From IMG/VR virus record IMGVR_UViG_3300045970_000591, positions 59,383-123,382 of that record: a stretch of 64,000 nucleotides of DNA; one strand, 5' to 3'. Of this stretch, positions 1-64,000 are shown piece after piece (position 1 is the stretch's first letter; every line of letters begins with the position of its first letter). The stretch is from a virus. The notes beneath the pieces are model-generated. The model saw only the letters and a program-made list of their open reading frames with translations. It did no database searches and was not told where the DNA came from. A program made the translations under genes and the position numbers.

Positions 1-41
1 TATTAGCCCTAGCCGGCAGAAAATAATTTAGGAGAAAAATA

Positions 42-1214
42 ATGGCAACAAAGCTATTTGAATCAAACTGGGGCGCTACAAAACAAGCCCTTTTAGAAGG
101 CCTATCAGGAACCCGCCGCCAATCCATGGACACAGTGTTTGAAAACACTCGTAGATATTTGGCAGAATCGGCAACTGCTGGTGCCACACAATCAGGTAAT
201 ATTGCAGTTCTTAACAAAGTAATGCTACCTTTAATCCGTCGGGTTATGCCGACCGTTATCGCTAACGAAATCATGGGTGTTCAGCCTATGACAGGTCCTG
301 TGGGTCAAATCCACACCCTGCGCGTTCGTTACGCTAACACTGCCGCTGGTGTAACAGCTGGTACAGAAGCACTTGGTCCATTCGAAATTGCTAAGGCATA
401 TTCGGGTAACGAAGTTGCTGCTAATGCCGCAGCCGCATCGACAGCACGTTTAGAAGGCGTACCAGGTAACAAGTTAAGCATCCAAATCTTGAAAGAGACC
501 GTGGAAGCTAAGACACGTAAGTTATCAGCTCGCTGGACATTTGAAGCAGCACAAGATGCTAATGCTATTCATGGTATTGACATCGAAGCAGAAATCATGC
601 AAGCTCTTGCACAAGAAATCACTGTTGAAATCGACCAAGAAATGTTGTTCAAGTTAGGTAGCTTAGTGCCAGTTGCACCAACTACATTCAACCAAGCAGC
701 AGTGTCTGGAACAGCTACTTATGTTGGTGACGAAATGGCCGCTCTTGCAGTCATGATCAACCAGCAAGCAAACTTGATTTCCACTCGCACACGTCGCGGT
801 GCAGCTAACTGGGCAGTTGTTTCGCCAACAGCGTTAACAATTCTTCAGTCTGCTACTACATCGACATTTGCTCGTACCACAGAAGGTACATTCGAAGCAC
901 CTACAAACACAAAGTTTGTTGGTACATTGAACAGCACAATGCGCGTGTATGTGAACCAATACGCAAGTGATGGCGACCCTATTTTGTTAGGTTACAAAGG
1001 CCCAACAGAAACAGACGCAGCAGCTTACTACTGCCCATACATTCCATTGATGAGCATCGGCCCAATCATGGATCCACAGACTTTCGAGCCAGTGGTTTCG
1101 TTCATGACACGCTATGGCTACTTGGAATTGACCAACACAGCAAACAGCTTCGGTAACGCAGCTGACTATTTGTCCAAGGTTGGAATAGACAGCAGCACAT
1201 TGAAATTTTATTGA
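42..1214 (+). CDS. Major capsid protein, T4 gp23 family
   Basis: The 390-residue product forms the capsid shell. Family-typical stretches are readable: QSGNIAVLNKVMLPLIRRV near residue 50, VQPMTGPVGQIHTLRVRY near 80-97, and KLSARWTFEAAQDANAIHGI then EIMQALAQEITVEIDQE near 160-200, all close to T4 gp23. It is shorter than T4 gp23 (about 520 residues), like many distant T4-type viruses. A purine-rich ribosome site (aggaga) lies 8 bases before the ATG. The upstream operon is outside the window. A hairpin terminator follows. The prohead cleavage site was not located. Confidence 0.95.
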   Translation: MATKLFESNWGATKQALLEGLSGTRRQSMDTVFENTRRYLAESATAGATQSGNIAVLNKVMLPLIRRVMPTVIANEIMGVQPMTGPVGQIHTLRVRYANTAAGVTAGTEALGPFEIAKAYSGNEVAANAAAASTARLEGVPGNKLSIQILKETVEAKTRKLSARWTFEAAQDANAIHGIDIEAEIMQALAQEITVEIDQEMLFKLGSLVPVAPTTFNQAAVSGTATYVGDEMAALAVMINQQANLISTRTRRGAANWAVVSPTALTILQSATTSTFARTTEGTFEAPTNTKFVGTLNSTMRVYVNQYASDGDPILLGYKGPTETDAAAYYCPYIPLMSIGPIMDPQTFEPVVSFMTRYGYLELTNTANSFGNAADYLSKVGIDSSTLKFY

Positions 1215-1260
1215 TCAAAAAGGAAGTATTCAACTACTTCCTCGGATAATAAAAATAAGA

Positions 1261-1285
1261 AGCCTCACTTTGTGGGGCTTTTTCT
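1261..1285 (+). terminator. Rho-independent terminator after the capsid gene
   Basis: AGCCTC pairs with GGGGCT around a 7-base loop, followed by a T-run. A second hairpin (GGAAGTA/TACTTCC) lies just upstream at about 1222-1241. Together they close the capsid transcript; the neighbouring gene on the right is convergent. Confidence 0.8.
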
Positions 1286-1288
1286 TGA

Positions 1289-2791
1289 CTATATTATATT
1301 TAATATCCATGTAGACTGGCCGCAATCCCAGTATCGTCTATACCCTGCCAAGAACATATTTTCAGCTTGAGATTTAGTTGAATCATAAGTTTTTAACCAT
1401 TTCTGTAGTTGAGCTGTTTGACTTTTATGCCGCGATATAGGGTAGTTTCCGTCGGTCCAATAAAACCCTGGGGCAATATTTCTCGATAATGTAAATCCGA
1501 GTGTTTTATATAGTGCCCCTGTGAATTTACTCATGTCACAATATGATACTATTATTTTATTATTGAATATATTTTTAATGGCGTTAAATAACTTATGTGC
1601 GCCACCTACGACTATATAATCTAATCTTGTGCATACTCTTAATAGTTCGATGTCTGCTATTTTAGAAAAACGAGATTTTCCTATGCTCATTAACATGCAT
1701 AATTCATTATTAAAATATAAACCAACGGCATACGACGATGCAATATACCCCTGCAAATGATTTCTATTTAGAAATGATTTTTCTTCTTCTTTGTCAACTT
1801 GCTTTAATACGAGTTTTCTTGCATATACCTTTGTTGAAATACCTACTTTTGTTTTGATTATAGATTTTATAATATCTGTTTTATTTGCCCACTCAAAATC
1901 GGTTATTTGTATAAGATTAATTCCAGTTTTAATAGCTAAATCGGTTTTATATTTGTGTTTATTCTTATCCTCGATTTTCGGTGTATGAGGGCAATAAGGG
2001 TTGTGCGAATGCCAATACAGGCCATTTAATTCTATTCCCAATCTGTAATCGGAAATATAAATGTCGAGTTCTTTTGATTTTAACACCTCCCAATCACTGT
2101 GTATATATGATATGTCTATGCTATCTAAAAATGCACAAATTTCTTTTTCTTGTATAGAGTATTGTGTTCTTTGTCGAATTGTGAAATTGTGCTTCCTACA
2201 ATACTCACCCACAGTGCCATAATATACATTTAGGTCCTGTGCAATTTCAGTTAATGATTTTTGTTTATCTATGTATTCTTTGTGCAGCCATTTTTCGTCA
2301 TTTAATAATATTTCGTTTTCGGGCGTAAGTTTTGATTTTGATAATGTTTTTCTTACACTGTCTCTTTGCATACTAAAAGGTACACCGAATCGCTGAATCA
2401 TTGTGTCCTCTCGTTTTTTATTTATTATATCATTTTCTTCTTTAGTAGTTTTGCTTTTTGTACTAATGACGCCTGCTGATATATTTTCCTTGGTACACTG
2501 ACACTTATTTGCAGGTCCACAACACACCCATCCTTCGGATATTCTATTGAGCGTTTTTTTATTACCGTATTTACAAATATTACTTTCGCCGTTTAGCGCA
2601 GAGTATATTACTGTAGGATAATGAGTTGATTCGATTAACGTATTATTACTTACCCAAGATGACATATCACTTGATTTTTTAATAATCGATGAGTAATGTT
2701 TCGGTTTTTCTTTTATAATATTTAAAATCTTAGCTCTCATATAACCTTTGATGTTACAGCTTATTATACCGTATTTATGACCTCTAATCAA
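1289..2791 (-). CDS. Free-standing homing endonuclease, Vsr-like nuclease plus GNAT/Mom-like domain
   Basis: The product has 500 residues. A Cys cluster (CCGPANKCQC) lies near residue 90, a helix-turn-helix-like segment (LTEIAQDLNVYYGTVGEYC) near 180-200, then a Vsr/very-short-patch-repair-like core (LDIYISDYRLGIELNGLYWHS, later LIQITDFEW) near 240-300. The last 180 residues resemble the Mom/GNAT acyltransferase-like domain often fused to such phage enzymes. It lies on the opposite strand between the capsid gene and the first fibre gene and is AT-rich, consistent with a mobile intergenic element. The nuclease call is fairly safe; the role of the C-terminal domain is inference. Confidence 0.75.
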   Translation of the reverse strand: MIRGHKYGIISCNIKGYMRAKILNIIKEKPKHYSSIIKKSSDMSSWVSNNTLIESTHYPTVIYSALNGESNICKYGNKKTLNRISEGWVCCGPANKCQCTKENISAGVISTKSKTTKEENDIINKKREDTMIQRFGVPFSMQRDSVRKTLSKSKLTPENEILLNDEKWLHKEYIDKQKSLTEIAQDLNVYYGTVGEYCRKHNFTIRQRTQYSIQEKEICAFLDSIDISYIHSDWEVLKSKELDIYISDYRLGIELNGLYWHSHNPYCPHTPKIEDKNKHKYKTDLAIKTGINLIQITDFEWANKTDIIKSIIKTKVGISTKVYARKLVLKQVDKEEEKSFLNRNHLQGYIASSYAVGLYFNNELCMLMSIGKSRFSKIADIELLRVCTRLDYIVVGGAHKLFNAIKNIFNNKIIVSYCDMSKFTGALYKTLGFTLSRNIAPGFYWTDGNYPISRHKSQTAQLQKWLKTYDSTKSQAENMFLAGYRRYWDCGQSTWILNII

Positions 2792-2814
2792 GAATCCTAA
2801 TATTTAAAATGAAG

Positions 2815-2821
2815 ATAAATA
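2815..2821 (+). promoter_or_regulatory. Late-type promoter box ATAAATA
   Basis: GATAAATA ends 19 bases before the ATG of the collagen-like fibre gene at 2841, with a ggag ribosome site in between. It matches the core of the T4 late -10 box TATAAATA. Confidence 0.55.
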
Positions 2822-2840
2822 AAGTAATCGGAGTTAATAA

Positions 2841-5186
2841 ATGGTAATCAAAGTCAGCACACTGCTAAAAAGCACTACATCACTATCAGCTGATCCAGCA
2901 CCCAAACTATTTGCGCCATTAGACACAAATAACTTTGCTATTGCAAACGGTGTAAATCCTGTAACAATATCATCAAATAAATATCCAACAACACAAGGCA
3001 GTAACGGACAAGTTTTAACGACAGACGGCACAGGCAACCTATCTTGGGGTGCAGGTGGCGGAAGTGGCTATAGTGGCTATAGCGGATTTAGAGGCTTATC
3101 TGGATATTCGGGATTAAATGGTACCTCTGTTGCATTAAAAGGATCTGTTGCAAACTTTGCAGCACTGCCGTTGGTTGCTACCGCAGGTGATTTATGGGTT
3201 ACATTGGATACAGGTCACGGTTGGGTGTCGGACGGTGCAAACGGCTGGTCAGATGTGGGGCAGATTCAAGGACCAACTGGTATAACAGGCACAAGCGGAT
3301 ATTCAGGTACAAGTGGATATAGCGGTACTAATGGTGCATTTGGTTTCAGTGGATTCAGCGGTACGTCGGGTTATAGTGGCTTTAGCGGTACATCTGGTTT
3401 AGATGGAACAAGTGGCTACAGCGGTGTAAGTGGTTACAGCGGCATTGACGGTGCAGTGGGCACAAGTGGCTACAGCGGGTGGTCAGGTATTAGCGGCGCA
3501 AGCGGTTATAGTGGTGTAAGTGGTTCAAATGGAACTAATGGAACATCCGGTGTAAGTGGATATAGCGGCATCAGTGGAACAAATGGCTACAGTGGCGCAA
3601 CAGGAACAAGTGGCTATAGTGGCGCAACAGGAACAAGCGGTTTCAGTGGTTATAGTGGTGCCGGTGCGGTATTAGGCACAGACATTCAGCGTTGCGGTTT
3701 CTTAAATCAGACAGAAACAACTATTGCCTTCGATGGTACTAATACATTTACGTTAGGTGATGCAGGATCTGGTTGGTCATATTACCTAAACGGTACAAAA
3801 TACACTGTTTCGGGTGCTAAGACTGTCACTTTAAGTGCCACACCTCCCGCTGCAAAAGCAGTTTATTTTATTAGTATTTCAAATAACACAACAGGTACAT
3901 TAAGTGTTTCGACTACTGCCTGGGATTTAACTGATCCACTCACAATACCTGTTGCAATAGTTAACTGGGATAATTCACTAACTCCTAAGTTTTGGTTAGC
4001 AGATGAGCGCCACTCAACTAAGATTGATCGTAGGGTGCATTATTACCTACACTCAACACAAGGTACAAAAGTACAGACAAGTGGTGCTATAGCAGGATAT
4101 ACTGTTTCACCAGCAGTTCCTACTAATGTAAACAATACATTCTCTATAGGCGCAACAGTAATCGAAGACGAAGATATTATTCTAAGTCTTGCAGCATTAG
4201 CAGACCCGAACGGCACTGCAACAGATTATGTAAATCTATATAGAACAGCAGCATCAACCTATGCATGGGCAGTATCTGCATTACCATATCCGTCATCTGC
4301 TACATTTATTCAATATGATAATGCTGGCACACTAACAACAGGCGTTACAGGTAGATTCTATAACTCATATCTATTATATACTGACTACGAAGGTGCAGGA
4401 CGTTACTTAATGGTGCCCGGTAGAGCCCAGTTTACAACTTTAGCCCTTGCACAAGCAGAGAGCCCATCAACATTTGATTGGACAGGTATTGGCATCTCTG
4501 AGTTTGTAATAGCCTACCAATTCACATGGTTTACTGATGTTGCATATACAACAACAGGTAGGGCTAGATTAGCAGCGACACCAGTTAAAGTAAATATATC
4601 AACAGTAAGCGCAACTGCATTGGTAACTGCACCACATAATACCTTAACTGGTTTACAAGGTGGTTTAGTTAGTGAGTATTTCCACTTAACTTCTGCAGAA
4701 TACACCGCACTTCAACTAACAGGTGGGTCAGGGTTCAGTGGATATAGTGGGATAAGTGGTTATAGCGGAGTGTCGGGATACAGCGGGGTCGGTACAAGTG
4801 GCTACTCGGGCACAAATGGATCACAAGGAACAAGTGGTTATAGTGGCATACCGGCAGCAAGAGCGCCGGTAACCATCGGCTACTCAACAACTATAACACC
4901 GAGTGCCACAGGCTCGTTTGCTATCTTTAGAATTGTTGCGACAGGAGATTTAACTATAAACATTCCTACCGGTGGCACAGACGGGGGTGAGATAGAAGTA
5001 TGGGTTACGGCTTCTGGCGTGCCAATAAATCTAAGTTTCCAAGCAGGTATCATCGTCCCAACAACAAGTTCCTTTACATCACCCTACGCAATGGCTATTG
5101 GTAAGAAAGCAAAGATATTGTTGCAGTATGATGCGGTATTAAACAGTGGCCAATGGGAACTAACATCATTTATATATGGATATTAA
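2841..5186 (+). CDS. Collagen-like virion/tail-fibre protein
   Basis: The product has 781 residues. Residues 70-110 and 150-275 consist of Gly-Tyr-Ser-Gly / Gly-Thr-Ser-Gly repeats (collagen-like G-X-Y), and a short block returns near 630-670. Between them lies a globular module of about 350 residues starting DIQRCGFLNQTETTIAF. That module is nearly repeated in the protein at 15305-18403, so the two are paralogues. It most likely forms a trimeric fibre or capsid-surface decoration. The start follows a late-type box and ribosome site. Confidence 0.7.
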   Translation: MVIKVSTLLKSTTSLSADPAPKLFAPLDTNNFAIANGVNPVTISSNKYPTTQGSNGQVLTTDGTGNLSWGAGGGSGYSGYSGFRGLSGYSGLNGTSVALKGSVANFAALPLVATAGDLWVTLDTGHGWVSDGANGWSDVGQIQGPTGITGTSGYSGTSGYSGTNGAFGFSGFSGTSGYSGFSGTSGLDGTSGYSGVSGYSGIDGAVGTSGYSGWSGISGASGYSGVSGSNGTNGTSGVSGYSGISGTNGYSGATGTSGYSGATGTSGFSGYSGAGAVLGTDIQRCGFLNQTETTIAFDGTNTFTLGDAGSGWSYYLNGTKYTVSGAKTVTLSATPPAAKAVYFISISNNTTGTLSVSTTAWDLTDPLTIPVAIVNWDNSLTPKFWLADERHSTKIDRRVHYYLHSTQGTKVQTSGAIAGYTVSPAVPTNVNNTFSIGATVIEDEDIILSLAALADPNGTATDYVNLYRTAASTYAWAVSALPYPSSATFIQYDNAGTLTTGVTGRFYNSYLLYTDYEGAGRYLMVPGRAQFTTLALAQAESPSTFDWTGIGISEFVIAYQFTWFTDVAYTTTGRARLAATPVKVNISTVSATALVTAPHNTLTGLQGGLVSEYFHLTSAEYTALQLTGGSGFSGYSGISGYSGVSGYSGVGTSGYSGTNGSQGTSGYSGIPAARAPVTIGYSTTITPSATGSFAIFRIVATGDLTINIPTGGTDGGEIEVWVTASGVPINLSFQAGIIVPTTSSFTSPYAMAIGKKAKILLQYDAVLNSGQWELTSFIYGY

Positions 5187-5188
5187 AT

Positions 5189-5764
5189 ATGACAATTCAG
5201 ACACCTAATATTCCGAGAGTGGTTTTATGCACACAAGGCAGGTGTGGTTCTTCGATGATGATGCGTGTATTAGAGGCAGGCGGGCTGACAGTTGATCATT
5301 CCCCTGAGATTCCCGAGGCGATGATTATGTTTAGAAATCCGGGAGGTATGTATGAAAATCGTGTTGCTGTTTTGGATAAAATATTTCTCAACTCTTTTAA
5401 ACTACCGAATGCAGGCCACTTAATAAATGTACCCGATGACTATAGAAGGATTTATATTGGTAGGCCTCTGAGTAAGATTTTAGCATCTTGGAATGATGTG
5501 GCAACTCGTGGTGCAGAACAAGGTCGGAATATGGCTGGGTGGGCTGACACTTCTTGTCAAATGGCTATTGATAGAAATGAAAAATGGACGAAACTTCTTT
5601 CCGTATCAACGGGGTTCCTTATCCTTGACTATGACACGGTAGTTGCAAATCCGGCAGCAATGGCGCGATCTGTTGCAGATCACATAAACACACCTATCTT
5701 TTCATTCAACGAAGCGAATGCAATCGCAGTTGTTGATCGAAGTTTATATTTGGAGAGAATATAA
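5189..5764 (+). CDS. Sulfotransferase-like P-loop protein
   Basis: The product has 191 residues. The start is placed at ATG 5189, two bases after the previous stop, because an upstream in-frame extension lies inside the fibre gene. The N-terminus VVLCTQGRCGSSMMMRVLEA matches the 5'-phosphosulfate-binding loop of sulfotransferases, and YIGRPLSKILASWNDV resembles the 3'-phosphate-binding region (R...S). PAPS-dependent sulfation of a glycan or protein is plausible. The protein is small for the family and its acceptor is unknown. Its stop abuts the next start. Confidence 0.5.
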   Translation: MTIQTPNIPRVVLCTQGRCGSSMMMRVLEAGGLTVDHSPEIPEAMIMFRNPGGMYENRVAVLDKIFLNSFKLPNAGHLINVPDDYRRIYIGRPLSKILASWNDVATRGAEQGRNMAGWADTSCQMAIDRNEKWTKLLSVSTGFLILDYDTVVANPAAMARSVADHINTPIFSFNEANAIAVVDRSLYLERI

Positions 5765-6735
5765 TGCCATACGTATATTTTGGTGAGTATCCTAGTGCAG
5801 TTACTGATGGTAACTGGAATACCGTTGGTAACTGGTATTCAGTTAGAGGATTTTATCCATCAAAAGGAACCCCTGTGCCCGGCGTCCTGCTCGGAAGATT
5901 GCCACTAACTACCGAATCTGTAGTCATTAATTCAAACTTATCTACTGGACCAGTATCGGGTAGTTGGACAGGGACTGGCCCGATCTTAACCGATACAGCA
6001 ACATTATCGGCTGCAATGACATTTTCTAACATGGTTGTTCTTCAAAATTCTTCATGTATTACAACAGGCACATTTAATGGCGAGGTTTTCGTGCAAGGTG
6101 GCTCATCCTTTATATCCGGTGGTATATTCAACGGCCCGGTGGTGGGTCATGCTTCGTATATATCGGGTGGGACATTTAATGCTACTACTGCCAGTGGTAT
6201 AAACTCGCAGGATATAACTATATATTTTAATCTTTCAGGTGGGACATTTAATGCTGCTATATCACTGAATTTATATTTAGGTTCGACTCTTTCGGGAGGG
6301 ACATTTAATGCACCACTAACTATACTACTCTCTTCTATCAATATTACTGGTGTGACTTTTAATAATCCGGTGATAATACATGGGCCCTCGGCGCCGGCGC
6401 CACCGGCAATACTATCAGCCGTAACCAACTGCACATTTAATAATACACTCAGCATAAATATTGCTGATTATTCAACTATTATTCAATATTACAGGGATTC
6501 TGGATGCACTTATAACGGTACGATTACAATCATGCGTAATTCCATATCGTTGATTTACTTTTCTCCAACCAGTCGTTATAATCCGATTGCAACAAGAACA
6601 TTAAGTTGGTCAGGAAATCAGCCAGTAATAACATCATCGATTATTGATCCGGGCTTTGCTATTAGCGGTGGAACATTCTCACCAACTTACACCAATGTTG
6701 GTTTTTCTGATGCATTAGGAAGTGGAATGTTATGA
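5764..6735 (+). CDS. Beta-helix-like surface protein with SGGTFN repeats
   Basis: The product has 323 residues. Repeats of the type (I/L)SGGTFNxx recur between about residues 110 and 230 with 20-25 residue spacing, typical of a right-handed beta-helix or stacked-turn solenoid. No enzymatic motif was seen. It sits between fibre genes and overlaps the next small ORF by ATGA. A fibre tip or adhesin is a reasonable inference. Confidence 0.55.
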   Translation: MPYVYFGEYPSAVTDGNWNTVGNWYSVRGFYPSKGTPVPGVLLGRLPLTTESVVINSNLSTGPVSGSWTGTGPILTDTATLSAAMTFSNMVVLQNSSCITTGTFNGEVFVQGGSSFISGGIFNGPVVGHASYISGGTFNATTASGINSQDITIYFNLSGGTFNAAISLNLYLGSTLSGGTFNAPLTILLSSINITGVTFNNPVIIHGPSAPAPPAILSAVTNCTFNNTLSINIADYSTIIQYYRDSGCTYNGTITIMRNSISLIYFSPTSRYNPIATRTLSWSGNQPVITSSIIDPGFAISGGTFSPTYTNVGFSDALGSGML

Positions 6736-6854
6736 TTGGTAAAGCAGGAGCAACGGGATGTGGTGGCGGTGGTGGTGGTGGATGCCTTACCGGCGGTGTA
6801 GGTGGATCTGGTGGCCGCGGTGGCAACGGTATAGCAATATTGACTTCTTGGTAA
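6732..6854 (+). CDS. Small glycine-rich peptide
   Basis: This 40-residue ORF overlaps the preceding stop by ATGA. It is very rich in glycine (CGGGGGGGC, then GGVGGSGGRGGNG). Poly-glycine motifs of this kind occur in T-even gp38-type adhesins, but the ORF is far too short to be one. It is translationally coupled to the upstream gene, which supports expression. Function unknown. Confidence 0.4.
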   Translation: MIGKAGATGCGGGGGGGCLTGGVGGSGGRGGNGIAILTSW

Positions 6855-6865
6855 TAAGGAAAAAT

Positions 6866-7486
6866 ATGAAAGCATTATGGTATAAAATATTTGATTGGGT
6901 TGTAACTCGTATAGGAAACACAACTTGGAAGTTTAAGAATGGTTTAACGCAAGAAGAAAAGGATATTATTCGTGCTAAACTTGTGCCTAACTATTACATT
7001 ATACTTACAAGAAGTAACAATCATTTAGCAACATTTTTCATAGGACTTGCAACATTTGCACTGTCTTGGAAGTGGGGATTCTGGCCGCATGTTTTAATGA
7101 ATCTTGAAGACGAGTTAAAGACAGATACTGATTTTAGATTAGTTGAAGCTACGAAGAAAGGTATACATTATTCAACCTTTGACGAAGTGTTTACCACAAA
7201 CAGTGTAGCATTACTTAAACCTAAGTCCATGACTGTAGAACATTGGACAGAGGTAATGGATAAGGCAAAGACTGAGTTAGGCAAACCATATGACACACTA
7301 TTTGATCTCAAGAATGATAATGCATTAAGTTGTGTAGAGTTGGTTAGAACAGCATTAATGGCTGAACCACACTATGCAGAAGACTTTGCTAACTTCGAAG
7401 CAATGATTGCTCATAATAAAAATCTAACACCAGATATGTTTTATAGCTGCCCGGACTTTGAAGTGGTGTTTGAAATCAGACGATAG
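6866..7486 (+). CDS. NlpC/P60-like (YiiX-type permuted papain) protein
   Basis: The product has 206 residues. The start is set at ATG 6866 because it follows an AAGGA ribosome site; the longer frame upstream is an implausible Trp/Arg-rich reading of the glycine-rich gene. A His lies in WGFWPHVLMNLED (near 74) and the candidate nucleophile Cys in NDNALSCVELVR (near 155), preceded by LGKPYDTLFD. This arrangement is typical of permuted NlpC/P60 hydrolases. It may act on cell wall or lipid/amide bonds. The convergent Nudix gene overlaps its 3' end by 11 bp. Confidence 0.6.
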   Translation: MKALWYKIFDWVVTRIGNTTWKFKNGLTQEEKDIIRAKLVPNYYIILTRSNNHLATFFIGLATFALSWKWGFWPHVLMNLEDELKTDTDFRLVEATKKGIHYSTFDEVFTTNSVALLKPKSMTVEHWTEVMDKAKTELGKPYDTLFDLKNDNALSCVELVRTALMAEPHYAEDFANFEAMIAHNKNLTPDMFYSCPDFEVVFEIRR

Positions 7487-7922
7487 GGTGTTGGCTAAGT
7501 ATTTGATTAATCTTAGATACTGCTTTTTGATTACAGAAACTTATTTTAGCACCTTGGTGCATTGGTTTCGGCCAATCGCCTAAGTTTATCCAACAATACC
7601 CGCAGCTTTCGTGATTTAGTATAGGTATAAACTCTGATTTTACAACCGACACAAACGAATAATATTTGAAGTGTTTATCTCTGCTTTGGTAAGAGTCAAA
7701 CGGATATATTTTTTCTATATCAGGTATTTCTCCCATTTCTTCAGACAGTTCACGCAATAATGCTTCTTTAGGCTGTTCGCCTGATTCCATCATTCCGCCC
7801 CACAACGACCACTCCATTGCATGTGTCTTATGTGGTGCTCTTAGATTAAGTAATACGCGATTTGTTTCTGTGGAAATAAAAACTGTACCTACACCTATTT
7901 TATCTGTATCATTTGTATACAT
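7476..7922 (-). CDS. Nudix hydrolase
   Basis: The product has 148 residues. The Nudix box is complete (GGMMESGEQPKEALLREL followed by SEEMGE, near residues 41-64) and holds the metal-binding REXXEE glutamates. It hydrolyses a nucleoside diphosphate linked to some group; the substrate cannot be told from sequence. It is the last gene of the minus-strand neck/tail operon. Phage Nudix proteins act in nucleotide pool cleaning or mRNA decapping, so either is possible. Confidence 0.85.
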   Translation of the reverse strand: MYTNDTDKIGVGTVFISTETNRVLLNLRAPHKTHAMEWSLWGGMMESGEQPKEALLRELSEEMGEIPDIEKIYPFDSYQSRDKHFKYYSFVSVVKSEFIPILNHESCGYCWINLGDWPKPMHQGAKISFCNQKAVSKINQILSQHPIV

Positions 7923-8210
7923 TTATAACCTGCTCTTCATGTCTTGTATTTTATTTAATATAGTGGCCGCTTTTTCTTTTAGTAGTCTAGTAGATTCATC
8001 ATCTGAAAAAGTCGCATCTATTATATTTTGTAAATTCTGTTCTGCATATTCTATAGTAGGTAACCATGTTTGCCGTCTAAATAAACTTTTAGTACCATAT
8101 AAAATCGTAAATATTCCTGATATCTTTTTGAATTCGGCGTCTATATCTAACTCAATACCCTTTATTTTAGCCCATATTTCGTCCTGCCCGTCGATTTCGT
8201 TTATTTTCAT
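7923..8210 (-). CDS. Hypothetical protein, 95 residues
   Basis: This small charged, helix-rich protein (MKINEIDGQDEIW...) sits one base upstream of the Nudix start and two bases downstream of the next minus gene. The tight packing in a minus-strand operon supports a real gene. No family was recognised. Confidence 0.6.
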   Translation of the reverse strand: MKINEIDGQDEIWAKIKGIELDIDAEFKKISGIFTILYGTKSLFRRQTWLPTIEYAEQNLQNIIDATFSDDESTRLLKEKAATILNKIQDMKSRL

Positions 8211-8211
8211 A

Positions 8212-8406
8212 TCAGCTCTTGATAGATAATAAAACTGATGTTACCTCGGGACTAACCGGTGAATTGCCTATTGTATTTTTCATATATATTAGCAACTGAT
8301 CTAGTTTATTATTTGTGAGTTTTATATCATTGCTGATGTTGTCCAGATGGTTTATTAAACTTACTTCCGTTTTTAATTCGTTTATTTTATTTTTCATATT
8401 AATCAT
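8212..8406 (-). CDS. Small predicted coiled-coil protein
   Basis: The product has 64 residues. The N-terminal 45 residues carry a heptad-like pattern (NKINELKTEVSLINHLDNI). Its start overlaps the stop of the gp15-like gene (ATGA type), so it is probably translationally coupled to a tail gene. Function unknown. Confidence 0.55.
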   Translation of the reverse strand: MINMKNKINELKTEVSLINHLDNISNDIKLTNNKLDQLLIYMKNTIGNSPVSPEVTSVLLSIKS

Positions 8407-9845
8407 TCGTAAACATCTATCGTGCCATCTGCTGTTTTTATAATATTATCGATGCGCCATTTTCCTGGGCCATACTCTCCATAGTATGTATAGGACCATA
8501 CCTTGTCTTTGAACATATATTGCACACCTGTGGTGTTATTTACCAGATATTGTGTGCCCGTAGAATTTCGTGAATCAAATATAACAACCCACTTTATTCC
8601 GTTATATTCTATAACATCATTTGGATATACTATCAACCCCACACCCCACGGACTTGTCGATACACCCGGTGGAATAGCAAGGCCATTAGTTGCAGCATTA
8701 GCAGATGTTATAAGATATCGCTGTCCTGCCACCGCTACAGGAAGGCCAGCACCCGGCATAACTTCAACAGGATCAATAATATCACTTATGGGTAAAATCG
8801 TTGTAGCAGGAAGTGAATCGACATCGGGTGTAAAAATAAGCACGTTTTTTCTATCTAAATCTTGTGTTATATCGCCTATAACGTCAGAATAGCTAATGTC
8901 TATGTTAGGGTCTATTTTTAGCCGGATTTTGGTTATATTAGTGCTTATTTGCCCGTATGCAGCAATGAGAGTCTGCCAGCTAAGTTCTGGTAAAACTGAT
9001 CCGTCTGCATTTATTAATGTAATCTCGTCCCTGTTATTATTTCTTTCTACACGTATTTTATAGTTGCCCTCTGTAGTAATAATCTGTGTAGGAACAGCAT
9101 TCATTGATGTTCTAAATGCATCGTAGTTCCCGTTCATACTTTCTTCAAGTCCGGTGATTTCTATATCACTAAACACATTTGTGACGATCTCAGCAACAAG
9201 CGTACTTCTTTTAACTTTTGCAGGAGGGTTTATCCATACAGGAACTTTAAATCTCCAACTCATTACATCACGTTCAATCTCTCCGCCTTGAGGAATAGAT
9301 CTATTTGTCCAGGTAGTATTATCCATCCATACTTCGAATATACTTGTCCAATCTAATAAGTTATTGTTTTGCTGTAGTTGAATAGATGGGTTAAAAATAG
9401 AATCTATTTGTTCTTTTATTTGAAACTTAGTTGTTGTGTTTGTTGTCCAGCAGTCTAACTTGAGTATCATTTCATACGGCACAGGCATGTATCTTTCTAC
9501 ATCATATCTTATGCCGGGTTGATTGGTGTATTGCCCTGTCATATGATCAACTGCTCTCTCCATAGTAGATACCTTTCCTACAAACTGAGAATCTTGCCTG
9601 CGGGTTGGATCCATATTTATTGCCTCTATATACGCACTAAACATAGGTGACGGCATTAGTGTATTTTCACTTACACCTTTGATGATTTGTGCAACCATAG
9701 ACGATGGATCGCCGTAAACTATAGGCACACGTTTGATTTCGTATGCACCATTTGCATCTGGTCCTGACTTATATTTTATATCAGAGAACATCCGTATAAA
9801 CTGTACCAGATAACGGCGGTACTGAGAATCATAGTGAAAATCCAT
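8403..9845 (-). CDS. Tail sheath stabiliser / tail completion protein, T4 gp15-like
   Basis: The product has 480 residues. The N-terminal pattern (YDSQYRRYLVQFIRMFSDIK, then EIKRVPIVYGDP near 37-50) parallels T4 gp15 (RRYATLMGDLFSNIQIKR...RVPITY), the protein that caps the tail and joins it to the neck. Residues 90-215 (YDVERYMPVPYEMILKLD, later MSWRFKVPVW) continue the resemblance. The protein is longer than T4 gp15 (272 residues), with an extra C-terminal part ending in a small beta-rich module. It follows the gp14-like gene as in T4. Confidence 0.65.
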   Translation of the reverse strand: MDFHYDSQYRRYLVQFIRMFSDIKYKSGPDANGAYEIKRVPIVYGDPSSMVAQIIKGVSENTLMPSPMFSAYIEAINMDPTRRQDSQFVGKVSTMERAVDHMTGQYTNQPGIRYDVERYMPVPYEMILKLDCWTTNTTTKFQIKEQIDSIFNPSIQLQQNNNLLDWTSIFEVWMDNTTWTNRSIPQGGEIERDVMSWRFKVPVWINPPAKVKRSTLVAEIVTNVFSDIEITGLEESMNGNYDAFRTSMNAVPTQIITTEGNYKIRVERNNNRDEITLINADGSVLPELSWQTLIAAYGQISTNITKIRLKIDPNIDISYSDVIGDITQDLDRKNVLIFTPDVDSLPATTILPISDIIDPVEVMPGAGLPVAVAGQRYLITSANAATNGLAIPPGVSTSPWGVGLIVYPNDVIEYNGIKWVVIFDSRNSTGTQYLVNNTTGVQYMFKDKVWSYTYYGEYGPGKWRIDNIIKTADGTIDVYE

Positions 9846-9849
9846 TGTA

Positions 9850-11064
9850 TTATCCTTTCTTTGCAGCTCTATCGTCTGCTATTTTAGCTCTTGCTGCTTC
9901 AGCGGCAGACACTTGTGTTTTTCTATCAGCGTATAGATCTACCTTCTGACGAACAACCTGCGACAGTGATTGTTTTTCGGGCATAACAGTGCCGTCTTGC
10001 AATATTGTATCTTTATTATTATCGATAAAAGAATCAAGTACTCTGTTGGTTGCAGTCCAGTGCTTCATAACATTTACTTCTATTAGTTTATATGTATTAC
10101 CTTGTTTTTGGAATAATCTCTCCGGTGTATAATCTAATCTTAAATAATAATCACCATCTTGCATAGTTAACGGAAATGATAACCCCGCACCCGCTAATGG
10201 TGCACCGTTGGGCGGCACACCATCACCGCTATAATAGTTACTACCTATCACGGGATATCCTTTATCATCTATGTATATGTAGAGATTAGCACTTTCGAAA
10301 AACTTAGGATCAAAAAATGCATTCTTTTCTGCTTCTGCAACTATGCCGTCTGTTATGCCGATTATTCTACAGAACAAATCTATTGAGTTTGTTATATTAG
10401 GATTTATACCTGTTCCTGGATTACCACTACTGTCAGCGGTATCTGTGAAACCGTCCGGCATAATGCCGATACCCTGTCCTATGCCGCCCGCAGTTTGTCC
10501 TGTTCCGGCCTGATCTATTATTTCTTTAAACTCCGGTCCTGCTGTCATAAGTTTCACCTTGGTTAGCCAAATATGTGGAAACCACTTTTGTCCATATCCC
10601 GCCGCAGCCCACATAGCATCCTGCACTACATAATATTTGTTTATCCCTACCGCGTTGTCGAATATAGGAACATCTCTCATGTTTGGAAACTCTAGCACAT
10701 CGCCCGGTATAAGTTTTCTACCTATCGCATCTATCATATCATTATAATGAAACTGCACTCGTATTGTATCTGAACTAAGAAATATACCAAACTGCGATAA
10801 ATCGTAGTTTATATCTTGTGGAGCATAATGCCCCCTCAACTCAATAACATCTGGGTTATATTTTCGTGCTGTATTTTCTAAGAATAATACATCTTGGATT
10901 GATGTAATGGTGGTATCAACATTACCGGTTGAGTCTATAGTCGGCCCTTCATATAGGTGTATAAGAATACCTGCTCCACCTATATTAAAGTTTTCTCCAA
11001 TCGCTCTATCTGTGAAGTTAAAATCTGCGCCCTTCGCCGCATTCCAGAGAGAAATTTTTGCCAT
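9850..11064 (-). CDS. Neck protein, T4 gp14-like
   Basis: The product has 404 residues. The segment VIELRGHYAPQDINYDLSQF near 75, followed by PGDVLEFPNMRDVPIFDNAV, resembles T4 gp14 (RGVECYYVPREY..., GDLIYFPMDNSLFEI). The C-terminus is a charged Ala-rich tail. It is first in the minus-strand operon, with gp15-like next, which matches T4 order. A late-type box lies 19 bases before its start. The similarity is moderate, so confidence is limited. Confidence 0.55.
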   Translation of the reverse strand: MAKISLWNAAKGADFNFTDRAIGENFNIGGAGILIHLYEGPTIDSTGNVDTTITSIQDVLFLENTARKYNPDVIELRGHYAPQDINYDLSQFGIFLSSDTIRVQFHYNDMIDAIGRKLIPGDVLEFPNMRDVPIFDNAVGINKYYVVQDAMWAAAGYGQKWFPHIWLTKVKLMTAGPEFKEIIDQAGTGQTAGGIGQGIGIMPDGFTDTADSSGNPGTGINPNITNSIDLFCRIIGITDGIVAEAEKNAFFDPKFFESANLYIYIDDKGYPVIGSNYYSGDGVPPNGAPLAGAGLSFPLTMQDGDYYLRLDYTPERLFQKQGNTYKLIEVNVMKHWTATNRVLDSFIDNNKDTILQDGTVMPEKQSLSQVVRQKVDLYADRKTQVSAAEAARAKIADDRAAKKG

Positions 11065-11083
11065 CTTGTGTCCTCATTTTAAC

Positions 11084-11090
11084 TATTTAT
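11084..11090 (-). promoter_or_regulatory. Late-type promoter box, minus strand
   Basis: On the minus strand this reads ATAAATA, 19 bases before the start of the gp14-like gene. It forms a divergent pair with the box at 11125. Confidence 0.55.
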
Positions 11091-11124
11091 CATAAAACTA
11101 ATATGAAAGAAAATGTCATCTATG

Positions 11125-11131
11125 ATAAATA
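11125..11131 (+). promoter_or_regulatory. Late-type promoter box ATAAATA
   Basis: GATAAATA lies 24 bases before ATG 11156, followed by a GAGGAA ribosome site. Confidence 0.55.
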
Positions 11132-11155
11132 TAGGTGTATTGAGGAATAATAAAA

Positions 11156-13315
11156 ATGTCACAAAAATATCCGCGAGTTGCCCCTGGTGTAACAATAATA
11201 ATGGATGAGGCATCAAATGGTGTATCATCAAGGCTGACCGCAGATCCGCTGCTAACTTTACCAGCAGATCCGGGCGTAAGTGGTTACAGCGGATTTAGTG
11301 GTTATAGTGGCGCCGATGGGATAACGGGTATAAGTGGTTATAGTGGCACAAATGGCACCAACGGTACAATAGGTGTAGATGGTGTGAGTGGCTATAGTGG
11401 TGTAAGTGGATATAGTGGCCTGCAAGGTTTGCAAGGCATAAGTGGGTATAGTGGATGGTCAGGCGCAAATGGTGCTGGGTCGGTTATGTCTGTAGGTATA
11501 AGTGGCTATAGTGGTATCACTGCAGGTAATACTCCTATAACAACTTCAGGCATAATGACGGTTACATTAGATAATACCGCTGTTACTCCGGGATCATACA
11601 CAAATACTAATCTCACAGTTGATGCACAAGGTAGAATAACTGCTGCTGCAGACGGAACAGGTGGTGGTATAGGATTAGATGCATATAACAGTTTAGGTAT
11701 AGGCAGCGTCGGCACTTTAGCAACCTCAACCGGGTTGAATAATCTTGCTATCGGCATTGCCACGTTATGTAACAACACCACCGGCTGTAATAATACAGCA
11801 ATAGGCTATGGTGCTCTTTGCACAAACATTACAGGAAAAGATAACCTCGCCCAAGGTTATCAAGCACTATATGCTAATACATACGGTAACGATAATGCTG
11901 CTATAGGTCATCGTGCGCTTTATTGCAACACAACAGGCATTAATAACACTGCAATCGGTAACAGAGCGCTTTATGGGAATTTCACAGGTATCAATAATAT
12001 TGCCATAGGTGCAGATTCGCTGGTTTTATCCGCACCAGAATCGGGTTGCGCAACAGTAAATAATAATATAGCACAAGGTTACAGTAGTTTACGCAATCTC
12101 ACCTCAGGTTCAAATAACATAGCGATAGGCCAGTGCGCAGGTGCAAGTGTATCGTACGGATCTGATAATACCATATTAGGCTCGTTGATAGCAGGAAACT
12201 GTGTTTGCACTGTGTTGATTGGCGCCGGAACATGCGAGCGTATCAAGGTTGATAATACAGGCCTGTATATAAATGGCACAGCTTTTACTGGTGGTGCACC
12301 ATCACTGACTGCCACGTATAACAACTTAGGAATCGGTACAGGTGCCCTTGCCAATCCGGCGATATATGGCCGCAATAACTTTGCCGTGGGTATTGGCGCG
12401 CTCTGCAAAGATACAGGTGGTAACCATAACTTCGCCCAAGGATATCATGCACTACAAAACAATCTCTATGCGAGTAATAACTTCGCCCAAGGCTACAATG
12501 CGCTAGGCAGCAACACATATGGTAGCCATAACTTCGCCCAAGGCTATCGCGCACTATGTAAAAACATTAACGGTAGTAGTAATATAGCAATGGGATTCAA
12601 TGCACTCACGAGCAACACCGCCGCCTGTAATAACACCGCGATAGGAGCATATGCACTCTTTACTAATACCACCGGTAGTAATAACATTGCAATAGGATCT
12701 AATGTACTCCGGAGTAATATTGCCGGTATTAATAACATCGCCATGGGAGATCATGCGCTTTACGGTAATACTACTGGCAATAATAATATTGCTCAAGGAT
12801 ATCAGGCGCTCTTCAGCAATACTACCGGTACCGATAATATAGGAATTGGTTGCTGTGCCGGATACAGTAATATAGGGGGGTCCAATAATACGTTCCTAGG
12901 ATACAATGCCCAAGGGAGCACCTCTACTTCTTCTAACACCATAACACTAGGCAATGCATCAATCGCGACCATTCGTGCTCAAGTAACAACTATTACAGCA
13001 CTATCTGACGCACGTGATAAAACTGACATTGTCGATATTCCACTCGGCCTCGATTTTATCAATCAGATACGCCCAGTGAAGTTTACATGGAATATGCGTG
13101 ATGGAAGTAAAGTAGGTCAAGGCTATGCTGGTTTCATTGCACAAGAACTAAAACAAGTAATGGATTATCATCAAGTCAAAGATTGGTTGGATCTCGTTCT
13201 TGAAGATAATCCCGATCGATACGAAGCCGCACCGGGTAAACTACTGCCTATCATTGTTAAAGCGATCCAGGAACTAAATGCCAAGTTTGAAGCATATAAA
13301 CTAACGCACCCATAA
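11156..13315 (+). CDS. Tail-fibre protein: collagen-like + YadA-type head repeats + S74 chaperone tail
   Basis: The product has 719 residues. Gly-Tyr-Ser-Gly repeats occupy about 42-120. From about 180 to 600 there are two blocks of 14-16 residue repeats (NNTAIGxxALxxNTTG / NNFAQGYxAL), the left-handed beta-roll seen in YadA/Hep_Hag heads. The end carries an intramolecular chaperone (peptidase S74) domain starting at ALSDARDKTDI with the conserved Ser-Asp. In this family the domain trimerises the fibre and then cleaves itself off before that Ser. The tail is almost identical to those at 25464-27494 and 32177-34237. Confidence 0.8.
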   Translation: MSQKYPRVAPGVTIIMDEASNGVSSRLTADPLLTLPADPGVSGYSGFSGYSGADGITGISGYSGTNGTNGTIGVDGVSGYSGVSGYSGLQGLQGISGYSGWSGANGAGSVMSVGISGYSGITAGNTPITTSGIMTVTLDNTAVTPGSYTNTNLTVDAQGRITAAADGTGGGIGLDAYNSLGIGSVGTLATSTGLNNLAIGIATLCNNTTGCNNTAIGYGALCTNITGKDNLAQGYQALYANTYGNDNAAIGHRALYCNTTGINNTAIGNRALYGNFTGINNIAIGADSLVLSAPESGCATVNNNIAQGYSSLRNLTSGSNNIAIGQCAGASVSYGSDNTILGSLIAGNCVCTVLIGAGTCERIKVDNTGLYINGTAFTGGAPSLTATYNNLGIGTGALANPAIYGRNNFAVGIGALCKDTGGNHNFAQGYHALQNNLYASNNFAQGYNALGSNTYGSHNFAQGYRALCKNINGSSNIAMGFNALTSNTAACNNTAIGAYALFTNTTGSNNIAIGSNVLRSNIAGINNIAMGDHALYGNTTGNNNIAQGYQALFSNTTGTDNIGIGCCAGYSNIGGSNNTFLGYNAQGSTSTSSNTITLGNASIATIRAQVTTITALSDARDKTDIVDIPLGLDFINQIRPVKFTWNMRDGSKVGQGYAGFIAQELKQVMDYHQVKDWLDLVLEDNPDRYEAAPGKLLPIIVKAIQELNAKFEAYKLTHP

Positions 13316-13348
13316 TCAATAATAGTATCTGCAATACCTGTTCCTAAG

Positions 13349-13354
13349 TAAATA
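13349..13354 (+). promoter_or_regulatory. Late-type promoter box variant GTAAATA
   Basis: TAAATA lies 18 bases before ATG 13373; aagggac forms the ribosome site. Confidence 0.4.
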
Positions 13355-13372
13355 CTACTTTAAGGGACAAGT

Positions 13373-14224
13373 ATGACTAAGATTTTAATAATGGGCCTCC
13401 CCGGCTCCGGAAAAACATTTCTCGCCCAAGCACTAAAACATTATCTGATAGAGAACGGCACTGCAAATAACATGTCGTTACCTAACGCGATGCTTACTGA
13501 TTTACAGTTTGGTGATTATAAAATATCTGTAGATTGGTTCAACGCCGACGAAATAAGAAAACGATTCAATGACTGGGATTTTAGTCACGATGGTAGAATC
13601 CGCCAATCATTAAGAATGGCAGAGTTTGCATTAAAGTCTGCTGGTGATTTTGTTATCGCTGACTTTGTTGCACCACTTGTAGAGATGCGTAACAACTTCA
13701 AAGCAGATTGGACTATTTGGATGGACACTATTGACCAAGGCCGCTTCGCTGATACAAACAAGGCATTTATTCCTCCGGAACAGTATGATTTCCGTATAAC
13801 TGAAAAGGATGCAGAGAAATGGGCAGAGTTTGTAGGTTCGCATATTTTAGAAAATCGTCGCCGACCTGTCTTTGATTGGAAGAAAGAGACAGTGCAGATG
13901 TTAGGCCGTTGGCAACCTTTTCACGAAGGTCATCGCGCCCTGTTTGATAGACTTATTCAGAAAACTGGACAAGTTGTTATTCAAATAAGAGATTGTCAGG
14001 GCTGGCAAGGATCTAATCCGTTCGCTATTAAACAAGTAGAAGGATTTATCCGTCGCGATTTAGATCCTTTATATCAGGGGCAATATGAGATTCAGGTGGT
14101 GCCTAATATTGTGCATATCGGCTGGGGTAGAGGTGTAGGATATACAATGGCAGAGGAATCTTTTGTTGATAGTATAACTGATATTTCGGCCACTAAAATC
14201 CGTAAAGAACTGGGGTTAAAATAA
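13373..14224 (+). CDS. P-loop kinase / nucleotidyltransferase fusion
   Basis: The product has 283 residues. The N-terminal half carries a Walker A (GLPGSGKT, residues 8-15) and DWFNADEIRKRFNDWDFS, resembling adenylylsulfate kinases. The C-terminal half has the nucleotidyltransferase HxGH motif (GRWQPFHEGHRALFDRL, near 180) and an ISATKIRKEL signature near the end, as in NMN/cytidylyl/sulfate adenylyltransferases. The architecture recalls PAPS synthetase (adenylyl transfer plus APS kinase), but the transferase motif is closer to NMNAT-type GRFQPFHxGH. PAPS supply for the sulfotransferase-like genes in this window is an attractive inference. Confidence 0.65.
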   Translation: MTKILIMGLPGSGKTFLAQALKHYLIENGTANNMSLPNAMLTDLQFGDYKISVDWFNADEIRKRFNDWDFSHDGRIRQSLRMAEFALKSAGDFVIADFVAPLVEMRNNFKADWTIWMDTIDQGRFADTNKAFIPPEQYDFRITEKDAEKWAEFVGSHILENRRRPVFDWKKETVQMLGRWQPFHEGHRALFDRLIQKTGQVVIQIRDCQGWQGSNPFAIKQVEGFIRRDLDPLYQGQYEIQVVPNIVHIGWGRGVGYTMAEESFVDSITDISATKIRKELGLK

Positions 14225-14242
14225 CATAGTGCTATTTTAGTG

Positions 14243-14249
14243 ATAAATA
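14243..14249 (+). promoter_or_regulatory. Late-type promoter box ATAAATA
   Basis: TGATAAATAC lies 19 bases before ATG 14269, with aaggaa as the ribosome site. Confidence 0.55.
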
Positions 14250-14268
14250 CTATAATAAGGAACCTATT

Positions 14269-15216
14269 ATGAAAACAAAAACACCTGTAGAAAAATCCGC
14301 AAAGATACCTAAGCCAGCAACTGTAGCACCAAGAATCATACCGTTATCGGACTTACAACCATCGCCACCGGATATACGAGATCATATAGCAGCATTACCT
14401 CGTGTAACCTTGCCTACATCTGTTGATCTTAAGCCATTAGTGAATGAAGTAGAAAATCAAAGCATATTCAACTCTTGCACTGCTAACGCAGGTTGTTCCG
14501 CATTAGAACTTATGTATCACGGAAATAATACCATAGTTGATTTGAGTAGATTCTATCTATATTACTACACACGTCAACTAAGCGGTATTACAGGTGACAA
14601 AGGTGCGTATGCAAGAGATATCGGCAAAGCACTTAAGGCGTATGGTGTGTGTACTGAAAATAACTGGGCATATGTTCAGGAGAACCTAGATAAGGCGCCC
14701 ACGCCGGCAGTAATCCAAGAAGCAAACAAGTTTAAGATTTTATCTTATGAACAGCTTGTTGGTGACAAGTTACTTGAGATTAAGAATGCAGTTGCTCAGG
14801 GTGTTCCTGTATTGCTTACAATGGCAGTGCATAATGGTTTCTATGGTTTAACAGGCAACTGGAAAACACATTCGTGGGATTATACTGATAACTCTAAAAA
14901 TCCAGTAGTAGGTTGGCACGAAGTATTGATTATTGGGTACGACGATGCAGCTCAAAGATTGTTGGTAGAAAATTCTTGGGGACCTGAGTGGGGAGATGGT
15001 GGCTTCTTTGGCATATCTTATGGTATGTTGACATCAGCAGCAATCGGTGAACTGTGGGTTTTATCACCTAACTATTCATTGGGTAACGATGTTATTCCGG
15101 ATCCATTACCGGATCCATTACCTACTCCACCTACTAATAAATCGTGGATAGTTATTGCATTGATTGCACTTGCTATTATTATTTTCACAACTACAGGTAT
15201 GTTTCCGACTCCATAG
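14269..15216 (+). CDS. Papain-like (C1) cysteine protease with C-terminal membrane anchor
   Basis: The product has 315 residues. The oxyanion Gln and catalytic Cys sit in ENQSIFNSCTANAGCSALEL (near 64-83), the His in GWHEVLIIGYDD (near 225) and the Asn in VENSWGPEWGDGGFF (near 240). After a Pro-rich linker (DPLPDPLPTPP), a hydrophobic helix (IVIALIALAIIIF) near 292-305 would anchor it in a membrane. The mature C1 fold looks complete but there is no classical propeptide. A paralogue lies at 53956-54714 without the anchor. It could process virion proteins or act at the host envelope. Confidence 0.75.
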   Translation: MKTKTPVEKSAKIPKPATVAPRIIPLSDLQPSPPDIRDHIAALPRVTLPTSVDLKPLVNEVENQSIFNSCTANAGCSALELMYHGNNTIVDLSRFYLYYYTRQLSGITGDKGAYARDIGKALKAYGVCTENNWAYVQENLDKAPTPAVIQEANKFKILSYEQLVGDKLLEIKNAVAQGVPVLLTMAVHNGFYGLTGNWKTHSWDYTDNSKNPVVGWHEVLIIGYDDAAQRLLVENSWGPEWGDGGFFGISYGMLTSAAIGELWVLSPNYSLGNDVIPDPLPDPLPTPPTNKSWIVIALIALAIIIFTTTGMFPTP

Positions 15217-15233
15217 GGTTTTATTATCTATTG

Positions 15234-15240
15234 ATAAATA
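15234..15240 (+). promoter_or_regulatory. Late-type promoter box ATAAATA
   Basis: TTGATAAATAG lies 64 bases before ATG 15305 and is followed by the structured leader at 15259-15292. Confidence 0.55.
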
Positions 15241-15258
15241 GTAATAGAATTCTAATGA

Positions 15259-15292
15259 CTATTACATAATGTAATAGACGAGTTTCGACTCG
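15259..15292 (+). promoter_or_regulatory. Structured 5' leader with UUCG hairpin
   Basis: Two adjacent hairpins lie between the promoter box and the start of the 1032-residue fibre gene: CTATTAC/GTAATAG, and CGAGT-TTCG-ACTCG with a stable UUCG tetraloop. An AAGGG ribosome site follows directly. The arrangement suggests mRNA 5' stabilisation or start-site presentation, as with stabilising leaders of abundant phage messages. Confidence 0.5.
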
Positions 15293-15304
15293 AACAAGGG
15301 AACT

Positions 15305-18300
15305 ATGTCAGTTACAATCAATGCTAAAGGTACCAGTGTACCCTATTTTACTATAGGTAAAGGCGGCGCCACGATATATCAAGGCGTTGCAGATCCCTCC
15401 CTTTCATACACAATCAACACAGGCGATTATTGGCTTGATACTGTCACCTTGGCTCAAAAAGTGTGGAATGGTTCTGCTTGGGTTATGCCTCTTGGAACAA
15501 GTGGCTATAGCGGTGTAAGTGGCTACAGTGGTTTCAGTGGTGTAAGTGGCTACAGTGGTTTCAGTGGTGTAAGTGGAACAAGTGGCTACAGTGGTTTTAG
15601 TGGTTTCAGTGGCGTAAGTGGAACAAGTGGCGTAAGTGGCTATAGTGGTTTCAGTGGAACATCTGGTGTAAGTGGCTACAGTGGATTTAGTGGAACATCT
15701 GGCTATAGTGGTTTCAGTGGTTTCAGTGGGTTCAGTGGTGTAAGTGGCTACAGTGGAACATCTGGCTACAGTGGAAAGTCAGGGTATAGTGGGTTCAGTG
15801 GAACAAGTGGCTACAGTGGCTTTAGTGGTGTAAGTGGCTACAGCGGTTATAGTGGTGCAGGATCAGTATTAGGCGCCGATATTCAACGCTGCGGTTTCTT
15901 AAATCAGACAGAGACTACAATCGCATTTGACGGTACCAATACATTTACGTTAGGTGATGCAGGCGCCGGGTGGTCGTATTATCTCAACGGGTTAAAATAT
16001 ACAATATCCGGTAGCAAAACAATAACACTAACTGGTGCACCTCCCGCTGCAAAAGCAGTTTATTTTATTAGTATTTCAAATAACACAACAGGTACATTAA
16101 GTGTTTCGACTACCGCCTGGGATTTAACTGACCCACTTACTATACCTGTCGTAACCGTAAACTGGGATAGCACCCTTACGCCTACGTACTGGTTAGCAGA
16201 TGAGCGCCACTCGACAAAGATTGACCGTAGAATGCATTACTATTTGCATACTACTCACGGAACCCAAGTAAGAACATACGGTGGCGTAGCAGGATATACC
16301 GTAGCACCCGCTGTCCCTGCAAATATAGATAATACTTTTTCTATCGGTGCAACCATATTAGAAGATGAAGATATTATTTTAAGTCTTGCAGCATTAACAG
16401 ATCCGGGCGGCGTCACTACTGATTATGTAAACCTATACAGGACTGCTGCAACAACATATGCTTGGGCTGCATCTGCACTACCATATCCTTCATCTGCAAC
16501 ATATATTCAATATGATAATGCCGGCACACTAACAACAGGTATCAATAATAGATGGTATAACTCGTATCTATTATTTACGGATTACAGCGGCGCTGGCCGA
16601 TTTGTTATGATACCGGGTCGCGCACAGTTTACATCGTTAGCAAACGCTCAGTTAGAAGATCCATCACAGTTTGATTGGACAGGGTTAGGCATTGCCGAGT
16701 TTGTTATAGCATATCAGTTTACATGGAATAGTGGTGCGGCATATACAACAACCGGTAAAGTTAGATTAGCAGCAATACCGGTCAAGGTTAATATAGCAAC
16801 ATTAGCAGCAACTACAATAACATCGGCTGCACATAATAGCTTAACAGGGTTACAAGGCGGCATACCGACAGAATATTTCCACTTAACCGCTGCCGAATAT
16901 GCAGCACTTCAACTAACTGGTGGATCGGGGTTTAGCGGGTATAGTGGGATAAGTGGTTATAGCGGAGTGTCAGGATACAGCGGGGTCGGCACATCTGGTG
17001 TAAGTGGCTACAGTGGAACAAGTGGCACATCTGGCTACAGTGGAACATCTGGTGTAAGTGGCTACAGTGGTTTCAGTGGAACATCTGGTGTAAGTGGCTA
17101 CAGTGGTTTCAGTGGAACATCTGGTGTAAGTGGCTACAGTGGATTTAGTGGAACAAGTGGCACATCTGGCTACAGTGGAACATCTGGTGTAAGTGGCTAC
17201 AGTGGAACATCTGGTGTAAGTGGCTACAGTGGTTTCAGTGGAACATCTGGTGTAAGTGGCTACAGTGGATTTAGTGGAACAAGTGGCTATAGCGGGTTCA
17301 GCGGCGTTTCTGGCTATAGCGGGTTCAGTGGGTTTAGTGGCACAAGCGGGTTCAGCGGCGTTTCTGGCTATAGCGGGTTCAGTGGGTTTAGTGGAACATC
17401 TGGCTATAGCGGTTTCAGTGGAACAAGTGGCTACAGCGGTAAATCAGGTTTCAGTGGCTATAGTGGTACACCTCTATCTTGGGTTGAGATAACAAGTAAT
17501 ACAACTGCGGTGAGTTTAGTACAGTATATATGCGATACAACTGCTGCACCATTCACCCTAACATTACCGCTATCTCCTACTACGGGCAATATGGTAACTG
17601 TAATGGACGGTGGTTCTTTTGCAGTCAATAATCTAACGGTAGCAAGAAACGGAAGCACTATAGAAGGCCTTGCTGAAGATTTTGTTATTAATATATCTTC
17701 GGTGATAGTTTATTTTGTATATGATGGCGTCACCTGGCAAATGGCTGCAACAGTCGGCCCAGCAGGAACAAGCGGATATAGCGGATACGGTGGCGTAGAT
17801 GGTACAAGTGGGTTCAGTGGATCAAACGGTACCATAGGTGTAGATGGAACAAGCGGCTATAGTGGGTTCAGTGGTTACAGTGGAACATCTGGTTATAGCG
17901 GAACATCTGGTTATAGCGGCTCACCTGGCCCGTCAAATATAATAAATGCTACAGATGATGTCGCCACAACATTATTATACCCGGTTATGGTTGCCGCAGC
18001 AGGCTCACCACAAACTGCTAAAGTATCTACTCCAAAAATATCATTTGACGCATCGACTGGTGTATTTTCCGCTGTTTCGAAATCTTTCTTGATAGATCAT
18101 CCTACCAAACCTGGTATGCAGCTACGATATGGTTGTTTAGAAGGCGAAGAATATGGCGTATATTTGCGCGGAAGATTAACTGATTGTAATGAGATTATGT
18201 TGCCGGAATACTGGACAAAACTAATAGATCCCCAATCTATAACAGTGCAACTAACGCAGATAGGCATTAGTAAACAAGATTTATATGTTGATTCAATAGA

Positions 18301-18403
18301 ACACAATATAGTTAAGATAGGTGGCACAAACATAAACTGTTTCTATGTTATATTTGCCGAAAGAAGTGATATACCCAAAATAATAGTAGAGGATAGTAAA
18401 TGA
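15305..18403 (+). CDS. Large collagen-like tail-fibre protein
   Basis: The product has 1032 residues. Collagen-like GYSGFSGxSG repeats occur at about 65-190, 545-720 and 825-880. Residues 190-540 form the globular module (DIQRCGFLNQTETTIAF...) shared with the gene at 2841. A short domain near 725-820 (ITLPLSPTTGNMVTVMDGG type) resembles the module in 19815-20180 and 23377-25467. The C-terminal 140 residues are globular and unrecognised. The start has an AAGGG ribosome site behind the structured leader. The stop overlaps the next start by ATGA. Confidence 0.75.
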   Translation: MSVTINAKGTSVPYFTIGKGGATIYQGVADPSLSYTINTGDYWLDTVTLAQKVWNGSAWVMPLGTSGYSGVSGYSGFSGVSGYSGFSGVSGTSGYSGFSGFSGVSGTSGVSGYSGFSGTSGVSGYSGFSGTSGYSGFSGFSGFSGVSGYSGTSGYSGKSGYSGFSGTSGYSGFSGVSGYSGYSGAGSVLGADIQRCGFLNQTETTIAFDGTNTFTLGDAGAGWSYYLNGLKYTISGSKTITLTGAPPAAKAVYFISISNNTTGTLSVSTTAWDLTDPLTIPVVTVNWDSTLTPTYWLADERHSTKIDRRMHYYLHTTHGTQVRTYGGVAGYTVAPAVPANIDNTFSIGATILEDEDIILSLAALTDPGGVTTDYVNLYRTAATTYAWAASALPYPSSATYIQYDNAGTLTTGINNRWYNSYLLFTDYSGAGRFVMIPGRAQFTSLANAQLEDPSQFDWTGLGIAEFVIAYQFTWNSGAAYTTTGKVRLAAIPVKVNIATLAATTITSAAHNSLTGLQGGIPTEYFHLTAAEYAALQLTGGSGFSGYSGISGYSGVSGYSGVGTSGVSGYSGTSGTSGYSGTSGVSGYSGFSGTSGVSGYSGFSGTSGVSGYSGFSGTSGTSGYSGTSGVSGYSGTSGVSGYSGFSGTSGVSGYSGFSGTSGYSGFSGVSGYSGFSGFSGTSGFSGVSGYSGFSGFSGTSGYSGFSGTSGYSGKSGFSGYSGTPLSWVEITSNTTAVSLVQYICDTTAAPFTLTLPLSPTTGNMVTVMDGGSFAVNNLTVARNGSTIEGLAEDFVINISSVIVYFVYDGVTWQMAATVGPAGTSGYSGYGGVDGTSGFSGSNGTIGVDGTSGYSGFSGYSGTSGYSGTSGYSGSPGPSNIINATDDVATTLLYPVMVAAAGSPQTAKVSTPKISFDASTGVFSAVSKSFLIDHPTKPGMQLRYGCLEGEEYGVYLRGRLTDCNEIMLPEYWTKLIDPQSITVQLTQIGISKQDLYVDSIEHNIVKIGGTNINCFYVIFAERSDIPKIIVEDSK

Positions 18404-19104
18404 GTATCTCTTACAATCCGAGTATAGTAACTAATGGGCTTGTGCTGTGTCTTGACGCAGCTAATACGAAAAGTTATCCTGGCAGTGGAACTATCTGGAG
18501 TGATCTTAGCGGGTTCGGCAATAATGGCACACTCTATAACACCCCTGTGTATAGTAGTGGAAGTTTAGCATTTAATGGCACTACACAATATTGTTTATGT
18601 GGAAATGCAATCCAGGTTAGTGGTAGTTTACCCTGGTCTGTTGTTGGTTGGTTTAAAAGAACATCAGCATATGCAGGAAAAGCATCGTGGGGATTTGGAA
18701 CTGCCAACGCCAACTTTAATACCTTCAATAATGCTTCGGCCAATGAGATATCTATAGATTTATATGGTGTTGCTACATTCAGCAGCGGGCAAATATATGA
18801 TCTTAACTCATGGAACTTCGCCGCATGGACATTTAGTGGGGGCGTATTTAACCGAGCAAATATTAAGATTTGGAAAAATACCACATCTTACACCGGCCCT
18901 ACTCTAAATATATTACGGGGAGCAGAAACCACAACACCCAACATAAACGCAGCAGGCGGATTTTTAGTAGGTAGAGTTAGCGCAGCAGACAATGCATACT
19001 ATGCGCCGGTTACAGTTTCACATATCAGCTTTTACAACCGTGCCATTACTGCGGCTGAAGTTGCACAAAACTTTAACGCTACAAAATCGAGGTATGGGCT
19101 ATGA
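18400..19104 (+). CDS. LamG/concanavalin-like jelly-roll surface protein, copy 1
   Basis: The product has 234 residues. The opening segment SIVTNGLVLCLDAANTKSYP and the YNRAITAAEVAQNFN end are typical of phage LamG-like (Laminin_G_3) lectin domains. It is 4-bp coupled to the fibre gene upstream and to its tandem copy downstream. It probably binds a glycan on the host surface or decorates the virion. Confidence 0.7.
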   Translation: MSISYNPSIVTNGLVLCLDAANTKSYPGSGTIWSDLSGFGNNGTLYNTPVYSSGSLAFNGTTQYCLCGNAIQVSGSLPWSVVGWFKRTSAYAGKASWGFGTANANFNTFNNASANEISIDLYGVATFSSGQIYDLNSWNFAAWTFSGGVFNRANIKIWKNTTSYTGPTLNILRGAETTTPNINAAGGFLVGRVSAADNAYYAPVTVSHISFYNRAITAAEVAQNFNATKSRYGL

Positions 19105-19793
19105 GCTTAGGTCACGGAGCATCAATCGTTACTAACGGACTGGTATTGTGTCTTGATGCTGCCAACACAAAGAGCTATCCTGGCAGTGGAACTACCTGGA
19201 GCGATTTATCCGGATTTAATAATACAGGGACATTGGTTAATGGAGCAACTTATTCGTCTGCTAACAACGGTAGTATTGCATTTGATGGAACATCAGGTTA
19301 TATCAACTGTGGCTCGGCACCCGTTATTGGCTCGTCATTAACTGGCCTTACAGTCGAGGTGTGGTTATATTCTACCGCTAGAACAACTAAATGTATAGCA
19401 GAAAACGGCTCAGCGCACAATGCAAACACATTTTATATGTTTCAAGAGAACGTTGTTAACTTTTCATTTGAGGTGTGGGGCGGCACAACATATGATGCAT
19501 TATACTCAAACTTCACATATCAACTAAACACATGGTATCATTTAGTCGGTACATGGTCGTCTGGCAACAGGGTGAAAATGTATAGTAACGGTGTAGAAAG
19601 TGGCGCCGCCCCGTTCGGTTCAGTGCAAACTGCGGTTGCAAACGGTAATACAAATCTAATGATTGGTGCCAGGGCAGGCACCGGCTCCTGGTGGTCGGGT
19701 AACATACCTACCGCACGATTTTACAACCGCGCTCTATCAGCCTATGAGGTAAGACAGAATTTCAACGCAGCAAGGTCACGTTATGGCCTATGA
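19101..19793 (+). CDS. LamG/concanavalin-like jelly-roll surface protein, copy 2
   Basis: The product has 230 residues and is a tandem paralogue of the preceding gene: same opening segment, SYPGSGTTWSDLSG, and a YNRALSAYEVRQNFNA end. The middle is diverged (RTTKCIAENGSAHNANTFY), which suggests different ligand specificity after duplication. Confidence 0.7.
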   Translation: MSLGHGASIVTNGLVLCLDAANTKSYPGSGTTWSDLSGFNNTGTLVNGATYSSANNGSIAFDGTSGYINCGSAPVIGSSLTGLTVEVWLYSTARTTKCIAENGSAHNANTFYMFQENVVNFSFEVWGGTTYDALYSNFTYQLNTWYHLVGTWSSGNRVKMYSNGVESGAAPFGSVQTAVANGNTNLMIGARAGTGSWWSGNIPTARFYNRALSAYEVRQNFNAARSRYGL

Positions 19794-19799
19794 TAAATA
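19793..19799 (+). promoter_or_regulatory. Late-type promoter box ATAAATA
   Basis: TGATAAATAT begins at the stop codon of the LamG copy 2 and ends 15 bases before ATG 19815. Confidence 0.5.
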
Positions 19800-19814
19800 T
19801 AAAATAAGGTAAAA

Positions 19815-20180
19815 ATGGCATCATATATAGGTCTTAGTCCGGCATTAGTAGCAATCAGAACAGATGCAGAAGCAGCTCGCGATACTGCGGTAGCCGCCGC
19901 TACAGGACAATATAACAATGTAGTAAGGAACATAACAGTATCTGACAGTATAGTAATGACAGATAGTATTATTTTTGCATCAAACACTATCACATTGACT
20001 ATGCCCACAGCAGTTGGCATTAGTGGTAGAACATTTACTGTAAAGAATAAAGGTGTAGGGATGATAACTTTAACTGGTGTAAATGCAGAAACCATTGACA
20101 GTTATTCAACAATGACACTAAGTGAACCAAATACATCTATAGATATTATATCTGATGGAAGTAACTGGTATATTTTATAA
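19815..20180 (+). CDS. Small fibre-associated protein
   Basis: The product has 121 residues: a helical N-terminus (AAARDTAVAAATGQYNN type) followed by a beta-rich unit of about 75 residues (LTMPTAVGISGRTFTVKNKG...SDGSNWYIL). The same unit is embedded in the collagen-like proteins at 15305 and 23377. It is probably a fibre cap or knob module. There is no catalytic motif. Confidence 0.55.
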   Translation: MASYIGLSPALVAIRTDAEAARDTAVAAATGQYNNVVRNITVSDSIVMTDSIIFASNTITLTMPTAVGISGRTFTVKNKGVGMITLTGVNAETIDSYSTMTLSEPNTSIDIISDGSNWYIL

Positions 20181-20189
20181 GAGGATATT

Positions 20190-20516
20190 ATGTCATACAT
20201 AGAAACAACAAAGATCAAAGACGCAGACGGGGTTTTGATGACCCCAGCTAAGGATGATAGTCTCACCCTACTACGCAGAATATTTCAGCTACTCAAACCA
20301 CTCGGTGTCACATCGGGTCTCGGTAGTAATAGATTGAACGTTGATATAAACACAGTTGGTTCAGGTACGATTACCACTGTAGGCACTGTTACAACTGTAA
20401 CAACCGTCGCAACCGTCACTAATCAAAACTACATGGCCAATATCCACTTGTTTGAACTATTAAAAGCATCAAACAGAGCCGGATATAACACCGGAATAAG
20501 AGCAAACATAACTTAA
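20190..20516 (+). CDS. Hypothetical virion-cluster protein
   Basis: The product has 108 residues. A Thr/Val-rich repeat (TVGTVTTVTTVATVTN) lies near 66-81. It sits 9 bases after the previous gene and 7 before the next, within the structural operon. Function unknown. Confidence 0.5.
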   Translation: MSYIETTKIKDADGVLMTPAKDDSLTLLRRIFQLLKPLGVTSGLGSNRLNVDINTVGSGTITTVGTVTTVTTVATVTNQNYMANIHLFELLKASNRAGYNTGIRANIT

Positions 20517-20523
20517 GGCAAAT

Positions 20524-23367
20524 ATGGCTAACAATAACAAACCAATGATTGATTTACCGTTCTTTGAACTGTGCAACCAAGCGCCGGTGGCATCATCGGC
20601 AGTAACATGTATGACAACAGTGGAAGACGGCAGCGACCGATATATCTACTACATGGTGTCAGCAGCATTTTACAGATATGATACCGTTGCGGATACATGG
20701 CAGCTTTTGGCTACACCGCCGTTTACTCCGGCAGCAACGGTATCAATGCGCTATACAACCTTCCGTGGCTTTCATGGTAGGGTATTGGGCGCCACAGGTA
20801 CAACCGTGACAATACCCGGTCTTCGTGGTCCAACACTAAACGGCAAAACGATAAAGATTCTGCAAGGAACAGGTATTGGTCAAGAGCGCGTATTGACTTA
20901 TACAGGTGAGACCATTCACGCCGCAGGTGTTATCACAGCAACGTTAACAAACTATCTTCAAGACAATACTAAGAAATGGGAAATAAACCAGTGGTCAGGG
21001 TATATGGTTGGTATTACATTCGGCACTGACGCAACCCAATATAAAAAGTGTATTTATAATGATACCAATACGCTGTATTTTTACGACATAAACCTACAAC
21101 CACACGACCCGTGGAACAATCAGCCGTTTGCTGCTACAGCACCATACGCAGTGCCTGTCATAACAGCCGGCGCCCAGGCTCACTATCTGGTTATGTCATC
21201 TTCCTTCACTGTACCTACATGGACTGTGACGCCTGACTCAAGCTCATATTTTACCACAACTACCGGTGGCATATACATGGTATGTTCGTACACAGCAGCA
21301 CCTTGGTATCTTATGTACTATTACGATGTTATCGCAGACTCGTGGTCAACTCGGACTGTGCTACAGGGACTGAAAGTTGCCGCGTTCGGTACTGATATGT
21401 CGCTGGAAAGAACTGCTAAACTTGGTGGCCCTTATGTGTCTAAACTGGGCACAACATCGGCAACGATACGAACATTATCGGACTCCGGATTGGCATTGAC
21501 GCCAATGAGATACAATAACTATCGTGTGGTAATAACCGGCGGAACGGGTGTAGGACAAAACAGACGTATTGTGAATCATACAGCCACAACATTCACCATA
21601 CCTAAGAACTGGGATGTTACACCAGATGCTACATCAACCTACGAAGTGTGGCCCGACTTTGACAGACTATACCTGGGTGGTGACGGTGGCGCAGCAATGT
21701 ATGCTTACTCACCCGAGGGCGACTTTTGGATGCAAGGCCAATCATTTGACGACGGTATGACTGTAAATGCAGCAGCAACAATGAACGGATGGAACCCTGT
21801 TGGTATTGCTACAGGTGTAAGAATTGCAGCTGGTGTTACAGCCGTGAATCCAGTACCAACAGCAGGTGGTGCAAACTATGCCATTGGCGACTTTCTAACT
21901 TGTTCTGTCATTGGTACAGGTGCTCAAGTAGTTGTAACATCTATTTCTGCAGGTGGTGTTGTTACAGGAGTTCGCCTTGCACACTCTGGCACTGTTACTG
22001 GTTTTACAACAGGTGTAGGTAAGGCAACAACCGGTGGTGTAGGAACCGGTTGCACCATAGAGATTACAGCAGTTGGCGCAACAGCACTCATTACAACCTC
22101 ATCCGTTCATTGGTTTGAGTATGGGGATACGATTACATTCTCTGGGCTTGTTGAAGCAGCGTGGAACGCGGCATATACAATCATCGGGGTAAACTCATTA
22201 ACATCGTTTAGTGTAGCAGCACCAACTACCATCGGGTCAATGACAGCAACTTCAATACAAAGTATCACTGTGATAGTTGATAGTACCAAGAACTGGATAA
22301 ACAACGAACACGTAGGCCGCCTGGTTCATCTATCGGTGGCAGGTCAGATACCTACATCACAGGTAAGATGGATTCAGTCTAACACACAAACAACGCTCAC
22401 TGTAGCAACGATTGTTGCAGGTGTAACTGGTACCAGCAAGTATTGTATATATGACTCAAAGGTATTTGGTATTGACGATCAGCGTAAAGAGACAGGAATG
22501 TCCGGCTACGGCATGGCATCATCTGGTTCCACAACAACGCTGGCAGACAGCAGCAAAGGCTGGATTCCTAATCAGTGGGTTGGATATCTATTCAAGATAG
22601 AAGCCGGTACTGGGTACGGCTCGGGAAGGATAGCTATTACAGCAAACTCTACAAATACGCTTACATTTGCTACGCAAACTTTCACCCCTGACACAACAAC
22701 AAAATATGAGATTGCAGATGCATGGGGCATAGCATCATCTGGCGCCTTGAGCACCATAAACGAAATAACCTATAAAAACTGGGTTGTAAATCAATGGGCA
22801 GGTAAGCGCGTAAAAATTATTGCTGGTACCCTGCAAGGTACAGAGGCAGTTATTTCCTCTAATACTGCAACCGCACTCACTGCTGTCGTGGGTACTCCAG
22901 ATGCGACATCAGTATATGCCATTTATAGCATACCGGGGCGTGGTCAAAATACCCAACTAATGTGGATGTGGGGTGCAAGCGATGCAGCAAAGAAAGGTAG
23001 GTTTATGTTTTCTGTAAGGGGTGGATCATCTAACTCTGCCGACATTTATGATATAACAACTGGTAGATGGACCTTTGGTTATTTCTTTTCACCACAGGCT
23101 GAACTATTTGTTACCGGTTCCTCTTATGCATATGACGGAGCCGATACAATCTATATGTCACGTTCTTTGCTTAATGCACCTATTCGTATTTTCAAATACA
23201 ATATAAACACAAATAAGTTAGACGGTGCCGGAACAACTACTATTTTAAACAACACCGTTACTATTGGTAATATGATGGAGATTGTTGATAGTTCAGATTC
23301 GTTGTGCAGCTATCTATACGTGATGCAAAATACAGGAACGATCCTATGTAGAGCACTGCTGTTTTAA
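20524..23367 (+). CDS. Kelch-like beta-propeller virion protein
   Basis: The product has 947 residues. Kelch-like blades are readable: FYRYDTVADTWQLLATPPF (near 48-66), YYDVIADSWSTRTVLQGL (near 263-280), MYAYSPEGDFWMQGQ (near 390) and IYDITTGRWTFGYFF near the end. Repeats of type NQWxGxxVxIxxGTGxGxxRxI alternate with them. It is probably a large beta-rich baseplate or fibre protein; an enzymatic role is not supported. Confidence 0.55.
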   Translation: MANNNKPMIDLPFFELCNQAPVASSAVTCMTTVEDGSDRYIYYMVSAAFYRYDTVADTWQLLATPPFTPAATVSMRYTTFRGFHGRVLGATGTTVTIPGLRGPTLNGKTIKILQGTGIGQERVLTYTGETIHAAGVITATLTNYLQDNTKKWEINQWSGYMVGITFGTDATQYKKCIYNDTNTLYFYDINLQPHDPWNNQPFAATAPYAVPVITAGAQAHYLVMSSSFTVPTWTVTPDSSSYFTTTTGGIYMVCSYTAAPWYLMYYYDVIADSWSTRTVLQGLKVAAFGTDMSLERTAKLGGPYVSKLGTTSATIRTLSDSGLALTPMRYNNYRVVITGGTGVGQNRRIVNHTATTFTIPKNWDVTPDATSTYEVWPDFDRLYLGGDGGAAMYAYSPEGDFWMQGQSFDDGMTVNAAATMNGWNPVGIATGVRIAAGVTAVNPVPTAGGANYAIGDFLTCSVIGTGAQVVVTSISAGGVVTGVRLAHSGTVTGFTTGVGKATTGGVGTGCTIEITAVGATALITTSSVHWFEYGDTITFSGLVEAAWNAAYTIIGVNSLTSFSVAAPTTIGSMTATSIQSITVIVDSTKNWINNEHVGRLVHLSVAGQIPTSQVRWIQSNTQTTLTVATIVAGVTGTSKYCIYDSKVFGIDDQRKETGMSGYGMASSGSTTTLADSSKGWIPNQWVGYLFKIEAGTGYGSGRIAITANSTNTLTFATQTFTPDTTTKYEIADAWGIASSGALSTINEITYKNWVVNQWAGKRVKIIAGTLQGTEAVISSNTATALTAVVGTPDATSVYAIYSIPGRGQNTQLMWMWGASDAAKKGRFMFSVRGGSSNSADIYDITTGRWTFGYFFSPQAELFVTGSSYAYDGADTIYMSRSLLNAPIRIFKYNINTNKLDGAGTTTILNNTVTIGNMMEIVDSSDSLCSYLYVMQNTGTILCRALLF

Positions 23368-23376
23368 AAGGTAAAA

Positions 23377-25467
23377 ATGGCGTTAATCGACAAGGATATA
23401 CTAATAACCCCTAATAAGGGTGGACCACTTGATCCGCAGATAACATTTTCGGGGGCAGATGCTGCCACGGCCGCCCAAGATATTGTTTTACAAGTATATC
23501 CTACAAATAATGGTACTCTATCGTTTGAAGGAAGTGCCGGTCAGTTATTTTCTATAACAAATAGTTTAACAGGGACAATATTTTCAGTTAATGATGTATC
23601 AGGTATCCCAAGCATAGAGGTTCTGGATACAGGGTTAGTAAAACTCGCCCAGTATGGTGGAAATATAGTTATCGGCTCGAGTGTAGATGGTGGCCAAAAG
23701 TTACAAGTAAATGGTATAACCAAAACATTAGGATTACAAGGTAATGTTGTTTCTAAAACAGGTGCATATGCAGTAACAGCGAATGATCTACTAATAATGG
23801 TAGATTCAACAACTGCACCTATCACAGTAACACTACCGAGCGCAGTTACATATACTGGTCAAATATACACTGTAAAAAAGAGTGATAGCACAGCAAATGC
23901 AGTTACCATAGCAACTACTTCTGCGCAAACAATAGACGGTGTAACTACTCGCACATTATCAGCACAGTATGATCAGATTGTGGTACAATCAACAGGAACT
24001 AGTTGGGCTATAATAGGTACATCGGGCTATAGTGGTTACAGTGGAAAGTCGGGATACAGTGGATTTAGTGGAATAAATGGGGCATCTGGCGTAAGTGGCT
24101 ATAGTGGAATAAATGGGGCATCTGGCGTAAGTGGCTACAGTGGAATAAATGGAGCATCTGGCGTAAGTGGCTACAGTGGGTTCAGTGGAACAAGTGGCTA
24201 CAGTGGGTTCAGTGGAACAAGTGGCTACAGTGGTTTCAGTGGTGTAAGTGGCTACAGTGGTTTCAGTGGTGTAAGTGGCTATAGCGGTAAATCGGGTTAT
24301 AGTGGTTTCAGCGGAACAAGTGGCTATAGTGGAATAAATGGAGCATCTGGTGTAAGTGGCTATAGTGGTGTATCGGAAGGCCTCGCGTTTTTATTTAACA
24401 CCACAACAACTGTTACCGGTATAACAACAGGCACAATAAGATTTAATAATATAGCATATGGGTCGGCTACCACAGTGTGGATATATGATGCTGATAGGAG
24501 TGGATCAACACTCGGCCCTACCTTAAATAATATAAAGGTCGGTGATTCGATAAACATATTGGCAGAAGGTAATGATAGTATATTTGCAGACTTCGATGTT
24601 GTGTCGAATGTTGATTCAGGCAACTATCATACATTTACTGTCACATCTTCGTCGTGGTTAAATACCTTTACAAATGGTCAGCCGGTTAGGTTACAGCACA
24701 GTCATATAGGCGCAAGTGGCTACAGTGGGTTCAGTGGCTATAGTGGAATAAATGGTACCAGTGGCTATAGTGGAACAAGTGGCTACAGTGGTTTCAGTGG
24801 CGTAAGTGGTTACAGCGGAACAAATGGCGCATCTGGTATAAGTGGCTATAGTGGTTTCAGTGGTATAAGTGGCTATAGTGGTTTCAGTGGTGTAAGTGGC
24901 TATAGTGGTTTCAGCGGTGTAAGTGGCTACAGTGGAATAAATGGAGCATCTGGTGTAAGTGGCTATAGTGGGTTCAGTGGTTATAGCGGAACATCTGGCT
25001 ACAGCGGAATAAACGGACCGTCCACTGCTATCAATGCTACAGCACAGACAACAGGTACATATTATGTAGTTGGTGTGGCATCGACGGGAACTGCACAAAC
25101 ACCGAGCGCAGTTACAGCACAACCAATCAACTTTGACGCTGCGACAGGCACGCTGAATGCGGTTATTTTCAACACAACCTCAGATATTACACAGAAAACA
25201 AACATATCGAATATCGATAATGCTGTAGATATTGTTAATAATCTACAAGGTGTAGAGTTTAACTGGATTAGAAATAATAATAAGTCATCGGGTGTCATTG
25301 CACAACATATAGAAAAAGTATTACCTCACTTAGTTGATACAGATGCCAATGGATTAAAGAGTGTCAACTATGCAGGTATAAATGGGTATTTGATAGAGGC
25401 TGTTAAAGAACTATATTCTGAAATACAAATATTAAAGGCATTAAATAATAGCAAGGATGTGAAATGA
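23377..25467 (+). CDS. Collagen-like tail-fibre protein with S74 chaperone tail
   Basis: The product has 696 residues. The N-terminal 120 residues are globular, then comes the ALPS-like beta unit (VTLPSAVTYTGQIYTVKKSD, near 148-215), collagen-like GYSG blocks at about 217-330 and 445-545, and a C-terminal S74 domain beginning NTTSDITQKTNISNI with the Ser-Asp cleavage signature and GVIAQHIEKVLPHLV. This S74 domain is diverged from the trio at 11156/25464/32177. The stop overlaps the next start by ATGA. Confidence 0.75.
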   Translation: MALIDKDILITPNKGGPLDPQITFSGADAATAAQDIVLQVYPTNNGTLSFEGSAGQLFSITNSLTGTIFSVNDVSGIPSIEVLDTGLVKLAQYGGNIVIGSSVDGGQKLQVNGITKTLGLQGNVVSKTGAYAVTANDLLIMVDSTTAPITVTLPSAVTYTGQIYTVKKSDSTANAVTIATTSAQTIDGVTTRTLSAQYDQIVVQSTGTSWAIIGTSGYSGYSGKSGYSGFSGINGASGVSGYSGINGASGVSGYSGINGASGVSGYSGFSGTSGYSGFSGTSGYSGFSGVSGYSGFSGVSGYSGKSGYSGFSGTSGYSGINGASGVSGYSGVSEGLAFLFNTTTTVTGITTGTIRFNNIAYGSATTVWIYDADRSGSTLGPTLNNIKVGDSINILAEGNDSIFADFDVVSNVDSGNYHTFTVTSSSWLNTFTNGQPVRLQHSHIGASGYSGFSGYSGINGTSGYSGTSGYSGFSGVSGYSGTNGASGISGYSGFSGISGYSGFSGVSGYSGFSGVSGYSGINGASGVSGYSGFSGYSGTSGYSGINGPSTAINATAQTTGTYYVVGVASTGTAQTPSAVTAQPINFDAATGTLNAVIFNTTSDITQKTNISNIDNAVDIVNNLQGVEFNWIRNNNKSSGVIAQHIEKVLPHLVDTDANGLKSVNYAGINGYLIEAVKELYSEIQILKALNNSKDVK

Positions 25468-27494
25468 CACAATACTTAGATAAGTTCTTAGGTGGTATGG
25501 GTGTAAGTGGATATAGCGGTATAAGCCCTACACTTACTGCCACATATAATAACTTTGCAATCGGCACAGGTGCATTGGCATCAAATACAACAGGTAATAA
25601 CAATGTTGCGATAGGTATAGGCGCATTATGTAAAAATACAATCGGTTATAATAACTTTGCAAGCGGGTACACGGCACTCGCGGCCAACACCACAGGTGCC
25701 AATAACACGGCTATAGGATGCAAGGCACTCGCGGCCAACAATATAGGCAAGAATAACTTCGCCCAAGGCTACTATGCGCTCCTAAACAATACAATCGGCA
25801 GTTATAACTTTGCCCAGGGATCCTATGCGCTCTATGGCAACACCACCGGCAGTAATAACACGGCTATAGGGACCGGGGCACTATACTGCAACACCACTGG
25901 CATCAATAACATCGGTATCGGTTGCCGTTCACTATTCAATTCAAACTCTACCGGCACCAACATAGGTATCGGCTACAATGCAGGTAGTTCTATCACAACT
26001 GGTGTTAACAACACCGTCATAGGTTCTCTTGTAGCAGCCGCAGGCTGCGTCTGTACTTTACTACTTGGTGCAGGGACCTGCGAACGCATTCGAGTAGATA
26101 GCAGCGGTTTATATATTAATAATGCAATATGGAACTGTGGTACACCAACGTTAACACCAACATACAATAATCTAAACATTGGCACGGGTGCATTGGCATC
26201 AGTTACAACCGGTAATAATAACTTTGCAGTCGGTATAAATGCGTTATGTACGAATACAGTGGGTATTGCCAATATAGCAATAGGATGCGGTGCGTTAAAG
26301 TCTAATACATATGGTTTCTTTAATATTGCACTAGGGCCGTGTGCGTTATGTACCAACACCTCGGGCAGCTCTAACTTCGCTGCCGGATATGGTTCCCTTA
26401 TATTCAATACCTCGGGGAAATCTAATGTTGCCATAGGGTGTCAGACACTATATTATAACTCAACCGGTTGTCATAATGTAGCCATAGGGTGTAGAGCACT
26501 ATTTTCCGCCACCGGTGGTATAAACAATATTGCAATGGGCGAATACGCCCTCACCAATACAACTACCGGGCAAAATAACATTGCACTAGGATATTGGACA
26601 CTACGGTGTAATACAACAGGCAGCTACAACTTTGCCTTCGGAACATATACTCTATATCAAAACACAACAGGATATGATAATTTTGCTGTAGGTTATAGAA
26701 CTTTAACCAGTAATACAGGTGGCATGCACAATGTAGCATTAGGCCAGTGTGCTATGATTTGTAACACCACCGGATGTAATAACTTCGCTGCAGGGCCGAG
26801 TGCCAATCAATACGGGGTAACAGGATCAGATAATATTTCTATCGGTGCATGTGCCTCATATTATACTGCTGGTTCCTGTAATATTGCAGTAGGTGGAATG
26901 TCTCTGCGTAATAACTATTATGGTTTAGGCAGTGTTGGTGTAGGGTACTGTGCATTATATGGAAGCAACTGTAGTTTTAACACAGCCATAGGGAATCTCG
27001 CCGGTTGGACAAATACAACTGGTGTAAATAACTCATATATCGGCAATGGTGCTGTAGGACTCACAGCCACATCTGCCAATACTGTTACTTTAGGTAACAA
27101 CAGTATCACAACCCTAAGAGCCCAGGTAACCACTATAACTGCACTATCTGATGCAAGAGATAAGAAAGACATCGTTGATATCCCTTTAGGACTCGACTTT
27201 ATCAATCAAATCAGACCCGTGAAGTTTACATGGAATATGCGTGACGGGAGTAAAGTAGGCCAGGGATACGCAGGTTTCATCGCACAAGAACTGAAACAAG
27301 TAATGGACTATCACCAAGTCAAGGATTGGCTTGATTTAGTACTCGAAGACAATCCCGATCGATACGAAGCCGCACCAGGCAAACTACTGCCTATCATTGT
27401 TAAAGCAATCCAGGATTTGTCTAAAGCAAATGATAAGTTAAAGGCACAAGTTGCCGACAATACAGCTAAAATAGAAAAACTGCTTGCAGGTTAA
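25464..27494 (+). CDS. Tail-fibre protein: YadA-type head repeats + S74 chaperone tail
   Basis: The product has 676 residues. A short GYSG stub is followed by two long beta-roll arrays (NNVAIGIGALCKNTIG type) separated by an insert (VCTLLLGAGTCERIRVDSSG) that is also present in the paralogues. The S74 tail (ALSDARDKKDIVDIPLGL...) is nearly identical to those at 11156 and 32177. The end has a heptad-like coil (DLSKANDKLKAQVADNTAKI). Chaperone-assisted trimerisation and self-cleavage are expected. Confidence 0.8.
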   Translation: MTQYLDKFLGGMGVSGYSGISPTLTATYNNFAIGTGALASNTTGNNNVAIGIGALCKNTIGYNNFASGYTALAANTTGANNTAIGCKALAANNIGKNNFAQGYYALLNNTIGSYNFAQGSYALYGNTTGSNNTAIGTGALYCNTTGINNIGIGCRSLFNSNSTGTNIGIGYNAGSSITTGVNNTVIGSLVAAAGCVCTLLLGAGTCERIRVDSSGLYINNAIWNCGTPTLTPTYNNLNIGTGALASVTTGNNNFAVGINALCTNTVGIANIAIGCGALKSNTYGFFNIALGPCALCTNTSGSSNFAAGYGSLIFNTSGKSNVAIGCQTLYYNSTGCHNVAIGCRALFSATGGINNIAMGEYALTNTTTGQNNIALGYWTLRCNTTGSYNFAFGTYTLYQNTTGYDNFAVGYRTLTSNTGGMHNVALGQCAMICNTTGCNNFAAGPSANQYGVTGSDNISIGACASYYTAGSCNIAVGGMSLRNNYYGLGSVGVGYCALYGSNCSFNTAIGNLAGWTNTTGVNNSYIGNGAVGLTATSANTVTLGNNSITTLRAQVTTITALSDARDKKDIVDIPLGLDFINQIRPVKFTWNMRDGSKVGQGYAGFIAQELKQVMDYHQVKDWLDLVLEDNPDRYEAAPGKLLPIIVKAIQDLSKANDKLKAQVADNTAKIEKLLAG

Positions 27495-27502
27495 GTATGT
27501 AT

Positions 27503-27509
27503 ATAAATA
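27503..27509 (+). promoter_or_regulatory. Late-type promoter box, nearly abutting the start
   Basis: TATAAATAC ends 6 bases before ATG 27516. If transcription starts 6-7 bases after the box as in T4, the message would be leaderless. Confidence 0.5.
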
Positions 27510-27515
27510 CGTTGT

Positions 27516-30500
27516 ATGACGTATTCTATCATTATCCCTACCTATAATCACTGTGAAGATTTCTTAAAACCGTGCTTAGAATCTATCTTTCGGTATACTG
27601 ATTTATCTGATGTTGAGATTATTATATCAGCAAATGGTTGTATAGACAACACAAAAGCATATGTAGACAGCCTACCATACAATGTTAAACTTGTCTGGTC
27701 TGATACCGCAACGGGCTACACAAAAGCAACAAACGATGGCATAAAAGTTGCAACAGGTGATTACATTATTTTAATGAATAATGATGTTGTATTATTACCA
27801 CAGGAAACAAATACCTGGTTGCATATGCTATGTAATCCTTTCATTGATGGGAAAGTTGGTATAACAGGGCCTATGAAGTTTAGTTGGGACTGTGGTGGAA
27901 TACAATATGATGGTATGGCATTCTGGTTAGTTGCAATACGAAAAGAGGTATTTGCAAGCATAGGTATATTAGATGAAATATATTCTCCAGGGATGGGGGA
28001 GGATGGAGATTTTTGTATAAGGGCGACAAGCTCAGGATATACATTAGTTAGCGTACCAAACGATGTAAAGACTGCATTCGGTGCCGGCCCTGGTCACGAT
28101 GCCTTTCCGATCTACCACGCCGGCAATGGTACATTTGCTGATGATGAAAGACTCAAGAATGATATCATAGAGAGAAATAATAAGATTTTGGCAAATAAAT
28201 ACGGCAAGAAGAAATACAGTATTGTTATCCCGACTTATAATCATTGCGACGATTTATTGAAACCGTGCATTGAATCTATTATTGAACACACCGATTTAGA
28301 TAACACAGAGATTATTGTTGTGGCAAACGGGTGCGAAGATAATACACACATATATGTTAGTAGTTTGGGAGATTTAGCCAAACTTATATGGGTTGACGAT
28401 GCAATAGGTTACACGAAAGCCACTAATATAGGTATACAAGCTGCACGCGGCGAGTATATAATACTGCTAAATAACGACACGATGTTTTTAAGTCAGGAAA
28501 AGAATACCTGGATAAGATTATTAGAAGCACCGTTTATAAATCCTAAAATGGGTATTACCGGCGTATTAGAAAACTATGATCCGTATGCCGATGCAAAGTT
28601 TCTTGTATTCTTTTGTGTAATGATACCTAAAAAACTATTTAATGAGATAGGTATATTAGATGAGATTTTTAGTCCAGGGTACGGGGAAGATATTGATTTT
28701 TCGTTAAGAGCAGCAAAAGCAGGGTATTCTTACAAAAGTGTAGATTCGTTCATATATGTTAATGGAAATACGCATACAACATACCCTATTTGGCATAAAA
28801 ATAATAAGACATTCGGTGAGATATCCGAATACAGCACAAAGATAGTAGTCAGAAACAGTGCTATATTGGCACAAAGATATGGAAAAAAGATGAAAAAATA
28901 TAGTGTAGTTATTCCGACATATAATCATTGCGACGATTTATTAAAACCGTTGGTAGATAGTATTATTAAATATACCAACTTAGATAATATTGAGTTTATC
29001 ATTGTTGCAAATGGTTGCACAGATAATACAAAAGCATATGTTGAAAGTTTAGGTGCGCCATTTAAGTTGGTGTGGTCAACTGACGCAATAGGATATACAA
29101 AAGCAACCAACTTAGGTATTAAGGAATGTAACTCAGAGTTTGTTATTTTATTAAATAATGATACCGAGTTATTAAGTCAAACAAAGAACGATTGGCTAAA
29201 GATATTAGGAGCGCCCTTTGCAGATGAAAAAGTAGGCATGGTTGGCCCGTTAGAAATGTTTGATAGATACTCAAACCATCATGTGCTTATATTTTTCTGT
29301 GTTATGATTCGTAAGAAACTATTTGACGAGCTTGGTTTGTTAGATGAGATTTATTCACCGGGCGGCGGGGAAGACATTGACTTTACTATTCGCGCCCAAA
29401 AAGCGGGATGGAAGACAATGCCTACCTCTATACCAACATATACAGCATCTGTAAAAACAAATGTAGGCGATTTTCCTATCTGGCATAAAGATAATCAAAC
29501 GTTTAGGGATATCCCGGAATATACAAAAAGCATTATTAAAGTAAATGGCTTACTAAACTGCAAAAGATACAATGATAATATTAAGCTAAATCTTGGAGCA
29601 GGCGGCATAGATTATGACGGGTTCTTGTCAGTTGATATGTATGATAAGCGGTCTAACATTCCAATGGATATAACAAAGTTAGATTTCGATGATAATACCG
29701 TTGTAGAAATAATGGCATCACATGTATTTGAACATTTGAATCCATATCACTCTGTGGCGATTTTGCAAGAATGGTTGCGTGTGTTGAAACCAGGCGGCAA
29801 GTTAGCAATGGAAATGCCCGATATTGAAGCACTATGCAAGAGTTTCTTAGCTGAAAAGGATTACTACAAGAAAATGGGTATTCTAAATGCAGTCTATGGA
29901 AGTGTAAATACAACTGATGTAGGCGGTCCAGACGAGATAACAAGCCCGCATTTGTTCGGGTGGTGGCCAGAATCGTTGTTTAACCACTTACAGGCAGCGG
30001 GTTATATTGATATTACTTTTCACCCAGAGAAATGGCCGCACCCGTGTGATAACCTGCGCGTAGAAGCATATAAGCCATCGATTACGATTGATAAGGATAA
30101 TCTAAAAGCACAGGAGCCAAATACATATCACGAAATATTTGAACAAAATACATATGGTGTAGAAACAGCAGAAGTGCGCGGTAAGACTGTTATTGACATT
30201 GGTGCCAATCTTGGAATGTTTTCGCTATCTTGCTTATCAAGAGGCGCAACAAAACTCATAGCAATCGAAGCGCAACCCACAGTATATAACTTAGGTATGC
30301 TTAATAATATTGCTCCTTATCCTGCTATTATTCCGTTAAACTATGCTGCATCTGATGTAGATGGTGCTATAGTTCATATTCCTAACGCACACGTTGCATC
30401 AAGGGTAGGCGGCACCGATGGTGATGCGGTAGAAACGATAACATTGGCAACGGTGTTAGATAGATATAATATTATTGGTGATGATTTAGTAATGAAGATT

Positions 30501-30752
30501 GATTGCGAAGGATCAGAGTTCAACATATTATTACCTGCACCAACAGAACTGCTTCGTAGATTTAATATAATCTATATGGAAGTGCATGCCAATACAAACG
30601 AAAACCCTGCATATCACGATGTAAAACTTATAGAAAACAAAATGATTGCATCGGGATTTAATCTTGCTAAGAGATTTACATATTACTCATATAACGAGAA
30701 GGGTGAGTCATTCCATATTGGCGTGTATGTTGAAAAATGGGTGCGCGTATGA
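27516..30752 (+). CDS. Fusion of three GT2 glycosyltransferases and two methyltransferases
   Basis: The product has 1078 residues. Three tandem GT-A family 2 domains begin YSIIIPTYNHCEDFL (1-235), YSIVIPTYNHCDDLL (235-455) and YSVVIPTYNHCDDLL (456-685); each carries an NND metal/nucleotide motif (MNNDVVL, LNNDTMF, LNNDTEL) and a GxGEDxDF acceptor region. Next comes a SAM methyltransferase (LNLGAGGIDYDGFLSVDMYD; VFEHLNPYHS) and last an FkbM-type methyltransferase (VIDIGANLGMFSLSC; MKIDCEGSEFNIL). This looks like one polypeptide that polymerises and O-methylates a short glycan. The product is unknown. Confidence 0.85.
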   Translation: MTYSIIIPTYNHCEDFLKPCLESIFRYTDLSDVEIIISANGCIDNTKAYVDSLPYNVKLVWSDTATGYTKATNDGIKVATGDYIILMNNDVVLLPQETNTWLHMLCNPFIDGKVGITGPMKFSWDCGGIQYDGMAFWLVAIRKEVFASIGILDEIYSPGMGEDGDFCIRATSSGYTLVSVPNDVKTAFGAGPGHDAFPIYHAGNGTFADDERLKNDIIERNNKILANKYGKKKYSIVIPTYNHCDDLLKPCIESIIEHTDLDNTEIIVVANGCEDNTHIYVSSLGDLAKLIWVDDAIGYTKATNIGIQAARGEYIILLNNDTMFLSQEKNTWIRLLEAPFINPKMGITGVLENYDPYADAKFLVFFCVMIPKKLFNEIGILDEIFSPGYGEDIDFSLRAAKAGYSYKSVDSFIYVNGNTHTTYPIWHKNNKTFGEISEYSTKIVVRNSAILAQRYGKKMKKYSVVIPTYNHCDDLLKPLVDSIIKYTNLDNIEFIIVANGCTDNTKAYVESLGAPFKLVWSTDAIGYTKATNLGIKECNSEFVILLNNDTELLSQTKNDWLKILGAPFADEKVGMVGPLEMFDRYSNHHVLIFFCVMIRKKLFDELGLLDEIYSPGGGEDIDFTIRAQKAGWKTMPTSIPTYTASVKTNVGDFPIWHKDNQTFRDIPEYTKSIIKVNGLLNCKRYNDNIKLNLGAGGIDYDGFLSVDMYDKRSNIPMDITKLDFDDNTVVEIMASHVFEHLNPYHSVAILQEWLRVLKPGGKLAMEMPDIEALCKSFLAEKDYYKKMGILNAVYGSVNTTDVGGPDEITSPHLFGWWPESLFNHLQAAGYIDITFHPEKWPHPCDNLRVEAYKPSITIDKDNLKAQEPNTYHEIFEQNTYGVETAEVRGKTVIDIGANLGMFSLSCLSRGATKLIAIEAQPTVYNLGMLNNIAPYPAIIPLNYAASDVDGAIVHIPNAHVASRVGGTDGDAVETITLATVLDRYNIIGDDLVMKIDCEGSEFNILLPAPTELLRRFNIIYMEVHANTNENPAYHDVKLIENKMIASGFNLAKRFTYYSYNEKGESFHIGVYVEKWVRV

Positions 30753-31711
30753 TTCTATGCAGCATATCTACAAAAGGTAGGTATCACACTACCTTACCAT
30801 TAGCAATAATGGCAGTGATAAATCAAACGAAAAAAGTTGATAAACTTGTTATATTTGACGATAATGATACGCCTGAAGATATGAGGCAGGTTCAAATATA
30901 TCAGTATATGTTTGAGATGATGAATCTTAAAGGTATTGCGTGGGAATGGGCATATGCATTAAAGAAAGGGCAACACTATAATCACCAAAAAGCAAACGAA
31001 ATGGGGGTTGAATGGTGTTGGAGGGTAGATGACGATTGTGTGCCGGAGCCTAATGTATTAGAAACACTCTATTCCTATGTAAATAGTTCTGTAGGTGCAG
31101 TTGGTGGCGCAATACTAACACCACCATATGCGCCTGTCGGTAATGCTACAGGTATGATGGAACACATAGATAAAGAACAAAGCATTCAGTGGAACCCTAT
31201 AAAGGTAGCAAAAGAAGTTGATCATTTGCACTGCTCATTTTTGTATCGCGCAGGAATACAGGATTACAACTTAGCATTATCAAAAGTGGCATTTAGGGAA
31301 GAAACTTTATTCACTTATGGATTAAAGAAGAAAGGATATGGCATTCTTGTTGTACCTAATGCAACAACATGGCATGTAAAGAATAAGTTTGGTGGCGTGC
31401 GTACCGAACAGGAATCTATGTTTGCACACGACGATATGATTTTTAGAAATATTATGTCGTTTGATAAACAAACTATTGTTGTATTAGACAACGGAATGGG
31501 TGATCATATAATAGCTAAGAAAATATTACCATTATTAAAAGATCCTGTTGTATTTTCTTGCTACCCCGATATTGTGCCCGGTAGAAGTATTCAAGAAGCT
31601 AAAGACTTGTTTGGCGATATCGATCAGTGGAATATATACAAGAAAATGGATCAATGGAACTGGAAAGGTGAAGTTTTAGATGCATTTAAGAAAATGTATG
31701 GAGTAATATGA
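30749..31711 (+). CDS. GT2-like glycosyltransferase with N-terminal half of a GT9-like domain
   Basis: The product has 320 residues from ATG 30749, which overlaps the previous stop (ATGA). A frame start at 30737 is possible but less likely. Residues 1-230 have a GT-A fold (WCWRVDDDCVPEPNVLETLY with a DDD metal site). Residues 240-320 (TIVVLDNGMGDHIIAKKILP) resemble the start of a GT9/heptosyltransferase domain, whose other half seems to be the next gene. Confidence 0.6.
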   Translation: MILCSISTKGRYHTTLPLAIMAVINQTKKVDKLVIFDDNDTPEDMRQVQIYQYMFEMMNLKGIAWEWAYALKKGQHYNHQKANEMGVEWCWRVDDDCVPEPNVLETLYSYVNSSVGAVGGAILTPPYAPVGNATGMMEHIDKEQSIQWNPIKVAKEVDHLHCSFLYRAGIQDYNLALSKVAFREETLFTYGLKKKGYGILVVPNATTWHVKNKFGGVRTEQESMFAHDDMIFRNIMSFDKQTIVVLDNGMGDHIIAKKILPLLKDPVVFSCYPDIVPGRSIQEAKDLFGDIDQWNIYKKMDQWNWKGEVLDAFKKMYGVI

Positions 31712-32142
31712 TTTTAATATTTCCTTATGCTAAACAGCTATTAAACGGGCAAGAAAACCCTAAGAACTATCCAATACAATGCTGGAAAGAACTATTAGCA
31801 ATGATAGATGAGCCTGTTGTGCAGGTGGGTGTCGATGGTGAGGTGCAACTTGTGCCCGATTTTAGAAAAAACCTGTCTATGGCAGACTTAGCAAAGTTAG
31901 TTAAAGAATGCCGGACGTGGATATCTGTAGATTCCTTTGCACAGCACTTTTGTTGGGATTTAGATAAGCAGGGTATTGTTATTTTCAGCCAATCTGATCC
32001 AAACATATTTGGCCACAAAGAAAATAAAAACTTATTAAAAGATAGGAAGTATCTTAGACCAAATCAGTTTTGGCTCTGGACACAAACTGTATATGATATA
32101 AACGCATATGTTTCACCTTTAGAGATATACCAAGAACTATAG
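31708..32142 (+). CDS. GT9/heptosyltransferase-like C-terminal domain as separate gene
   Basis: The product has 144 residues, coupled by ATGA to the preceding gene. LVKECRTWISVDSFAQHFCWD followed by GIVIFSQSDPNIFGH resembles the nucleotide-sugar-binding half of GT9 enzymes (compare GCDSVGQHMARAVGTPGTVI in the complete GT9 at 38388). It probably works together with the upstream product as a split enzyme. Confidence 0.5.
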   Translation: MILIFPYAKQLLNGQENPKNYPIQCWKELLAMIDEPVVQVGVDGEVQLVPDFRKNLSMADLAKLVKECRTWISVDSFAQHFCWDLDKQGIVIFSQSDPNIFGHKENKNLLKDRKYLRPNQFWLWTQTVYDINAYVSPLEIYQEL

Positions 32143-32143
32143 G

Positions 32144-32149
32144 TAAATA
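32144..32149 (+). promoter_or_regulatory. Late-type promoter box variant GTAAATA
   Basis: TAAATAC lies 27 bases before ATG 32177; AGGAG lies 8 bases before the ATG. Confidence 0.4.
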
Positions 32150-32176
32150 CTTATTGACGAGTTCATAGGAGCGAAG

Positions 32177-34237
32177 ATGTCAATAAAAGTAAGCGGCAAC
32201 ACCATTTTGCCAGATTCTAATGGTAATGTAAGAGGTGAAGTTGCGATAGGGGTCGGCGTAGGATTGGCCACTAGTACAGGTACCAACAATCTTGCTATTG
32301 GTGTTGGTGCTTTGTGTAAGAATACCACCGGCATTAATAACTTCGCCCAAGGATACAAGGCGCTCGCCGCTAACACCACCGGCAATAATAACACCGCAAT
32401 AGGATGCCTGGCGCTCACCAATAACACCACCGGCTGCAATAACTTCGCCGTAGGATACGCGGCGCTACGCAACAACACCGGCGGTGTTAATAACACCGCA
32501 ATAGGGTGCTGGGCGCTCTACTGCAACACCACTGGAAACAATAACACCGCGATAGGATGCCAAGCGCTCAAGAGCAATGCCAGAGGCAATAATAATTTCG
32601 CCCAAGGATACAATGCGCTCTACGCCAACACCACCGGCAGCAATAACTTCGCTCAAGGATACTGGGCGCTCTGGGGCAACACCACAGGCAGTAATAACTT
32701 CGCCTCAGGAGCCTATGCGCTATGTGTCAACACCGGCGGCGATAATAATACAGCTCAAGGTTATAAGGCGCTTTACAGCAATACCACAGGCGCTAATAAT
32801 ATCGCTATTGGTTGCTGTGCTCTTTATGCGTCAAATTCAACTGGTTCTAATATAGCAATAGGTGCATCGGCTGGATCGGCTCTAGCTACGGGTGTCAATA
32901 ACACGATCATCGGAACGCTGCCTGCGGCCGCCGGGTGCGTATGTACGCTCCTCCTTGGTGCTGGTGCCTGTGAGCGGATAAGAGTAGATAATGGTGGTTT
33001 ATATGTAAATAATGCCGGCCCTTATCCTACATCAGCCAATCCTTCGTTGACTGCTACCTACAACAACCTGGCTATTGGTACAGGTGCACTGGCGTCTAAT
33101 ACAACGGGTGCAAATAACGTCGCAATTGGTATAGGCGCGTTGTGTAAAAATATTTATGGGAGTCACAACTTCGCCCAGGGATACAAGGCGCTCCAGAAAA
33201 ATACCACCGGCTGTAACAACTTCGCCCAAGGAAGCCAGGCGCTCACCGCTAACACCACCGGCTGTCATAACTTCGCCTCGGGCAACACGGCGCTCTTCAA
33301 CAACACCACCGGCAGTAATAACGTAGCAATAGGGTACAATGCGCTCAAAAATAACGCCGCCGGCAAGAATAACTTCGCCTCGGGATACGTGGCGCTCTAC
33401 AACAACACCGGCGGCTGTAATAACTTCGCCCAAGGATACTTTGCACTCTACAATAACACCACCGGATGTAATAACTTCGCCCAGGGATACCGGGCGCTCT
33501 ACGGCAACACCACCGGATGTGATAACTTCGCCTCGGGATACGTGGCGCTCTTGTGCAACACCTACGGCTGTAACAATTTCGCCTCAGGCTGCATGGCGCT
33601 CTACAGAAACACCACCGGCAGTAATAACTTCGCCCAAGGATACCGGGCCCTCTTCGGCAACACCACCGGCAATAATAACACCGCAATAGGATGCTGGGCA
33701 CTCTACGGCAACACCTACGGCTGTAATAATATTGCTATTGGTCAATGTGCTGGATACGGAGTTAATGGTGGATCAAATAATATCCTTTTAGGTTGTAATG
33801 CTCAGCCGTTAGCCGCAGGCGACTCTAACACTATTACATTAGGTGACGCCAATATTACAGCTATACGCGCTCAAGTAACGTCTATTACTGCGTTATCTGA
33901 TGCCCGTGATAAGAAAGATATTGTTGATATTCCACTTGGACTTGACTTCATTAATCAAATCCGGCCAGTGAAGTTCACATGGAATATGCGAGATGGAAGC
34001 AAGGTAGGCCAAGGCTACGCTGGCTTCATTGCCCAGGAACTCAAACAAGTAATGGATTATCATCAAGTCAAAGATTGGCTTGAACTTGTTATTAGTAATG
34101 AAGACGAGTCGCGTTATGAAGCCGCACCGGGCAAACTATTACCTATCATTGTCAAAGCAATCCAAGATTTGTCTAAAGCAAACGACTCATTAAAGGCTCG
34201 TGTAGCAGTGTTAGAAGACATAAATAGAAGCACTTAA
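32177..34237 (+). CDS. Tail-fibre protein: YadA-type head repeats + S74 chaperone tail
   Basis: The product has 686 residues. Two arrays of the NNTAIGCxAL/NNFAQGYxAL roll fill residues 25-255 and 280-540. At DNA level the unit is a striking GC-rich repeat (gcaacaccaccggcagtaat). The array is followed by the shared S74 domain (ALSDARDKKDIVDIPLGL...) and a short coiled coil. This is the third member of the trio with near-identical tails and sits isolated inside the glycan island, so the island may include its own receptor-binding fibre. Confidence 0.8.
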   Translation: MSIKVSGNTILPDSNGNVRGEVAIGVGVGLATSTGTNNLAIGVGALCKNTTGINNFAQGYKALAANTTGNNNTAIGCLALTNNTTGCNNFAVGYAALRNNTGGVNNTAIGCWALYCNTTGNNNTAIGCQALKSNARGNNNFAQGYNALYANTTGSNNFAQGYWALWGNTTGSNNFASGAYALCVNTGGDNNTAQGYKALYSNTTGANNIAIGCCALYASNSTGSNIAIGASAGSALATGVNNTIIGTLPAAAGCVCTLLLGAGACERIRVDNGGLYVNNAGPYPTSANPSLTATYNNLAIGTGALASNTTGANNVAIGIGALCKNIYGSHNFAQGYKALQKNTTGCNNFAQGSQALTANTTGCHNFASGNTALFNNTTGSNNVAIGYNALKNNAAGKNNFASGYVALYNNTGGCNNFAQGYFALYNNTTGCNNFAQGYRALYGNTTGCDNFASGYVALLCNTYGCNNFASGCMALYRNTTGSNNFAQGYRALFGNTTGNNNTAIGCWALYGNTYGCNNIAIGQCAGYGVNGGSNNILLGCNAQPLAAGDSNTITLGDANITAIRAQVTSITALSDARDKKDIVDIPLGLDFINQIRPVKFTWNMRDGSKVGQGYAGFIAQELKQVMDYHQVKDWLELVISNEDESRYEAAPGKLLPIIVKAIQDLSKANDSLKARVAVLEDINRST
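34220..34226 (+). promoter_or_regulatory. Late-type promoter box ATAAATA
   Basis: ACATAAATAG lies within the last codons of the fibre gene, 21 bases before ATG 34248. Confidence 0.45.
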
Positions 34238-34247
34238 CACTTCTTAT

Positions 34248-35141
34248 ATGCAACCACGGGGCGGGACAGAGTTACTTTACAGTAACTTATTAAAATATTG
34301 CGGAACAGATTGGCAGAAAGATAAAAACCTTATTTTATCTTTCTGTAATCCTACCTTAATACATCCGACTAAAACTAATATAGTGTGGCAGCATCTTATG
34401 CACGATCAGGGTGCTATAGCAGGGATGTATCAACCAGAGTTTATAGATAGTGTTGATAAGTTTGTATATGTTAGCAACTGGCAGTTAGGCCAGTTTAGGA
34501 ATAAGTTTAACATTGCTAATGCAAATAACATAGTAATAAAGAATGCGATAGATCCTATCTCCTACAAGGAAAAGCCAAAGGGAAAACTAAGACTCATTTA
34601 CACATCAATGCCAAATCGCGGATTAGATATTTTATTAGATGCATTTGCACTGGTAGATAGAGATGTTGAACTTAGCATTTACTCATCAAATATAATATAT
34701 GGTAAAAGTTATAGTGATGCGGTAGGTAATAGAGATAGCCTATTATTTGCTCGTGCGCGTTCTATGAAAAATGTGTTATACAAGGGGTTTGTATTGAATA
34801 AAGTTGTTAGATCGGCATTGCAAGATGCACACATATTAGCATATCCAAGCACATATAAGGAAACAAGTTGTATAGCTGCTATAGAGGCAGGTGCGGCAGG
34901 ATGCAGGATTGTAACAACAGATTTAGGCGCATTACCAGAAACTTGCAACCAATACGCACATTATGTTAAACATACAGTAGATAGGCAAACCTTGGTAGAA
35001 AACTACGCTACGGCACTCATTGAAAACATTGACAACTATTATGAAAACAGCTATACTTTAGAAAATCAATCAGCCTGGTTCAACAAACAGTATTCCTGGG
35101 AAAATCGTAGTAAAGAATGGACTCAGTTTCTAAATGCATAA
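34248..35141 (+). CDS. GT4-family glycosyltransferase
   Basis: The product has 297 residues. GGTELLYSNLL marks the N-terminal acceptor side. LRLIYTSMPNRGLDILLDAF (near 105-125) and LAYPSTYKETSCIAAIEAGA with CRIVTTDLGALPETC (near 200-235) are the donor-binding signatures of GT-B family 4. It is a little short for the family. The stop overlaps the next gene by 8 bp. Confidence 0.8.
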   Translation: MQPRGGTELLYSNLLKYCGTDWQKDKNLILSFCNPTLIHPTKTNIVWQHLMHDQGAIAGMYQPEFIDSVDKFVYVSNWQLGQFRNKFNIANANNIVIKNAIDPISYKEKPKGKLRLIYTSMPNRGLDILLDAFALVDRDVELSIYSSNIIYGKSYSDAVGNRDSLLFARARSMKNVLYKGFVLNKVVRSALQDAHILAYPSTYKETSCIAAIEAGAAGCRIVTTDLGALPETCNQYAHYVKHTVDRQTLVENYATALIENIDNYYENSYTLENQSAWFNKQYSWENRSKEWTQFLNA

Positions 35142-35778
35142 AATAAGTTATCACTCTATACAGCACAGAATGGATTATGTGTTGCACAAAATAAATACTG
35201 CTCGACAACTAAATCCAGACTACAGAGTAATAGACATAGGTGGAACAGCAGGAACAGGATGGTCAGCAGGCGTCGCTAATACGATTATAGATATAAATGC
35301 AGAAGATACAGAAACTTCTATGAAGATAGATATATGTAATCCGTTAGACTGGGAACGGGTTAAGTGTATGATAGATGTGTTTGGACTGTATGATTATGCC
35401 ATTTGCACTCACACCCTCGAAGACATATATAATCCTATAGTGACATTAAAGATGCTTCCTTTTATCGCAAAGGAAGGTATAATAACAATGCCGAGCCTGC
35501 GAACAGAACTAAGCAATGTTGAAAGTTCTTTCTGGTTAGGGTATATACATCATAGATGGATGTTTGACCAAGTTAACGGGGTGATGCTTATTATACCTAA
35601 GATAGGTATGTTAGAATCTTTAGCAGCAAATAAAATACAATATAAGCAAGATGTTGAGGAAATATGGTTTGAATGGAAATGGTCTCCCGGATATAAACTG
35701 TTTATGGATAACTATCTCGGCCCTGATTCTAAAACAGTAGTAAGAGAATATAGCAAACTAATAGATGGTATAATATGA
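35134..35778 (+). CDS. Methyltransferase-like protein of the glycan island
   Basis: The product has 214 residues. RVIDIGGTAGTGWS (near 30-43) resembles a Rossmann SAM-binding loop, and ICTHTLEDIYNPIVTLKMLP fits the motif IV-V region of class I methyltransferases. It overlaps both neighbours by a few bases, so it belongs to the island operon. The substrate is unknown. Confidence 0.5.
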   Translation: MHKISYHSIQHRMDYVLHKINTARQLNPDYRVIDIGGTAGTGWSAGVANTIIDINAEDTETSMKIDICNPLDWERVKCMIDVFGLYDYAICTHTLEDIYNPIVTLKMLPFIAKEGIITMPSLRTELSNVESSFWLGYIHHRWMFDQVNGVMLIIPKIGMLESLAANKIQYKQDVEEIWFEWKWSPGYKLFMDNYLGPDSKTVVREYSKLIDGII

Positions 35779-36458
35779 GAAAAGTTTTAATAGGTTCCCC
35801 TTCATATAACGGTCAGCTTGATGTTTGGTATGTGAATAGCTTGTGCAACACAATAAAAATGAGTAAAGAGCACGATGTAGAAATCATACCTATGTGGGTA
35901 TCATTTGACGCATTGTTGCAACGAGCAAGAAACGATACTATTCAACTTGCATTAGAAACGGGGTGTGATGATATTATTTTTATTGACACAGATATAGAAT
36001 GGCAACCCGAATGGTTTTTTAAGTTATTGGAGTATGATGTTGATGTTGTTGGTGGAACATATCCTAAGAAGGGCGATAAGGAAGAATATGTTATTAGGCA
36101 ACTACAAAGAAAACCTGCCAATGCGGATGGGTTAATAGAAGTAGATGGATTAGGAACCGGGTTTGTTAGACTGTCTAACAAAGCTATGCAATATCTATGG
36201 GACACAAGTGCAAAATACATAGATCCAAAAGATAATAAAGAACGCAGGATGATTTTCGATGTTGTTGTGCAAAACGAAAGTTTAGTAAGCGAAGATATTC
36301 ATATGTTTAATAAACTTGCAGCAGGCGGATTTAAAGTATATTTAGATCCTACAATGACTTGCAATCACACCGGACCAAAGAAGTTTACTGGTAGCTTTGA
36401 GAACTGGTATAACAAATCACCTATTAAAAATATTATAAAACCTACCAGACAACTATGA
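35775..36458 (+). CDS. GT-A glycosyltransferase
   Basis: The product has 227 residues. The N-terminus VLIGSPSYNGQLDVWYVNSL and DDIIFIDTDIEWQPEWFFKL (DTD metal motif, near 67-86) define a GT-A nucleotidyl-sugar transferase. GGTYPKKG near 95 is typical of phage homologues. The start overlaps the upstream stop by 4 bp and the stop overlaps the next gene by 4 bp. Confidence 0.7.
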   Translation: MRKVLIGSPSYNGQLDVWYVNSLCNTIKMSKEHDVEIIPMWVSFDALLQRARNDTIQLALETGCDDIIFIDTDIEWQPEWFFKLLEYDVDVVGGTYPKKGDKEEYVIRQLQRKPANADGLIEVDGLGTGFVRLSNKAMQYLWDTSAKYIDPKDNKERRMIFDVVVQNESLVSEDIHMFNKLAAGGFKVYLDPTMTCNHTGPKKFTGSFENWYNKSPIKNIIKPTRQL

Positions 36459-36919
36459 TAATACCTATTATTAGCGAAGATAGATCTTGTAACGGATGCA
36501 CCGCTTGTTGCGATGGATGGGCAACCGGGATAGCTCATGGGCATAAGTTTTATCCGGGTAGAAAATGTCATTATGTATCTACAACAGGTTGCACCATATA
36601 TGATCAGCGTCCTAAAGAACCATGTAAAACATTTAAGTGTATGTGGCTAACAAATAAAACTATACCCGAATGGATGAAGCCAAACTTAGTAAATGCAATA
36701 TTAGTGGCAGAAGAAATAAAAGGCATGAAGTATGTGACTGTTAAAGAAACAGGTAAGAAGTTAGACTCTACTGTGTTATCTTGGGTAATACTTGCAAGAC
36801 AGGAAGGGTTGCTCGGTAATGTAAGATATGAGATCGACGGTGGCTGGAACTTTATAGGCACGCCCGAGTTTTTAAGTGTAATGAGCGGTGCTAAAGCCCC
36901 TCAAGAAAAGCAACTATGA
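36455..36919 (+). CDS. YkgJ-type CxxCxxCC metal-binding protein
   Basis: The product has 154 residues. CNGCTACCDGW (near 13-23), GRKCHYVSTTGCTIYDQRP and PCKTFKC give the eight-Cys pattern of the YkgJ zinc/iron-chelating family. Its biochemical role is not established even in bacteria. Here it is embedded in a glycan operon by 4-bp overlaps on both sides, so it may modify or assist a neighbouring enzyme. Confidence 0.65.
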   Translation: MIIPIISEDRSCNGCTACCDGWATGIAHGHKFYPGRKCHYVSTTGCTIYDQRPKEPCKTFKCMWLTNKTIPEWMKPNLVNAILVAEEIKGMKYVTVKETGKKLDSTVLSWVILARQEGLLGNVRYEIDGGWNFIGTPEFLSVMSGAKAPQEKQL

Positions 36920-37710
36920 CAAACTTTATTATGTTGTCGGGTATTCCGCGCTCAGGATCACAGGTATTAGCATCTATGCTAAACCAGCACCCAATGATAC
37001 ATGCATCAACTACATCGCCTGTAGTGGATTTGCTCGATATTATACATAAAGAATGGCCGAGATTATCATCGGCATTGTTAAATCAGCCACCTACGCAGTA
37101 TAATAATATTATTGCGGGAATGATAACCGGCGCATATGGTCATATAGATAAACAAGTTATTGTTGATAAAAACAGAATATGGCCACGATACGGTAAAATG
37201 ATGGGAGAAGTGTTAGGGCATCGTCCAAAGATTATATGCACTGTTAGACATATTCCGGAAGTATTAGCATCATACATATTATTGATAGAAAAGAATAATC
37301 ATAAGATTACATATATTGATCAGGATATAATAGATCTCGGCTTACCCATCAACAATAAGAATAGATGCAAAATACTATGGGAGAAGTATATAAGCGCACC
37401 ATACACAAGTTTAAGGGTTGGATATAATAGTAATGCCGCTGACTTGTGTATAGTGAGATACGCAGACATTGTAGATAATAGTCAGGTAACAATGGACAGG
37501 ATAACACAGTTTATAGGAATAGAATCCCATACAGTGGATCAACATAATCTACAGGCAATGGATGAAAACGATAGTTATCACGGCGGATTAGAGGGATTAC
37601 ATAATGTCAGACAAGAAATGAAAAGAGTAAGCCCACCACCGGTTGATGTAATAGGGCATGAACTGACTAAACTATATACAGATATGAAACTGGATTTTTG
37701 GAACAAATGA
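36916..37710 (+). CDS. Sulfotransferase-like protein
   Basis: The product has 264 residues. The 5'-phosphosulfate loop IMLSGIPRSGSQVLASMLNQ is near residues 4-23, and the 3'-phosphate region ICTVRHIPEVLASYILLI is near 108-125. A PAPS-dependent transfer to a glycan hydroxyl or tyrosine is expected. A sister protein lies at 41010-41891. Confidence 0.75.
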   Translation: MTNFIMLSGIPRSGSQVLASMLNQHPMIHASTTSPVVDLLDIIHKEWPRLSSALLNQPPTQYNNIIAGMITGAYGHIDKQVIVDKNRIWPRYGKMMGEVLGHRPKIICTVRHIPEVLASYILLIEKNNHKITYIDQDIIDLGLPINNKNRCKILWEKYISAPYTSLRVGYNSNAADLCIVRYADIVDNSQVTMDRITQFIGIESHTVDQHNLQAMDENDSYHGGLEGLHNVRQEMKRVSPPPVDVIGHELTKLYTDMKLDFWNK

Positions 37711-38354
37711 TAATAGAACCGTTTTCTCGCAGATTTGGTGTTTTAAAGAACAACAATAATCATATCCAATATGTATTAGATATTGGTGCATATCGTGGTG
37801 ACTTTACACAGACAGTAAAAACTATATGGCCGTCTGCTATAGTGCGACAAATAGAAGCGGATGAAAGACAGTTACCTTGGCTGCAAGATAACGCAATAAT
37901 AGCATTATTGGGTGACACAGAACTCCCTGCAGTAGACTTCTATACACTGTCTGATGATAAAATAACAACAGGTAGTTCTATCTATAGGGAACTAACGCCT
38001 CACTATACATCATCCAGCACTGTTGTTATACAGAAGTCGATGACCACACTTGATATCTTAGATGCTAAACATAACTTCTTCGGTAACTGGAAAGACTACG
38101 GATTAGTAAAAATAGATACACAGGGATCGGAACTTATTATATTAGCAGGGGCAAAAACTTTCCTGGCAACAAAGCAGCCAAAATATATTTTGTTGGAATG
38201 CTCTGTGCAACAATATAATAAAGGTGCCCCATCATTTAATGTTATAATAGAAACATTAGCCGGATTAGGCTATGGTATGAAAGATATATTTGACTTATCT
38301 TATGACGGTAATCATGCTTTATTGCAGACCGACATATTGTTTGAAAGATTATAA
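37707..38354 (+). CDS. FkbM-family methyltransferase
   Basis: The product has 215 residues. The start is set at ATG 37707 (ATGA overlap). YVLDIGAYRGDFTQTVKTIW is SAM motif I; LVKIDTQGSELIILAGA and PKYILLECSVQQYNKGAPSF are the FkbM hallmarks. It probably O-methylates a sugar. It is related to the C-terminal domain of the fusion at 27516. Confidence 0.8.
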   Translation: MIIEPFSRRFGVLKNNNNHIQYVLDIGAYRGDFTQTVKTIWPSAIVRQIEADERQLPWLQDNAIIALLGDTELPAVDFYTLSDDKITTGSSIYRELTPHYTSSSTVVIQKSMTTLDILDAKHNFFGNWKDYGLVKIDTQGSELIILAGAKTFLATKQPKYILLECSVQQYNKGAPSFNVIIETLAGLGYGMKDIFDLSYDGNHALLQTDILFERL

Positions 38355-38360
38355 CAGTAT

Positions 38361-38367
38361 ATAAATA
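38361..38367 (+). promoter_or_regulatory. Late-type promoter box ATAAATA
   Basis: TATATAAATAC lies 20 bases before ATG 38388, with an AAAGGG ribosome site. It would start a second transcript inside the glycan island. Confidence 0.55.
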
Positions 38368-38387
38368 CACTACTTAAAAAGGGTAAT

Positions 38388-39317
38388 ATGAAGAAAATAT
38401 TTTTTATTGATGGCGGTGCTGGTCGTGTAGTGGCGGCAATTCCTGCTTTGTTAAAATACGATAGGTTAAATCCGGGCGGTGATTGGGCAGTGTTGGTAGC
38501 AGCGTGGGACTATTTGTTTTGGGGCATACCTGAACTGCAAGATAGAACATACGGGTTGGATACAAAGGGTCTATTTGATAATGTTGTAAAAAATGCAGAT
38601 CAACTTATTACACCAGAACCGTATAGAAATCCTGCATATTTTAAACAAGAGATTTCTCTTGTGCAAGCATTTGATAGGGAAATAAACAACACAACTGATC
38701 ACAGTGATTTAGGTATTCCTAAAATGGTGTTTAATAGGCAAGAACAGCTGGTTGCTGCCAACACCTTGCGTGATCTAAAAGGTATTCAGAAGAAACAAAA
38801 GACTGTTATATTTCAACCGTTTGGTCGCGGTGCAAAACTTGATAAAGAAACAGTGATTGATGAAGAGTCGCGCAGCCTTAGTCAAAAGGACTATATTACA
38901 TTAGTAAAGAAGTTGGCATTAAGATACAACATGATTTTCTTTGGTGAACCAGAGTTTCAACTTAAGGAAGATACTTATTCGGCAAAATATACCTGCGATT
39001 TAAGACAATGGGGTGCATTGATACAAGCAGCAGATTACTTTGTTGGCTGTGATAGTGTAGGCCAGCACATGGCACGCGCAGTAGGAACACCTGGCACAGT
39101 TATATTTGGCTCTACCTATCCGTTGAATACATCCTATCCTGATTATTTTCAGATATTAGATAAGGCAGGTAATAAGAAGTATGCACCTATACGGATTGCA
39201 GGACTTGATGTTTCTTTAGCCAACAGATTAAATGAATCCTTTATGACATTTACAGATAAAGAACTAAACGATATGTATATAGCCATAGCAAATGATATTG
39301 ATAGGAAAACAAAATAA
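38388..39317 (+). CDS. GT9/heptosyltransferase-like glycosyltransferase
   Basis: The product has 309 residues. IFFIDGGAGRVVAAIPALLK at the N-terminus and YFVGCDSVGQHMARAVGTPG (near 218-238) with TVIFGSTYPL are the GT-B family 9 signatures. IFQPFGRGAKL near 140 begins the second Rossmann domain. It complements the split GT9 pair at 30749-32142. The stop overlaps the next ATG by one base. Confidence 0.75.
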   Translation: MKKIFFIDGGAGRVVAAIPALLKYDRLNPGGDWAVLVAAWDYLFWGIPELQDRTYGLDTKGLFDNVVKNADQLITPEPYRNPAYFKQEISLVQAFDREINNTTDHSDLGIPKMVFNRQEQLVAANTLRDLKGIQKKQKTVIFQPFGRGAKLDKETVIDEESRSLSQKDYITLVKKLALRYNMIFFGEPEFQLKEDTYSAKYTCDLRQWGALIQAADYFVGCDSVGQHMARAVGTPGTVIFGSTYPLNTSYPDYFQILDKAGNKKYAPIRIAGLDVSLANRLNESFMTFTDKELNDMYIAIANDIDRKTK

Positions 39318-41017
39318 TGTACTCAGTTCTTGGAATAAATCCCTCACATAATGGATCAGCAGCATTAGTTGTTGATGGCGAACTTTTATTTTACGCGGAA
39401 GAAGAACGGTTTAGTCGTTCTAAGTATGACGGCAATCCGTTTCGTGCTATGTTGCACGTATTGGTAAATCATACAGTTGATGAGCTCGTAATAGGCGGCA
39501 CAGATATGCAGTTTGCAACATTACCGTGGACAGGAGAGGACGCATATACTGCCCTTGTTAGAAAGTTCAACCCAAATGTAAAAGTCACTCGCTTAGGGAA
39601 CCTACACCATTTAGGTCACGCCACAACCGCATTTTATGGTTCGGGCTTTGATACAGCAGCAGCAGTTATAGTAGATGGTGCAGGATCAATCCATAAAGAA
39701 CAGGTGGGTGAAAATGGACCTACAGTAGCAGGATATGAAACAGAAACAATATATCAATGCGCCTATCCACACGAGTTTAATGCAGTGTATAAAAGGTATT
39801 CCGATGGCGGCCAAGGTATGCACTACGATAATGGCATCCAGGAGTTTGATAGTTCTGTAACTATTACAAAAGCATACGAAGCGGTAACTGATTATTTAGG
39901 CTTTGGGTTTATCGAGGCAGGTAAAACAATGGGATTGGCGCCGTACGGGAAGGCAGATCCTAACCTTCCACCGTTCTTTATACATGGTAAAGGCAATAAG
40001 AATCTATTGATGCCATTTTACCCTGCAGGTGCCCGTATCGACGAAGACAGATTTCCTTATCTAAAGAGATTCGCAGACCAGCGTGCATGGCATAACGATT
40101 TCAGTTTAGTGCGCGATCAAGATAAAAACTTGGCGTATGCGATTCAACAGGAAGCAGAGTATCAGGTTATGACACTGATACAGAAAGCGATAGATATTAC
40201 AGGTGAAACAAATATTGTTATATCTGGCGGCTTCGGATTAAACTGTGTAGCCAACTATAAGTTTATAAAACAGTTTCCTAACATTAAGTTTTATATCGAC
40301 CCTATTGCACATGATGGCGGAACATCAATAGGATTGGCTCAGTATGTTTGGCGCCAAAAATCAACAGATACAGTTGTTCGTCCGCTAAAATCTGTATATT
40401 TAAGTGCTCCACCGAACTATGATCAACTTAATATGGCACAGCAATCTACAGAAAACTTAGTTGTAGAAGATACGACAGTCGATGCTATTGTTGATTTAAT
40501 CGATCAAGGAAATATTGTTGCACTATTTCAGGGATCGGCAGAAGGTGGACCGCGAGCATTGGGTAATAGAAGCATTTTATTTGACCCTCGACGCGCCGAT
40601 GGTAAAGATATTGTGAACGGTGTGAAACACCGTGAGTGGTTTAGACCATTTGCAGGAACTGTGTTGAAAGAATATGCAGCAGAATGGTTTGAAATGGCTG
40701 GCTTAGAAGAATCCCCGTTCATGATGTATGCGGTAGATGTAAAGGCAGATAAGGTTGATTTGATACCTGCCGTTACGCACGTTGATAATACTTGCCGCGT
40801 GCAGACTGTTACTAAAGAACAGAATGAAAAATATTATGAACTGATTAGCGCATTTTATTATAAAACTGGTGTGCCTGTGTTGTTTAATACAAGCTTCAAC
40901 TTGGCTGGCCAGCCACTTGTTGATTCTGTGTTTGATGCGTTAGTGACATTGTTTAACAGCGATATAAAATACATCTATATGCCCGATATTGGCAAACTGG
41001 TAACAAAGAATGTCTAA
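39317..41017 (+). CDS. NodU/CmcH/TobZ-type O-carbamoyltransferase
   Basis: The product has 566 residues. The N-terminal Kae1-like domain carries LGNLHHLGHATTAFYGSGF (His pair, near 95-113), AVIVDGAGSIH, KTMGLAPYGKADP and GGFGLNCVANYKF. The C-terminal domain carries EGGPRALGNRSILFDPR and REWFRPFAGTVL. These enzymes form carbamoyl-AMP from carbamoyl phosphate and ATP and carbamoylate sugar or antibiotic hydroxyls. The length is near the family norm. In this operon it likely carbamoylates the phage-made glycan or a modified nucleoside. Confidence 0.9.
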   Translation: MYSVLGINPSHNGSAALVVDGELLFYAEEERFSRSKYDGNPFRAMLHVLVNHTVDELVIGGTDMQFATLPWTGEDAYTALVRKFNPNVKVTRLGNLHHLGHATTAFYGSGFDTAAAVIVDGAGSIHKEQVGENGPTVAGYETETIYQCAYPHEFNAVYKRYSDGGQGMHYDNGIQEFDSSVTITKAYEAVTDYLGFGFIEAGKTMGLAPYGKADPNLPPFFIHGKGNKNLLMPFYPAGARIDEDRFPYLKRFADQRAWHNDFSLVRDQDKNLAYAIQQEAEYQVMTLIQKAIDITGETNIVISGGFGLNCVANYKFIKQFPNIKFYIDPIAHDGGTSIGLAQYVWRQKSTDTVVRPLKSVYLSAPPNYDQLNMAQQSTENLVVEDTTVDAIVDLIDQGNIVALFQGSAEGGPRALGNRSILFDPRRADGKDIVNGVKHREWFRPFAGTVLKEYAAEWFEMAGLEESPFMMYAVDVKADKVDLIPAVTHVDNTCRVQTVTKEQNEKYYELISAFYYKTGVPVLFNTSFNLAGQPLVDSVFDALVTLFNSDIKYIYMPDIGKLVTKNV

Positions 41018-41891
41018 GACCTATAACTTCATTTCCGGGTTGCCGCGTTCCGGCACTACTTTATTAAGCACTATACTAAATCAGAATCCCAGATTTAGTG
41101 CAGGCATCAGTGATCCACTGGAAATGTATGTAAACAGTGTAATAAAAGACACAAGCACAGCAGTGGGTATGGAGGCAGCAGTTTCTATTCCTAAACGTAG
41201 AGAGATTATAAAAGGATTATTTGATAGCTTTTACAGCGACAGCAACGAGGTGTGTTTCAATACAAACCGCGGCTGGTCAGCAAATACAGCATTATTAGGT
41301 AATCTATTTCCTAACTTCAAAATGATTGTATGTCTTAGGGATATTCCGTGGATCTTGGATTCTTTCGAGCAACTTAATGCTAAAAACCCATATACTGTGA
41401 AGCCCTTATATCACCATCAGCTTCTCGCTACTGTATATGAGCGATGCGGCATGTTGATGGGAAATATGCCGAATTTCGGTGGATATGTAGCTGGGCCGCT
41501 TGCTAATGTTAAGCAGTCTATGTTCAGCAATGAGCGGCAACATATATGTTATGTAGAGTATGACACATTGGTCACTGATCCTACCTCAACAATGAAACAG
41601 CTTTATGCGTTTCTTAACGAGCCATATTTCGAACATGATTTTAATAACGTAGAGGCATCCTATGATGAGTTTGATGAACAAACTAAAATAATAGGACTGC
41701 ACAAGGTTAGACAGAAGGTAGAGTTTAGGCAACGGAACTCGATCTTACCATCCGATCTTTACCAACAATATGCACAATCGAGTTTTTGGAAATATAACTT
41801 CGACCAATCAAAGAAGCTATTAAACTGGATACAACCTAATAAGACGATAAATACTGCTAAACCTGCACCTAATATTAGCAGACAACTTTAA
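41010..41891 (+). CDS. Sulfotransferase-like protein
   Basis: The product has 293 residues. FISGLPRSGTTLLSTILNQN (near 7-26) is the PAPS 5' loop and MIVCLRDIPWILDSFEQL (near 106-123) the 3' region. CYVEYDTLVTDP is typical of family members. It overlaps the carbamoyltransferase by 8 bp and closes the island. Confidence 0.75.
   Translation: MSKTYNFISGLPRSGTTLLSTILNQNPRFSAGISDPLEMYVNSVIKDTSTAVGMEAAVSIPKRREIIKGLFDSFYSDSNEVCFNTNRGWSANTALLGNLFPNFKMIVCLRDIPWILDSFEQLNAKNPYTVKPLYHHQLLATVYERCGMLMGNMPNFGGYVAGPLANVKQSMFSNERQHICYVEYDTLVTDPTSTMKQLYAFLNEPYFEHDFNNVEASYDEFDEQTKIIGLHKVRQKVEFRQRNSILPSDLYQQYAQSSFWKYNFDQSKKLLNWIQPNKTINTAKPAPNISRQL
41847..41853 (+). promoter_or_regulatory. Late-type promoter box ATAAATA
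   Basis: ACGATAAATAC lies inside the end of the sulfotransferase gene, 47 bases before ATG 41901. Confidence 0.4.
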
Positions 41892-41900
41892 GGAACGAAA

Positions 41901-42545
41901 ATGAGTAAATATATTGAAACAGCACTAAGCGCAGCCGCATACCAACGTTGCAAGAAAATAACAATCTATAATCCGTATATGGGTGTGCCAACCGTTCAGT
42001 TTGAAGAAGAGATGATTATTAAGCGTGCAGATGGTTCTGCATTGCACGATAACCTAAGCACAATGACAAAGCTGATTAATAACTATAGCGAGACATTTCC
42101 TATCTACAATCCTGTCACACAAGCAAAAACTGGTGCCACAGGAACAGTAGCTCAACTTTATGCAATGATTTGGTCTGTGTATATGAACGAAGCAGTTTAT
42201 CGTGATGCACATTTAGCAAAAGTTGCAGTGCTTGATGCCTTCCAAGTTCAAGACCGTGCTAATAAAGTTGCGGCAGACGCAGCAGTTGCTCTTATTTGGG
42301 CTAACTTTACCACAGCTGACGCCGCAGCCCTTGTTACTGCTACAGCACTCGCTGATACAATGGCAACACCGGAAGAAAAGGCTGTTGTCATGGCAGATTA
42401 CGAAGCAGCAAAAGCAACAGCATATACAGCAGCATCTGATGCAGCAGCGTTAGTAGTTACTAACTATGATGCAGCTAAGGTAGCAGCAGAAGCTCAATCA
42501 GTGATTGATGCCCAAGCAGCTTACGATGCAGTATTAGCAGCCTAA
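41901..42545 (+). CDS. Hypothetical protein with Ala-rich coiled-coil tail
   Basis: The product has 214 residues. Residues 1-100 are globular. The last 110 residues are an alanine-rich helical region (e.g. AADAAVALIWANFTTADAAA). AAGGAACG precedes the ATG. A virion or scaffold role would fit the composition; no family was recognised. Confidence 0.5.
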   Translation: MSKYIETALSAAAYQRCKKITIYNPYMGVPTVQFEEEMIIKRADGSALHDNLSTMTKLINNYSETFPIYNPVTQAKTGATGTVAQLYAMIWSVYMNEAVYRDAHLAKVAVLDAFQVQDRANKVAADAAVALIWANFTTADAAALVTATALADTMATPEEKAVVMADYEAAKATAYTAASDAAALVVTNYDAAKVAAEAQSVIDAQAAYDAVLAA

Positions 42546-42550
42546 ACCGG

Positions 42551-42583
42551 TTGACACTAATGTGATATGATGTTACATTAGTG
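42551..42583 (+). promoter_or_regulatory. Sigma70-like promoter overlapping a palindrome
   Basis: TTGACA (42551) and TACATT (42574) are separated by 17 bp. The perfect inverted repeat CACTAATGT/ACATTAGTG (42555-42583) covers the spacer and -10 box, so it could be an operator or a bidirectional terminator for the gene upstream. No coding frame follows before the next promoter. Confidence 0.5.
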
Positions 42584-42647
42584 GCTTACAAGCAGTGTTT
42601 TATGGTGATGCTAGTTAAATGCTTTAAAGGCAACCGAAACGAAGTGG

Positions 42648-42676
42648 TTGACACCTATCTAAAACGCTGTTATAAT
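42648..42676 (+). promoter_or_regulatory. Consensus sigma70 promoter TTGACA-17-TATAAT
   Basis: Both hexamers are perfect consensus with a 17-bp spacer. It would be read by unmodified host polymerase. A leader of about 220 bases precedes the small ORF at 42904; a late-type box (ATAAATA, 42685) lies just downstream. Confidence 0.8.
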
Positions 42677-42840
42677 GTAGAATGATAAATAAAAGTGTAG
42701 CAAAATATACTCGTCTCTAAGAAGATTACTTGAATAACTTGACGGGTTACTATATGTGTGTTAAACTTGCTGCATAGATTAGAAGTAATGTAAATAGTGG
42801 TTGTATAATCACACTAACTATACATTATTTGAGATAGATG

Positions 42841-42847
42841 ATAAATA
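42841..42847 (+). promoter_or_regulatory. Late-type promoter box ATAAATA
   Basis: GATAAATAAC lies 56 bases before ATG 42904, inside the long leader from the 42648 promoter. Confidence 0.4.
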
Positions 42848-42903
42848 ACCTTATACAGATAAGTATCTGTATATTTTAACTTGGATATAAAAACGGTATT
42901 AAA

Positions 42904-43077
42904 ATGGCTAACTTTACACGATTACAGAACAATGCACATACGTCCGCCCCAGCGGCTCGTACCTCTGCGAACTGTTTCGGGTATTGGCTCGAGACAAATA
43001 CAGTCGGTAAAAGCTCAAATAGTATTGAACAAGATCCGATGCAAACGGCTTCCTTCTATAAGGGGTCTGGAAACTAA
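42904..43077 (+). CDS. Small protein, 57 residues
   Basis: The reading frame begins MANFTRLQNNAHTSAP and ends KGSGN. It is framed by a consensus promoter about 230 bases upstream and a strong terminator 31 bases downstream, which supports expression. No family was recognised. The ribosome site is weak. A regulatory RNA that merely contains the frame is an alternative. Confidence 0.45.
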   Translation: MANFTRLQNNAHTSAPAARTSANCFGYWLETNTVGKSSNSIEQDPMQTASFYKGSGN

Positions 43078-43108
43078 GAAAAAGTAACCAGAACATTTAT
43101 AAAAGGAA

Positions 43109-43135
43109 GCCGCTAGGAAACTAAGCGGCTTTTTT
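43109..43135 (+). terminator. Rho-independent terminator
   Basis: GCCGCTAG and CTAAGCGGC pair (one bulged A) around a GAAA tetraloop and are followed by six T. It ends the transcript of the 57-residue ORF. Confidence 0.9.
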
Positions 43136-43269
43136 GTTGATCGCTGTGAAGCGTGATGGTTAGTTATAGTGTGAAGAACAGGAAACGTGGTCCTGGCCCT
43201 GCACTTAAAACATGGGGCAAACGGGCGGTGACGGGGATGGCTTATCTTCTTGTAGATAAAAAAATCCGT

Positions 43270-43356
43270 CATATTAAAGCATATTAAGCACCCCTTAAGG
43301 TGTGAGGGAAAGTCCAGCTGGCTGACCCGGCGCAGGCCATAATATGTTTTAATATA
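43270..43356 (+). repeat. E-family bracketed RNA unit E0
   Basis: CATATTAAAGCATATTA (43270-43286) is nearly complementary to TAATATGTTTTAATATA (43340-43356). The 53-base interior contains CACC/GGTG and the string GAGGGAAAGTCC. The same bracket motif recurs at 60903, 61093 and 61318. Function unknown. Confidence 0.55.
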
Positions 43357-43413
43357 CACATTCAGGAACCAAATGGGAGTGAAATGTCCGTGGCAGAGTG
43401 TGTTGAATATTTT

Positions 43414-43496
43414 GGAGGTCGAAAGCTAGTGGCTCTAGCACCAGGTCTGTAAAACCTGTCCTTCGGGGAGTGGATCGAAACCACAGGCCTCCACCA
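43414..43496 (+). tRNA. tRNA-Tyr(GTA)
   Basis: The acceptor GGAGGTC/GGCCTCC, the anticodon loop with GTA, a class II variable arm and encoded CCA are all visible. First of the cluster. Confidence 0.9.
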
Positions 43497-43671
43497 CAAT
43501 ACTCTATCTTAAACAGTTGCACATTGGTTAAGGTAGGAAAGGGAGAGTGCAACCTCCCTGAGAGATATGGAGAATCGGGTTTTAGTCCCCGTAGTTCGTT
43601 GTCTGAAACTGACAAGGTGCCATTAATCAGCAGATCCTGTACTGATTTAAAAGAAAAGGGATCACATTTTC
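43497..43671 (+). other. Structured spacer without recognised gene
   Basis: These 175 bases hold several hairpins (GTTGCAC/GTGCAAC, GGGAG/CTCCC, TTGTC/GACAA, ATCAG/CTGAT) but no convincing frame or cloverleaf. It could be a regulatory RNA or eroded tRNAs. Confidence 0.4.
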
Positions 43672-43746
43672 GGGGGCAGTAATGGGTTACGGCGAAGCCT
43701 TGCAAGTTTCGTGTCTAGAAGGGTTCGATTCCCTCGGTCTCCACCA
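43672..43746 (+). tRNA. tRNA-Ala(TGC), small D-arm
   Basis: GGGGGCA/GGTCTCC pair with G-U pairs and one A-G mismatch. The D-arm is reduced to GTAA-TGGG-TTAC. The anticodon loop is CTTGCAA and the T-arm AAGGG/CCCTC; CCA is encoded. Confidence 0.6.
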
Positions 43747-43750
43747 TTAT

Positions 43751-43825
43751 AGGCTTGACATGAACTGTAGTTCATATCGTTATGACATGACGATTTAGGC
43801 AGTTAGATTCTGCACTAGCCCACCA
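43751..43825 (+). tRNA. tRNA-Val(GAC)
   Basis: Anticodon stem TCGTT/GACGA with loop ATGACAT, D-stem ATGA/TCAT, encoded CCA. The acceptor has mismatches at 1-72 and 6-67, and the T-loop is TTAGATT, so it is imperfect. Confidence 0.5.
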
Positions 43826-43829
43826 GTTA

Positions 43830-43885
43830 CGGGACAAAAAGATAATTCTGTAAAGAATTTATACTGCATTATAAATGTCCCGCCA
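43830..43885 (+). ncRNA. Short tRNA-like RNA lacking a T-arm
   Basis: CGGGACA pairs perfectly with TGTCCCG, followed by CCA as in a tRNA. The interior has only two AT hairpins (AATTC/GAATT and TTATA/TATAA) and no TTC-type T-loop. It is 56 nt long. It sits in line with genuine tRNAs and is followed by an R-family spacer. Confidence 0.45.
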
Positions 43886-43953
43886 TTTTTAAAGAGTTCG
43901 TTCAGCAAATATAAAATTCAACTTTTAATTGAAAAATAAGAACTCTGTTTTAA
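43886..43953 (+). repeat. R-family spacer hairpin R1
   Basis: TTTTTAAAG precedes stem AGAGTTC/GAACTCT (43893-43899 with 43940-43946). CAGCAA sits at 43903 in the 5' loop and GTTTTAA follows the stem. It exactly fills the space between two CCA-ended genes. Confidence 0.6.
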
Positions 43954-43958
43954 TTTAT

Positions 43959-44034
43959 ACCATAGAGTCCACCTGGGGGTGATAACTGACTGTCTATCAG
44001 TTCGTGGCGGGTCCGATTCCCGTCTATGGTGCCA
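43959..44034 (+). tRNA. tRNA-Asp(GTC)
   Basis: Acceptor ACCATAG/CTATGGT, anticodon loop CTGTCTA in stem ACTGA/TCAGT, T-arm GCGGG/CCCGT, CCA encoded. Confidence 0.85.
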
Positions 44035-44107
44035 TTTTTAAAGACTACCTACAGCGAACTAAAAAACTTTTCTTTGTACGAAAACCAAATGTGTAGTCTG
44101 TTTTAAT
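44035..44107 (+). repeat. R-family spacer hairpin R2
   Basis: The stem is AGACTAC/GTAGTCT (44042-44048 with 44093-44099). The loop motif is CAGCGA, a one-base variant, and GTTTTAA follows. All three compensatory differences against R1 keep pairing. Confidence 0.6.
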
Positions 44108-44110
44108 TTC

Positions 44111-44185
44111 GCCCGATTAGCTTAGTGGTAAAGCAACACCTTTGTAACGTGAAGAGCGTCGATTCGATTCCGACATTGGGCACCA
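44111..44185 (+). tRNA. tRNA-Thr(TGT)
   Basis: Acceptor GCCCGAT/ATTGGGC, D-arm AGCTTAGTGGTAAAGC, anticodon loop TTTGTAA, CCA encoded. A C-C mismatch closes the anticodon stem. Confidence 0.75.
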
Positions 44186-44190
44186 AATAT

Positions 44191-44246
44191 GTTTAGTTAA
44201 GTATAGTCGCCTATCGCCTACGTGAGTGGTCCCTACAAAACTGAAC
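44191..44246 (+). ncRNA. tRNA-like hairpin unit, no T-arm
   Basis: GTTTAGT pairs with ACTGAAC (7 bp). It shares the 15-base start GTTTAGTTAAGTATA with the next unit. No CCA and no T-loop. Confidence 0.35.
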
Positions 44247-44255
44247 AACTTTTTA

Positions 44256-44306
44256 GTTTAGTTAAGTATAACTAGTGGACTTTGAATCCATTCTACCTAG
44301 CTAAAC
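44256..44306 (+). ncRNA. tRNA-like unit with Gln-like anticodon arm, no T-arm
   Basis: GTTTAG/CTAAAC closes the unit. GTGGA-CTTTGAA-TCCAT would be a perfect tRNA-Gln (TTG) anticodon arm. There is no T-arm and no CCA. It is either a degenerate tRNA or an anticodon-arm mimic. Confidence 0.4.
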
Positions 44307-44315
44307 AAACTATTT

Positions 44316-44389
44316 CTCCGTGTACATCAATGGCAGACTAGCTGGCCCGGAACCAGAAGACGAAGGTTCGATTCCTTCCACGGTGACCA
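44316..44389 (+). tRNA. tRNA with CGG by position (Pro-like), C33
   Basis: Acceptor CTCCGTG/CACGGTG with one T-T mismatch, T-arm GAAGG/CCTTC, CCA encoded. The anticodon loop CCCGGAA has C instead of the universal U33. Confidence 0.55.
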
Positions 44390-44398
44390 AAATTTAAC

Positions 44399-44472
44399 CG
44401 CCTTGTAGCTCAGTGGCAGAGCATTCGACTGATAATCGAACGATGCAGGTCCGATTCCTGACGAGGCGACCA
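44399..44472 (+). tRNA. tRNA-Ile(GAT)
   Basis: Acceptor CGCCTTG/CGAGGCG, D-arm TAGCTCAGTGGCAGAGC, anticodon loop CTGATAA in TTCGA/TCGAA, CCA encoded. Confidence 0.85.
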
Positions 44473-44487
44473 ATATGAAAGTAAAAT

Positions 44488-44724
44488 ATGGAAGTAATAG
44501 GTTGGGCAGGTAGTATATTACTTGCGTTATGTGCTGTGCCATTAGCATGGCAATCATTTAAACAAAAACATTCGACAGGCATATCTAACACATTTTTAAC
44601 AATGTGGTTGGTCGGTGAACTACTTACTTTTTCGTATGTATTACCAAAACAAGATTATCCACTACTTTTTAACTATGGATTAAACATTGCGTGTTTAATC
44701 ATAGTAATAAGATACAAGTTTTAA
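44488..44724 (+). CDS. PQ-loop / SemiSWEET-like small membrane protein
   Basis: The product has 78 residues with three hydrophobic segments (VIGWAGSILLALCAVPLAW; SNTFLTMWLVGELLTFSYV; NYGLNIACLIIVI). The turn PLAWQSFKQKHSTGIS matches the PQ-loop pattern of SemiSWEET half-transporters, which dimerise to move sugars. It lies between two tRNA genes on the same strand with a short leader. Transport of a sugar is inference; the conserved Pro-Gln is changed to Trp-Gln. Confidence 0.65.
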   Translation: MEVIGWAGSILLALCAVPLAWQSFKQKHSTGISNTFLTMWLVGELLTFSYVLPKQDYPLLFNYGLNIACLIIVIRYKF

Positions 44725-44728
44725 TAAT

Positions 44729-44803
44729 GTCGCATTGGACTTCTGGTGAGGTCAACAGGCTTTCATCCTGTGTAGAGGGGATCGTAACCCCTATGCGACT
44801 CCA
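44729..44803 (+). tRNA. tRNA-Glu(TTC)
   Basis: Acceptor GTCGCAT/ATGCGAC, anticodon ACAGG-CTTTCAT-CCTGT, T-arm AGGGG/CCCCT, CCA encoded. Confidence 0.85.
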
Positions 44804-44843
44804 ATACAGTGTCTGTCTCTTAAATAGTTTTATACAAGTAAAG

Positions 44844-44850
44844 ATAAATA
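44844..44850 (+). promoter_or_regulatory. Late-type box 4 bases before an endonuclease start
   Basis: GATAAATAGTAC runs directly into ATG 44855; no ribosome site fits between. Confidence 0.45.
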
Positions 44851-44854
44851 GTAC

Positions 44855-45541
44855 ATGAACTATTTAATAATATATAATAATTTAATAAATCGTGCTATAG
44901 CCCGTGATAAACCTTTGTTGTATACAGAAAATCATCACATTGTTCCGCGCTGCATGGGAGGCAAAGATAATATCCCTAACCTAGTAAGATTAACACCTGA
45001 AGAACATTATGTGGCACACCAATTATTAGTAAAGATATATCCCGATAATCATTTGCTTATATACGCGGCTACAATGATGTGCGTTCAAGGCACATCACAT
45101 AATAAACATAGATCTGGCAATAAACTATATGGATGGCTGAGGCGGAGGTTATCTGTTGCTGCAAGAATCAGGGGCACCGGAGAAAATGGTAGTCAATACG
45201 GTACTTGTTGGATACATGATACTATATTGCAGGTATCTAAGAAGATACATAAAGATACCTTACAGGACTGGCTAGATATCGGATGGAATCCGGGTAGAGT
45301 TATGAATTTTAACAAACCGATTAAGCCAAATAAAATAGATAAGAGAAAAATAATAAAACAAGAAACAGATTCCCGTTATTTGTTAGCTCTTCTTAACTCT
45401 TCATCTATATCGAACGCATTAAGAAGTTTGGGATTGCAAACTCGCGGAGCAGGGTATAGTAGAATGAAAGATGTGATAATACGACACAATTTACAAAATA
45501 AATTTGTTCACGAGTATATTACATGGGGTTCTAAAATTTAA
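44855..45541 (+). CDS. HNH homing endonuclease
   Basis: The product has 228 residues. TENHHIVPRCMGGKDNIPNL followed by VRLTPEEHYVAHQLL (residues 27-64) is a classic HNH core. The C-terminus (SSISNALRSLGLQTRGAGYS) looks like a helix-turn-helix DNA-binding segment. It sits between tRNA-Glu and tRNA-Lys on the plus strand, unlike the four minus-strand endonucleases further on. Confidence 0.85.
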   Translation: MNYLIIYNNLINRAIARDKPLLYTENHHIVPRCMGGKDNIPNLVRLTPEEHYVAHQLLVKIYPDNHLLIYAATMMCVQGTSHNKHRSGNKLYGWLRRRLSVAARIRGTGENGSQYGTCWIHDTILQVSKKIHKDTLQDWLDIGWNPGRVMNFNKPIKPNKIDKRKIIKQETDSRYLLALLNSSSISNALRSLGLQTRGAGYSRMKDVIIRHNLQNKFVHEYITWGSKI

Positions 45542-45546
45542 TATTT

Positions 45547-45621
45547 CTTCCGCAAGCATTAGTGGCGATGCACTCGGCTCTTAACCGATAGAACAAGATT
45601 CGAATTCTTGGCGGAGGACCA
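45547..45621 (+). tRNA. tRNA-Lys(CTT)
   Basis: Acceptor CTTCCGC/GCGGAGG, anticodon loop CTCTTAA, T-arm CAAGA/TCTTG, CCA encoded. Confidence 0.8.
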
Positions 45622-45627
45622 ATCAAT

Positions 45628-45743
45628 GTCGCTGTAGTGTAATAGTAGCACGCTTAAAGGCAATCCTGTCAAGGATTCTTACAGCAACTCAAATTCCAAT
45701 CATAAGGAAGAGGACTTGGTGCAAATCCAGGCATGCGACACCA
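45628..45743 (+). tRNA. Irregular long tRNA-like gene
   Basis: The unit is 116 nt long. GTCGC/GCGAC ends plus CCA frame it, and CTTGG/CCAGG gives a T-arm. Inside, GCTGTA/TACAGC encloses an arm AATCC-TGTCAA-GGATT, and TTCC/GGAA adds an extra arm. It may be a tRNA carrying an insertion. Confidence 0.4.
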
Positions 45744-45744
45744 T

Positions 45745-45773
45745 TTGACAAAGCAGTTAAAGTATAGTAAAAT
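45745..45773 (+). promoter_or_regulatory. Sigma70-like promoter TTGACA-17-TAAAAT
   Basis: It starts two bases after the CCA of the preceding tRNA-like gene and would give a leader of about 28 bases for the vWA gene at 45808. Confidence 0.7.
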
Positions 45774-45807
45774 GTGACAGTACGCAACTTAACACAGAAA
45801 GGTACGC

Positions 45808-46833
45808 ATGAAAAACTATATCGGTATTAGTAGAGATCACAGTGGTTCTATGGGTGGCATTGCTCTTGCAGCAGGCCGCGACTATAACGACAACATTGCT
45901 TCTATCAAAGAAGGTGCAACAGCACACAGCATTGACACTATTGTTAGTGTTGTAAAATGTGGCGCTGGTCGACCAGCAAAGGTTGTGCGGGAAGTAATCA
46001 ACTCAAATGTAAATATGTTGACGCCTATCAAAGACGGCGACTATATTGCAGACGGTAACTCTACTCCTTTATTTGACAGCGTTGGTGACTTGATTGAACA
46101 ACTTCAATCTGTACCAGATGCTAATGATCCGGAAGTTTCCTTTGTTGTAATGACAATCACTGACGGTCAGGAAAATTCCTCCACAAAATGGAATGGTTCA
46201 TCTATCAGTAAAAAGATTAAAGAATTACAAGCAACAGATCGTTGGACATTCGTGTTCCGTGTTCCTCGTGGCGAAAAGCGTGGCCTTATGCAATATGGCA
46301 TCCCAGAAGGTAATATCCTTGAATGGGAACAGACCGAACGCGGCGTCCAGGCAGCAACAGCGGCAACGCGCTCAGCATTTACAAACTATTACAGTGCTCG
46401 TTCTACAGGAACAAAGAGCACAGATAAGTTCTATGCTGATTTAAGCACTGTTTCGTTGAAAGAAGTTAAGAAACAGTTGGTTGATATTTCTAGCCAAGTA
46501 AATGTATTCAAGGTTAAGTCAACCGAAGGCGGTATTCAAATCCGTGATTTTGTTGAACAGCGCACAAAGAAACCAATGGCAAAAGGTACTGCATTTTACC
46601 AGTTAACAAAGACTGAGAATGTGCAAGACTATAAGCAGTTAGCCATTAGGGACAAGCTAAAAGGCACCGTTTTTAGCGGTTTTGCAGCACGTGACATGCT
46701 CGGACTGCCACAAACCGGCGAAGTTAAACTTGCGCCCGGTTCACATGGTCAATATGACATTTTTATTCAATCTACTTCGATTAATCGTAAGTTAGTTGAA
46801 AATACGAATGTGTTGGTCTGGACAACAGTTTAA
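45808..46833 (+). CDS. von Willebrand factor A (vWA) domain protein
   Basis: The product has 341 residues. The metal-ion-dependent adhesion site is intact: DHSGS at residues 10-14, Thr in DGNSTPLFD (near 80) and Asp in MTITDGQENSS (near 115). The C-terminal third is unrecognised. Such proteins bind partners through a Mg ion, often with AAA ATPases, none of which is visible nearby. It has its own host-type promoter and an AGAAAGG ribosome site, suggesting early expression. Confidence 0.8.
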   Translation: MKNYIGISRDHSGSMGGIALAAGRDYNDNIASIKEGATAHSIDTIVSVVKCGAGRPAKVVREVINSNVNMLTPIKDGDYIADGNSTPLFDSVGDLIEQLQSVPDANDPEVSFVVMTITDGQENSSTKWNGSSISKKIKELQATDRWTFVFRVPRGEKRGLMQYGIPEGNILEWEQTERGVQAATAATRSAFTNYYSARSTGTKSTDKFYADLSTVSLKEVKKQLVDISSQVNVFKVKSTEGGIQIRDFVEQRTKKPMAKGTAFYQLTKTENVQDYKQLAIRDKLKGTVFSGFAARDMLGLPQTGEVKLAPGSHGQYDIFIQSTSINRKLVENTNVLVWTTV

Positions 46834-46856
46834 TATTTAAACTGCAGGATTTTATC

Positions 46857-47111
46857 ATGTATAATGTAATATTAAAAAAAGTATCCGGCGGCAATAACGT
46901 CAGAACAGATGTAGTGATAGGATCCTGTGTCGATTATCCAAAGATAGGCGAGGAGTTTCTTATGCTTGCCGAATCTGTGGATCGTACCAAAGACCTTAGG
47001 ATTGTGCGAACAACTCCTATCAAAACTATAACTGAACAAGATAGCTTTATGTTGATAGAAACACAAAATTCAGTATATAGATTAGAAATCAATTCGCGTG
47101 TAAGATGTTAA
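46857..47111 (+). CDS. Hypothetical protein overlapping a tRNA
   Basis: The product has 84 residues, beta-rich by appearance (YNVILKKVSGGNNVRTDVVI), coupled 23 bases after the vWA gene with a CAGGA ribosome site. Its last five codons and stop lie inside the 5' end of the following tRNA-Gly gene. Function unknown. Confidence 0.6.
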   Translation: MYNVILKKVSGGNNVRTDVVIGSCVDYPKIGEEFLMLAESVDRTKDLRIVRTTPIKTITEQDSFMLIETQNSVYRLEINSRVRC

Positions 47112-47170
47112 TGGCTGCATGATTGGCTTCCACCCAGTATGAGCAGGTTCGATTCCTGTTACCCGCACCA
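47096..47170 (+). tRNA. tRNA-Gly(TCC)
   Basis: Acceptor GCGTGTA/TACCCGC (one mismatch), D-stem ATGT/GCAT, anticodon ATTGG-CTTCCAC-CCAGT, T-arm GCAGG/CCTGT, CCA encoded. The first 16 bases overlap the upstream coding sequence. Confidence 0.8.
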
Positions 47171-47335
47171 GTTTTATGTCACGATGCCAGAGGATTTGCC
47201 GGATAAGTGGAATAATAGATCTTCAATACACATAGCATAAGTAAATGCGCTTGAGTTAGTGGCCTTAAATGGAATCTGCAAGAGAAGCTGACGACAAAAT
47301 GGAAACAGTTGTGTTCCTAGAAGATTACCTTATAT
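47171..47335 (+). other. Spacer with no recognised gene
   Basis: These 165 bases between tRNA-Gly and the next tRNA have no open frame of note, no cloverleaf and no R-family hairpin. They may be transcribed leader or eroded RNA genes. Confidence 0.3.
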
Positions 47336-47409
47336 GGGACCTTAGTTTAACGAAAGAACACATGCCCGATTAGCGTGATGTGAAGGTTTGATTCCTTCAG
47401 GTCCTACCA
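47336..47409 (+). tRNA. tRNA with GAT by position (Ile-like), C33
   Basis: Acceptor GGGACCT/AGGTCCT, D-stem GTTT/GAAC, anticodon stem CATGC/GCGTG, T-arm GAAGG/CCTTC, CCA encoded. The loop CCGATTA has C33. Confidence 0.6.
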
Positions 47410-47412
47410 AAG

Positions 47413-47553
47413 TTTATTGATAAGTAGATCCACAACGAGTGGTATTGTGCGGAAATGATCATCCGGTGAATGACCAGATAAGCGTATTGTCGTCTGGCAC
47501 AGCATATCTGAACTTAAGATAGGTTATGCTGTGTGTATCTACTTTTCAATAAA
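47413..47553 (+). ncRNA. Multi-hairpin RNA closed by a 17-bp stem
   Basis: TTTATTGATAAGTAGAT pairs with ATCTACTTTTCAATAAA (16 of 17). Inside are at least four hairpins in series: CACAA/TTGTG, TCAT/ATGA, CCAGA/TCTGG and CACAGCATA/TATGCTGTG. There is no coding frame. It looks like a compact 5-way-junction RNA of 141 nt. Not matched to a known family by eye. Confidence 0.6.
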
Positions 47554-47559
47554 TTTTTG

Positions 47560-47616
47560 AATGAACGAAAAGTCACTGGTGAGACTAGATGCTTTCTTAG
47601 GAGAGCTAGGTTCATT
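47560..47616 (+). ncRNA. Short closed RNA unit
   Basis: AATGAAC/GTTCATT closes 57 bases containing GTC/GAC and GCTTTC-TTAG-GAGAGC hairpins. tRNA-like in size, but without T-arm or CCA. Confidence 0.35.
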
Positions 47617-47618
47617 TA

Positions 47619-47645
47619 GCTGGTCTTGGCTAACCAGCATTTTTA
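47619..47645 (+). terminator. Possible Rho-independent terminator
   Basis: GCTGGT/ACCAGC hairpin followed by ATTTTTA. The stem is modest, so partial termination or processing is possible. Confidence 0.45.
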
Positions 47646-47646
47646 A

Positions 47647-47721
47647 GGATGGGTAGCTCAGAGGAAGAGCGGAAGGTTGTTAACCTTATGGTCGGGATAT
47701 CGTAATTCCCCCTGTCCTCCA
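47647..47721 (+). tRNA. tRNA-Asn(GTT), copy 1
   Basis: Acceptor GGATGGG/CCTGTCC, D-arm TAGCTCAGAGGAAGAGC, anticodon loop TTGTTAA, CCA encoded. Confidence 0.8.
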
Positions 47722-47726
47722 AATAA

Positions 47727-48692
47727 TTATTGACCGTAAGCCGACAAGGTGTTAGGCGTTCCGCTGTTAACGGAAAATGAGCGAGATTCGATTTCTCGAC
47801 GGTCAGCCAGTTTATTTTCATAATTGTCTACTAATGTAATTAGATCATTGTATGACATAGATGATTGAGTCTTTTTCTTATTATTTTCACTATGTGTCAT
47901 TAATTGGCAATTTAGCGGGTGTGTTATGTAAAATGGATCATAATTATTTTTAATTGATTCAGTTACAGATACTTTATGATCTCTCGATAATCCATTTATA
48001 TTCCATGTTCCGGCAGTACCTCCGGGGCTAAACCAGCCGACCTTATTTAATAAATCAATGTCGAATAATTCTGGATAATAGTATACATTAAATGTAAATT
48101 TATATCCAGCTTTAGAACTATTAGAATATAGTGTTCGATGAACATCACAATATTGCTTTTTTATTCTTGATGTAAATTTTATACCACAGTGTTTACAAGA
48201 GCATGTATATATGTATGAAAATGGTCCAGAAGCATTTTTAGTAGTTTCGTGTACAGGTACAATGACCGGTTTTGAATATATAATAACTGGTTTTATTTTA
48301 CGATGTATTACATTAGTTCTAACTTTCTTAGGTGTATGTCCTTTAGATATTAATGATTTTATTACAGATTTAGCGGTTCTTTGTTTATGTTCCTCTGTAA
48401 CAACATACCCGTTTTTAACACGTTCAGCATTAGAGAAAGATGCTGCACAAGAGTGACCGCAGAACAGTTGACTGCCGCCCGGTTTAAATGTTTCTCCACA
48501 TTGCTTACATTGTTTTAATGTTTTTTGATATTTTTGTAGATACTGCACAGGCATTACTTTTCGAGTAAATATGCAGGAACACATTGTTAAAGTTACGGTT
48601 CCGTTAGATGAGCCGTGCATTCGTTTATGTCCGGTTAGTGACATAATACTTCCGAAAATTTTATTACATTCGATGCATTTATAATCATTCAT
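47727..48692 (-). CDS. Zinc-finger HNH homing endonuclease antisense to tRNA-Asn
   Basis: The product has 321 residues. Zn-finger-like motifs: CIECNKIF...GHKRMH near 5-26, CKQCGETFKPGGSQLFC near 63-80, CSCKHCGIKFTSRIKKQYC near 168-187. The HNH-like core is GLSRDHKVSVTESIKNNYD, then HPLNCQLMTHSENNKKK (near 232-275). The last 27 residues are encoded by the complement of the tRNA-Asn gene at 47731. A late-type box lies 4 bases before its start. Confidence 0.75.
   Translation of the reverse strand: MNDYKCIECNKIFGSIMSLTGHKRMHGSSNGTVTLTMCSCIFTRKVMPVQYLQKYQKTLKQCKQCGETFKPGGSQLFCGHSCAASFSNAERVKNGYVVTEEHKQRTAKSVIKSLISKGHTPKKVRTNVIHRKIKPVIIYSKPVIVPVHETTKNASGPFSYIYTCSCKHCGIKFTSRIKKQYCDVHRTLYSNSSKAGYKFTFNVYYYPELFDIDLLNKVGWFSPGGTAGTWNINGLSRDHKVSVTESIKNNYDPFYITHPLNCQLMTHSENNKKKTQSSMSYNDLITLVDNYENKLADRREIESRSFSVNSGTPNTLSAYGQ
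47731..47809 (+). tRNA. tRNA-Asn(GTT), copy 2
   Basis: Acceptor TGACCGT/ACGGTCA, anticodon TTCCG-CTGTTAA-CGGAA, T-arm CGAGA/TCTCG, CCA encoded. It lies wholly inside the 3' end of the minus-strand endonuclease gene. Confidence 0.8.
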
Positions 48693-48696
48693 AATG

Positions 48697-48703
48697 TATT
48701 TAT
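48697..48703 (-). promoter_or_regulatory. Late-type box before the 48692 endonuclease
   Basis: On the minus strand GATAAATACATT leads straight into ATG. A T-loop-like remnant (GGTTCGATTC, about 48713) lies just behind it. Confidence 0.45.
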
Positions 48704-48746
48704 CAATTATTTAGGTTCGATTCATTAGAACTGAGCTAAATATAAT

Positions 48747-48823
48747 GCCTTCGTACGCTAATCGGTAGTGCGGCTTGTTTTAGAAACATGTGGATGGGGG
48801 TTCGAATCCGCCCGAAGGTACCA
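48747..48823 (+). tRNA. tRNA-Leu(TAG), short variable arm
   Basis: Acceptor GCCTTCG/CGAAGGT, anticodon loop TTTAGAA, T-arm with one G-G mismatch, CCA encoded. It lacks the long variable arm normal for bacterial tRNA-Leu. Confidence 0.7.
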
Positions 48824-48830
48824 TATTAAT

Positions 48831-48907
48831 GCCCCTATACGCTAATCGGTAGTGCGGATAGATTTAAAATCTGTTGGTTGTAGGTTCGAATCCAACTAGG
48901 GGTACCA
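48831..48907 (+). tRNA. tRNA-Leu(TAA), short variable arm
   Basis: Acceptor GCCCCTA/TAGGGGT, anticodon ATAGA-TTTAAAA-TCTGT, CCA encoded. It shares the D-arm string CGCTAATCGGTAGTGCGG with its left neighbour, so the two are tandem duplicates. Confidence 0.75.
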
Positions 48908-48984
48908 GTTTTAAAGAATGCTTCCAGCAAGCTCAAAAATTTCAAAACCATTATCTTTGAAAAGAAAAAGCATTCTGTTTTATT
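48908..48984 (+). repeat. R-family spacer hairpin R3
   Basis: Stem AGAATGCTT/AAGCATTCT (48915-48923 with 48968-48976), loop motif CAGCAA at 48925, then GTTTTATT. It joins tRNA-Leu to tRNA-Gln. Confidence 0.6.
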
Positions 48985-48986
48985 AC

Positions 48987-49061
48987 TCGGGGTTTGTCAT
49001 CTGGTGATGACACTAGTCTTTGAAACTAGGAAGATGCGTTCGATCCGCATACCCCGTGCCA
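48987..49061 (+). tRNA. tRNA-Gln(TTG)
   Basis: Anticodon CTAGT-CTTTGAA-ACTAG, T-arm ATGCG/CGCAT, acceptor TCGGGGT/ACCCCGT with a mismatch at the first pair, CCA encoded. Confidence 0.8.
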
Positions 49062-49066
49062 GTTTA

Positions 49067-49140
49067 GTCCCTTTCGTCTAGCGGCCAAGGACGTTGTCTT
49101 TTTCGAGGCGGAAACCGAGGTTCGAATCCTTGAAGGGACG
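49067..49140 (+). tRNA. tRNA-Glu-like with 8-nt anticodon loop, no CCA
   Basis: GTCCCTT/AAGGGAC and the D-arm TTCGTCTAGCGGCCAAGGAC closely follow bacterial tRNA-Glu. The anticodon stem TTGTC/GGCGG encloses TTTTTCGA (8 nt), and the gene ends GCAAG rather than GCCA. Pseudo-tRNA or frameshift-type tRNA. Confidence 0.6.
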
Positions 49141-49149
49141 CAAGAATTT

Positions 49150-49224
49150 ACCCCCGTAGTGAAATGAATATCACGGAACCCTGCGAAGGTTTAGATTCAG
49201 GTTTAATTCCTGGCGGGGGTACCA
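49150..49224 (+). tRNA. tRNA-Arg(GCG)
   Basis: Acceptor ACCCCCG/CGGGGGT, D-stem GTGA/TCAC, anticodon GAACC-CTGCGAA-GGTTT, CCA encoded. Confidence 0.75.
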
Positions 49225-49252
49225 AAACGTCATATTTCTTTAATCTAACGCA

Positions 49253-49296
49253 AACATATTAGCGTTTATACTGAGGATATTAGCGTTTATACTGAG
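49253..49296 (+). repeat. Tandem 20-bp repeat
   Basis: ATATTAGCGTTTATACTGAG occurs twice in tandem, one base apart, shortly before the late-type box at 49306. A regulator-binding site for the response-regulator gene is possible. Confidence 0.6.
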
Positions 49297-49305
49297 CAAT
49301 AGTGT

Positions 49306-49312
49306 ATAAATA
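49306..49312 (+). promoter_or_regulatory. Late-type promoter box with structured leader
   Basis: GTATAAATAC is followed by hairpins GCCCC-type (CACCCC/GGGG at about 49320-49338) and a GGAGAAAT ribosome site before ATG 49391. Confidence 0.5.
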
Positions 49313-49390
49313 CTATTAAGCACCCCATAAAGGGGCTTATAACAACTGGTGTTATACCAAAAATGTTTCACCAGATAATGGAGAAATATT

Positions 49391-50077
49391 ATGAAAACAC
49401 AACGCAAGATTTTAGTAGTAGACGACGATCCAGTAGTAGGTAAAAGTTTTGAGAAGGTATTAACTAGCAAAGGCTACGCAGTTATCAACTGCCATAGCGG
49501 TGCAGAGGCCTTAGAAAAACTAGGAAAAGAAGAATACGATGCAGTATTCACTGATCTTAAGATGCCAGAGATGGATGGTATGGAAGTTGCTACAAGAGTA
49601 AAAGCAAGTCAGCCATGGATGCCTATCGTTATTGTTACGGGTTATGGATCCAAAGAAAGTAGAATACAGGCAGAAACATTAGGTATTACTGACTTCATGC
49701 AGAAGCCTTTAACACCGGAAATGATTGAAGAAAGCGCAGATCGCGCAATGCTTGAAAAACAATCTATTGTTGATGTGGTAGAAGAAGTAGCTGCACCTGT
49801 TGCAGAAGAACAACAGTCGAAAGCGTTGGCTATCGCATTATTTTTCGCAGCACCATTTATTGGTTTGCTATACGCAATGTTTATGCCTATCGTAGGTTTA
49901 GGAATGTTAGCATATGTTGCTTATAAGGCATTCGCAAAAACAAAAGTATTCACACACGTTAAGAACGTGGGATTACTTATTTCTGCTCCGTTTATCGGAT
50001 TAGCATACGCAGTATCTATGCCGTTTGTTGGCATAGGCATGCTATTATATGTTGGTGGTAAAGCGGCGTTTAAGTAA
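49391..50077 (+). CDS. Response-regulator receiver domain with membrane-embedded tail
   Basis: The product has 228 residues. A complete CheY-like receiver fills 1-125: acidic D11/D12/D13, phospho-acceptor D55 in FTDLKMPEMDG, T83 and K105 (MQKPLTP). There is no DNA-binding output domain. Instead residues 145-228 hold two repeats of a hydrophobic unit (FFAAPFIGLLYAMFMPIVGL and LISAPFIGLAYAVSMPFVGI), predicted membrane hairpins. It could capture phosphoryl groups from host histidine kinases at the membrane. No kinase is nearby. Confidence 0.85.
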   Translation: MKTQRKILVVDDDPVVGKSFEKVLTSKGYAVINCHSGAEALEKLGKEEYDAVFTDLKMPEMDGMEVATRVKASQPWMPIVIVTGYGSKESRIQAETLGITDFMQKPLTPEMIEESADRAMLEKQSIVDVVEEVAAPVAEEQQSKALAIALFFAAPFIGLLYAMFMPIVGLGMLAYVAYKAFAKTKVFTHVKNVGLLISAPFIGLAYAVSMPFVGIGMLLYVGGKAAFK

Positions 50078-50084
50078 AATATAT

Positions 50085-50159
50085 GTATCTCTAGTGTTAG
50101 CGGCAGCACACCGGTCTCCAAAACCGACAGGCAAGGTTCAAATCCTTGGAGGTACGCCA
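50085..50159 (+). tRNA. tRNA-Trp(CCA)
   Basis: Acceptor GTATCTC/GAGGTAC, anticodon loop CTCCAAA, T-arm CAAGG/CCTTG, CCA encoded. Confidence 0.85.
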
Positions 50160-50164
50160 ATCAT

Positions 50165-50240
50165 GCAACTTTAGCAAATGTGGTCATTGCGCTGGCGTGA
50201 AGTCCCAGACAAACAGGTTCGATCCCTGTAGGTTGCACCA
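50165..50240 (+). tRNA. tRNA-Phe(GAA)
   Basis: Acceptor GCAACTT/AGGTTGC, anticodon loop GTGAAGT in a stem with a C-C mismatch next to the loop, T-arm ACAGG/CCTGT, CCA encoded. Confidence 0.7.
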
Positions 50241-50277
50241 ATTCTTCCGTAATATACATAATAAGATAAGTATATGT

Positions 50278-50613
50278 ATGGAAATATCATTTACTAGTAT
50301 TAAATCGCTTATTCCAACAGTGATAACAATGTTATCGATGCTTGTTAGTGGATTCTTTTTTCTTAATAACTATTTAACAGCTAACTTTGTTTCGGTAAGA
50401 GATTATGATAAGACTGTGACAGCCGGTGTTATTATTGGTATAGAAAATCAAAAACATATACACGAAAATAGACTTTATCTTCTTAATATGTGTAAAGCAT
50501 GGGCAGCGTGTCCTTATAAAAATTCAGTCGTTGATGACATCGACGCAACTTTACGCGAACTGCAAGATGTTCGCAATCAATTAGAAAACTACCAACGTAG
50601 TAAACTTAAATAA
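50278..50613 (+). CDS. Small single-span membrane protein
   Basis: The product has 111 residues from ATG 50278; a longer in-frame start would run through tRNA-Phe and is rejected. One hydrophobic helix (VITMLSMLVSGFFFLNNYL, near 15-33) is followed by a charged helical region ending DIDATLRELQDVRNQLENY, a likely coiled coil. The upstream ATAAGTA is a weak late-box variant. A spanin- or holin-associated role is possible but not shown. Confidence 0.6.
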   Translation: MEISFTSIKSLIPTVITMLSMLVSGFFFLNNYLTANFVSVRDYDKTVTAGVIIGIENQKHIHENRLYLLNMCKAWAACPYKNSVVDDIDATLRELQDVRNQLENYQRSKLK

Positions 50614-50622
50614 GAAAACAAG

Positions 50623-50686
50623 ATTTGTGGTTGACACCAGAGCCTCTTACTGCTACAATGGTAAAGTAAGACAATCATAGAAAACA
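50623..50686 (+). repeat. 64-bp direct repeat, copy 1
   Basis: It is identical to 51245-51308 except one base (T/C at position 56). It contains a complete promoter (TTGACA 50631, TACAAT 50654). The copies bracket the gene 50706-51245. Confidence 0.9.
50631..50659 (+). promoter_or_regulatory. Sigma70-like promoter TTGACA-17-TACAAT, copy 1
   Basis: It lies in the first 64-bp repeat, 46 bases before ATG 50706, with AGGAAC as ribosome site. Confidence 0.75.
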
Positions 50687-50705
50687 ATAATTTTAGGAAC
50701 AGGGT

Positions 50706-51245
50706 ATGAGATTAGTTGAGATAAAACGAAAATATTTTAACATGATGGACGGTGCAGCAGTGCTAATAGAGGGCTATACTAATCCTGAATCGGAATTAGT
50801 TGCAGAATTTGAAGCTCGGCTTTCTGATAAAGATACATTTTATTATAAATGTAATATTACCGAAAAAGGCACCGGCGATGTGGTATTATTTTTAGACTTT
50901 TTTCTTGACAGAAATAATCCAAACTCTGTCACAATTGATAACATATATCCGGCGCCGTCAAAGGTAGATCCAACTAAAGTGGTTCACACAACACTTGGTC
51001 AACAAAATACGGGAGTTGACGTTGGCCATATCGGTATTAAGTGGGTGTATAGAAAAATTAAAGAATTTGCCAAGAACAATGGCTTTGACATTAAGAAAAT
51101 AGTATCAACGAATCGATATACAGGTGCCCGCGCTAAAAATAATCCAAGCGTAGGTGATGAACCGGGCAAATTTAATGTGAATATGCCGGTGAAAGAAACA
51201 TTAATATATGACTGTGCATCTGATACAATCGTATATGGTACATAA
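50706..51245 (+). CDS. Hypothetical protein bracketed by promoter repeats
   Basis: The product has 179 residues, a mixed alpha/beta protein (MRLVEIKRKYFNMMDGAAVL...). The segment DVGHIGIKWVYRKIKEFAKN has an acyltransferase-like helix, but no motif is decisive. It has its own host-type promoter, so it is probably expressed early. It lies exactly between two near-identical 64-bp repeats, the second beginning at the last base of its stop codon. Confidence 0.65.
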   Translation: MRLVEIKRKYFNMMDGAAVLIEGYTNPESELVAEFEARLSDKDTFYYKCNITEKGTGDVVLFLDFFLDRNNPNSVTIDNIYPAPSKVDPTKVVHTTLGQQNTGVDVGHIGIKWVYRKIKEFAKNNGFDIKKIVSTNRYTGARAKNNPSVGDEPGKFNVNMPVKETLIYDCASDTIVYGT

Positions 51246-51308
51246 TTTGTGGTTGACACCAGAGCCTCTTACTGCTACAATGGTAAAGTAAGACAATCAC
51301 AGAAAACA
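51245..51308 (+). repeat. 64-bp direct repeat, copy 2
   Basis: Second copy; begins at the final A of the upstream stop codon and reads toward the tRNA-fMet segment. Confidence 0.9.
51253..51281 (+). promoter_or_regulatory. Sigma70-like promoter TTGACA-17-TACAAT, copy 2
   Basis: Identical core to 50631. The first feature downstream is the initiator-like tRNA at 51379, so it probably drives the tRNA run from 51379 onward. Confidence 0.75.
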
Positions 51309-51378
51309 TGGTAGTTAGTCTACAAGGTGATAAGTAACTAAAGTCGTCCGAAGAGTAAAATCGAGGGTGCATTAATAT

Positions 51379-51453
51379 AGCAGGCGAGTGTGAAAGTAGC
51401 ACGTTGGGCTCATAACCCTAAGGACACCGCGCGATTCGGTGGCGCTGCAACCA
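51379..51453 (+). tRNA. Initiator-like tRNA-Met(CAT)
   Basis: Anticodon loop CTCATAA is flanked by GGG and CCC (three G-C pairs, an initiator hallmark). The first acceptor pair is A-A, unpaired as in initiators. There is one bulged G in the acceptor. T-arm CACCG/CGGTG, CCA encoded. Confidence 0.65.
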
Positions 51454-51458
51454 ATACA

Positions 51459-51520
51459 AAGATAGGTATACAAAGGAGGCTAAAGCCGTAGATATTTTCC
51501 CTACCTATCTTTTATTTTAT
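51459..51520 (+). ncRNA. Hairpin unit before tRNA-Leu
   Basis: AAGATAGGT/ACCTATCTT closes a 53-nt loop (36 bp between the arms is single-stranded, containing AAAGGAGGC), followed by TTTATTTTAT. It could act as a terminator or a processing hairpin. Confidence 0.35.
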
Positions 51521-51521
51521 A

Positions 51522-51598
51522 GCCCTTGTGGTGGAATTGGCAGACACAGCGGTCTTAGAAGCCGTAAGCTGGGAGTTCGAGTCTCCCCGAGGGCACCA
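51522..51598 (+). tRNA. tRNA-Leu(TAG), second gene
   Basis: Acceptor GCCCTTG/CGAGGGC, Leu-type D-arm GTGGTGGAATTGGCAGACAC, anticodon loop CTTAGAA, CCA encoded. The variable arm is short. Confidence 0.8.
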
Positions 51599-51664
51599 TA
51601 TTTAAAGAATACATGCAGCAATCAAATACAATTCCAAAATGTAAAAAAGCGTATTCTGTTTTAC
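51599..51664 (+). repeat. R-family spacer hairpin R4
   Basis: Stem AGAATAC/GTATTCT (51606-51612 with 51651-51657), CAGCAA at 51616, GTTTTA after the stem. Confidence 0.6.
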
Positions 51665-51726
51665 TCCCGGGCCCTAGCATCTCTACTTCCTGTTAGAAGA
51701 ATATTATAGGATAAAGCCTGGAACCA
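51665..51726 (+). ncRNA. CCA-ended tRNA-like RNA without canonical T-arm
   Basis: TCCCGG/CCTGGA (one mismatch) then ACCA frame 62 nt. CTTC-CTGTTA-GAAG could be an anticodon-like arm. No T-loop motif. Same layout as 43830-43885: CCA ends, missing T-arm, next to an R hairpin. Confidence 0.35.
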
Positions 51727-51731
51727 ATTTT

Positions 51732-51805
51732 AGTGCTATAGTATAAAAGTAGAACGAGACTCTCATAAGGTCAAGGCGAAGGGGCGGTACCTTCTAGCAC
51801 TACCA
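51732..51805 (+). tRNA. tRNA with CAT anticodon (Met or Ile2)
   Basis: Acceptor AGTGCTA/TAGCACT, anticodon GACT-CTCATAA-GGTC, T-arm GAAGG/CCTTC with atypical loop GGCGGTA, CCA encoded. Whether C34 is modified to read AUA cannot be told. Confidence 0.65.
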
Positions 51806-51811
51806 GATCAC

Positions 51812-51864
51812 TCTTAGAGGTTGGGTGAAACCTCCAAGCAATATGAGAAGCATTGCCCAATTTT
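51812..51864 (+). other. Mutually exclusive hairpins (attenuator-like)
   Basis: GAGGTT/AACCTC can form, or TTGGG/CCCAA enclosing GCAAT/ATTGC followed by TTTT. The second resembles a terminator. Confidence 0.35.
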
Positions 51865-51938
51865 GCGTGGTTAGGTTAATGGTAGACTCAAACATTGCCA
51901 ATGTTTACGCAGGGGTTCGATTCCCCTACCCCGCACCA
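51865..51938 (+). tRNA. tRNA-Gly(GCC)
   Basis: Acceptor GCGTGGT/ACCCCGC (one mismatch), anticodon AAACA-TTGCCAA-TGTTT, T-arm AGGGG/CCCCT, CCA encoded. Confidence 0.85.
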
Positions 51939-52016
51939 AGACGATAGGTTAACTGTAGACCAGAAGATATTGCCCCAGGGAACAGTCACTCAAGTGGAAT
52001 GCTTGTCTATTTTCAT

Positions 52017-52091
52017 ATTCCGTGAGGCAGCTGGCGTGGCCGATAGTCCTTCAAACTATTGAGATGGGATCAAAACCCATACGGAATACCA
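52017..52091 (+). tRNA. tRNA with TTC by position, C33
   Basis: Acceptor ATTCCGT/ACGGAAT, anticodon stem ATAGT/ACTAT with loop CCTTCAA (C33), T-arm ATGGG/CCCAT, CCA encoded. Identity (Glu by position) is uncertain. Confidence 0.6.
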
Positions 52092-52220
52092 TTTTTAAGG
52101 GATGTGTTCAGCAAACAAGACTTACTCTTACCATCGCCGAAAGGCACCAAGAGGCCGACCCGCTGGGGGCGTGACGTGGGTTCGAGTCCCGGCTTAGTCA
52201 CAACATCCTGATTTATTTTA
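52092..52220 (+). repeat. R-family spacer interrupted by a tRNA-like insert (R5)
   Basis: The 5' part TTTTTAAGGGATGTGTTCAGC and the 3' part ACATCCTGATTTA match R1-R4 (stem GGATGT/ACATCC), but the loop is about 90 nt. It holds a T-arm-like GTGGG/CCCGG with loop TTCGAGT and a GCC-GAAA-GGC hairpin. It looks like a tRNA or tRNA fragment inserted into an R hairpin. Confidence 0.4.
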
Positions 52221-52221
52221 T

Positions 52222-52296
52222 GGTATCTATGGTGTAGTGTTAGCACCTAGGCTTGTGACGTCTATGGCAAGAGTTAGATTCTCTTTAGATACCCCA
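52222..52296 (+). tRNA. tRNA-His(GTG)
   Basis: It carries the His-specific extra G at -1 opposite C73. Acceptor GTATCTA/TAGATAC, anticodon loop TTGTGAC, CCA encoded. It lies wholly or nearly inside the minus-strand endonuclease gene 52227-52688. Confidence 0.85.
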
Positions 52297-52688
52297 CTAT
52301 TAAATTTATCCACTAATTTTACTAACTCCTGGTAAGATATTGAGGATTTAGTTTTCTTCTTATTATTTTCAATATGTGGCATCAATTCACAGTTAAGTGG
52401 ATGTGATATATAGTATGGATTGTAATTAAATTTCTTAGCATCGTTTACAGATACTTTGTGATCTCTCGATAATCCACTGGTATTTTTATTGCCTCCTCGT
52501 TTTCCACCGAATGCTACCCATCCTATTTGTTTGAGCATATCTAAATCAAATAAACCCGGGTAATCAAAAATGTTAAACCGAAAGGCATATTGATCCTTGT
52601 TATTGCTCCATTTCAGATGTTGACACGATGAACATACCTGTACAGTTGTTCTGGCAGTGAATATTGTGTCACAAAATTTACAATTCAT
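52227..52688 (-). CDS. HNH homing endonuclease antisense to tRNA-His
   Basis: The product has 153 residues. It has one zinc knuckle pair (CKFCDTIFTARTTVQVCSSC, 3-22) and the HNH-like core GLSRDHKVSVNDAKKFNYNP with HPLNCELMPHIENNKKK. It is a shortened paralogue of 47727-48692 that lacks the N-terminal fingers. Its last 23 codons are the complement of tRNA-His. No late-type box precedes it, so it may be decaying. Confidence 0.7.
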   Translation of the reverse strand: MNCKFCDTIFTARTTVQVCSSCQHLKWSNNKDQYAFRFNIFDYPGLFDLDMLKQIGWVAFGGKRGGNKNTSGLSRDHKVSVNDAKKFNYNPYYISHPLNCELMPHIENNKKKTKSSISYQELVKLVDKFNSGVSKENLTLAIDVTSLGANTTP

Positions 52689-52706
52689 AAAATAAATTCT
52701 AGAGAA

Positions 52707-52813
52707 TTCACCGCCGTCAATAGCCCACGCAAATCCTCTGAAGGGCTTATGAATGATACAAGGCTCCGAGATGCAGGAGTATATTGTGGGTTAAATTCCC
52801 TCCGGTGGAGCCA
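52707..52813 (+). tRNA. Class II tRNA, Ser(TGA)-like, long
   Basis: Acceptor TTCACCG/CGGTGGA, anticodon region AATCC-TCTGAAG-GGCTT (C33, TGA by position), large variable arm with CTCC/GGAG, T-arm GGG-TTAAATT-CCC, CCA encoded. It is 107 nt, longer than normal Ser tRNAs. Confidence 0.5.
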
Positions 52814-52820
52814 GTTTTAT

Positions 52821-52896
52821 GTGCGTGTGATCTGAATGGCTAGGAACGAGATTGCAACCCTCGATCATGTAGGTTCGACTCCTATCACGCATTCCA
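52821..52896 (+). tRNA. tRNA-Cys(GCA)
   Basis: Acceptor GTGCGTG/CACGCAT, anticodon loop TTGCAAC with an A-C pair closing the stem, T-arm GTAGG/CCTAT, discriminator T as usual for Cys, CCA encoded. Confidence 0.75.
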
Positions 52897-52899
52897 TAG

Positions 52900-52906
52900 A
52901 TAAATA
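52900..52906 (+). promoter_or_regulatory. Late-type box 4 bases before the zincin start
   Basis: AGATAAATAGCTA runs into ATG 52911; no ribosome site fits. Confidence 0.45.
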
Positions 52907-52910
52907 GCTA

Positions 52911-53855
52911 ATGCTTATATCAGAAATATTAACAGAAGAAATTACCTTAACACACTTACTAAATCCGCTGAAACAGGGAATTAGCTCAGCAATAACCCGG
53001 GCAGTAGACAAAACTGGTTCCATGAAACGCGATATACCCGATAAGGTGCGAAATGAATGTATAAAAAATGTGTCGTTGATTAAAGTTGCAGATCAGGTGC
53101 AACCCATCCTAACAGGGTGGTTGACTTGGTATATGACTGCCGCATTAGTGGATATAGCTAAGGGTGTATCTACCGGCGCGAATATTAAGTTTTTGGAAAT
53201 AAATACACCAGGTCACTGTAACGGACACACTATTGTAATGGACGTAGGGATAATAGAAAATCTTGCTAAATTACTATTAAATGCTATTTACGACATTACA
53301 CTTGATAACCTGGCCACCGAATCAGAGATATTCGACCGATATTTTAAATCATTTAAACATTTTGCAAAATATAAAGAATCACTGTGGAGATATACAGATA
53401 AAACAGCCAGTGTAGTAGATAATATAATTGATATATTCATGCATGAACTAGTCCATATTAAACAGGCCGATGCTCAACTACACCGAGATAATATTGAATA
53501 CAGAAGTTATCTAGAAAAAGATAAGAATAAATTTTATAAATCAATCGGTAATATGCTTTCGGGTAATAGTACAGAAAGTGATTATAGGTTACATGCTGGT
53601 AGTCCTCAAGAAATAGCTGCTAATGCACATACAGAAGCACTAAGAATACTGCGACTTATTATCTCAGATAGTGACGGTGATGTAACATATATGAGAGCAA
53701 ATTGTAACGAATATATAGATGGTTACATGTCTAGTAAGTTTAAGGATCCAACAAACCAGGCAGAGTATGCTGTATTTAAACGACTTAATAAACTAATTTA
53801 TAAAGAAATTATAGCGTACATTAATCGTATGCCACAGAAAAACACGTCCACGTAG
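52911..53855 (+). CDS. HExxH zinc metallopeptidase-like protein
   Basis: The product has 314 residues. IDIFMHELVHIKQADAQ (near 177-193) supplies the HExxH zinc ligands, and SPQEIAANAHTEALR (near 243) the downstream Glu ligand. N-terminal 160 residues are helical and unrecognised. A predicted virion or lysis-associated protease is possible. Its last three codons overlap tRNA-Leu(CAA). Confidence 0.7.
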   Translation: MLISEILTEEITLTHLLNPLKQGISSAITRAVDKTGSMKRDIPDKVRNECIKNVSLIKVADQVQPILTGWLTWYMTAALVDIAKGVSTGANIKFLEINTPGHCNGHTIVMDVGIIENLAKLLLNAIYDITLDNLATESEIFDRYFKSFKHFAKYKESLWRYTDKTASVVDNIIDIFMHELVHIKQADAQLHRDNIEYRSYLEKDKNKFYKSIGNMLSGNSTESDYRLHAGSPQEIAANAHTEALRILRLIISDSDGDVTYMRANCNEYIDGYMSSKFKDPTNQAEYAVFKRLNKLIYKEIIAYINRMPQKNTST

Positions 53856-53923
53856 TGCAATCGGTAGGAGACAGCAGTTTCAAAAACTGAACAGTGTGGG
53901 TTCGAATCCCACCGTGGATACCA
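53846..53923 (+). tRNA. tRNA-Leu(CAA)
   Basis: Acceptor GTCCACG/CGTGGAT, anticodon CAGT-TTCAAAA-ACTG, T-arm GTGGG/CCCAC, CCA encoded. Starts 10 bases before the end of the zincin gene. Confidence 0.8.
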
Positions 53924-53930
53924 CATACAG

Positions 53931-53937
53931 ATAAATA
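53931..53937 (+). promoter_or_regulatory. Late-type promoter box ATAAATA
   Basis: AGATAAATAG begins 8 bases after the CCA of tRNA-Leu and 18 bases before ATG 53956; GTGGAG serves as ribosome site. Confidence 0.55.
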
Positions 53938-53955
53938 GTTGTTTGTGGAGAATAT

Positions 53956-54714
53956 ATGTCTGTTATTGTTAGAACGTTTAAATGGAAGCCGGATGTACCC
54001 GATTATCGTGATCATATGTTCAGCTTACCTGTTAAGGCAGTATTACCGAAGTTTATAAACCCACTAGGATCAAAATCACCGATTGAAGATCAGGGTAATC
54101 TAGGATCATGCACAGGCAACGCCGCAACAACAGCATTAGAGATTGCATTAAACACACCTACACAATACTCAAGACTTATGGCGTATTACAATGCTAGATT
54201 ATTAGAAGGTAGTGTAAGATACGATAGCGGTGCTTATATACGCGATGTTATAAAAGGTATAAAAATGTATGGTGTGTCACAAGAAAGGTTGTGGCCATAT
54301 AATATATCAAGGTTTGCAATAAAGCCGCCAGCCGCAGCGTATAAGGATGCTATTTCTGTGATGCCAAAGATAGGCACATATGAAAGATTAACAACACTAG
54401 ACGATATAAAAACCGCACTGGCAGCAGGGTTACCTGCGGTATTCGGGTTCTCTGTGCCTGCATACTTTGTTGGCGCGGAAGTTGCAAAAACAGGGTGGGT
54501 AAGATTGCCTACCAGATCAGATAACATGATTGGTGGACACGCAGTGACCGCTATAGGATATGACGAAAGAGCTCCTGACCCATATGTTTGGGTGAGAAAC
54601 TCTTGGGGCGCTCGTTGGGGTATAAATGGAAATTTTAAAATGCCGTATGGCTGGTTTACCAATAATCTCCGACTGGTAGATGATATATGGGTAATACACC
54701 CTAAGGTTCATTGA
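53956..54714 (+). CDS. Papain-like (C1) cysteine protease
   Basis: The product has 252 residues. IEDQGNLGSCTGNAATTALE (near 45-64) gives the oxyanion Gln and catalytic Cys, MIGGHAVTAIGYDERAPD (near 195) the His, and VWVRNSWGARWGINGNF (near 215) the Asn. It lacks signal peptide, propeptide and the membrane anchor present in the paralogue at 14269. Confidence 0.8.
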   Translation: MSVIVRTFKWKPDVPDYRDHMFSLPVKAVLPKFINPLGSKSPIEDQGNLGSCTGNAATTALEIALNTPTQYSRLMAYYNARLLEGSVRYDSGAYIRDVIKGIKMYGVSQERLWPYNISRFAIKPPAAAYKDAISVMPKIGTYERLTTLDDIKTALAAGLPAVFGFSVPAYFVGAEVAKTGWVRLPTRSDNMIGGHAVTAIGYDERAPDPYVWVRNSWGARWGINGNFKMPYGWFTNNLRLVDDIWVIHPKVH

Positions 54715-54718
54715 AGTA

Positions 54719-54747
54719 TTGCACGATTTAATAATATATTGTATAAT
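54719..54747 (+). promoter_or_regulatory. Sigma70-like promoter TTGCAC-17-TATAAT
   Basis: The predicted start, 7 bases after the -10 box, coincides with the first base of the tRNA-like gene at 54754. The transcript would continue into the omega gene. Confidence 0.75.
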
Positions 54748-54753
54748 ACATAT

Positions 54754-54839
54754 GGGCCGCACTATGCTTGTGTATTTGATAGAATACCAGCCAGTCTAAC
54801 GGTCAGGTCGCGCCTGGCGCGGTCCACCACATAAAGGAA
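54754..54839 (+). tRNA. Irregular CCA-ended tRNA-like gene
   Basis: Acceptor GGGCCGC/GCGGTCC and CCA are clear, and GTATT/AATAC gives an anticodon-like arm with a 6-nt loop. The T-position arm CAGG-TCGCG-CCTG has a short GC loop. No anticodon is assigned. Confidence 0.45.
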
Positions 54840-54843
54840 AAAC

Positions 54844-55050
54844 ATGGCTCGCATTACATCTCAAAGGGCTGCTGAAGCAGTAGGCAATAGATTTGATCTG
54901 GTGCTTATCGCAGCAGCTCGCGTTAGAGAACTAAAGAAAAACTATATGCCAAAAGTTGTATGTGACAACGATGCTATAGTAACAGCATTAAGAGAAATAG
55001 AAGAAGGCCATGTTGGCCGCGAATATCTAAAGAAGATATTCAATAGATAA
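54844..55050 (+). CDS. rpoZ: RNA polymerase omega subunit homologue
   Basis: The product has 68 residues. MARITSQRAAEAVGNRFDLV and VTALREIEEGHVGREYL match bacterial RpoZ throughout (E. coli: GNRFDLVLVAARRAR, IALREIEEG); the C-terminal tail of about 20 residues is missing. In bacteria omega binds the beta' subunit, aids assembly and forms part of one ppGpp site. A phage copy could replace host omega in the infected-cell polymerase. It is 4 bases after a tRNA-like gene under a host-type promoter, which suggests early action. AAGGAAA precedes the ATG. Confidence 0.88.
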   Translation: MARITSQRAAEAVGNRFDLVLIAAARVRELKKNYMPKVVCDNDAIVTALREIEEGHVGREYLKKIFNR

Positions 55051-55054
55051 AATA

Positions 55055-55131
55055 TGCCTGGTTGCGTAGAGAGGTTATACATCTCCCTTACAAGGAGAAC
55101 GATGTCAGTTCGAGTCTGACACCAGGTACCA
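55055..55131 (+). tRNA. tRNA-Val(TAC)
   Basis: Acceptor GCCTGGT/ACCAGGT, anticodon TCTCC-CTTACAA-GGAGA, T-arm GTCAG/CTGAC, CCA encoded. It begins four bases after the omega stop. Confidence 0.85.
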
Positions 55132-55137
55132 AAATAT

Positions 55138-55227
55138 GGATTATAGGAGTGCTGGGCACTACACGGCTTTGAATACCGTCCTGCTTATGATGAATAGGTG
55201 ATAGTTCGATTCTATTATAATCCGCCA
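55138..55227 (+). tRNA. tRNA-Ser(TGA), class II
   Basis: Acceptor GGATTAT/ATAATCC, Ser-type D-arm GGAGTGCTGGGCACT, anticodon loop TTTGAAT with a C-A closing pair, long variable arm, CCA encoded. Confidence 0.7.
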
Positions 55228-55232
55228 AGTAT

Positions 55233-55323
55233 GGATGCGCTATCTAGTCGGGGATACTAGCCTACATTGGAAATGTAGTGGAGTTCGCAAGAGCCGGGAG
55301 TTCGATTCTCCAGTCATCCTCCA
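55233..55323 (+). tRNA. tRNA-Ser(GGA), class II
   Basis: Anticodon CTACA-TTGGAAA-TGTAG, long variable arm, T-arm GGGAG/CTCC, CCA encoded. The acceptor pairs only GGATG/CATCC cleanly. Confidence 0.75.
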
Positions 55324-55374
55324 AAAATATATAGTTTTTCTAATGGTTTCTACTGAGAGAATGTGCGATTGCAC

Positions 55375-55381
55375 ATAAATA
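55375..55381 (+). promoter_or_regulatory. Late-type promoter box ATAAATA
   Basis: It is preceded by the hairpin TGTGC-GATT-GCACA (55362-55375) and followed by AAAGGAG before ATG 55405. Confidence 0.5.
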
Positions 55382-55404
55382 CATAGTAACACAAAGGAGA
55401 AAAT

Positions 55405-55587
55405 ATGTTATTTGGACTTATCGCAATCGCCGGTGCCGTAGCTTATGGAATATCTATAGCTGGACCAGCAACAACACACAAATCGTTAGAAGCATACATA
55501 ATGGCGGGCAACCCGCAATCTGCTGATGATATAGATCGCTTAGAACGCGAATACTTCAGCAAAAAACAGATGTCTAATCTATTTTAA
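55405..55587 (+). CDS. Small membrane or secreted protein
   Basis: The product has 60 residues. A hydrophobic N-terminal segment (MLFGLIAIAGAVAYGISIAG) could be a membrane anchor or signal, followed by a polar helical tail (DDIDRLEREYFSKKQM). It has a strong AAAGGAG ribosome site. Function unknown. Confidence 0.6.
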   Translation: MLFGLIAIAGAVAYGISIAGPATTHKSLEAYIMAGNPQSADDIDRLEREYFSKKQMSNLF

Positions 55588-55604
55588 TAGGTAATCTCGC
55601 TTTA

Positions 55605-55682
55605 GCGACTGTATGCCACTTGACTTCGAATCAAGAGAAAGCTAATGGATACATGTAGGTTCGAGTCCTATCAGTCGCGCCA
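55605..55682 (+). tRNA. tRNA-Arg(TCG)-like with minimal D-arm
   Basis: Acceptor GCGACTG/CAGTCGC, anticodon CTTGA-CTTCGAA-TCAAG, T-arm GTAGG/CCTAT, CCA encoded. Only seven bases stand where the D-arm should be, and the variable region is 19 nt. The 3' half is antisense to the endonuclease 55642-56343. Confidence 0.6.
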
Positions 55683-56343
55683 CATATTTTTTGACTTCTT
55701 GTATATTTCCCACATATAGCGGTAATATTCTTATTAGTTGATTAATCTTATCGCAATCTTCTTTTATTTTGATTGGATTTTTAACATCTAAATAGGTGTT
55801 GAAATCTACAATATAAAAATCTGGAAGATATGTTCTATGTTTATTTAATGTTGTATCAAACCATTTAAGTCTTGTATTTGGTCTATGCCATTTAATGTTA
55901 TGAACATCGAGCCACTCGGCCACTTTAACTTCCCACGAAGATTGTAATATAACTTGTTTGTTTTCGTTATTATTAAAATATACTATTTGTGTTTTTCTGC
56001 ATTTATTTTGAGAACGAATGTTATCTCTGCATTCTATCGAACAGCACACTTTATTAACACTTCTTTTCCAAAACCATTTATTACACGAATTACATATATG
56101 TATCCCGTATAGCCTGGTGTAGGGGTATTCTGATATTCTATTATTGCCACCACCCTTACCAAATCTATATTTACCATTAGCAACCAACTTGGTTATTGTG
56201 GCCGATGTCCTTAGTTTAGATTCTTCCGTTCTCGGCTCTCTACGCAGATTATTATAGGTGGCGGAACAACTTCTACTACAAAATGATTTTTGATAGCCCT
56301 TTTCTGACAGGTCGATACCACATTGTTTACATATTTTACACAT
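55642..56343 (-). CDS. PD-(D/E)XK-type homing endonuclease with zinc fingers
   Basis: The product has 233 residues. Zinc-binding pairs CKICKQCGIDL...SFCSRSC (2-25) and CNSCNKWFWKRSVNKVCCSIEC (near 78-100) lead into SSWEVKVAEWLDVHNIKWHR and YLPDFYIVDFNTYLDVKNP, which fits an E...PD...DxK catalytic pattern. A close relative lies at 59903-60721. Its last 14 residues are read from the complement of the tRNA-Arg 3' half. Confidence 0.75.
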   Translation of the reverse strand: MCKICKQCGIDLSEKGYQKSFCSRSCSATYNNLRREPRTEESKLRTSATITKLVANGKYRFGKGGGNNRISEYPYTRLYGIHICNSCNKWFWKRSVNKVCCSIECRDNIRSQNKCRKTQIVYFNNNENKQVILQSSWEVKVAEWLDVHNIKWHRPNTRLKWFDTTLNKHRTYLPDFYIVDFNTYLDVKNPIKIKEDCDKINQLIRILPLYVGNIQEVKKYVARLIGLEPTCIH

Positions 56344-56347
56344 AATG

Positions 56348-56354
56348 TATTTAT
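56348..56354 (-). promoter_or_regulatory. Late-type box before the 56343 endonuclease
   Basis: Minus-strand GATAAATACATT followed directly by ATG, the same 12-base start context as at 48692. Confidence 0.45.
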
Positions 56355-56361
56355 CTTATAC

Positions 56362-56397
56362 AGTGTTACAGGGGTTCGATCCCTCTAAGCGGGGCCA
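56362..56397 (+). pseudogene. Orphan 3' half of a tRNA
   Basis: AGGGG-TTCGATC-CCTCT is a T-arm, followed by AAGCGGG, a discriminator G and CCA. The matching 5' half (CCCGCTT...) is absent; the endonuclease start lies where it should be. Confidence 0.65.
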
Positions 56398-56472
56398 TTA
56401 ACCTACCATAGAATATGCAAAAATAACACCTTATTTTTACACAATATTAGCACTGGTCTGTGCCTTGTTTAG

Positions 56473-56479
56473 CTAAATA
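56473..56479 (+). promoter_or_regulatory. Late-type box variant CTAAATA
   Basis: It lies 33 bases before ATG 56513, with AAGGACC before the start. The preceding 70 bases have no gene. Confidence 0.4.
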
Positions 56480-56512
56480 CTACCTATAACAAAAAAATAA
56501 GGACCAGACATA

Positions 56513-58363
56513 ATGGACACATCGCAGAAGATTCTGAGCGACATCACAGTTTTTAATAAATACTCAAAGTTTATACCGGCGTTAAATAGACGTGAAACAT
56601 GGGATGAAATATGTGATAGAAATCAAGAAATGCATATCAAGAAATATCCTATGCTTTCTTTTGAGATCAGAAAAATCTACAAAAAATATGTATACACTCG
56701 GAAAGTATTACCATCAATGCGATCAATGCAGTTCGGTGGCCGCCCAATCGAGTTAGCAAACAACAGGATTTTTAACTGTGCATTCTTAGCAGTGCATAGT
56801 ATGGAAGCATTTAGCGAAGCAATGTTTTTATTGTTGGGTGGTACAGGATTAGGGTATTCTGTTCAGAAACAACACATTGCACAACTGCCAGTCATTCAAG
56901 GAGTTAAACAACGCGAGCGTAGATTCCTAGTCGGCGATTCAATCGAAGGTTGGGCAGACTGCGTAAAGGTGCTTGTCGAATCTTACTTTAAAGGAAAGGC
57001 AGATCCTGTATTCGACTTTAGGGACATTCGCGCCAAAGGTTCTGCATTGGTTACATCTGGTGGAAAAGCACCGGGCCCAGATCCATTACGTATCTGTGTA
57101 GATCATCTACGTGCAATCTTAAATAATGCTGTAGGTAGACAACTTACTTCGTTAGAAGTGCATGATATGATGTGTCACATAGCTGATGCTGTGTTATCGG
57201 GTGGCATTCGCAGAGCAGCCTTAATATCGCTGTTTAGTGCTGATGATATGGATATGATGTCTGCTAAGTCCGGTGGCTGGTGGGAGTTACATCCGCAGCG
57301 TGGTAGGTCAAATAACTCAGCCGTATTGTTACGAAATGAAACATCCGAAGCAGAGTTTAGAGCACTGTGGGACAGAATCAAATCATCCAACGCAGGCGAA
57401 CCCGGTATATTCTGGACAAACGATTTAGAACTTGGAACAAATCCTTGTGCTGAGATATCATTAAACGATATGCAGTTCTGTAACTTAACAGAAATGAATG
57501 TTAGTGAAGTAGAATCGCAAGAAGAGTTGAATGCAATGGCACGCGCCGCATCATTTATCGGCACATTGCAAGCAGGATATACTGACTTCCATTATCTTCG
57601 CCCTGAATGGGAAGATAATACACGGAGAGAAGCACTTATCGGCGTCGGCCAAACAGGAATAGGCTCTGGAAGAATATTAGGGTTAAACTTAGAAGAAGCC
57701 GCTGCTCAAGTCCTTACAGAAAATGCAAGAGTAGCAGGGCTGATTGGTATCAATATTTCAGCACGCACCACAACTGTTAAACCGAGCGGAACATCAAGTT
57801 TATGTGTTGGTTCATCATCGGGCATACATGCATGGCACAATGATTTTTATATTCGCCGTATGCGTGTAGGTAAGAACGAGGCATTGTATGGATACATGAT
57901 CAAACAGTTTCCAGAACTGGTAGAGGATTGCAAGTTCAAGCCTCACTTGGAAGCAGTTATGTCTTTCCCTCAAGCTGCACCAAAAGGTTCTATACTTCGC
58001 ACAGAGTCTGCATTAGACACACTAAGCAGAGTTCAACGATTTAATAAAGAATGGGTGCAAACTGGTCATAGGACAGGTGCAAACTATCATAATGTATCTT
58101 GCACTATCTCTCTTAAAGATGAGGAATGGGCACCGGTATGTGATTGGATGTGGGATAATAGAATGGACTATACTGGTATCTCTGTTATGCCGTATGATGG
58201 TGGAACATATGTTCAGGCACCATTTGAGGATTGTACAGAAGAGACATTCACTGAGATGATGAAGTCATTGCATAATATTAACCTTGCAAAAGTTGTAGAA
58301 ATAGATGACAACACATCATTAAGTGACCAAGCTGCTTGTGCAGGTGGTGGTTGCGCAGTATAG
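56513..58363 (+). CDS. Class II (B12-dependent) ribonucleotide reductase, monomeric type
   Basis: The product has 616 residues. GGRPIELANNRIFNCAFLAV holds the first redox Cys, GGTGLGYSVQ is family-typical, NPCAEISLNDMQFCNLTEM gives the N-x-C-x-E active site with the thiyl Cys and the second redox Cys, and the tail ends CAGGGCAV, the shuttle Cys pair. TTVKPSGTSSLCVGSSSG and MPYDGGTYVQAPFEDCTEE support the adenosylcobalamin RTPR-like subgroup. It makes deoxynucleotides without oxygen and needs host cobalamin. Confidence 0.88.
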   Translation: MDTSQKILSDITVFNKYSKFIPALNRRETWDEICDRNQEMHIKKYPMLSFEIRKIYKKYVYTRKVLPSMRSMQFGGRPIELANNRIFNCAFLAVHSMEAFSEAMFLLLGGTGLGYSVQKQHIAQLPVIQGVKQRERRFLVGDSIEGWADCVKVLVESYFKGKADPVFDFRDIRAKGSALVTSGGKAPGPDPLRICVDHLRAILNNAVGRQLTSLEVHDMMCHIADAVLSGGIRRAALISLFSADDMDMMSAKSGGWWELHPQRGRSNNSAVLLRNETSEAEFRALWDRIKSSNAGEPGIFWTNDLELGTNPCAEISLNDMQFCNLTEMNVSEVESQEELNAMARAASFIGTLQAGYTDFHYLRPEWEDNTRREALIGVGQTGIGSGRILGLNLEEAAAQVLTENARVAGLIGINISARTTTVKPSGTSSLCVGSSSGIHAWHNDFYIRRMRVGKNEALYGYMIKQFPELVEDCKFKPHLEAVMSFPQAAPKGSILRTESALDTLSRVQRFNKEWVQTGHRTGANYHNVSCTISLKDEEWAPVCDWMWDNRMDYTGISVMPYDGGTYVQAPFEDCTEETFTEMMKSLHNINLAKVVEIDDNTSLSDQAACAGGGCAV

Positions 58364-58371
58364 CAGGATAG

Positions 58372-58400
58372 TTGCAATGTCTGAGACATTGCACTATAAT
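58372..58400 (+). promoter_or_regulatory. Sigma70-like promoter with palindromic spacer
   Basis: TTGCAA-17-TATAAT drives tRNA-Ser(GCT). The spacer contains the perfect hairpin GCAATGTC-TGA-GACATTGC (58374-58392), so it may double as terminator of the reductase gene or as an operator. Confidence 0.7.
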
Positions 58401-58408
58401 AGAGATTA

Positions 58409-58499
58409 GGAGCGCGGGCAGGATGGTAATGCACCGGTTTGCTAAACCGCAGAGTCACTAATAATGGCTCACAGGGTTCGATTCCCTGGCGCTCCGCCA
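58409..58499 (+). tRNA. tRNA-Ser(GCT), class II
   Basis: Acceptor GGAGCGC/GCGCTCC, anticodon CGGT-TTGCTAA-ACCG, long variable arm GAG...CTC, T-arm CAGGG/CCCTG, CCA encoded. Confidence 0.9.
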
Positions 58500-58512
58500 G
58501 AAGAAAGGTAAA

Positions 58513-58713
58513 ATGATGTTTTCATTTTTTAAGAAAAAGTCGTTAGACGACAAGATTGCTCTTATTAAGCAGTATGCCAAGGATGAGCAATTGACATTTA
58601 AGAATGCGAATATAATGTATACACGGGTTGCTCTGGATGTGTATCAGTGGGAAGATGCAGCCAAATATTTTCTTAATCTTAGTCTAAAAGAGAAAATTAA
58701 GGAATATATTTAA
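58513..58713 (+). CDS. Small charged hypothetical protein
   Basis: The product has 66 residues, Lys-rich (SFFKKKSLDDKIALIKQYAK) with helical character. AAGAAAGG lies 5 bases before the first of two ATGs. It is 13 bases after tRNA-Ser and 16 bases before the promoter of the large RNA. No family was recognised. Confidence 0.55.
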   Translation: MMFSFFKKKSLDDKIALIKQYAKDEQLTFKNANIMYTRVALDVYQWEDAAKYFLNLSLKEKIKEYI

Positions 58714-58729
58714 TCCGAGTCGGTTAAGA

Positions 58730-58758
58730 TTGACACAGAGAGCTAGTTAAGTTATACT
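58730..58758 (+). promoter_or_regulatory. Sigma70 promoter of the giant RNA, TTGACA-17-TATACT
   Basis: Consensus -35 and near-consensus -10 with an ideal spacer; predicted start at about 58765, just before the first helix of the RNA. Confidence 0.8.
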
Positions 58759-58764
58759 AGCCAC

Positions 58765-59832
58765 ATAGCAAGTAGTTATTAGCAAGTAGTACGCGACAGA
58801 AGACAACGCTTAATGGTCGACTGTCAGATCACCGAATGTAAGCAGAGAATAGGAAGCGTACTACTTACTAATAAAGATTTAAGGGGGTTTAGTCTCCTGT
58901 GATAGGTATGGTTCGCCCAGCTTGTTGCGAAGGATAAGCATCGTAAGGTGCCCAAGGGCGGAATGTCTACATACCGTCTCCAGTAATGGTCCATACTAAG
59001 CAAGCCTGCTCAATGCCGCAAGGCATCCTTATCGGATAACACCGGGTGAGGTAACATTGAAGTAAGTGTCAAGGAAAGAATGACTGCTCAAGCGCCGAAA
59101 GGTAACGCAAGCAGTTGAAAAGTAACAGGTGGTGCTGACTTCTTGACAAACCAACTTATTAGATGGTATGAGAAAGGGTAGTGTATTTGTCCGAGCCGTC
59201 GCAAGCAAGGGCTTATATGCAGTTTGAATGGTTTATGGCACCTGTCAAAGGGTGACATCGATCGTGAAAGACGACTTAGTAGCCCGCAAGCGAAAAGTAC
59301 GTGATGTGTTGTATTATGTATCTAACAAGGTATGTATCAACTGAAGTAGCACATCGCAGTAGATTGGCTTAACCGCCGCTCATATGGTTATTTGAACAAA
59401 AGCAAAGACTACTTCGGTGATATTTGAAAGACATCTAATACTTGGGCCGCAAGGTAACTAAGTCTGTTAAAGCTCGCAAGGTAATAACAGTTTATGATAG
59501 AAAGTTCGGAACGGTTTAGCGACTGTGTACTGCTCGCAAGGCAGACGGGAAAGAAATCATAGAGTAGAGTATCACGTCAAGTCTACTGCCTGACTTTAAA
59601 AGGCGATGTTGTTGGTAGACTAGGTTACCGCAAGGGGCTTAGTGGATGTCGTAAGAAGGTTTACTCGCAAGGTATACTGATAATGTACGAAGTATCAACG
59701 CAAAGATTGTAATCTCAGATCTTTGATATAAGAAAGCATATTATGACGAGGGTAGGCAATATAGTCTAGAATGTATAGGTGATGCGTCTTAATAAGAATC
59801 GGACTCTTAGTAGTGTGCTTCCTTATATCCTC
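58765..59832 (+). ncRNA. Giant structured RNA (GOLLD/ROOL-like)
   Basis: About 1.07 kb without a plausible coding frame. Helices readable by eye: 58778-58794 with 58856-58872 (16 of 17 pairs), 58905-58910 with 58970-58975, 58914-58918 with 58956-58960, GCATC-GTAA-GGTGC, ATGCC-GCAA-GGCAT (59013-59026), AAAGAT/ATCTTT and 59726-59739 with 59815-59828. At least nine CGCAAG sequences (C-GCAA-G tetraloops) are spread through 59018-59698, several as CTCGCAAGG. Size, GNRA density, phage context and adjacency to tRNA genes fit the giant phage RNAs GOLLD or ROOL. Class assignment is inference; the 3' end is estimated. Confidence 0.75.
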
Positions 59833-59851
59833 GGAGTATAGAACATTATGT

Positions 59852-59926
59852 CGGAAATTCGCCTAGTCTGGCATGGCACTCCGTTTGGGGCGGAGAATAA
59901 CACTAGTTCGAATCTAGTATTTCCGA
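59852..59926 (+). tRNA. tRNA-Pro(TGG) with extended acceptor, no CCA
   Basis: Acceptor CGGAAAT/ATTTCCG is extended by ATGT/ACAT outside the tRNA. Anticodon CTCCG-TTTGGGG-CGGAG, T-arm ACTAG/CTAGT. The gene ends ACAT, so CCA must be added. It lies 20 bases after the giant RNA and 24 bases overlap the minus-strand endonuclease. Confidence 0.8.
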
Positions 59927-60721
59927 CATAATGCTTTGTTTTATATAATCTAAATTCCCGTATATTATGGGTATTAATTTTTCTACACAAGACATCTTAT
60001 ATTTTTCTAGTGTCATTGCTGTAGGATTTTTCGGGTCTAAATACAAGTTAATAGCGGGTAGATAAAAGTATGGATAATATAATCGTTCTTTTATTTTAAT
60101 TTCGTCATACCACTTTATGTATGTTGGCCTCATCCATTTAATATCTTTACTATCTAACCATTGGGCCATATCTAGTTCCCACGATGATTCTAATAATACA
60201 GTTATGTTTTGGTGTTTATTAAAATAATAGAATATTTTTCTTCTACCATTTTTATAAGGTCTATTTCCTACTTTTAAATGAGTAATACATTCTGATTTAC
60301 CGCAAGACTTTTTGGATGTTTTCCATCCTTTGGTATAATATAATGCATCACATACAGGGCAAGTATTCCATAGAATTTTACAGAACTGCCCCGACATAGT
60401 TTTAGGCGAATATGTTCTTGGTGCTTTTGGTTTTCCTATTAAGGATTTACTTGTTATTGCCCGTGATTCTGCAGTCCGCGGCATTCTTCTTGTATTATTA
60501 TAAGTAGCCGAACACGATTTACAACAGAATTTATTTTTCCTAGATGCATATACAAGCGGTGTTTTACATTGGGCACAATAACAAGGCTCGATATTATAAT
60601 CATTAATTCTTTTTTGTTTATTAACTTGTGCTTGTTCCGTGGCCTTGCATCTTGCTAAAATAACATTAGCTACATGTTTTCCAGATTTATAGTATTCTGA
60701 ATCTTTCATATTGTTTTTCAT
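59903..60721 (-). CDS. PD-(D/E)XK-type homing endonuclease with zinc fingers
   Basis: The product has 272 residues, a relative of 55642-56343. YCAQCKTPLVYASRKNKFCC and NTCPVCDALYYTKGWKTSKK are the zinc-binding segments; SSWELDMAQWLDSKDIKWMR and RLYYPYFYLPAINLYLDPKN form the nuclease core, but the PDF and DVK motifs read PYF and DPK here. The changed acidic residue may weaken catalysis. The 3' end runs into tRNA-Pro. Confidence 0.7.
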   Translation of the reverse strand: MKNNMKDSEYYKSGKHVANVILARCKATEQAQVNKQKRINDYNIEPCYCAQCKTPLVYASRKNKFCCKSCSATYNNTRRMPRTAESRAITSKSLIGKPKAPRTYSPKTMSGQFCKILWNTCPVCDALYYTKGWKTSKKSCGKSECITHLKVGNRPYKNGRRKIFYYFNKHQNITVLLESSWELDMAQWLDSKDIKWMRPTYIKWYDEIKIKERLYYPYFYLPAINLYLDPKNPTAMTLEKYKMSCVEKLIPIIYGNLDYIKQSIMSEILDSN

Positions 60722-60724
60722 ATA

Positions 60725-60731
60725 TGTATTT
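60725..60731 (-). promoter_or_regulatory. Late-type box variant before the 60721 endonuclease
   Basis: Minus-strand CTAAATACAT followed by ATG, a one-base variant of the context at 48692 and 56343. Confidence 0.35.
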
Positions 60732-60774
60732 AGTCTGGAAAGATGTTTTCGAACCTTAAATATGATATCATAAT

Positions 60775-60850
60775 ATCTGCGTATAATTCAATGGAAGAAT
60801 ATTCGACTTTTAATCGAACTACCAGGGATCGTTACCCTGTGCGCGGACCA
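60775..60850 (+). tRNA. tRNA-Lys(TTT)
   Basis: Acceptor CTGCGTA/TGCGCGG with G-U pairs, D-stem ATTC/GAAT, anticodon TTCGA-CTTTTAA-TCGAA, T-arm CAGGG/CCCTG, CCA encoded. Confidence 0.8.
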
Positions 60851-60902
60851 TATAACACACGGTTAGTAGACAAATACACAGTTAATTTATATAATACATT
60901 AC

Positions 60903-60992
60903 CATATTTAAATACACTGTCCCACAAAAGGGCAAAGGTCAGAGGAACTGATCATCCTCGCGCTTCGGCAACCAACAGTGTGTTTTAATATG
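60903..60992 (+). repeat. E-family bracketed RNA unit E1
   Basis: CATATTTAAATACACTG pairs with CAGTGTGTTTTAATATG. The interior has CCC-ACAAAA-GGG and GAGG/CCTC hairpins, tRNA-like in size but without a T-arm. Confidence 0.55.
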
Positions 60993-61090
60993 GTACGTGA
61001 GGTATGCAGGACGTCAAAGTGTATATCCTAAGACATAGACAAAATATTGCGGCCGTGATATTCGACTAGTTTTAGGTTAACTCATGTACC
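60993..61090 (+). other. Segment E2 between two E-family units
   Basis: GTACGTGAG at its start can pair with CTCATGTAC at its end, continued by the flanking TTTTAATATG and CATATTAAAA arms. The bracket arms can therefore pair in two alternative registers. Confidence 0.45.
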
Positions 61091-61092
61091 GC

Positions 61093-61185
61093 CATATTAA
61101 AATACATTAAACGGGAATATACTTGGCGCGACTATTCTTAAACAGCCAAGCGCACGACCGCTACCGCATAGTGTATTTTAATATG
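61093..61185 (+). repeat. E-family bracketed RNA unit E3
   Basis: CATATTAAAATACA and TGTATTTTAATATG form a perfect 14-bp stem. Inside, CTTGGC/GCCAAG is perfect with GCGACT... in the loop. No frame and no cloverleaf. Confidence 0.6.
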
Positions 61186-61317
61186 ATATCCATTTCAGAG
61201 TGTTGACCGGTTTATTCTGCAATGCTTTGATTTATAGTTGTTCGCAATCGAGGGGATTTCGCAGAACGAAAGTTTAAGAGCGTTTAGTACTGAAATTTGC
61301 CAGCTAGATGGTCCTAC

Positions 61318-61454
61318 CATATTAAAAAGCACTGTGGCACTGTGGTAACGAGCCTTCTTAGCGGTTGGCGTTATGGGTTATTCGGTGCTAATCCCAGCGG
61401 TTAGGGGTATAAGTTGCAACTTCCGGTTCGAATCCGACAGTGCTTTTTAATATG
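61318..61454 (+). repeat. E-family unit E5 containing a tRNA-like gene
   Basis: CATATTAAAAAGCACTGT and its exact complement at 61437-61454 form a perfect 18-bp stem, which merges with the acceptor stem of the tRNA-like gene inside. Confidence 0.65.
61329..61446 (+). tRNA. Irregular long tRNA-like gene
   Basis: GCACTGT/ACAGTGC acceptor, a class II-style D-arm GGCACTGTGGTAACGAGCC, a variable-type arm AAGTT/AACTT and a T-arm GG-TTCGAAT-CC are readable. At about 118 nt it is 25-30 nt too long, with extra hairpin TGGGTTA/TAATCCCA in the middle. No CCA. Anticodon not assigned. Confidence 0.45.
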
Positions 61455-61460
61455 ATAAAC

Positions 61461-61484
61461 GCCCGCTTCGGCGGGTATTTTTTT
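61461..61484 (+). terminator. Rho-independent terminator closing the RNA region
   Basis: GCCCGC-TTCG-GCGGGT followed by ATTTTTTT. It separates the tRNA/ncRNA region from the cytochrome cassette. Confidence 0.92.
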
Positions 61485-61499
61485 GAGTAAAATCCCTAG

Positions 61500-61506
61500 A
61501 TAAATA
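61500..61506 (+). promoter_or_regulatory. Late-type box before the barrel gene
   Basis: AGATAAATAG ends 4 bases before ATG 61511. It places the cassette under the phage's own promoter type. Confidence 0.5.
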
Positions 61507-61510
61507 GTTG

Positions 61511-63511
61511 ATGCTATGGCGTATCCTAATCCTCTTCCTCTTCGCAACTGCGTCATACGCACAGGATAACACCATCAAGGCCATTTCCGGCATGCCATCC
61601 TCGAACGTAGAGATGATCAAGATTGAAATGGTAAGCCCGATACACCAAACACCAGATAGTTTCGACATAACCACACCACCGACGCTGGTGATGGATTTTG
61701 AAGATGTGACAACCGTTGCCCCGCGAAGCGTATCAATCAACCAAGGCAATGTGCGCTCTGTATCTGTGGTCCAATCGGACACCCGAACAAGGGTAATCAT
61801 AAACCTATTCCGTCACACTGATTACAGACTGATGCTCCGTGGCAACTCACTAATGGTAGTGCTTGACAATCCGTTTGAAACAGCAACACCAATGGATACG
61901 CGCCCACCTAAAGAACTACTGGCAGTGGCAAAGAAAGTCCTTGCTGAAGGTAAAGATCCGCAGGAAGCTATTGATGCCCTAAACGCCCTGTTGATGTTGC
62001 CACCAGACGCAACTGCCCAAGAGGCACAAGAGTTGATTGCTGTGGCATACGAGAAGGCTGGTAACCCGGCGAAGGCAATGGCAGAGTTACGCGCATACAT
62101 TGCGATGTATCCAAATAGCAGGAACATAACAAGCCTACGACAGCACCTGATTGCGATGGAGATTGCCACACCACCAGTTCATCTACAAGGGCTGGCAGCA
62201 CGAAAACCGCGCACCGGCAAAGAGAGCAAGGTAGATACAAGCATAACGGAATACTACTACTCAAGCGGAGACCAAGCAGCGCTCATCTCAAATGTCCGAA
62301 CATCAGCAATGTTCCGTGACGACGAGTTCACCACTAAGCTACAATACAGACATTCAACCTATTCAACCATAACAGGAACAGCGCAAAACCGCAACCTGAT
62401 ATCCGTGGCATTCGCCGATTGGGAGAACACATATCGAGGGTACGGGTTCAGAGTAGGTAGACAACAGCCGGCAGATGGTGCCATTGGACGCTACGACGGT
62501 GTGTCCGGAAGGTATGCCGTGAGCGAAGCCTCAACAGTCAAGGTGCTCTTTGGCATTCCATACACCGGAGACAACACTGCTAAACGCCGCTTCTACAGTC
62601 TGGCCTACAGCTACTTCAACGGAACGCCGTGGTCCTTTGACGCATACTACGATCATCAAACAGCAGACTCCCTACCAGAACGACAGGCCCTGGGCCTTAC
62701 TGCCCGCTACTTCAAGAACGACATCTCAGCCACTGCCATAGTGGAATACGACTTCCTATATAGAGTGCTGAACACAACGATGTTCCAAAGCAACATGAAG
62801 TTTGGGGATTACGGCATTTACATACTGGCAGACCGCAGGAAGTCCCCGGTGCTATTTGCCAACAGGGCGCTACTTATCGGCCTAAGCGGTGCCAATCACC
62901 AAGCATACGACACAGTGGCGGAGGTGCTGGAAAAGTCCGGCCTGTCCCATCAGTCAATTTACCAGTTCATCAACGAAACTACGCCGTATAGCTCTGTGTA
63001 TGTCCTGGGTGTCAATAAACAGATAACACCTAAGTGGAACCTAAGCGTAGATGCCCAGTTCTCCAACACCACTGCCAGCACCGATCCTGAGTTCATTCCA
63101 AGCATTGACATGCCGGTGTCCTTAGTGGCGCAGCAAGGTTCAGGTAGAATGATGACGCTAAACGCTCAACTCTACGGTCAGAATGTCCGTGAGAAGGGCA
63201 ACTCAATAAACGCCTTGGTTAGTCTGACTAAAGGTGCGGAGTCAAGCGGTTACACCCTGACCTTCCTTGACTCAACGCCATACAAAGGATTGCGCTTTGA
63301 CACTATGATGATGTATTCCAAGCACCATACGGCGTGGAACAGCACTGGCAACCTCACTGCGTCACTCAAAGTGAACTACAAGATAAACGAGCGTTCAACC
63401 TTTGAGGCGCAAGTGTCGCTAACTAAAACAAACACGCAAGATCAGCAGAACGAAATCTCATCAAGCGCATTTTCACAAACGGTATTTTTAGGTTGGAGGA
63501 TTGACTTTTGA
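61511..63511 (+). CDS. Secreted outer-membrane beta-barrel protein with AMIN-like and TPR-like parts
   Basis: The product has 666 residues. A signal peptide (MLWRILILFLFATASYA) is cleaved near 17. Residues 35-125 resemble an AMIN-type periplasmic domain (TLVMDFEDVTT...LMVVLDNPFE), 135-210 are TPR-like helices (AYEKAGNPAKAMAELRAYIA), and 230-666 alternate amphipathic beta-strands ending in Phe, as in outer-membrane barrels. TTG 61508 is an alternative start. Base composition is near 50% G+C against roughly 35-40% before. It is coupled to the cytochrome gene. Confidence 0.75.
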   Translation: MLWRILILFLFATASYAQDNTIKAISGMPSSNVEMIKIEMVSPIHQTPDSFDITTPPTLVMDFEDVTTVAPRSVSINQGNVRSVSVVQSDTRTRVIINLFRHTDYRLMLRGNSLMVVLDNPFETATPMDTRPPKELLAVAKKVLAEGKDPQEAIDALNALLMLPPDATAQEAQELIAVAYEKAGNPAKAMAELRAYIAMYPNSRNITSLRQHLIAMEIATPPVHLQGLAARKPRTGKESKVDTSITEYYYSSGDQAALISNVRTSAMFRDDEFTTKLQYRHSTYSTITGTAQNRNLISVAFADWENTYRGYGFRVGRQQPADGAIGRYDGVSGRYAVSEASTVKVLFGIPYTGDNTAKRRFYSLAYSYFNGTPWSFDAYYDHQTADSLPERQALGLTARYFKNDISATAIVEYDFLYRVLNTTMFQSNMKFGDYGIYILADRRKSPVLFANRALLIGLSGANHQAYDTVAEVLEKSGLSHQSIYQFINETTPYSSVYVLGVNKQITPKWNLSVDAQFSNTTASTDPEFIPSIDMPVSLVAQQGSGRMMTLNAQLYGQNVREKGNSINALVSLTKGAESSGYTLTFLDSTPYKGLRFDTMMMYSKHHTAWNSTGNLTASLKVNYKINERSTFEAQVSLTKTNTQDQQNEISSSAFSQTVFLGWRIDF

Positions 63512-64000
63512 AAACATTACTATTTTTATTGGCACTGGTGTGCTTTGACGCCCAAGCGGCGGAATGTACCCTATACGAGCAGTCCCATCCGGCGTTTCTA
63601 CTCAGTGGCTCACACCTATCTACTGGTAAGTGCGGCACCTGCGCCAGCTGCCATATCAACAGTGTGTTCACCGGAACACCTACTTCCTGCGTTCAGTGCC
63701 ACAACGGTGATCCATCACGACTAACGGTCGGAAGATCAGCTAAACACATTCCTACCGCCCTACTTGAGTGTAGCTACTGTCACACCACATTGACATTCAC
63801 TGTGGCAACGATGAATCATGTCCCTGTCACTGCCTCAGGAACTAAATGTATAACCTGTCACCTAACAGGAACATCATGGATTGGTAATATGGAGAAAATG
63901 TCCCTTACTCATCAACAAAGAAGCCCTGTCCCTACTGATTGCTCAATGGCAGGATGTCACCGTCCACTTGGAAACAGAGGAACTCTATACCGAAATTGGG
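63508..64000 (+). CDS. Multiheme c-type cytochrome (partial, runs off window)
   Basis: At least 164 residues from a TTG start that overlaps the upstream stop (TTGA) with GGAGGA 8 bases before it. A signal peptide (KTLLFLLALVCFDAQAA) is followed by four CxxCH haem sites (CASCH, CVQCH, CSYCH, CITCH) and one C-x4-CH (CSMAGCH), with extra His residues that could be distal ligands. It is periplasmic or secreted, and haem insertion would need the host Ccm system. More haem sites may lie beyond the window. Electron transfer with the adjoining barrel is inferred. Confidence 0.85.
   Translation, partial: MKTLLFLLALVCFDAQAAECTLYEQSHPAFLLSGSHLSTGKCGTCASCHINSVFTGTPTSCVQCHNGDPSRLTVGRSAKHIPTALLECSYCHTTLTFTVATMNHVPVTASGTKCITCHLTGTSWIGNMEKMSLTHQQRSPVPTDCSMAGCHRPLGNRGTLYRNW

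What the first reader, a model, noticed from the sequence alone, without database searches (positions are those of the whole stretch)
61500..64000. Multiheme cytochrome plus outer-membrane barrel on a phage genome
Two translationally coupled genes encode a secreted AMIN/TPR/barrel protein and a multiheme c-type cytochrome with five haem motifs before the window ends. They follow T4-like capsid, tRNA and ncRNA genes directly, sit behind a phage-type promoter box and a terminator, and are visibly richer in G+C than the rest, which suggests recent transfer from a host. A barrel-cytochrome pair recalls porin-cytochrome conduits for extracellular electron transfer, so the phage may keep respiration or metal redox going during infection.
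Basis: partly seen in the sequence, partly recalled or inferred. Interest (0 to 1): 0.95.

Follow-up and report, generated by a model that had tools for sequence, protein, structure and literature searches.

The report
Phage-encoded outer-membrane electron conduit
A family of very large viruses of bacteria carries its own miniature version of a bacterial "electron wire" complex (an outer-membrane barrel plus haem-rich proteins), which suggests that viruses may rewire how infected cells exchange electrons with their surroundings.

Summary
The window is the right end of a 123-kb virus contig, so the contig itself ends inside the cytochrome gene. The pair (22-strand AMIN/TPR/beta-barrel protein; pentahaem cytochrome) is not a chimera or host fragment. 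A near relative, a 369-kb T4-like phage with a 96% identical capsid, carries the cassette in its own tRNA array behind the same GATAAATA late-promoter box. About 13 distinct phages carry it, under purifying selection (dN/dS 0.04-0.22). Full versions have barrel + 5-haem + 7-haem cytochromes; five records also have a short membrane cytochrome b, and the three tested carry two WX3HX13H motifs and SGXXG. Those are hallmarks of the inner-membrane protein of PCC3, a putative bacterial porin-cytochrome conduit described in 2017. All parts are homologous to a bacterial PCC3 locus (Amphritea, 21- and 63-haem cytochromes). The phage form is a miniature PCC3. Its barrels form one clade together with a single Methylophilaceae chromosome copy. 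I found no earlier report of a phage-encoded multihaem conduit in the open papers searched. Electron transfer across the envelope during infection is the best explanation but is inferred: no function, electron direction or host has been shown.

The parts
42..1214 (+). Major capsid protein, T4 Gp23 type (shows that the contig is phage)
   Evidence: Pfam Gp23 9.9e-78, PHROG 138 major head protein 5.7e-93; 96% identical to the 369-kb relative
59301..59721 (+). GOLLD RNA (context, 3' part of a longer RNA)
   Evidence: Rfam RF02032, 187.7 bits, E 2.9e-51
60777..60850 (+). tRNA-Lys(TTT), last tRNA of the array before the cassette
   Evidence: ARAGORN, Rfam
60902..61455 (+). Three structured RNAs (60902-60992, 61092-61185, 61317-61455), each closed by a long stem CATATTnAAA...TTTTAATATG; same kind of element directly before the cassette in two other phages
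   Evidence: Folding z-scores -5.1, -5.0, -4.4; matching flanks in L002 and L003
61460..61485 (+). Intrinsic-terminator-like hairpin with T-run
   Evidence: Sequence
61499..61506 (+). Late-promoter-like box GATAAATA, 4 nt before the barrel ATG
   Evidence: 12 of 23 + strand ATAAATA sites lie within 60 nt before an ORF start, 0.86 expected; same box in the 369-kb relative
61511..63511 (+). PCC3-type outer-membrane porin: signal peptide, AMIN (about 61619-61858), TPR (about 61907-62167), 22-strand barrel (about 62219-63508)
63508..64000 (+). Secreted pentahaem c-type cytochrome (MS), cut by the contig end; a 7-haem cytochrome probably follows
   Evidence: order in relatives

Best explanation
A phage-encoded miniature PCC3-type porin-cytochrome conduit. 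Shown (about 0.95): these genes belong to a T4-like large phage; they are homologues of the porin and multihaem cytochromes and, in sister phages, of the inner-membrane cytochrome b of bacterial PCC3 clusters; in sister phages they are kept under purifying selection, and in this phage they sit behind a late-type promoter box. Inferred: during infection the barrel is inserted in the host outer membrane and holds or docks the 5- and/or 7-haem cytochrome. The cytochromes bridge the periplasm to a quinol-linked di-haem cytochrome b, either the phage's own or the host's. The chain moves electrons between the quinone pool and an outside acceptor or donor (humic substances, Fe minerals, other cells). 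The most likely benefit is to keep electron flow, and hence membrane energy, running late in infection in oxygen-poor Gram-negative hosts, perhaps Methylophilaceae or other Burkholderiales. Outward flow (anaerobic respiration) is favoured slightly over uptake from Fe(II).
For: Homology of all parts to the Amphritea PCC3 locus (PMC5566968); three phage b proteins meet both WX3HX13H motifs and SGXXG; in bacterial loci with enough flank the barrel is mostly next to a multihaem cytochrome gene; 22-strand barrel model; cassette conserved in about 13 phages with dN/dS 0.04-0.22; phage clade with support 100; late-type promoter box; near relative with the cassette in its tRNA array.
Against: No function of PCC3 itself was demonstrated in the papers read. 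Haem numbers (5 + 7) are far below those of bacterial PCC3. The b gene is absent from 9 of 14 records, though most of these are fragments. The barrel model cannot show a cytochrome inside it. Host and expression are unknown.
Confidence: 0.6

Rival explanations
1. Artefact: a chimeric join near 61.45 kb put a piece of bacterial chromosome on the end of a phage contig.
For: The pair lies at the very contig end and is richer in G+C; read coverage could not be examined.
Against: Same gene order in about 12 other phages, most with the cassette well inside the contig; same promoter box in the 369-kb relative; barrel falls in the phage clade; same kind of RNA hairpin before the cassette in two other phages.
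Confidence: 0.02
2. Surface remodelling: the mini-complex competes with or replaces the host's own PCC3 conduit, which may serve other phages as receptor, and so excludes superinfection or shuts down host electron export.
For: Barrel sequences diverge fast and differ between close phages (28% barrel against 96% capsid identity), as expected for surface-exposed parts; the phage parts are shortened versions of the bacterial complex.
Against: Would not need 5-7 conserved haem sites in each cytochrome under strong constraint (dN/dS 0.04-0.18), nor a cytochrome b with all haem-ligand motifs; a late promoter box is late for exclusion.
Confidence: 0.12
3. Periplasmic redox buffer: the cytochromes store electrons, detoxify oxidants or handle haem iron in the periplasm, and the barrel is a porin without a cytochrome inside.
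For: Sizes of 5 and 7 haems resemble small periplasmic c7/c3 cytochromes; some records lack the b gene.
Against: Barrel and cytochromes stay together in phages and in bacteria, which points to a joint function at the outer membrane.
Confidence: 0.14
4. Electron uptake: the conduit works inward and feeds electrons from Fe(II) or other outside donors to the infected cell.
For: PCC3 was first proposed from Fe(II) oxidiser genomes (PMC5566968); such conduits can be reversible (PMC10734462).
Against: Both PCC3 clusters of Sideroxydans ES-1 were down-regulated on Fe(II) (PMC8788666).
Confidence: 0.12

Closest known systems
PCC3 porin-cytochrome c complex (He et al. 2017, PMC5566968)
   Same: Porin, two multihaem cytochromes, inner-membrane protein with two WX3HX13H and SGXXG; the Amphritea locus of this type matches the phage profiles in every part
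   Different: Phage-borne; cytochromes have 5 and 7 haems instead of medians of 21 and 34; b protein half as long; late phage promoter box
Methylophilaceae MAG chromosomal cassette (L016)
   Same: 7-haem, barrel and 5-haem genes side by side; groups with the phage barrels
   Different: On a 2-Mb bacterial contig, other gene order, no b gene beside it
[quoted passage not shown]
   Same: Barrel plus multihaem cytochrome at the outer membrane
   Different: No detectable match of the phage barrel to solved structures of these; decahaem or larger cytochromes
Borg elements of Methanoperedens archaea (PMC11208441, abstract only; cytochrome content from own knowledge)
   Same: Extrachromosomal elements known to carry multihaem cytochrome genes
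   Different: Archaeal, not capsid-encoding phages; no Gram-negative outer-membrane barrel

Membership tests
PCC3 | Outer-membrane beta-barrel porin of the PCC3 kind | tested here: met
   Phage barrel profile hits the barrel of the Amphritea locus at 1e-58; 22-strand model. The published reference sequences themselves were not at hand.
PCC3 | Two multihaem cytochromes (periplasmic and extracellular) encoded with the porin | tested here: met
   MS and ML beside the barrel in most phages; the window shows MS only because the contig ends. Their cellular sites were not tested.
PCC3 | Remarkably large numbers of haem sites (medians 21 and 34) | tested here: not met
   5 and 7 sites
PCC3 | Inner-membrane protein with two WX3HX13H and SGXXG | tested here: met
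   Met by L002, L006 and L007 proteins; b gene found in 5 of 14 records, not in the window's contig
PCC3 | Inner-membrane protein of about 300 aa with five transmembrane helices | tested here: not met
   145-158 aa; the long stretch before the last helix is missing; helix count of the weak model not reliable
Porin-cytochrome conduit (works like) | Electron transfer across the outer membrane | not testable with these tools
   Needs expression and electrochemistry
T4-like large phage | Gp23 capsid and portal on the same contig | tested here: met
Phage auxiliary metabolic gene | On a verified phage genome, with cellular homologues | tested here: met
Phage auxiliary metabolic gene | Changes host metabolism during infection | not testable with these tools
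   No infection data

The most novel reading that the evidence does not exclude
Large lytic phages encode a complete, miniaturised trans-envelope electron conduit (inner-membrane cytochrome b, periplasmic multihaem cytochromes, outer-membrane barrel) that wires infected cells to extracellular electron acceptors or donors: virus-encoded extracellular electron transfer.
Probability: 0.5. Interest if true: 0.96.

Novelty: new variant of a known kind. Interest (0 to 1): 0.9.

Why it matters
Phage metabolic genes known so far act mostly on photosynthesis, carbon, sulphur and nucleotides (own knowledge). A phage-borne trans-envelope electron conduit would extend viral control to respiration with solid or humic electron acceptors, and so to iron, humic and methane-linked carbon cycling. 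It also offers a minimal PCC3 (12 haems instead of tens), small enough to express in E. coli, which would make the untested PCC3 conduit hypothesis of 2017 directly testable.

Tried and rejected
Chimera or host fragment: rejected on relatives, promoter box and tree. Recent host origin: not supported; nearest barrels are phage. Isolate phages (50,697 records): no real homologue. PHROGs has no family for the cytochromes or b protein; the barrel has only one weak unknown-function hit. First genome scan with a narrow pattern gave nothing; a wider alignment worked. Plasmids gave only distant b/c pairs. D. ferrophilus DFE clusters considered: its porin-cytochrome conduits are said not to be apparent (PMC9769857); rejected as the match. 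The AlphaFold model of the b protein was too weak (pLDDT 64) and its fold search uninformative; the case rests on motifs instead. PDB fold search of the barrel gives only generic porins and ushers; the viral library gives generic porins. Origin of the IMG samples could not be found in papers. Paper searches for multihaem cytochromes in phages found none; subscription journals and preprints are not covered.

Full report
CHECK. The window is bases 59383-123382 of a 123,382-base virus record, so base 64000 is the end of the contig and the cytochrome gene is cut there. Both genes are as described: a 666-aa secreted AMIN/TPR/barrel protein (61511-63511) and a cytochrome whose start overlaps its stop, with four CXXCH and one CX4CH. 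The stretch is unusually rich in G+C (49.5% against 40.2%, SD 2.5). The structure model has an AMIN-like region, TPR-type helices and a 22-strand barrel.

IT IS PHAGE. Gp23-type capsid and portal lie on the same contig. The barrel gene follows GATAAATA by 4 nt. In the window, 12 of 23 ATAAATA sites on the + strand sit within 60 nt before an ORF start (0.86 expected by chance; best permuted motif 21%), so this is probably the phage's late-type promoter box, and the cassette has it. A 369-kb relative (capsid 96%, portal 80%, neighbouring head genes 79-90%) has barrel + 7-haem cytochrome inside its tRNA array behind the same box. The barrels of these two close phages are only 28% identical, which suggests that cassettes are exchanged.

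FAMILY. Profile scans of IMG/VR found about 13 distinct phages (20 or so contigs, up to 369 kb) with the cassette. Gp23 capsid was found in 7 of 14 records tested, including four of 266 kb or more; the 166-kb record without it has other phage genes such as RIIA and a DnaB-type helicase. Typical order: barrel, 5-haem (MS), 7-haem (ML) cytochrome; a membrane cytochrome b of 145-158 aa is beside them in three records and elsewhere on the contig in two more. In the window, ML would lie just past the contig end (inference). Haem sites are conserved. Pairwise dN/dS values of 0.04-0.22 among four related phages show purifying selection. No isolate phage in the collection has it.

BACTERIAL RELATIVES. 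The barrel occurs in 44 of 369 genomes sampled from the class of the Methylophilaceae MAG, 22 of 399 from its order and 23 of 187 from its family, mostly directly beside a multihaem cytochrome gene where the short loci held enough flank to see it. Amphritea pacifica (L021) has b (313 aa) - 21-haem - 63-haem - barrel, each matching the phage profiles. He et al. 2017 (PMC5566968) describe this set as PCC3 and give 63 and 21 haems for Amphritea atlantica. They define the inner-membrane protein by two WX3HX13H motifs and SGXXG, proposed ligands for two b haems; the three phage b proteins tested meet all of these. Methylotenera versatilis is among the PCC3 bacteria they name. Putative conduits without homology to known ones were later noted in Methylotenera of an anoxic humic bog (PMC6344600).

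TREE. In a tree of 85 barrels the 13 phage sequences and one Methylophilaceae chromosomal copy form a group with support 100. That copy lies on a 2-Mb contig among cellular genes and is the best pointer to the host range. The direction of transfer between phage and that bacterium is open.

MECHANISM. Shown: anatomy, homology, conservation, phage context, promoter box. Inferred: barrel in the outer membrane holding a cytochrome; cytochromes linking to a quinol-active cytochrome b; net transfer of electrons across the envelope late in infection. Outward flow to humic substances or Fe(III) would keep respiration going in oxygen-poor water. Inward flow from Fe(II) is possible but less favoured, since PCC3 was down-regulated on Fe(II) in Sideroxydans (PMC8788666). 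The much smaller cytochromes might need the host's periplasmic carriers. The function of PCC3 itself has not been demonstrated in the papers read.

NOVELTY. It works like, and shares ancestry with, PCC3; it differs in being viral, miniature and behind a late phage promoter box. The haem-number and protein-length features of PCC3 are not met, so I call it a new variant and not a plain member. The open literature searched has no phage-encoded multihaem conduit; work outside that library cannot be excluded.

Noticed in passing
window 60902-61455; L002 8225-8297; L003 8225-8322: Structured RNAs closed by a 17-21 bp stem (CATATTnAAA...TTTTAATATG), three in the window and one directly before the cassette in two other phages; no Rfam family, one has a tRNA-like GGTTCGAATCC loop. 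Possibly a new small RNA or tRNA-like kind.
   Followed up: partly
window 44844, 52900, 61500 and others: GATAAATA boxes followed by only 4 nt and then ATG, which would give leaderless late transcripts if they act like T4 late promoters.
   Followed up: no
window 49391-50077; L002 5719-6411: A response-regulator receiver protein inside the tRNA array in two phages that both carry the cassette (59% identical).
   Followed up: no
L018 9827-20980: Bradyrhizobium ORF of 3717 aa with 123 CXXCH sites, more than the 85 given as the largest number in the 2017 paper.
   Followed up: no
L016:6766-7242: A type IV major-pilin-like gene lies about 3 kb before the chromosomal cassette in the Methylophilaceae MAG, with transposase-like genes on both sides of the cassette.
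   Followed up: no
window 61517-63511 against the 369-kb relative G954: Two phages with 96% identical capsids carry barrels only 28% identical, a sign of cassette replacement.
   Followed up: partly
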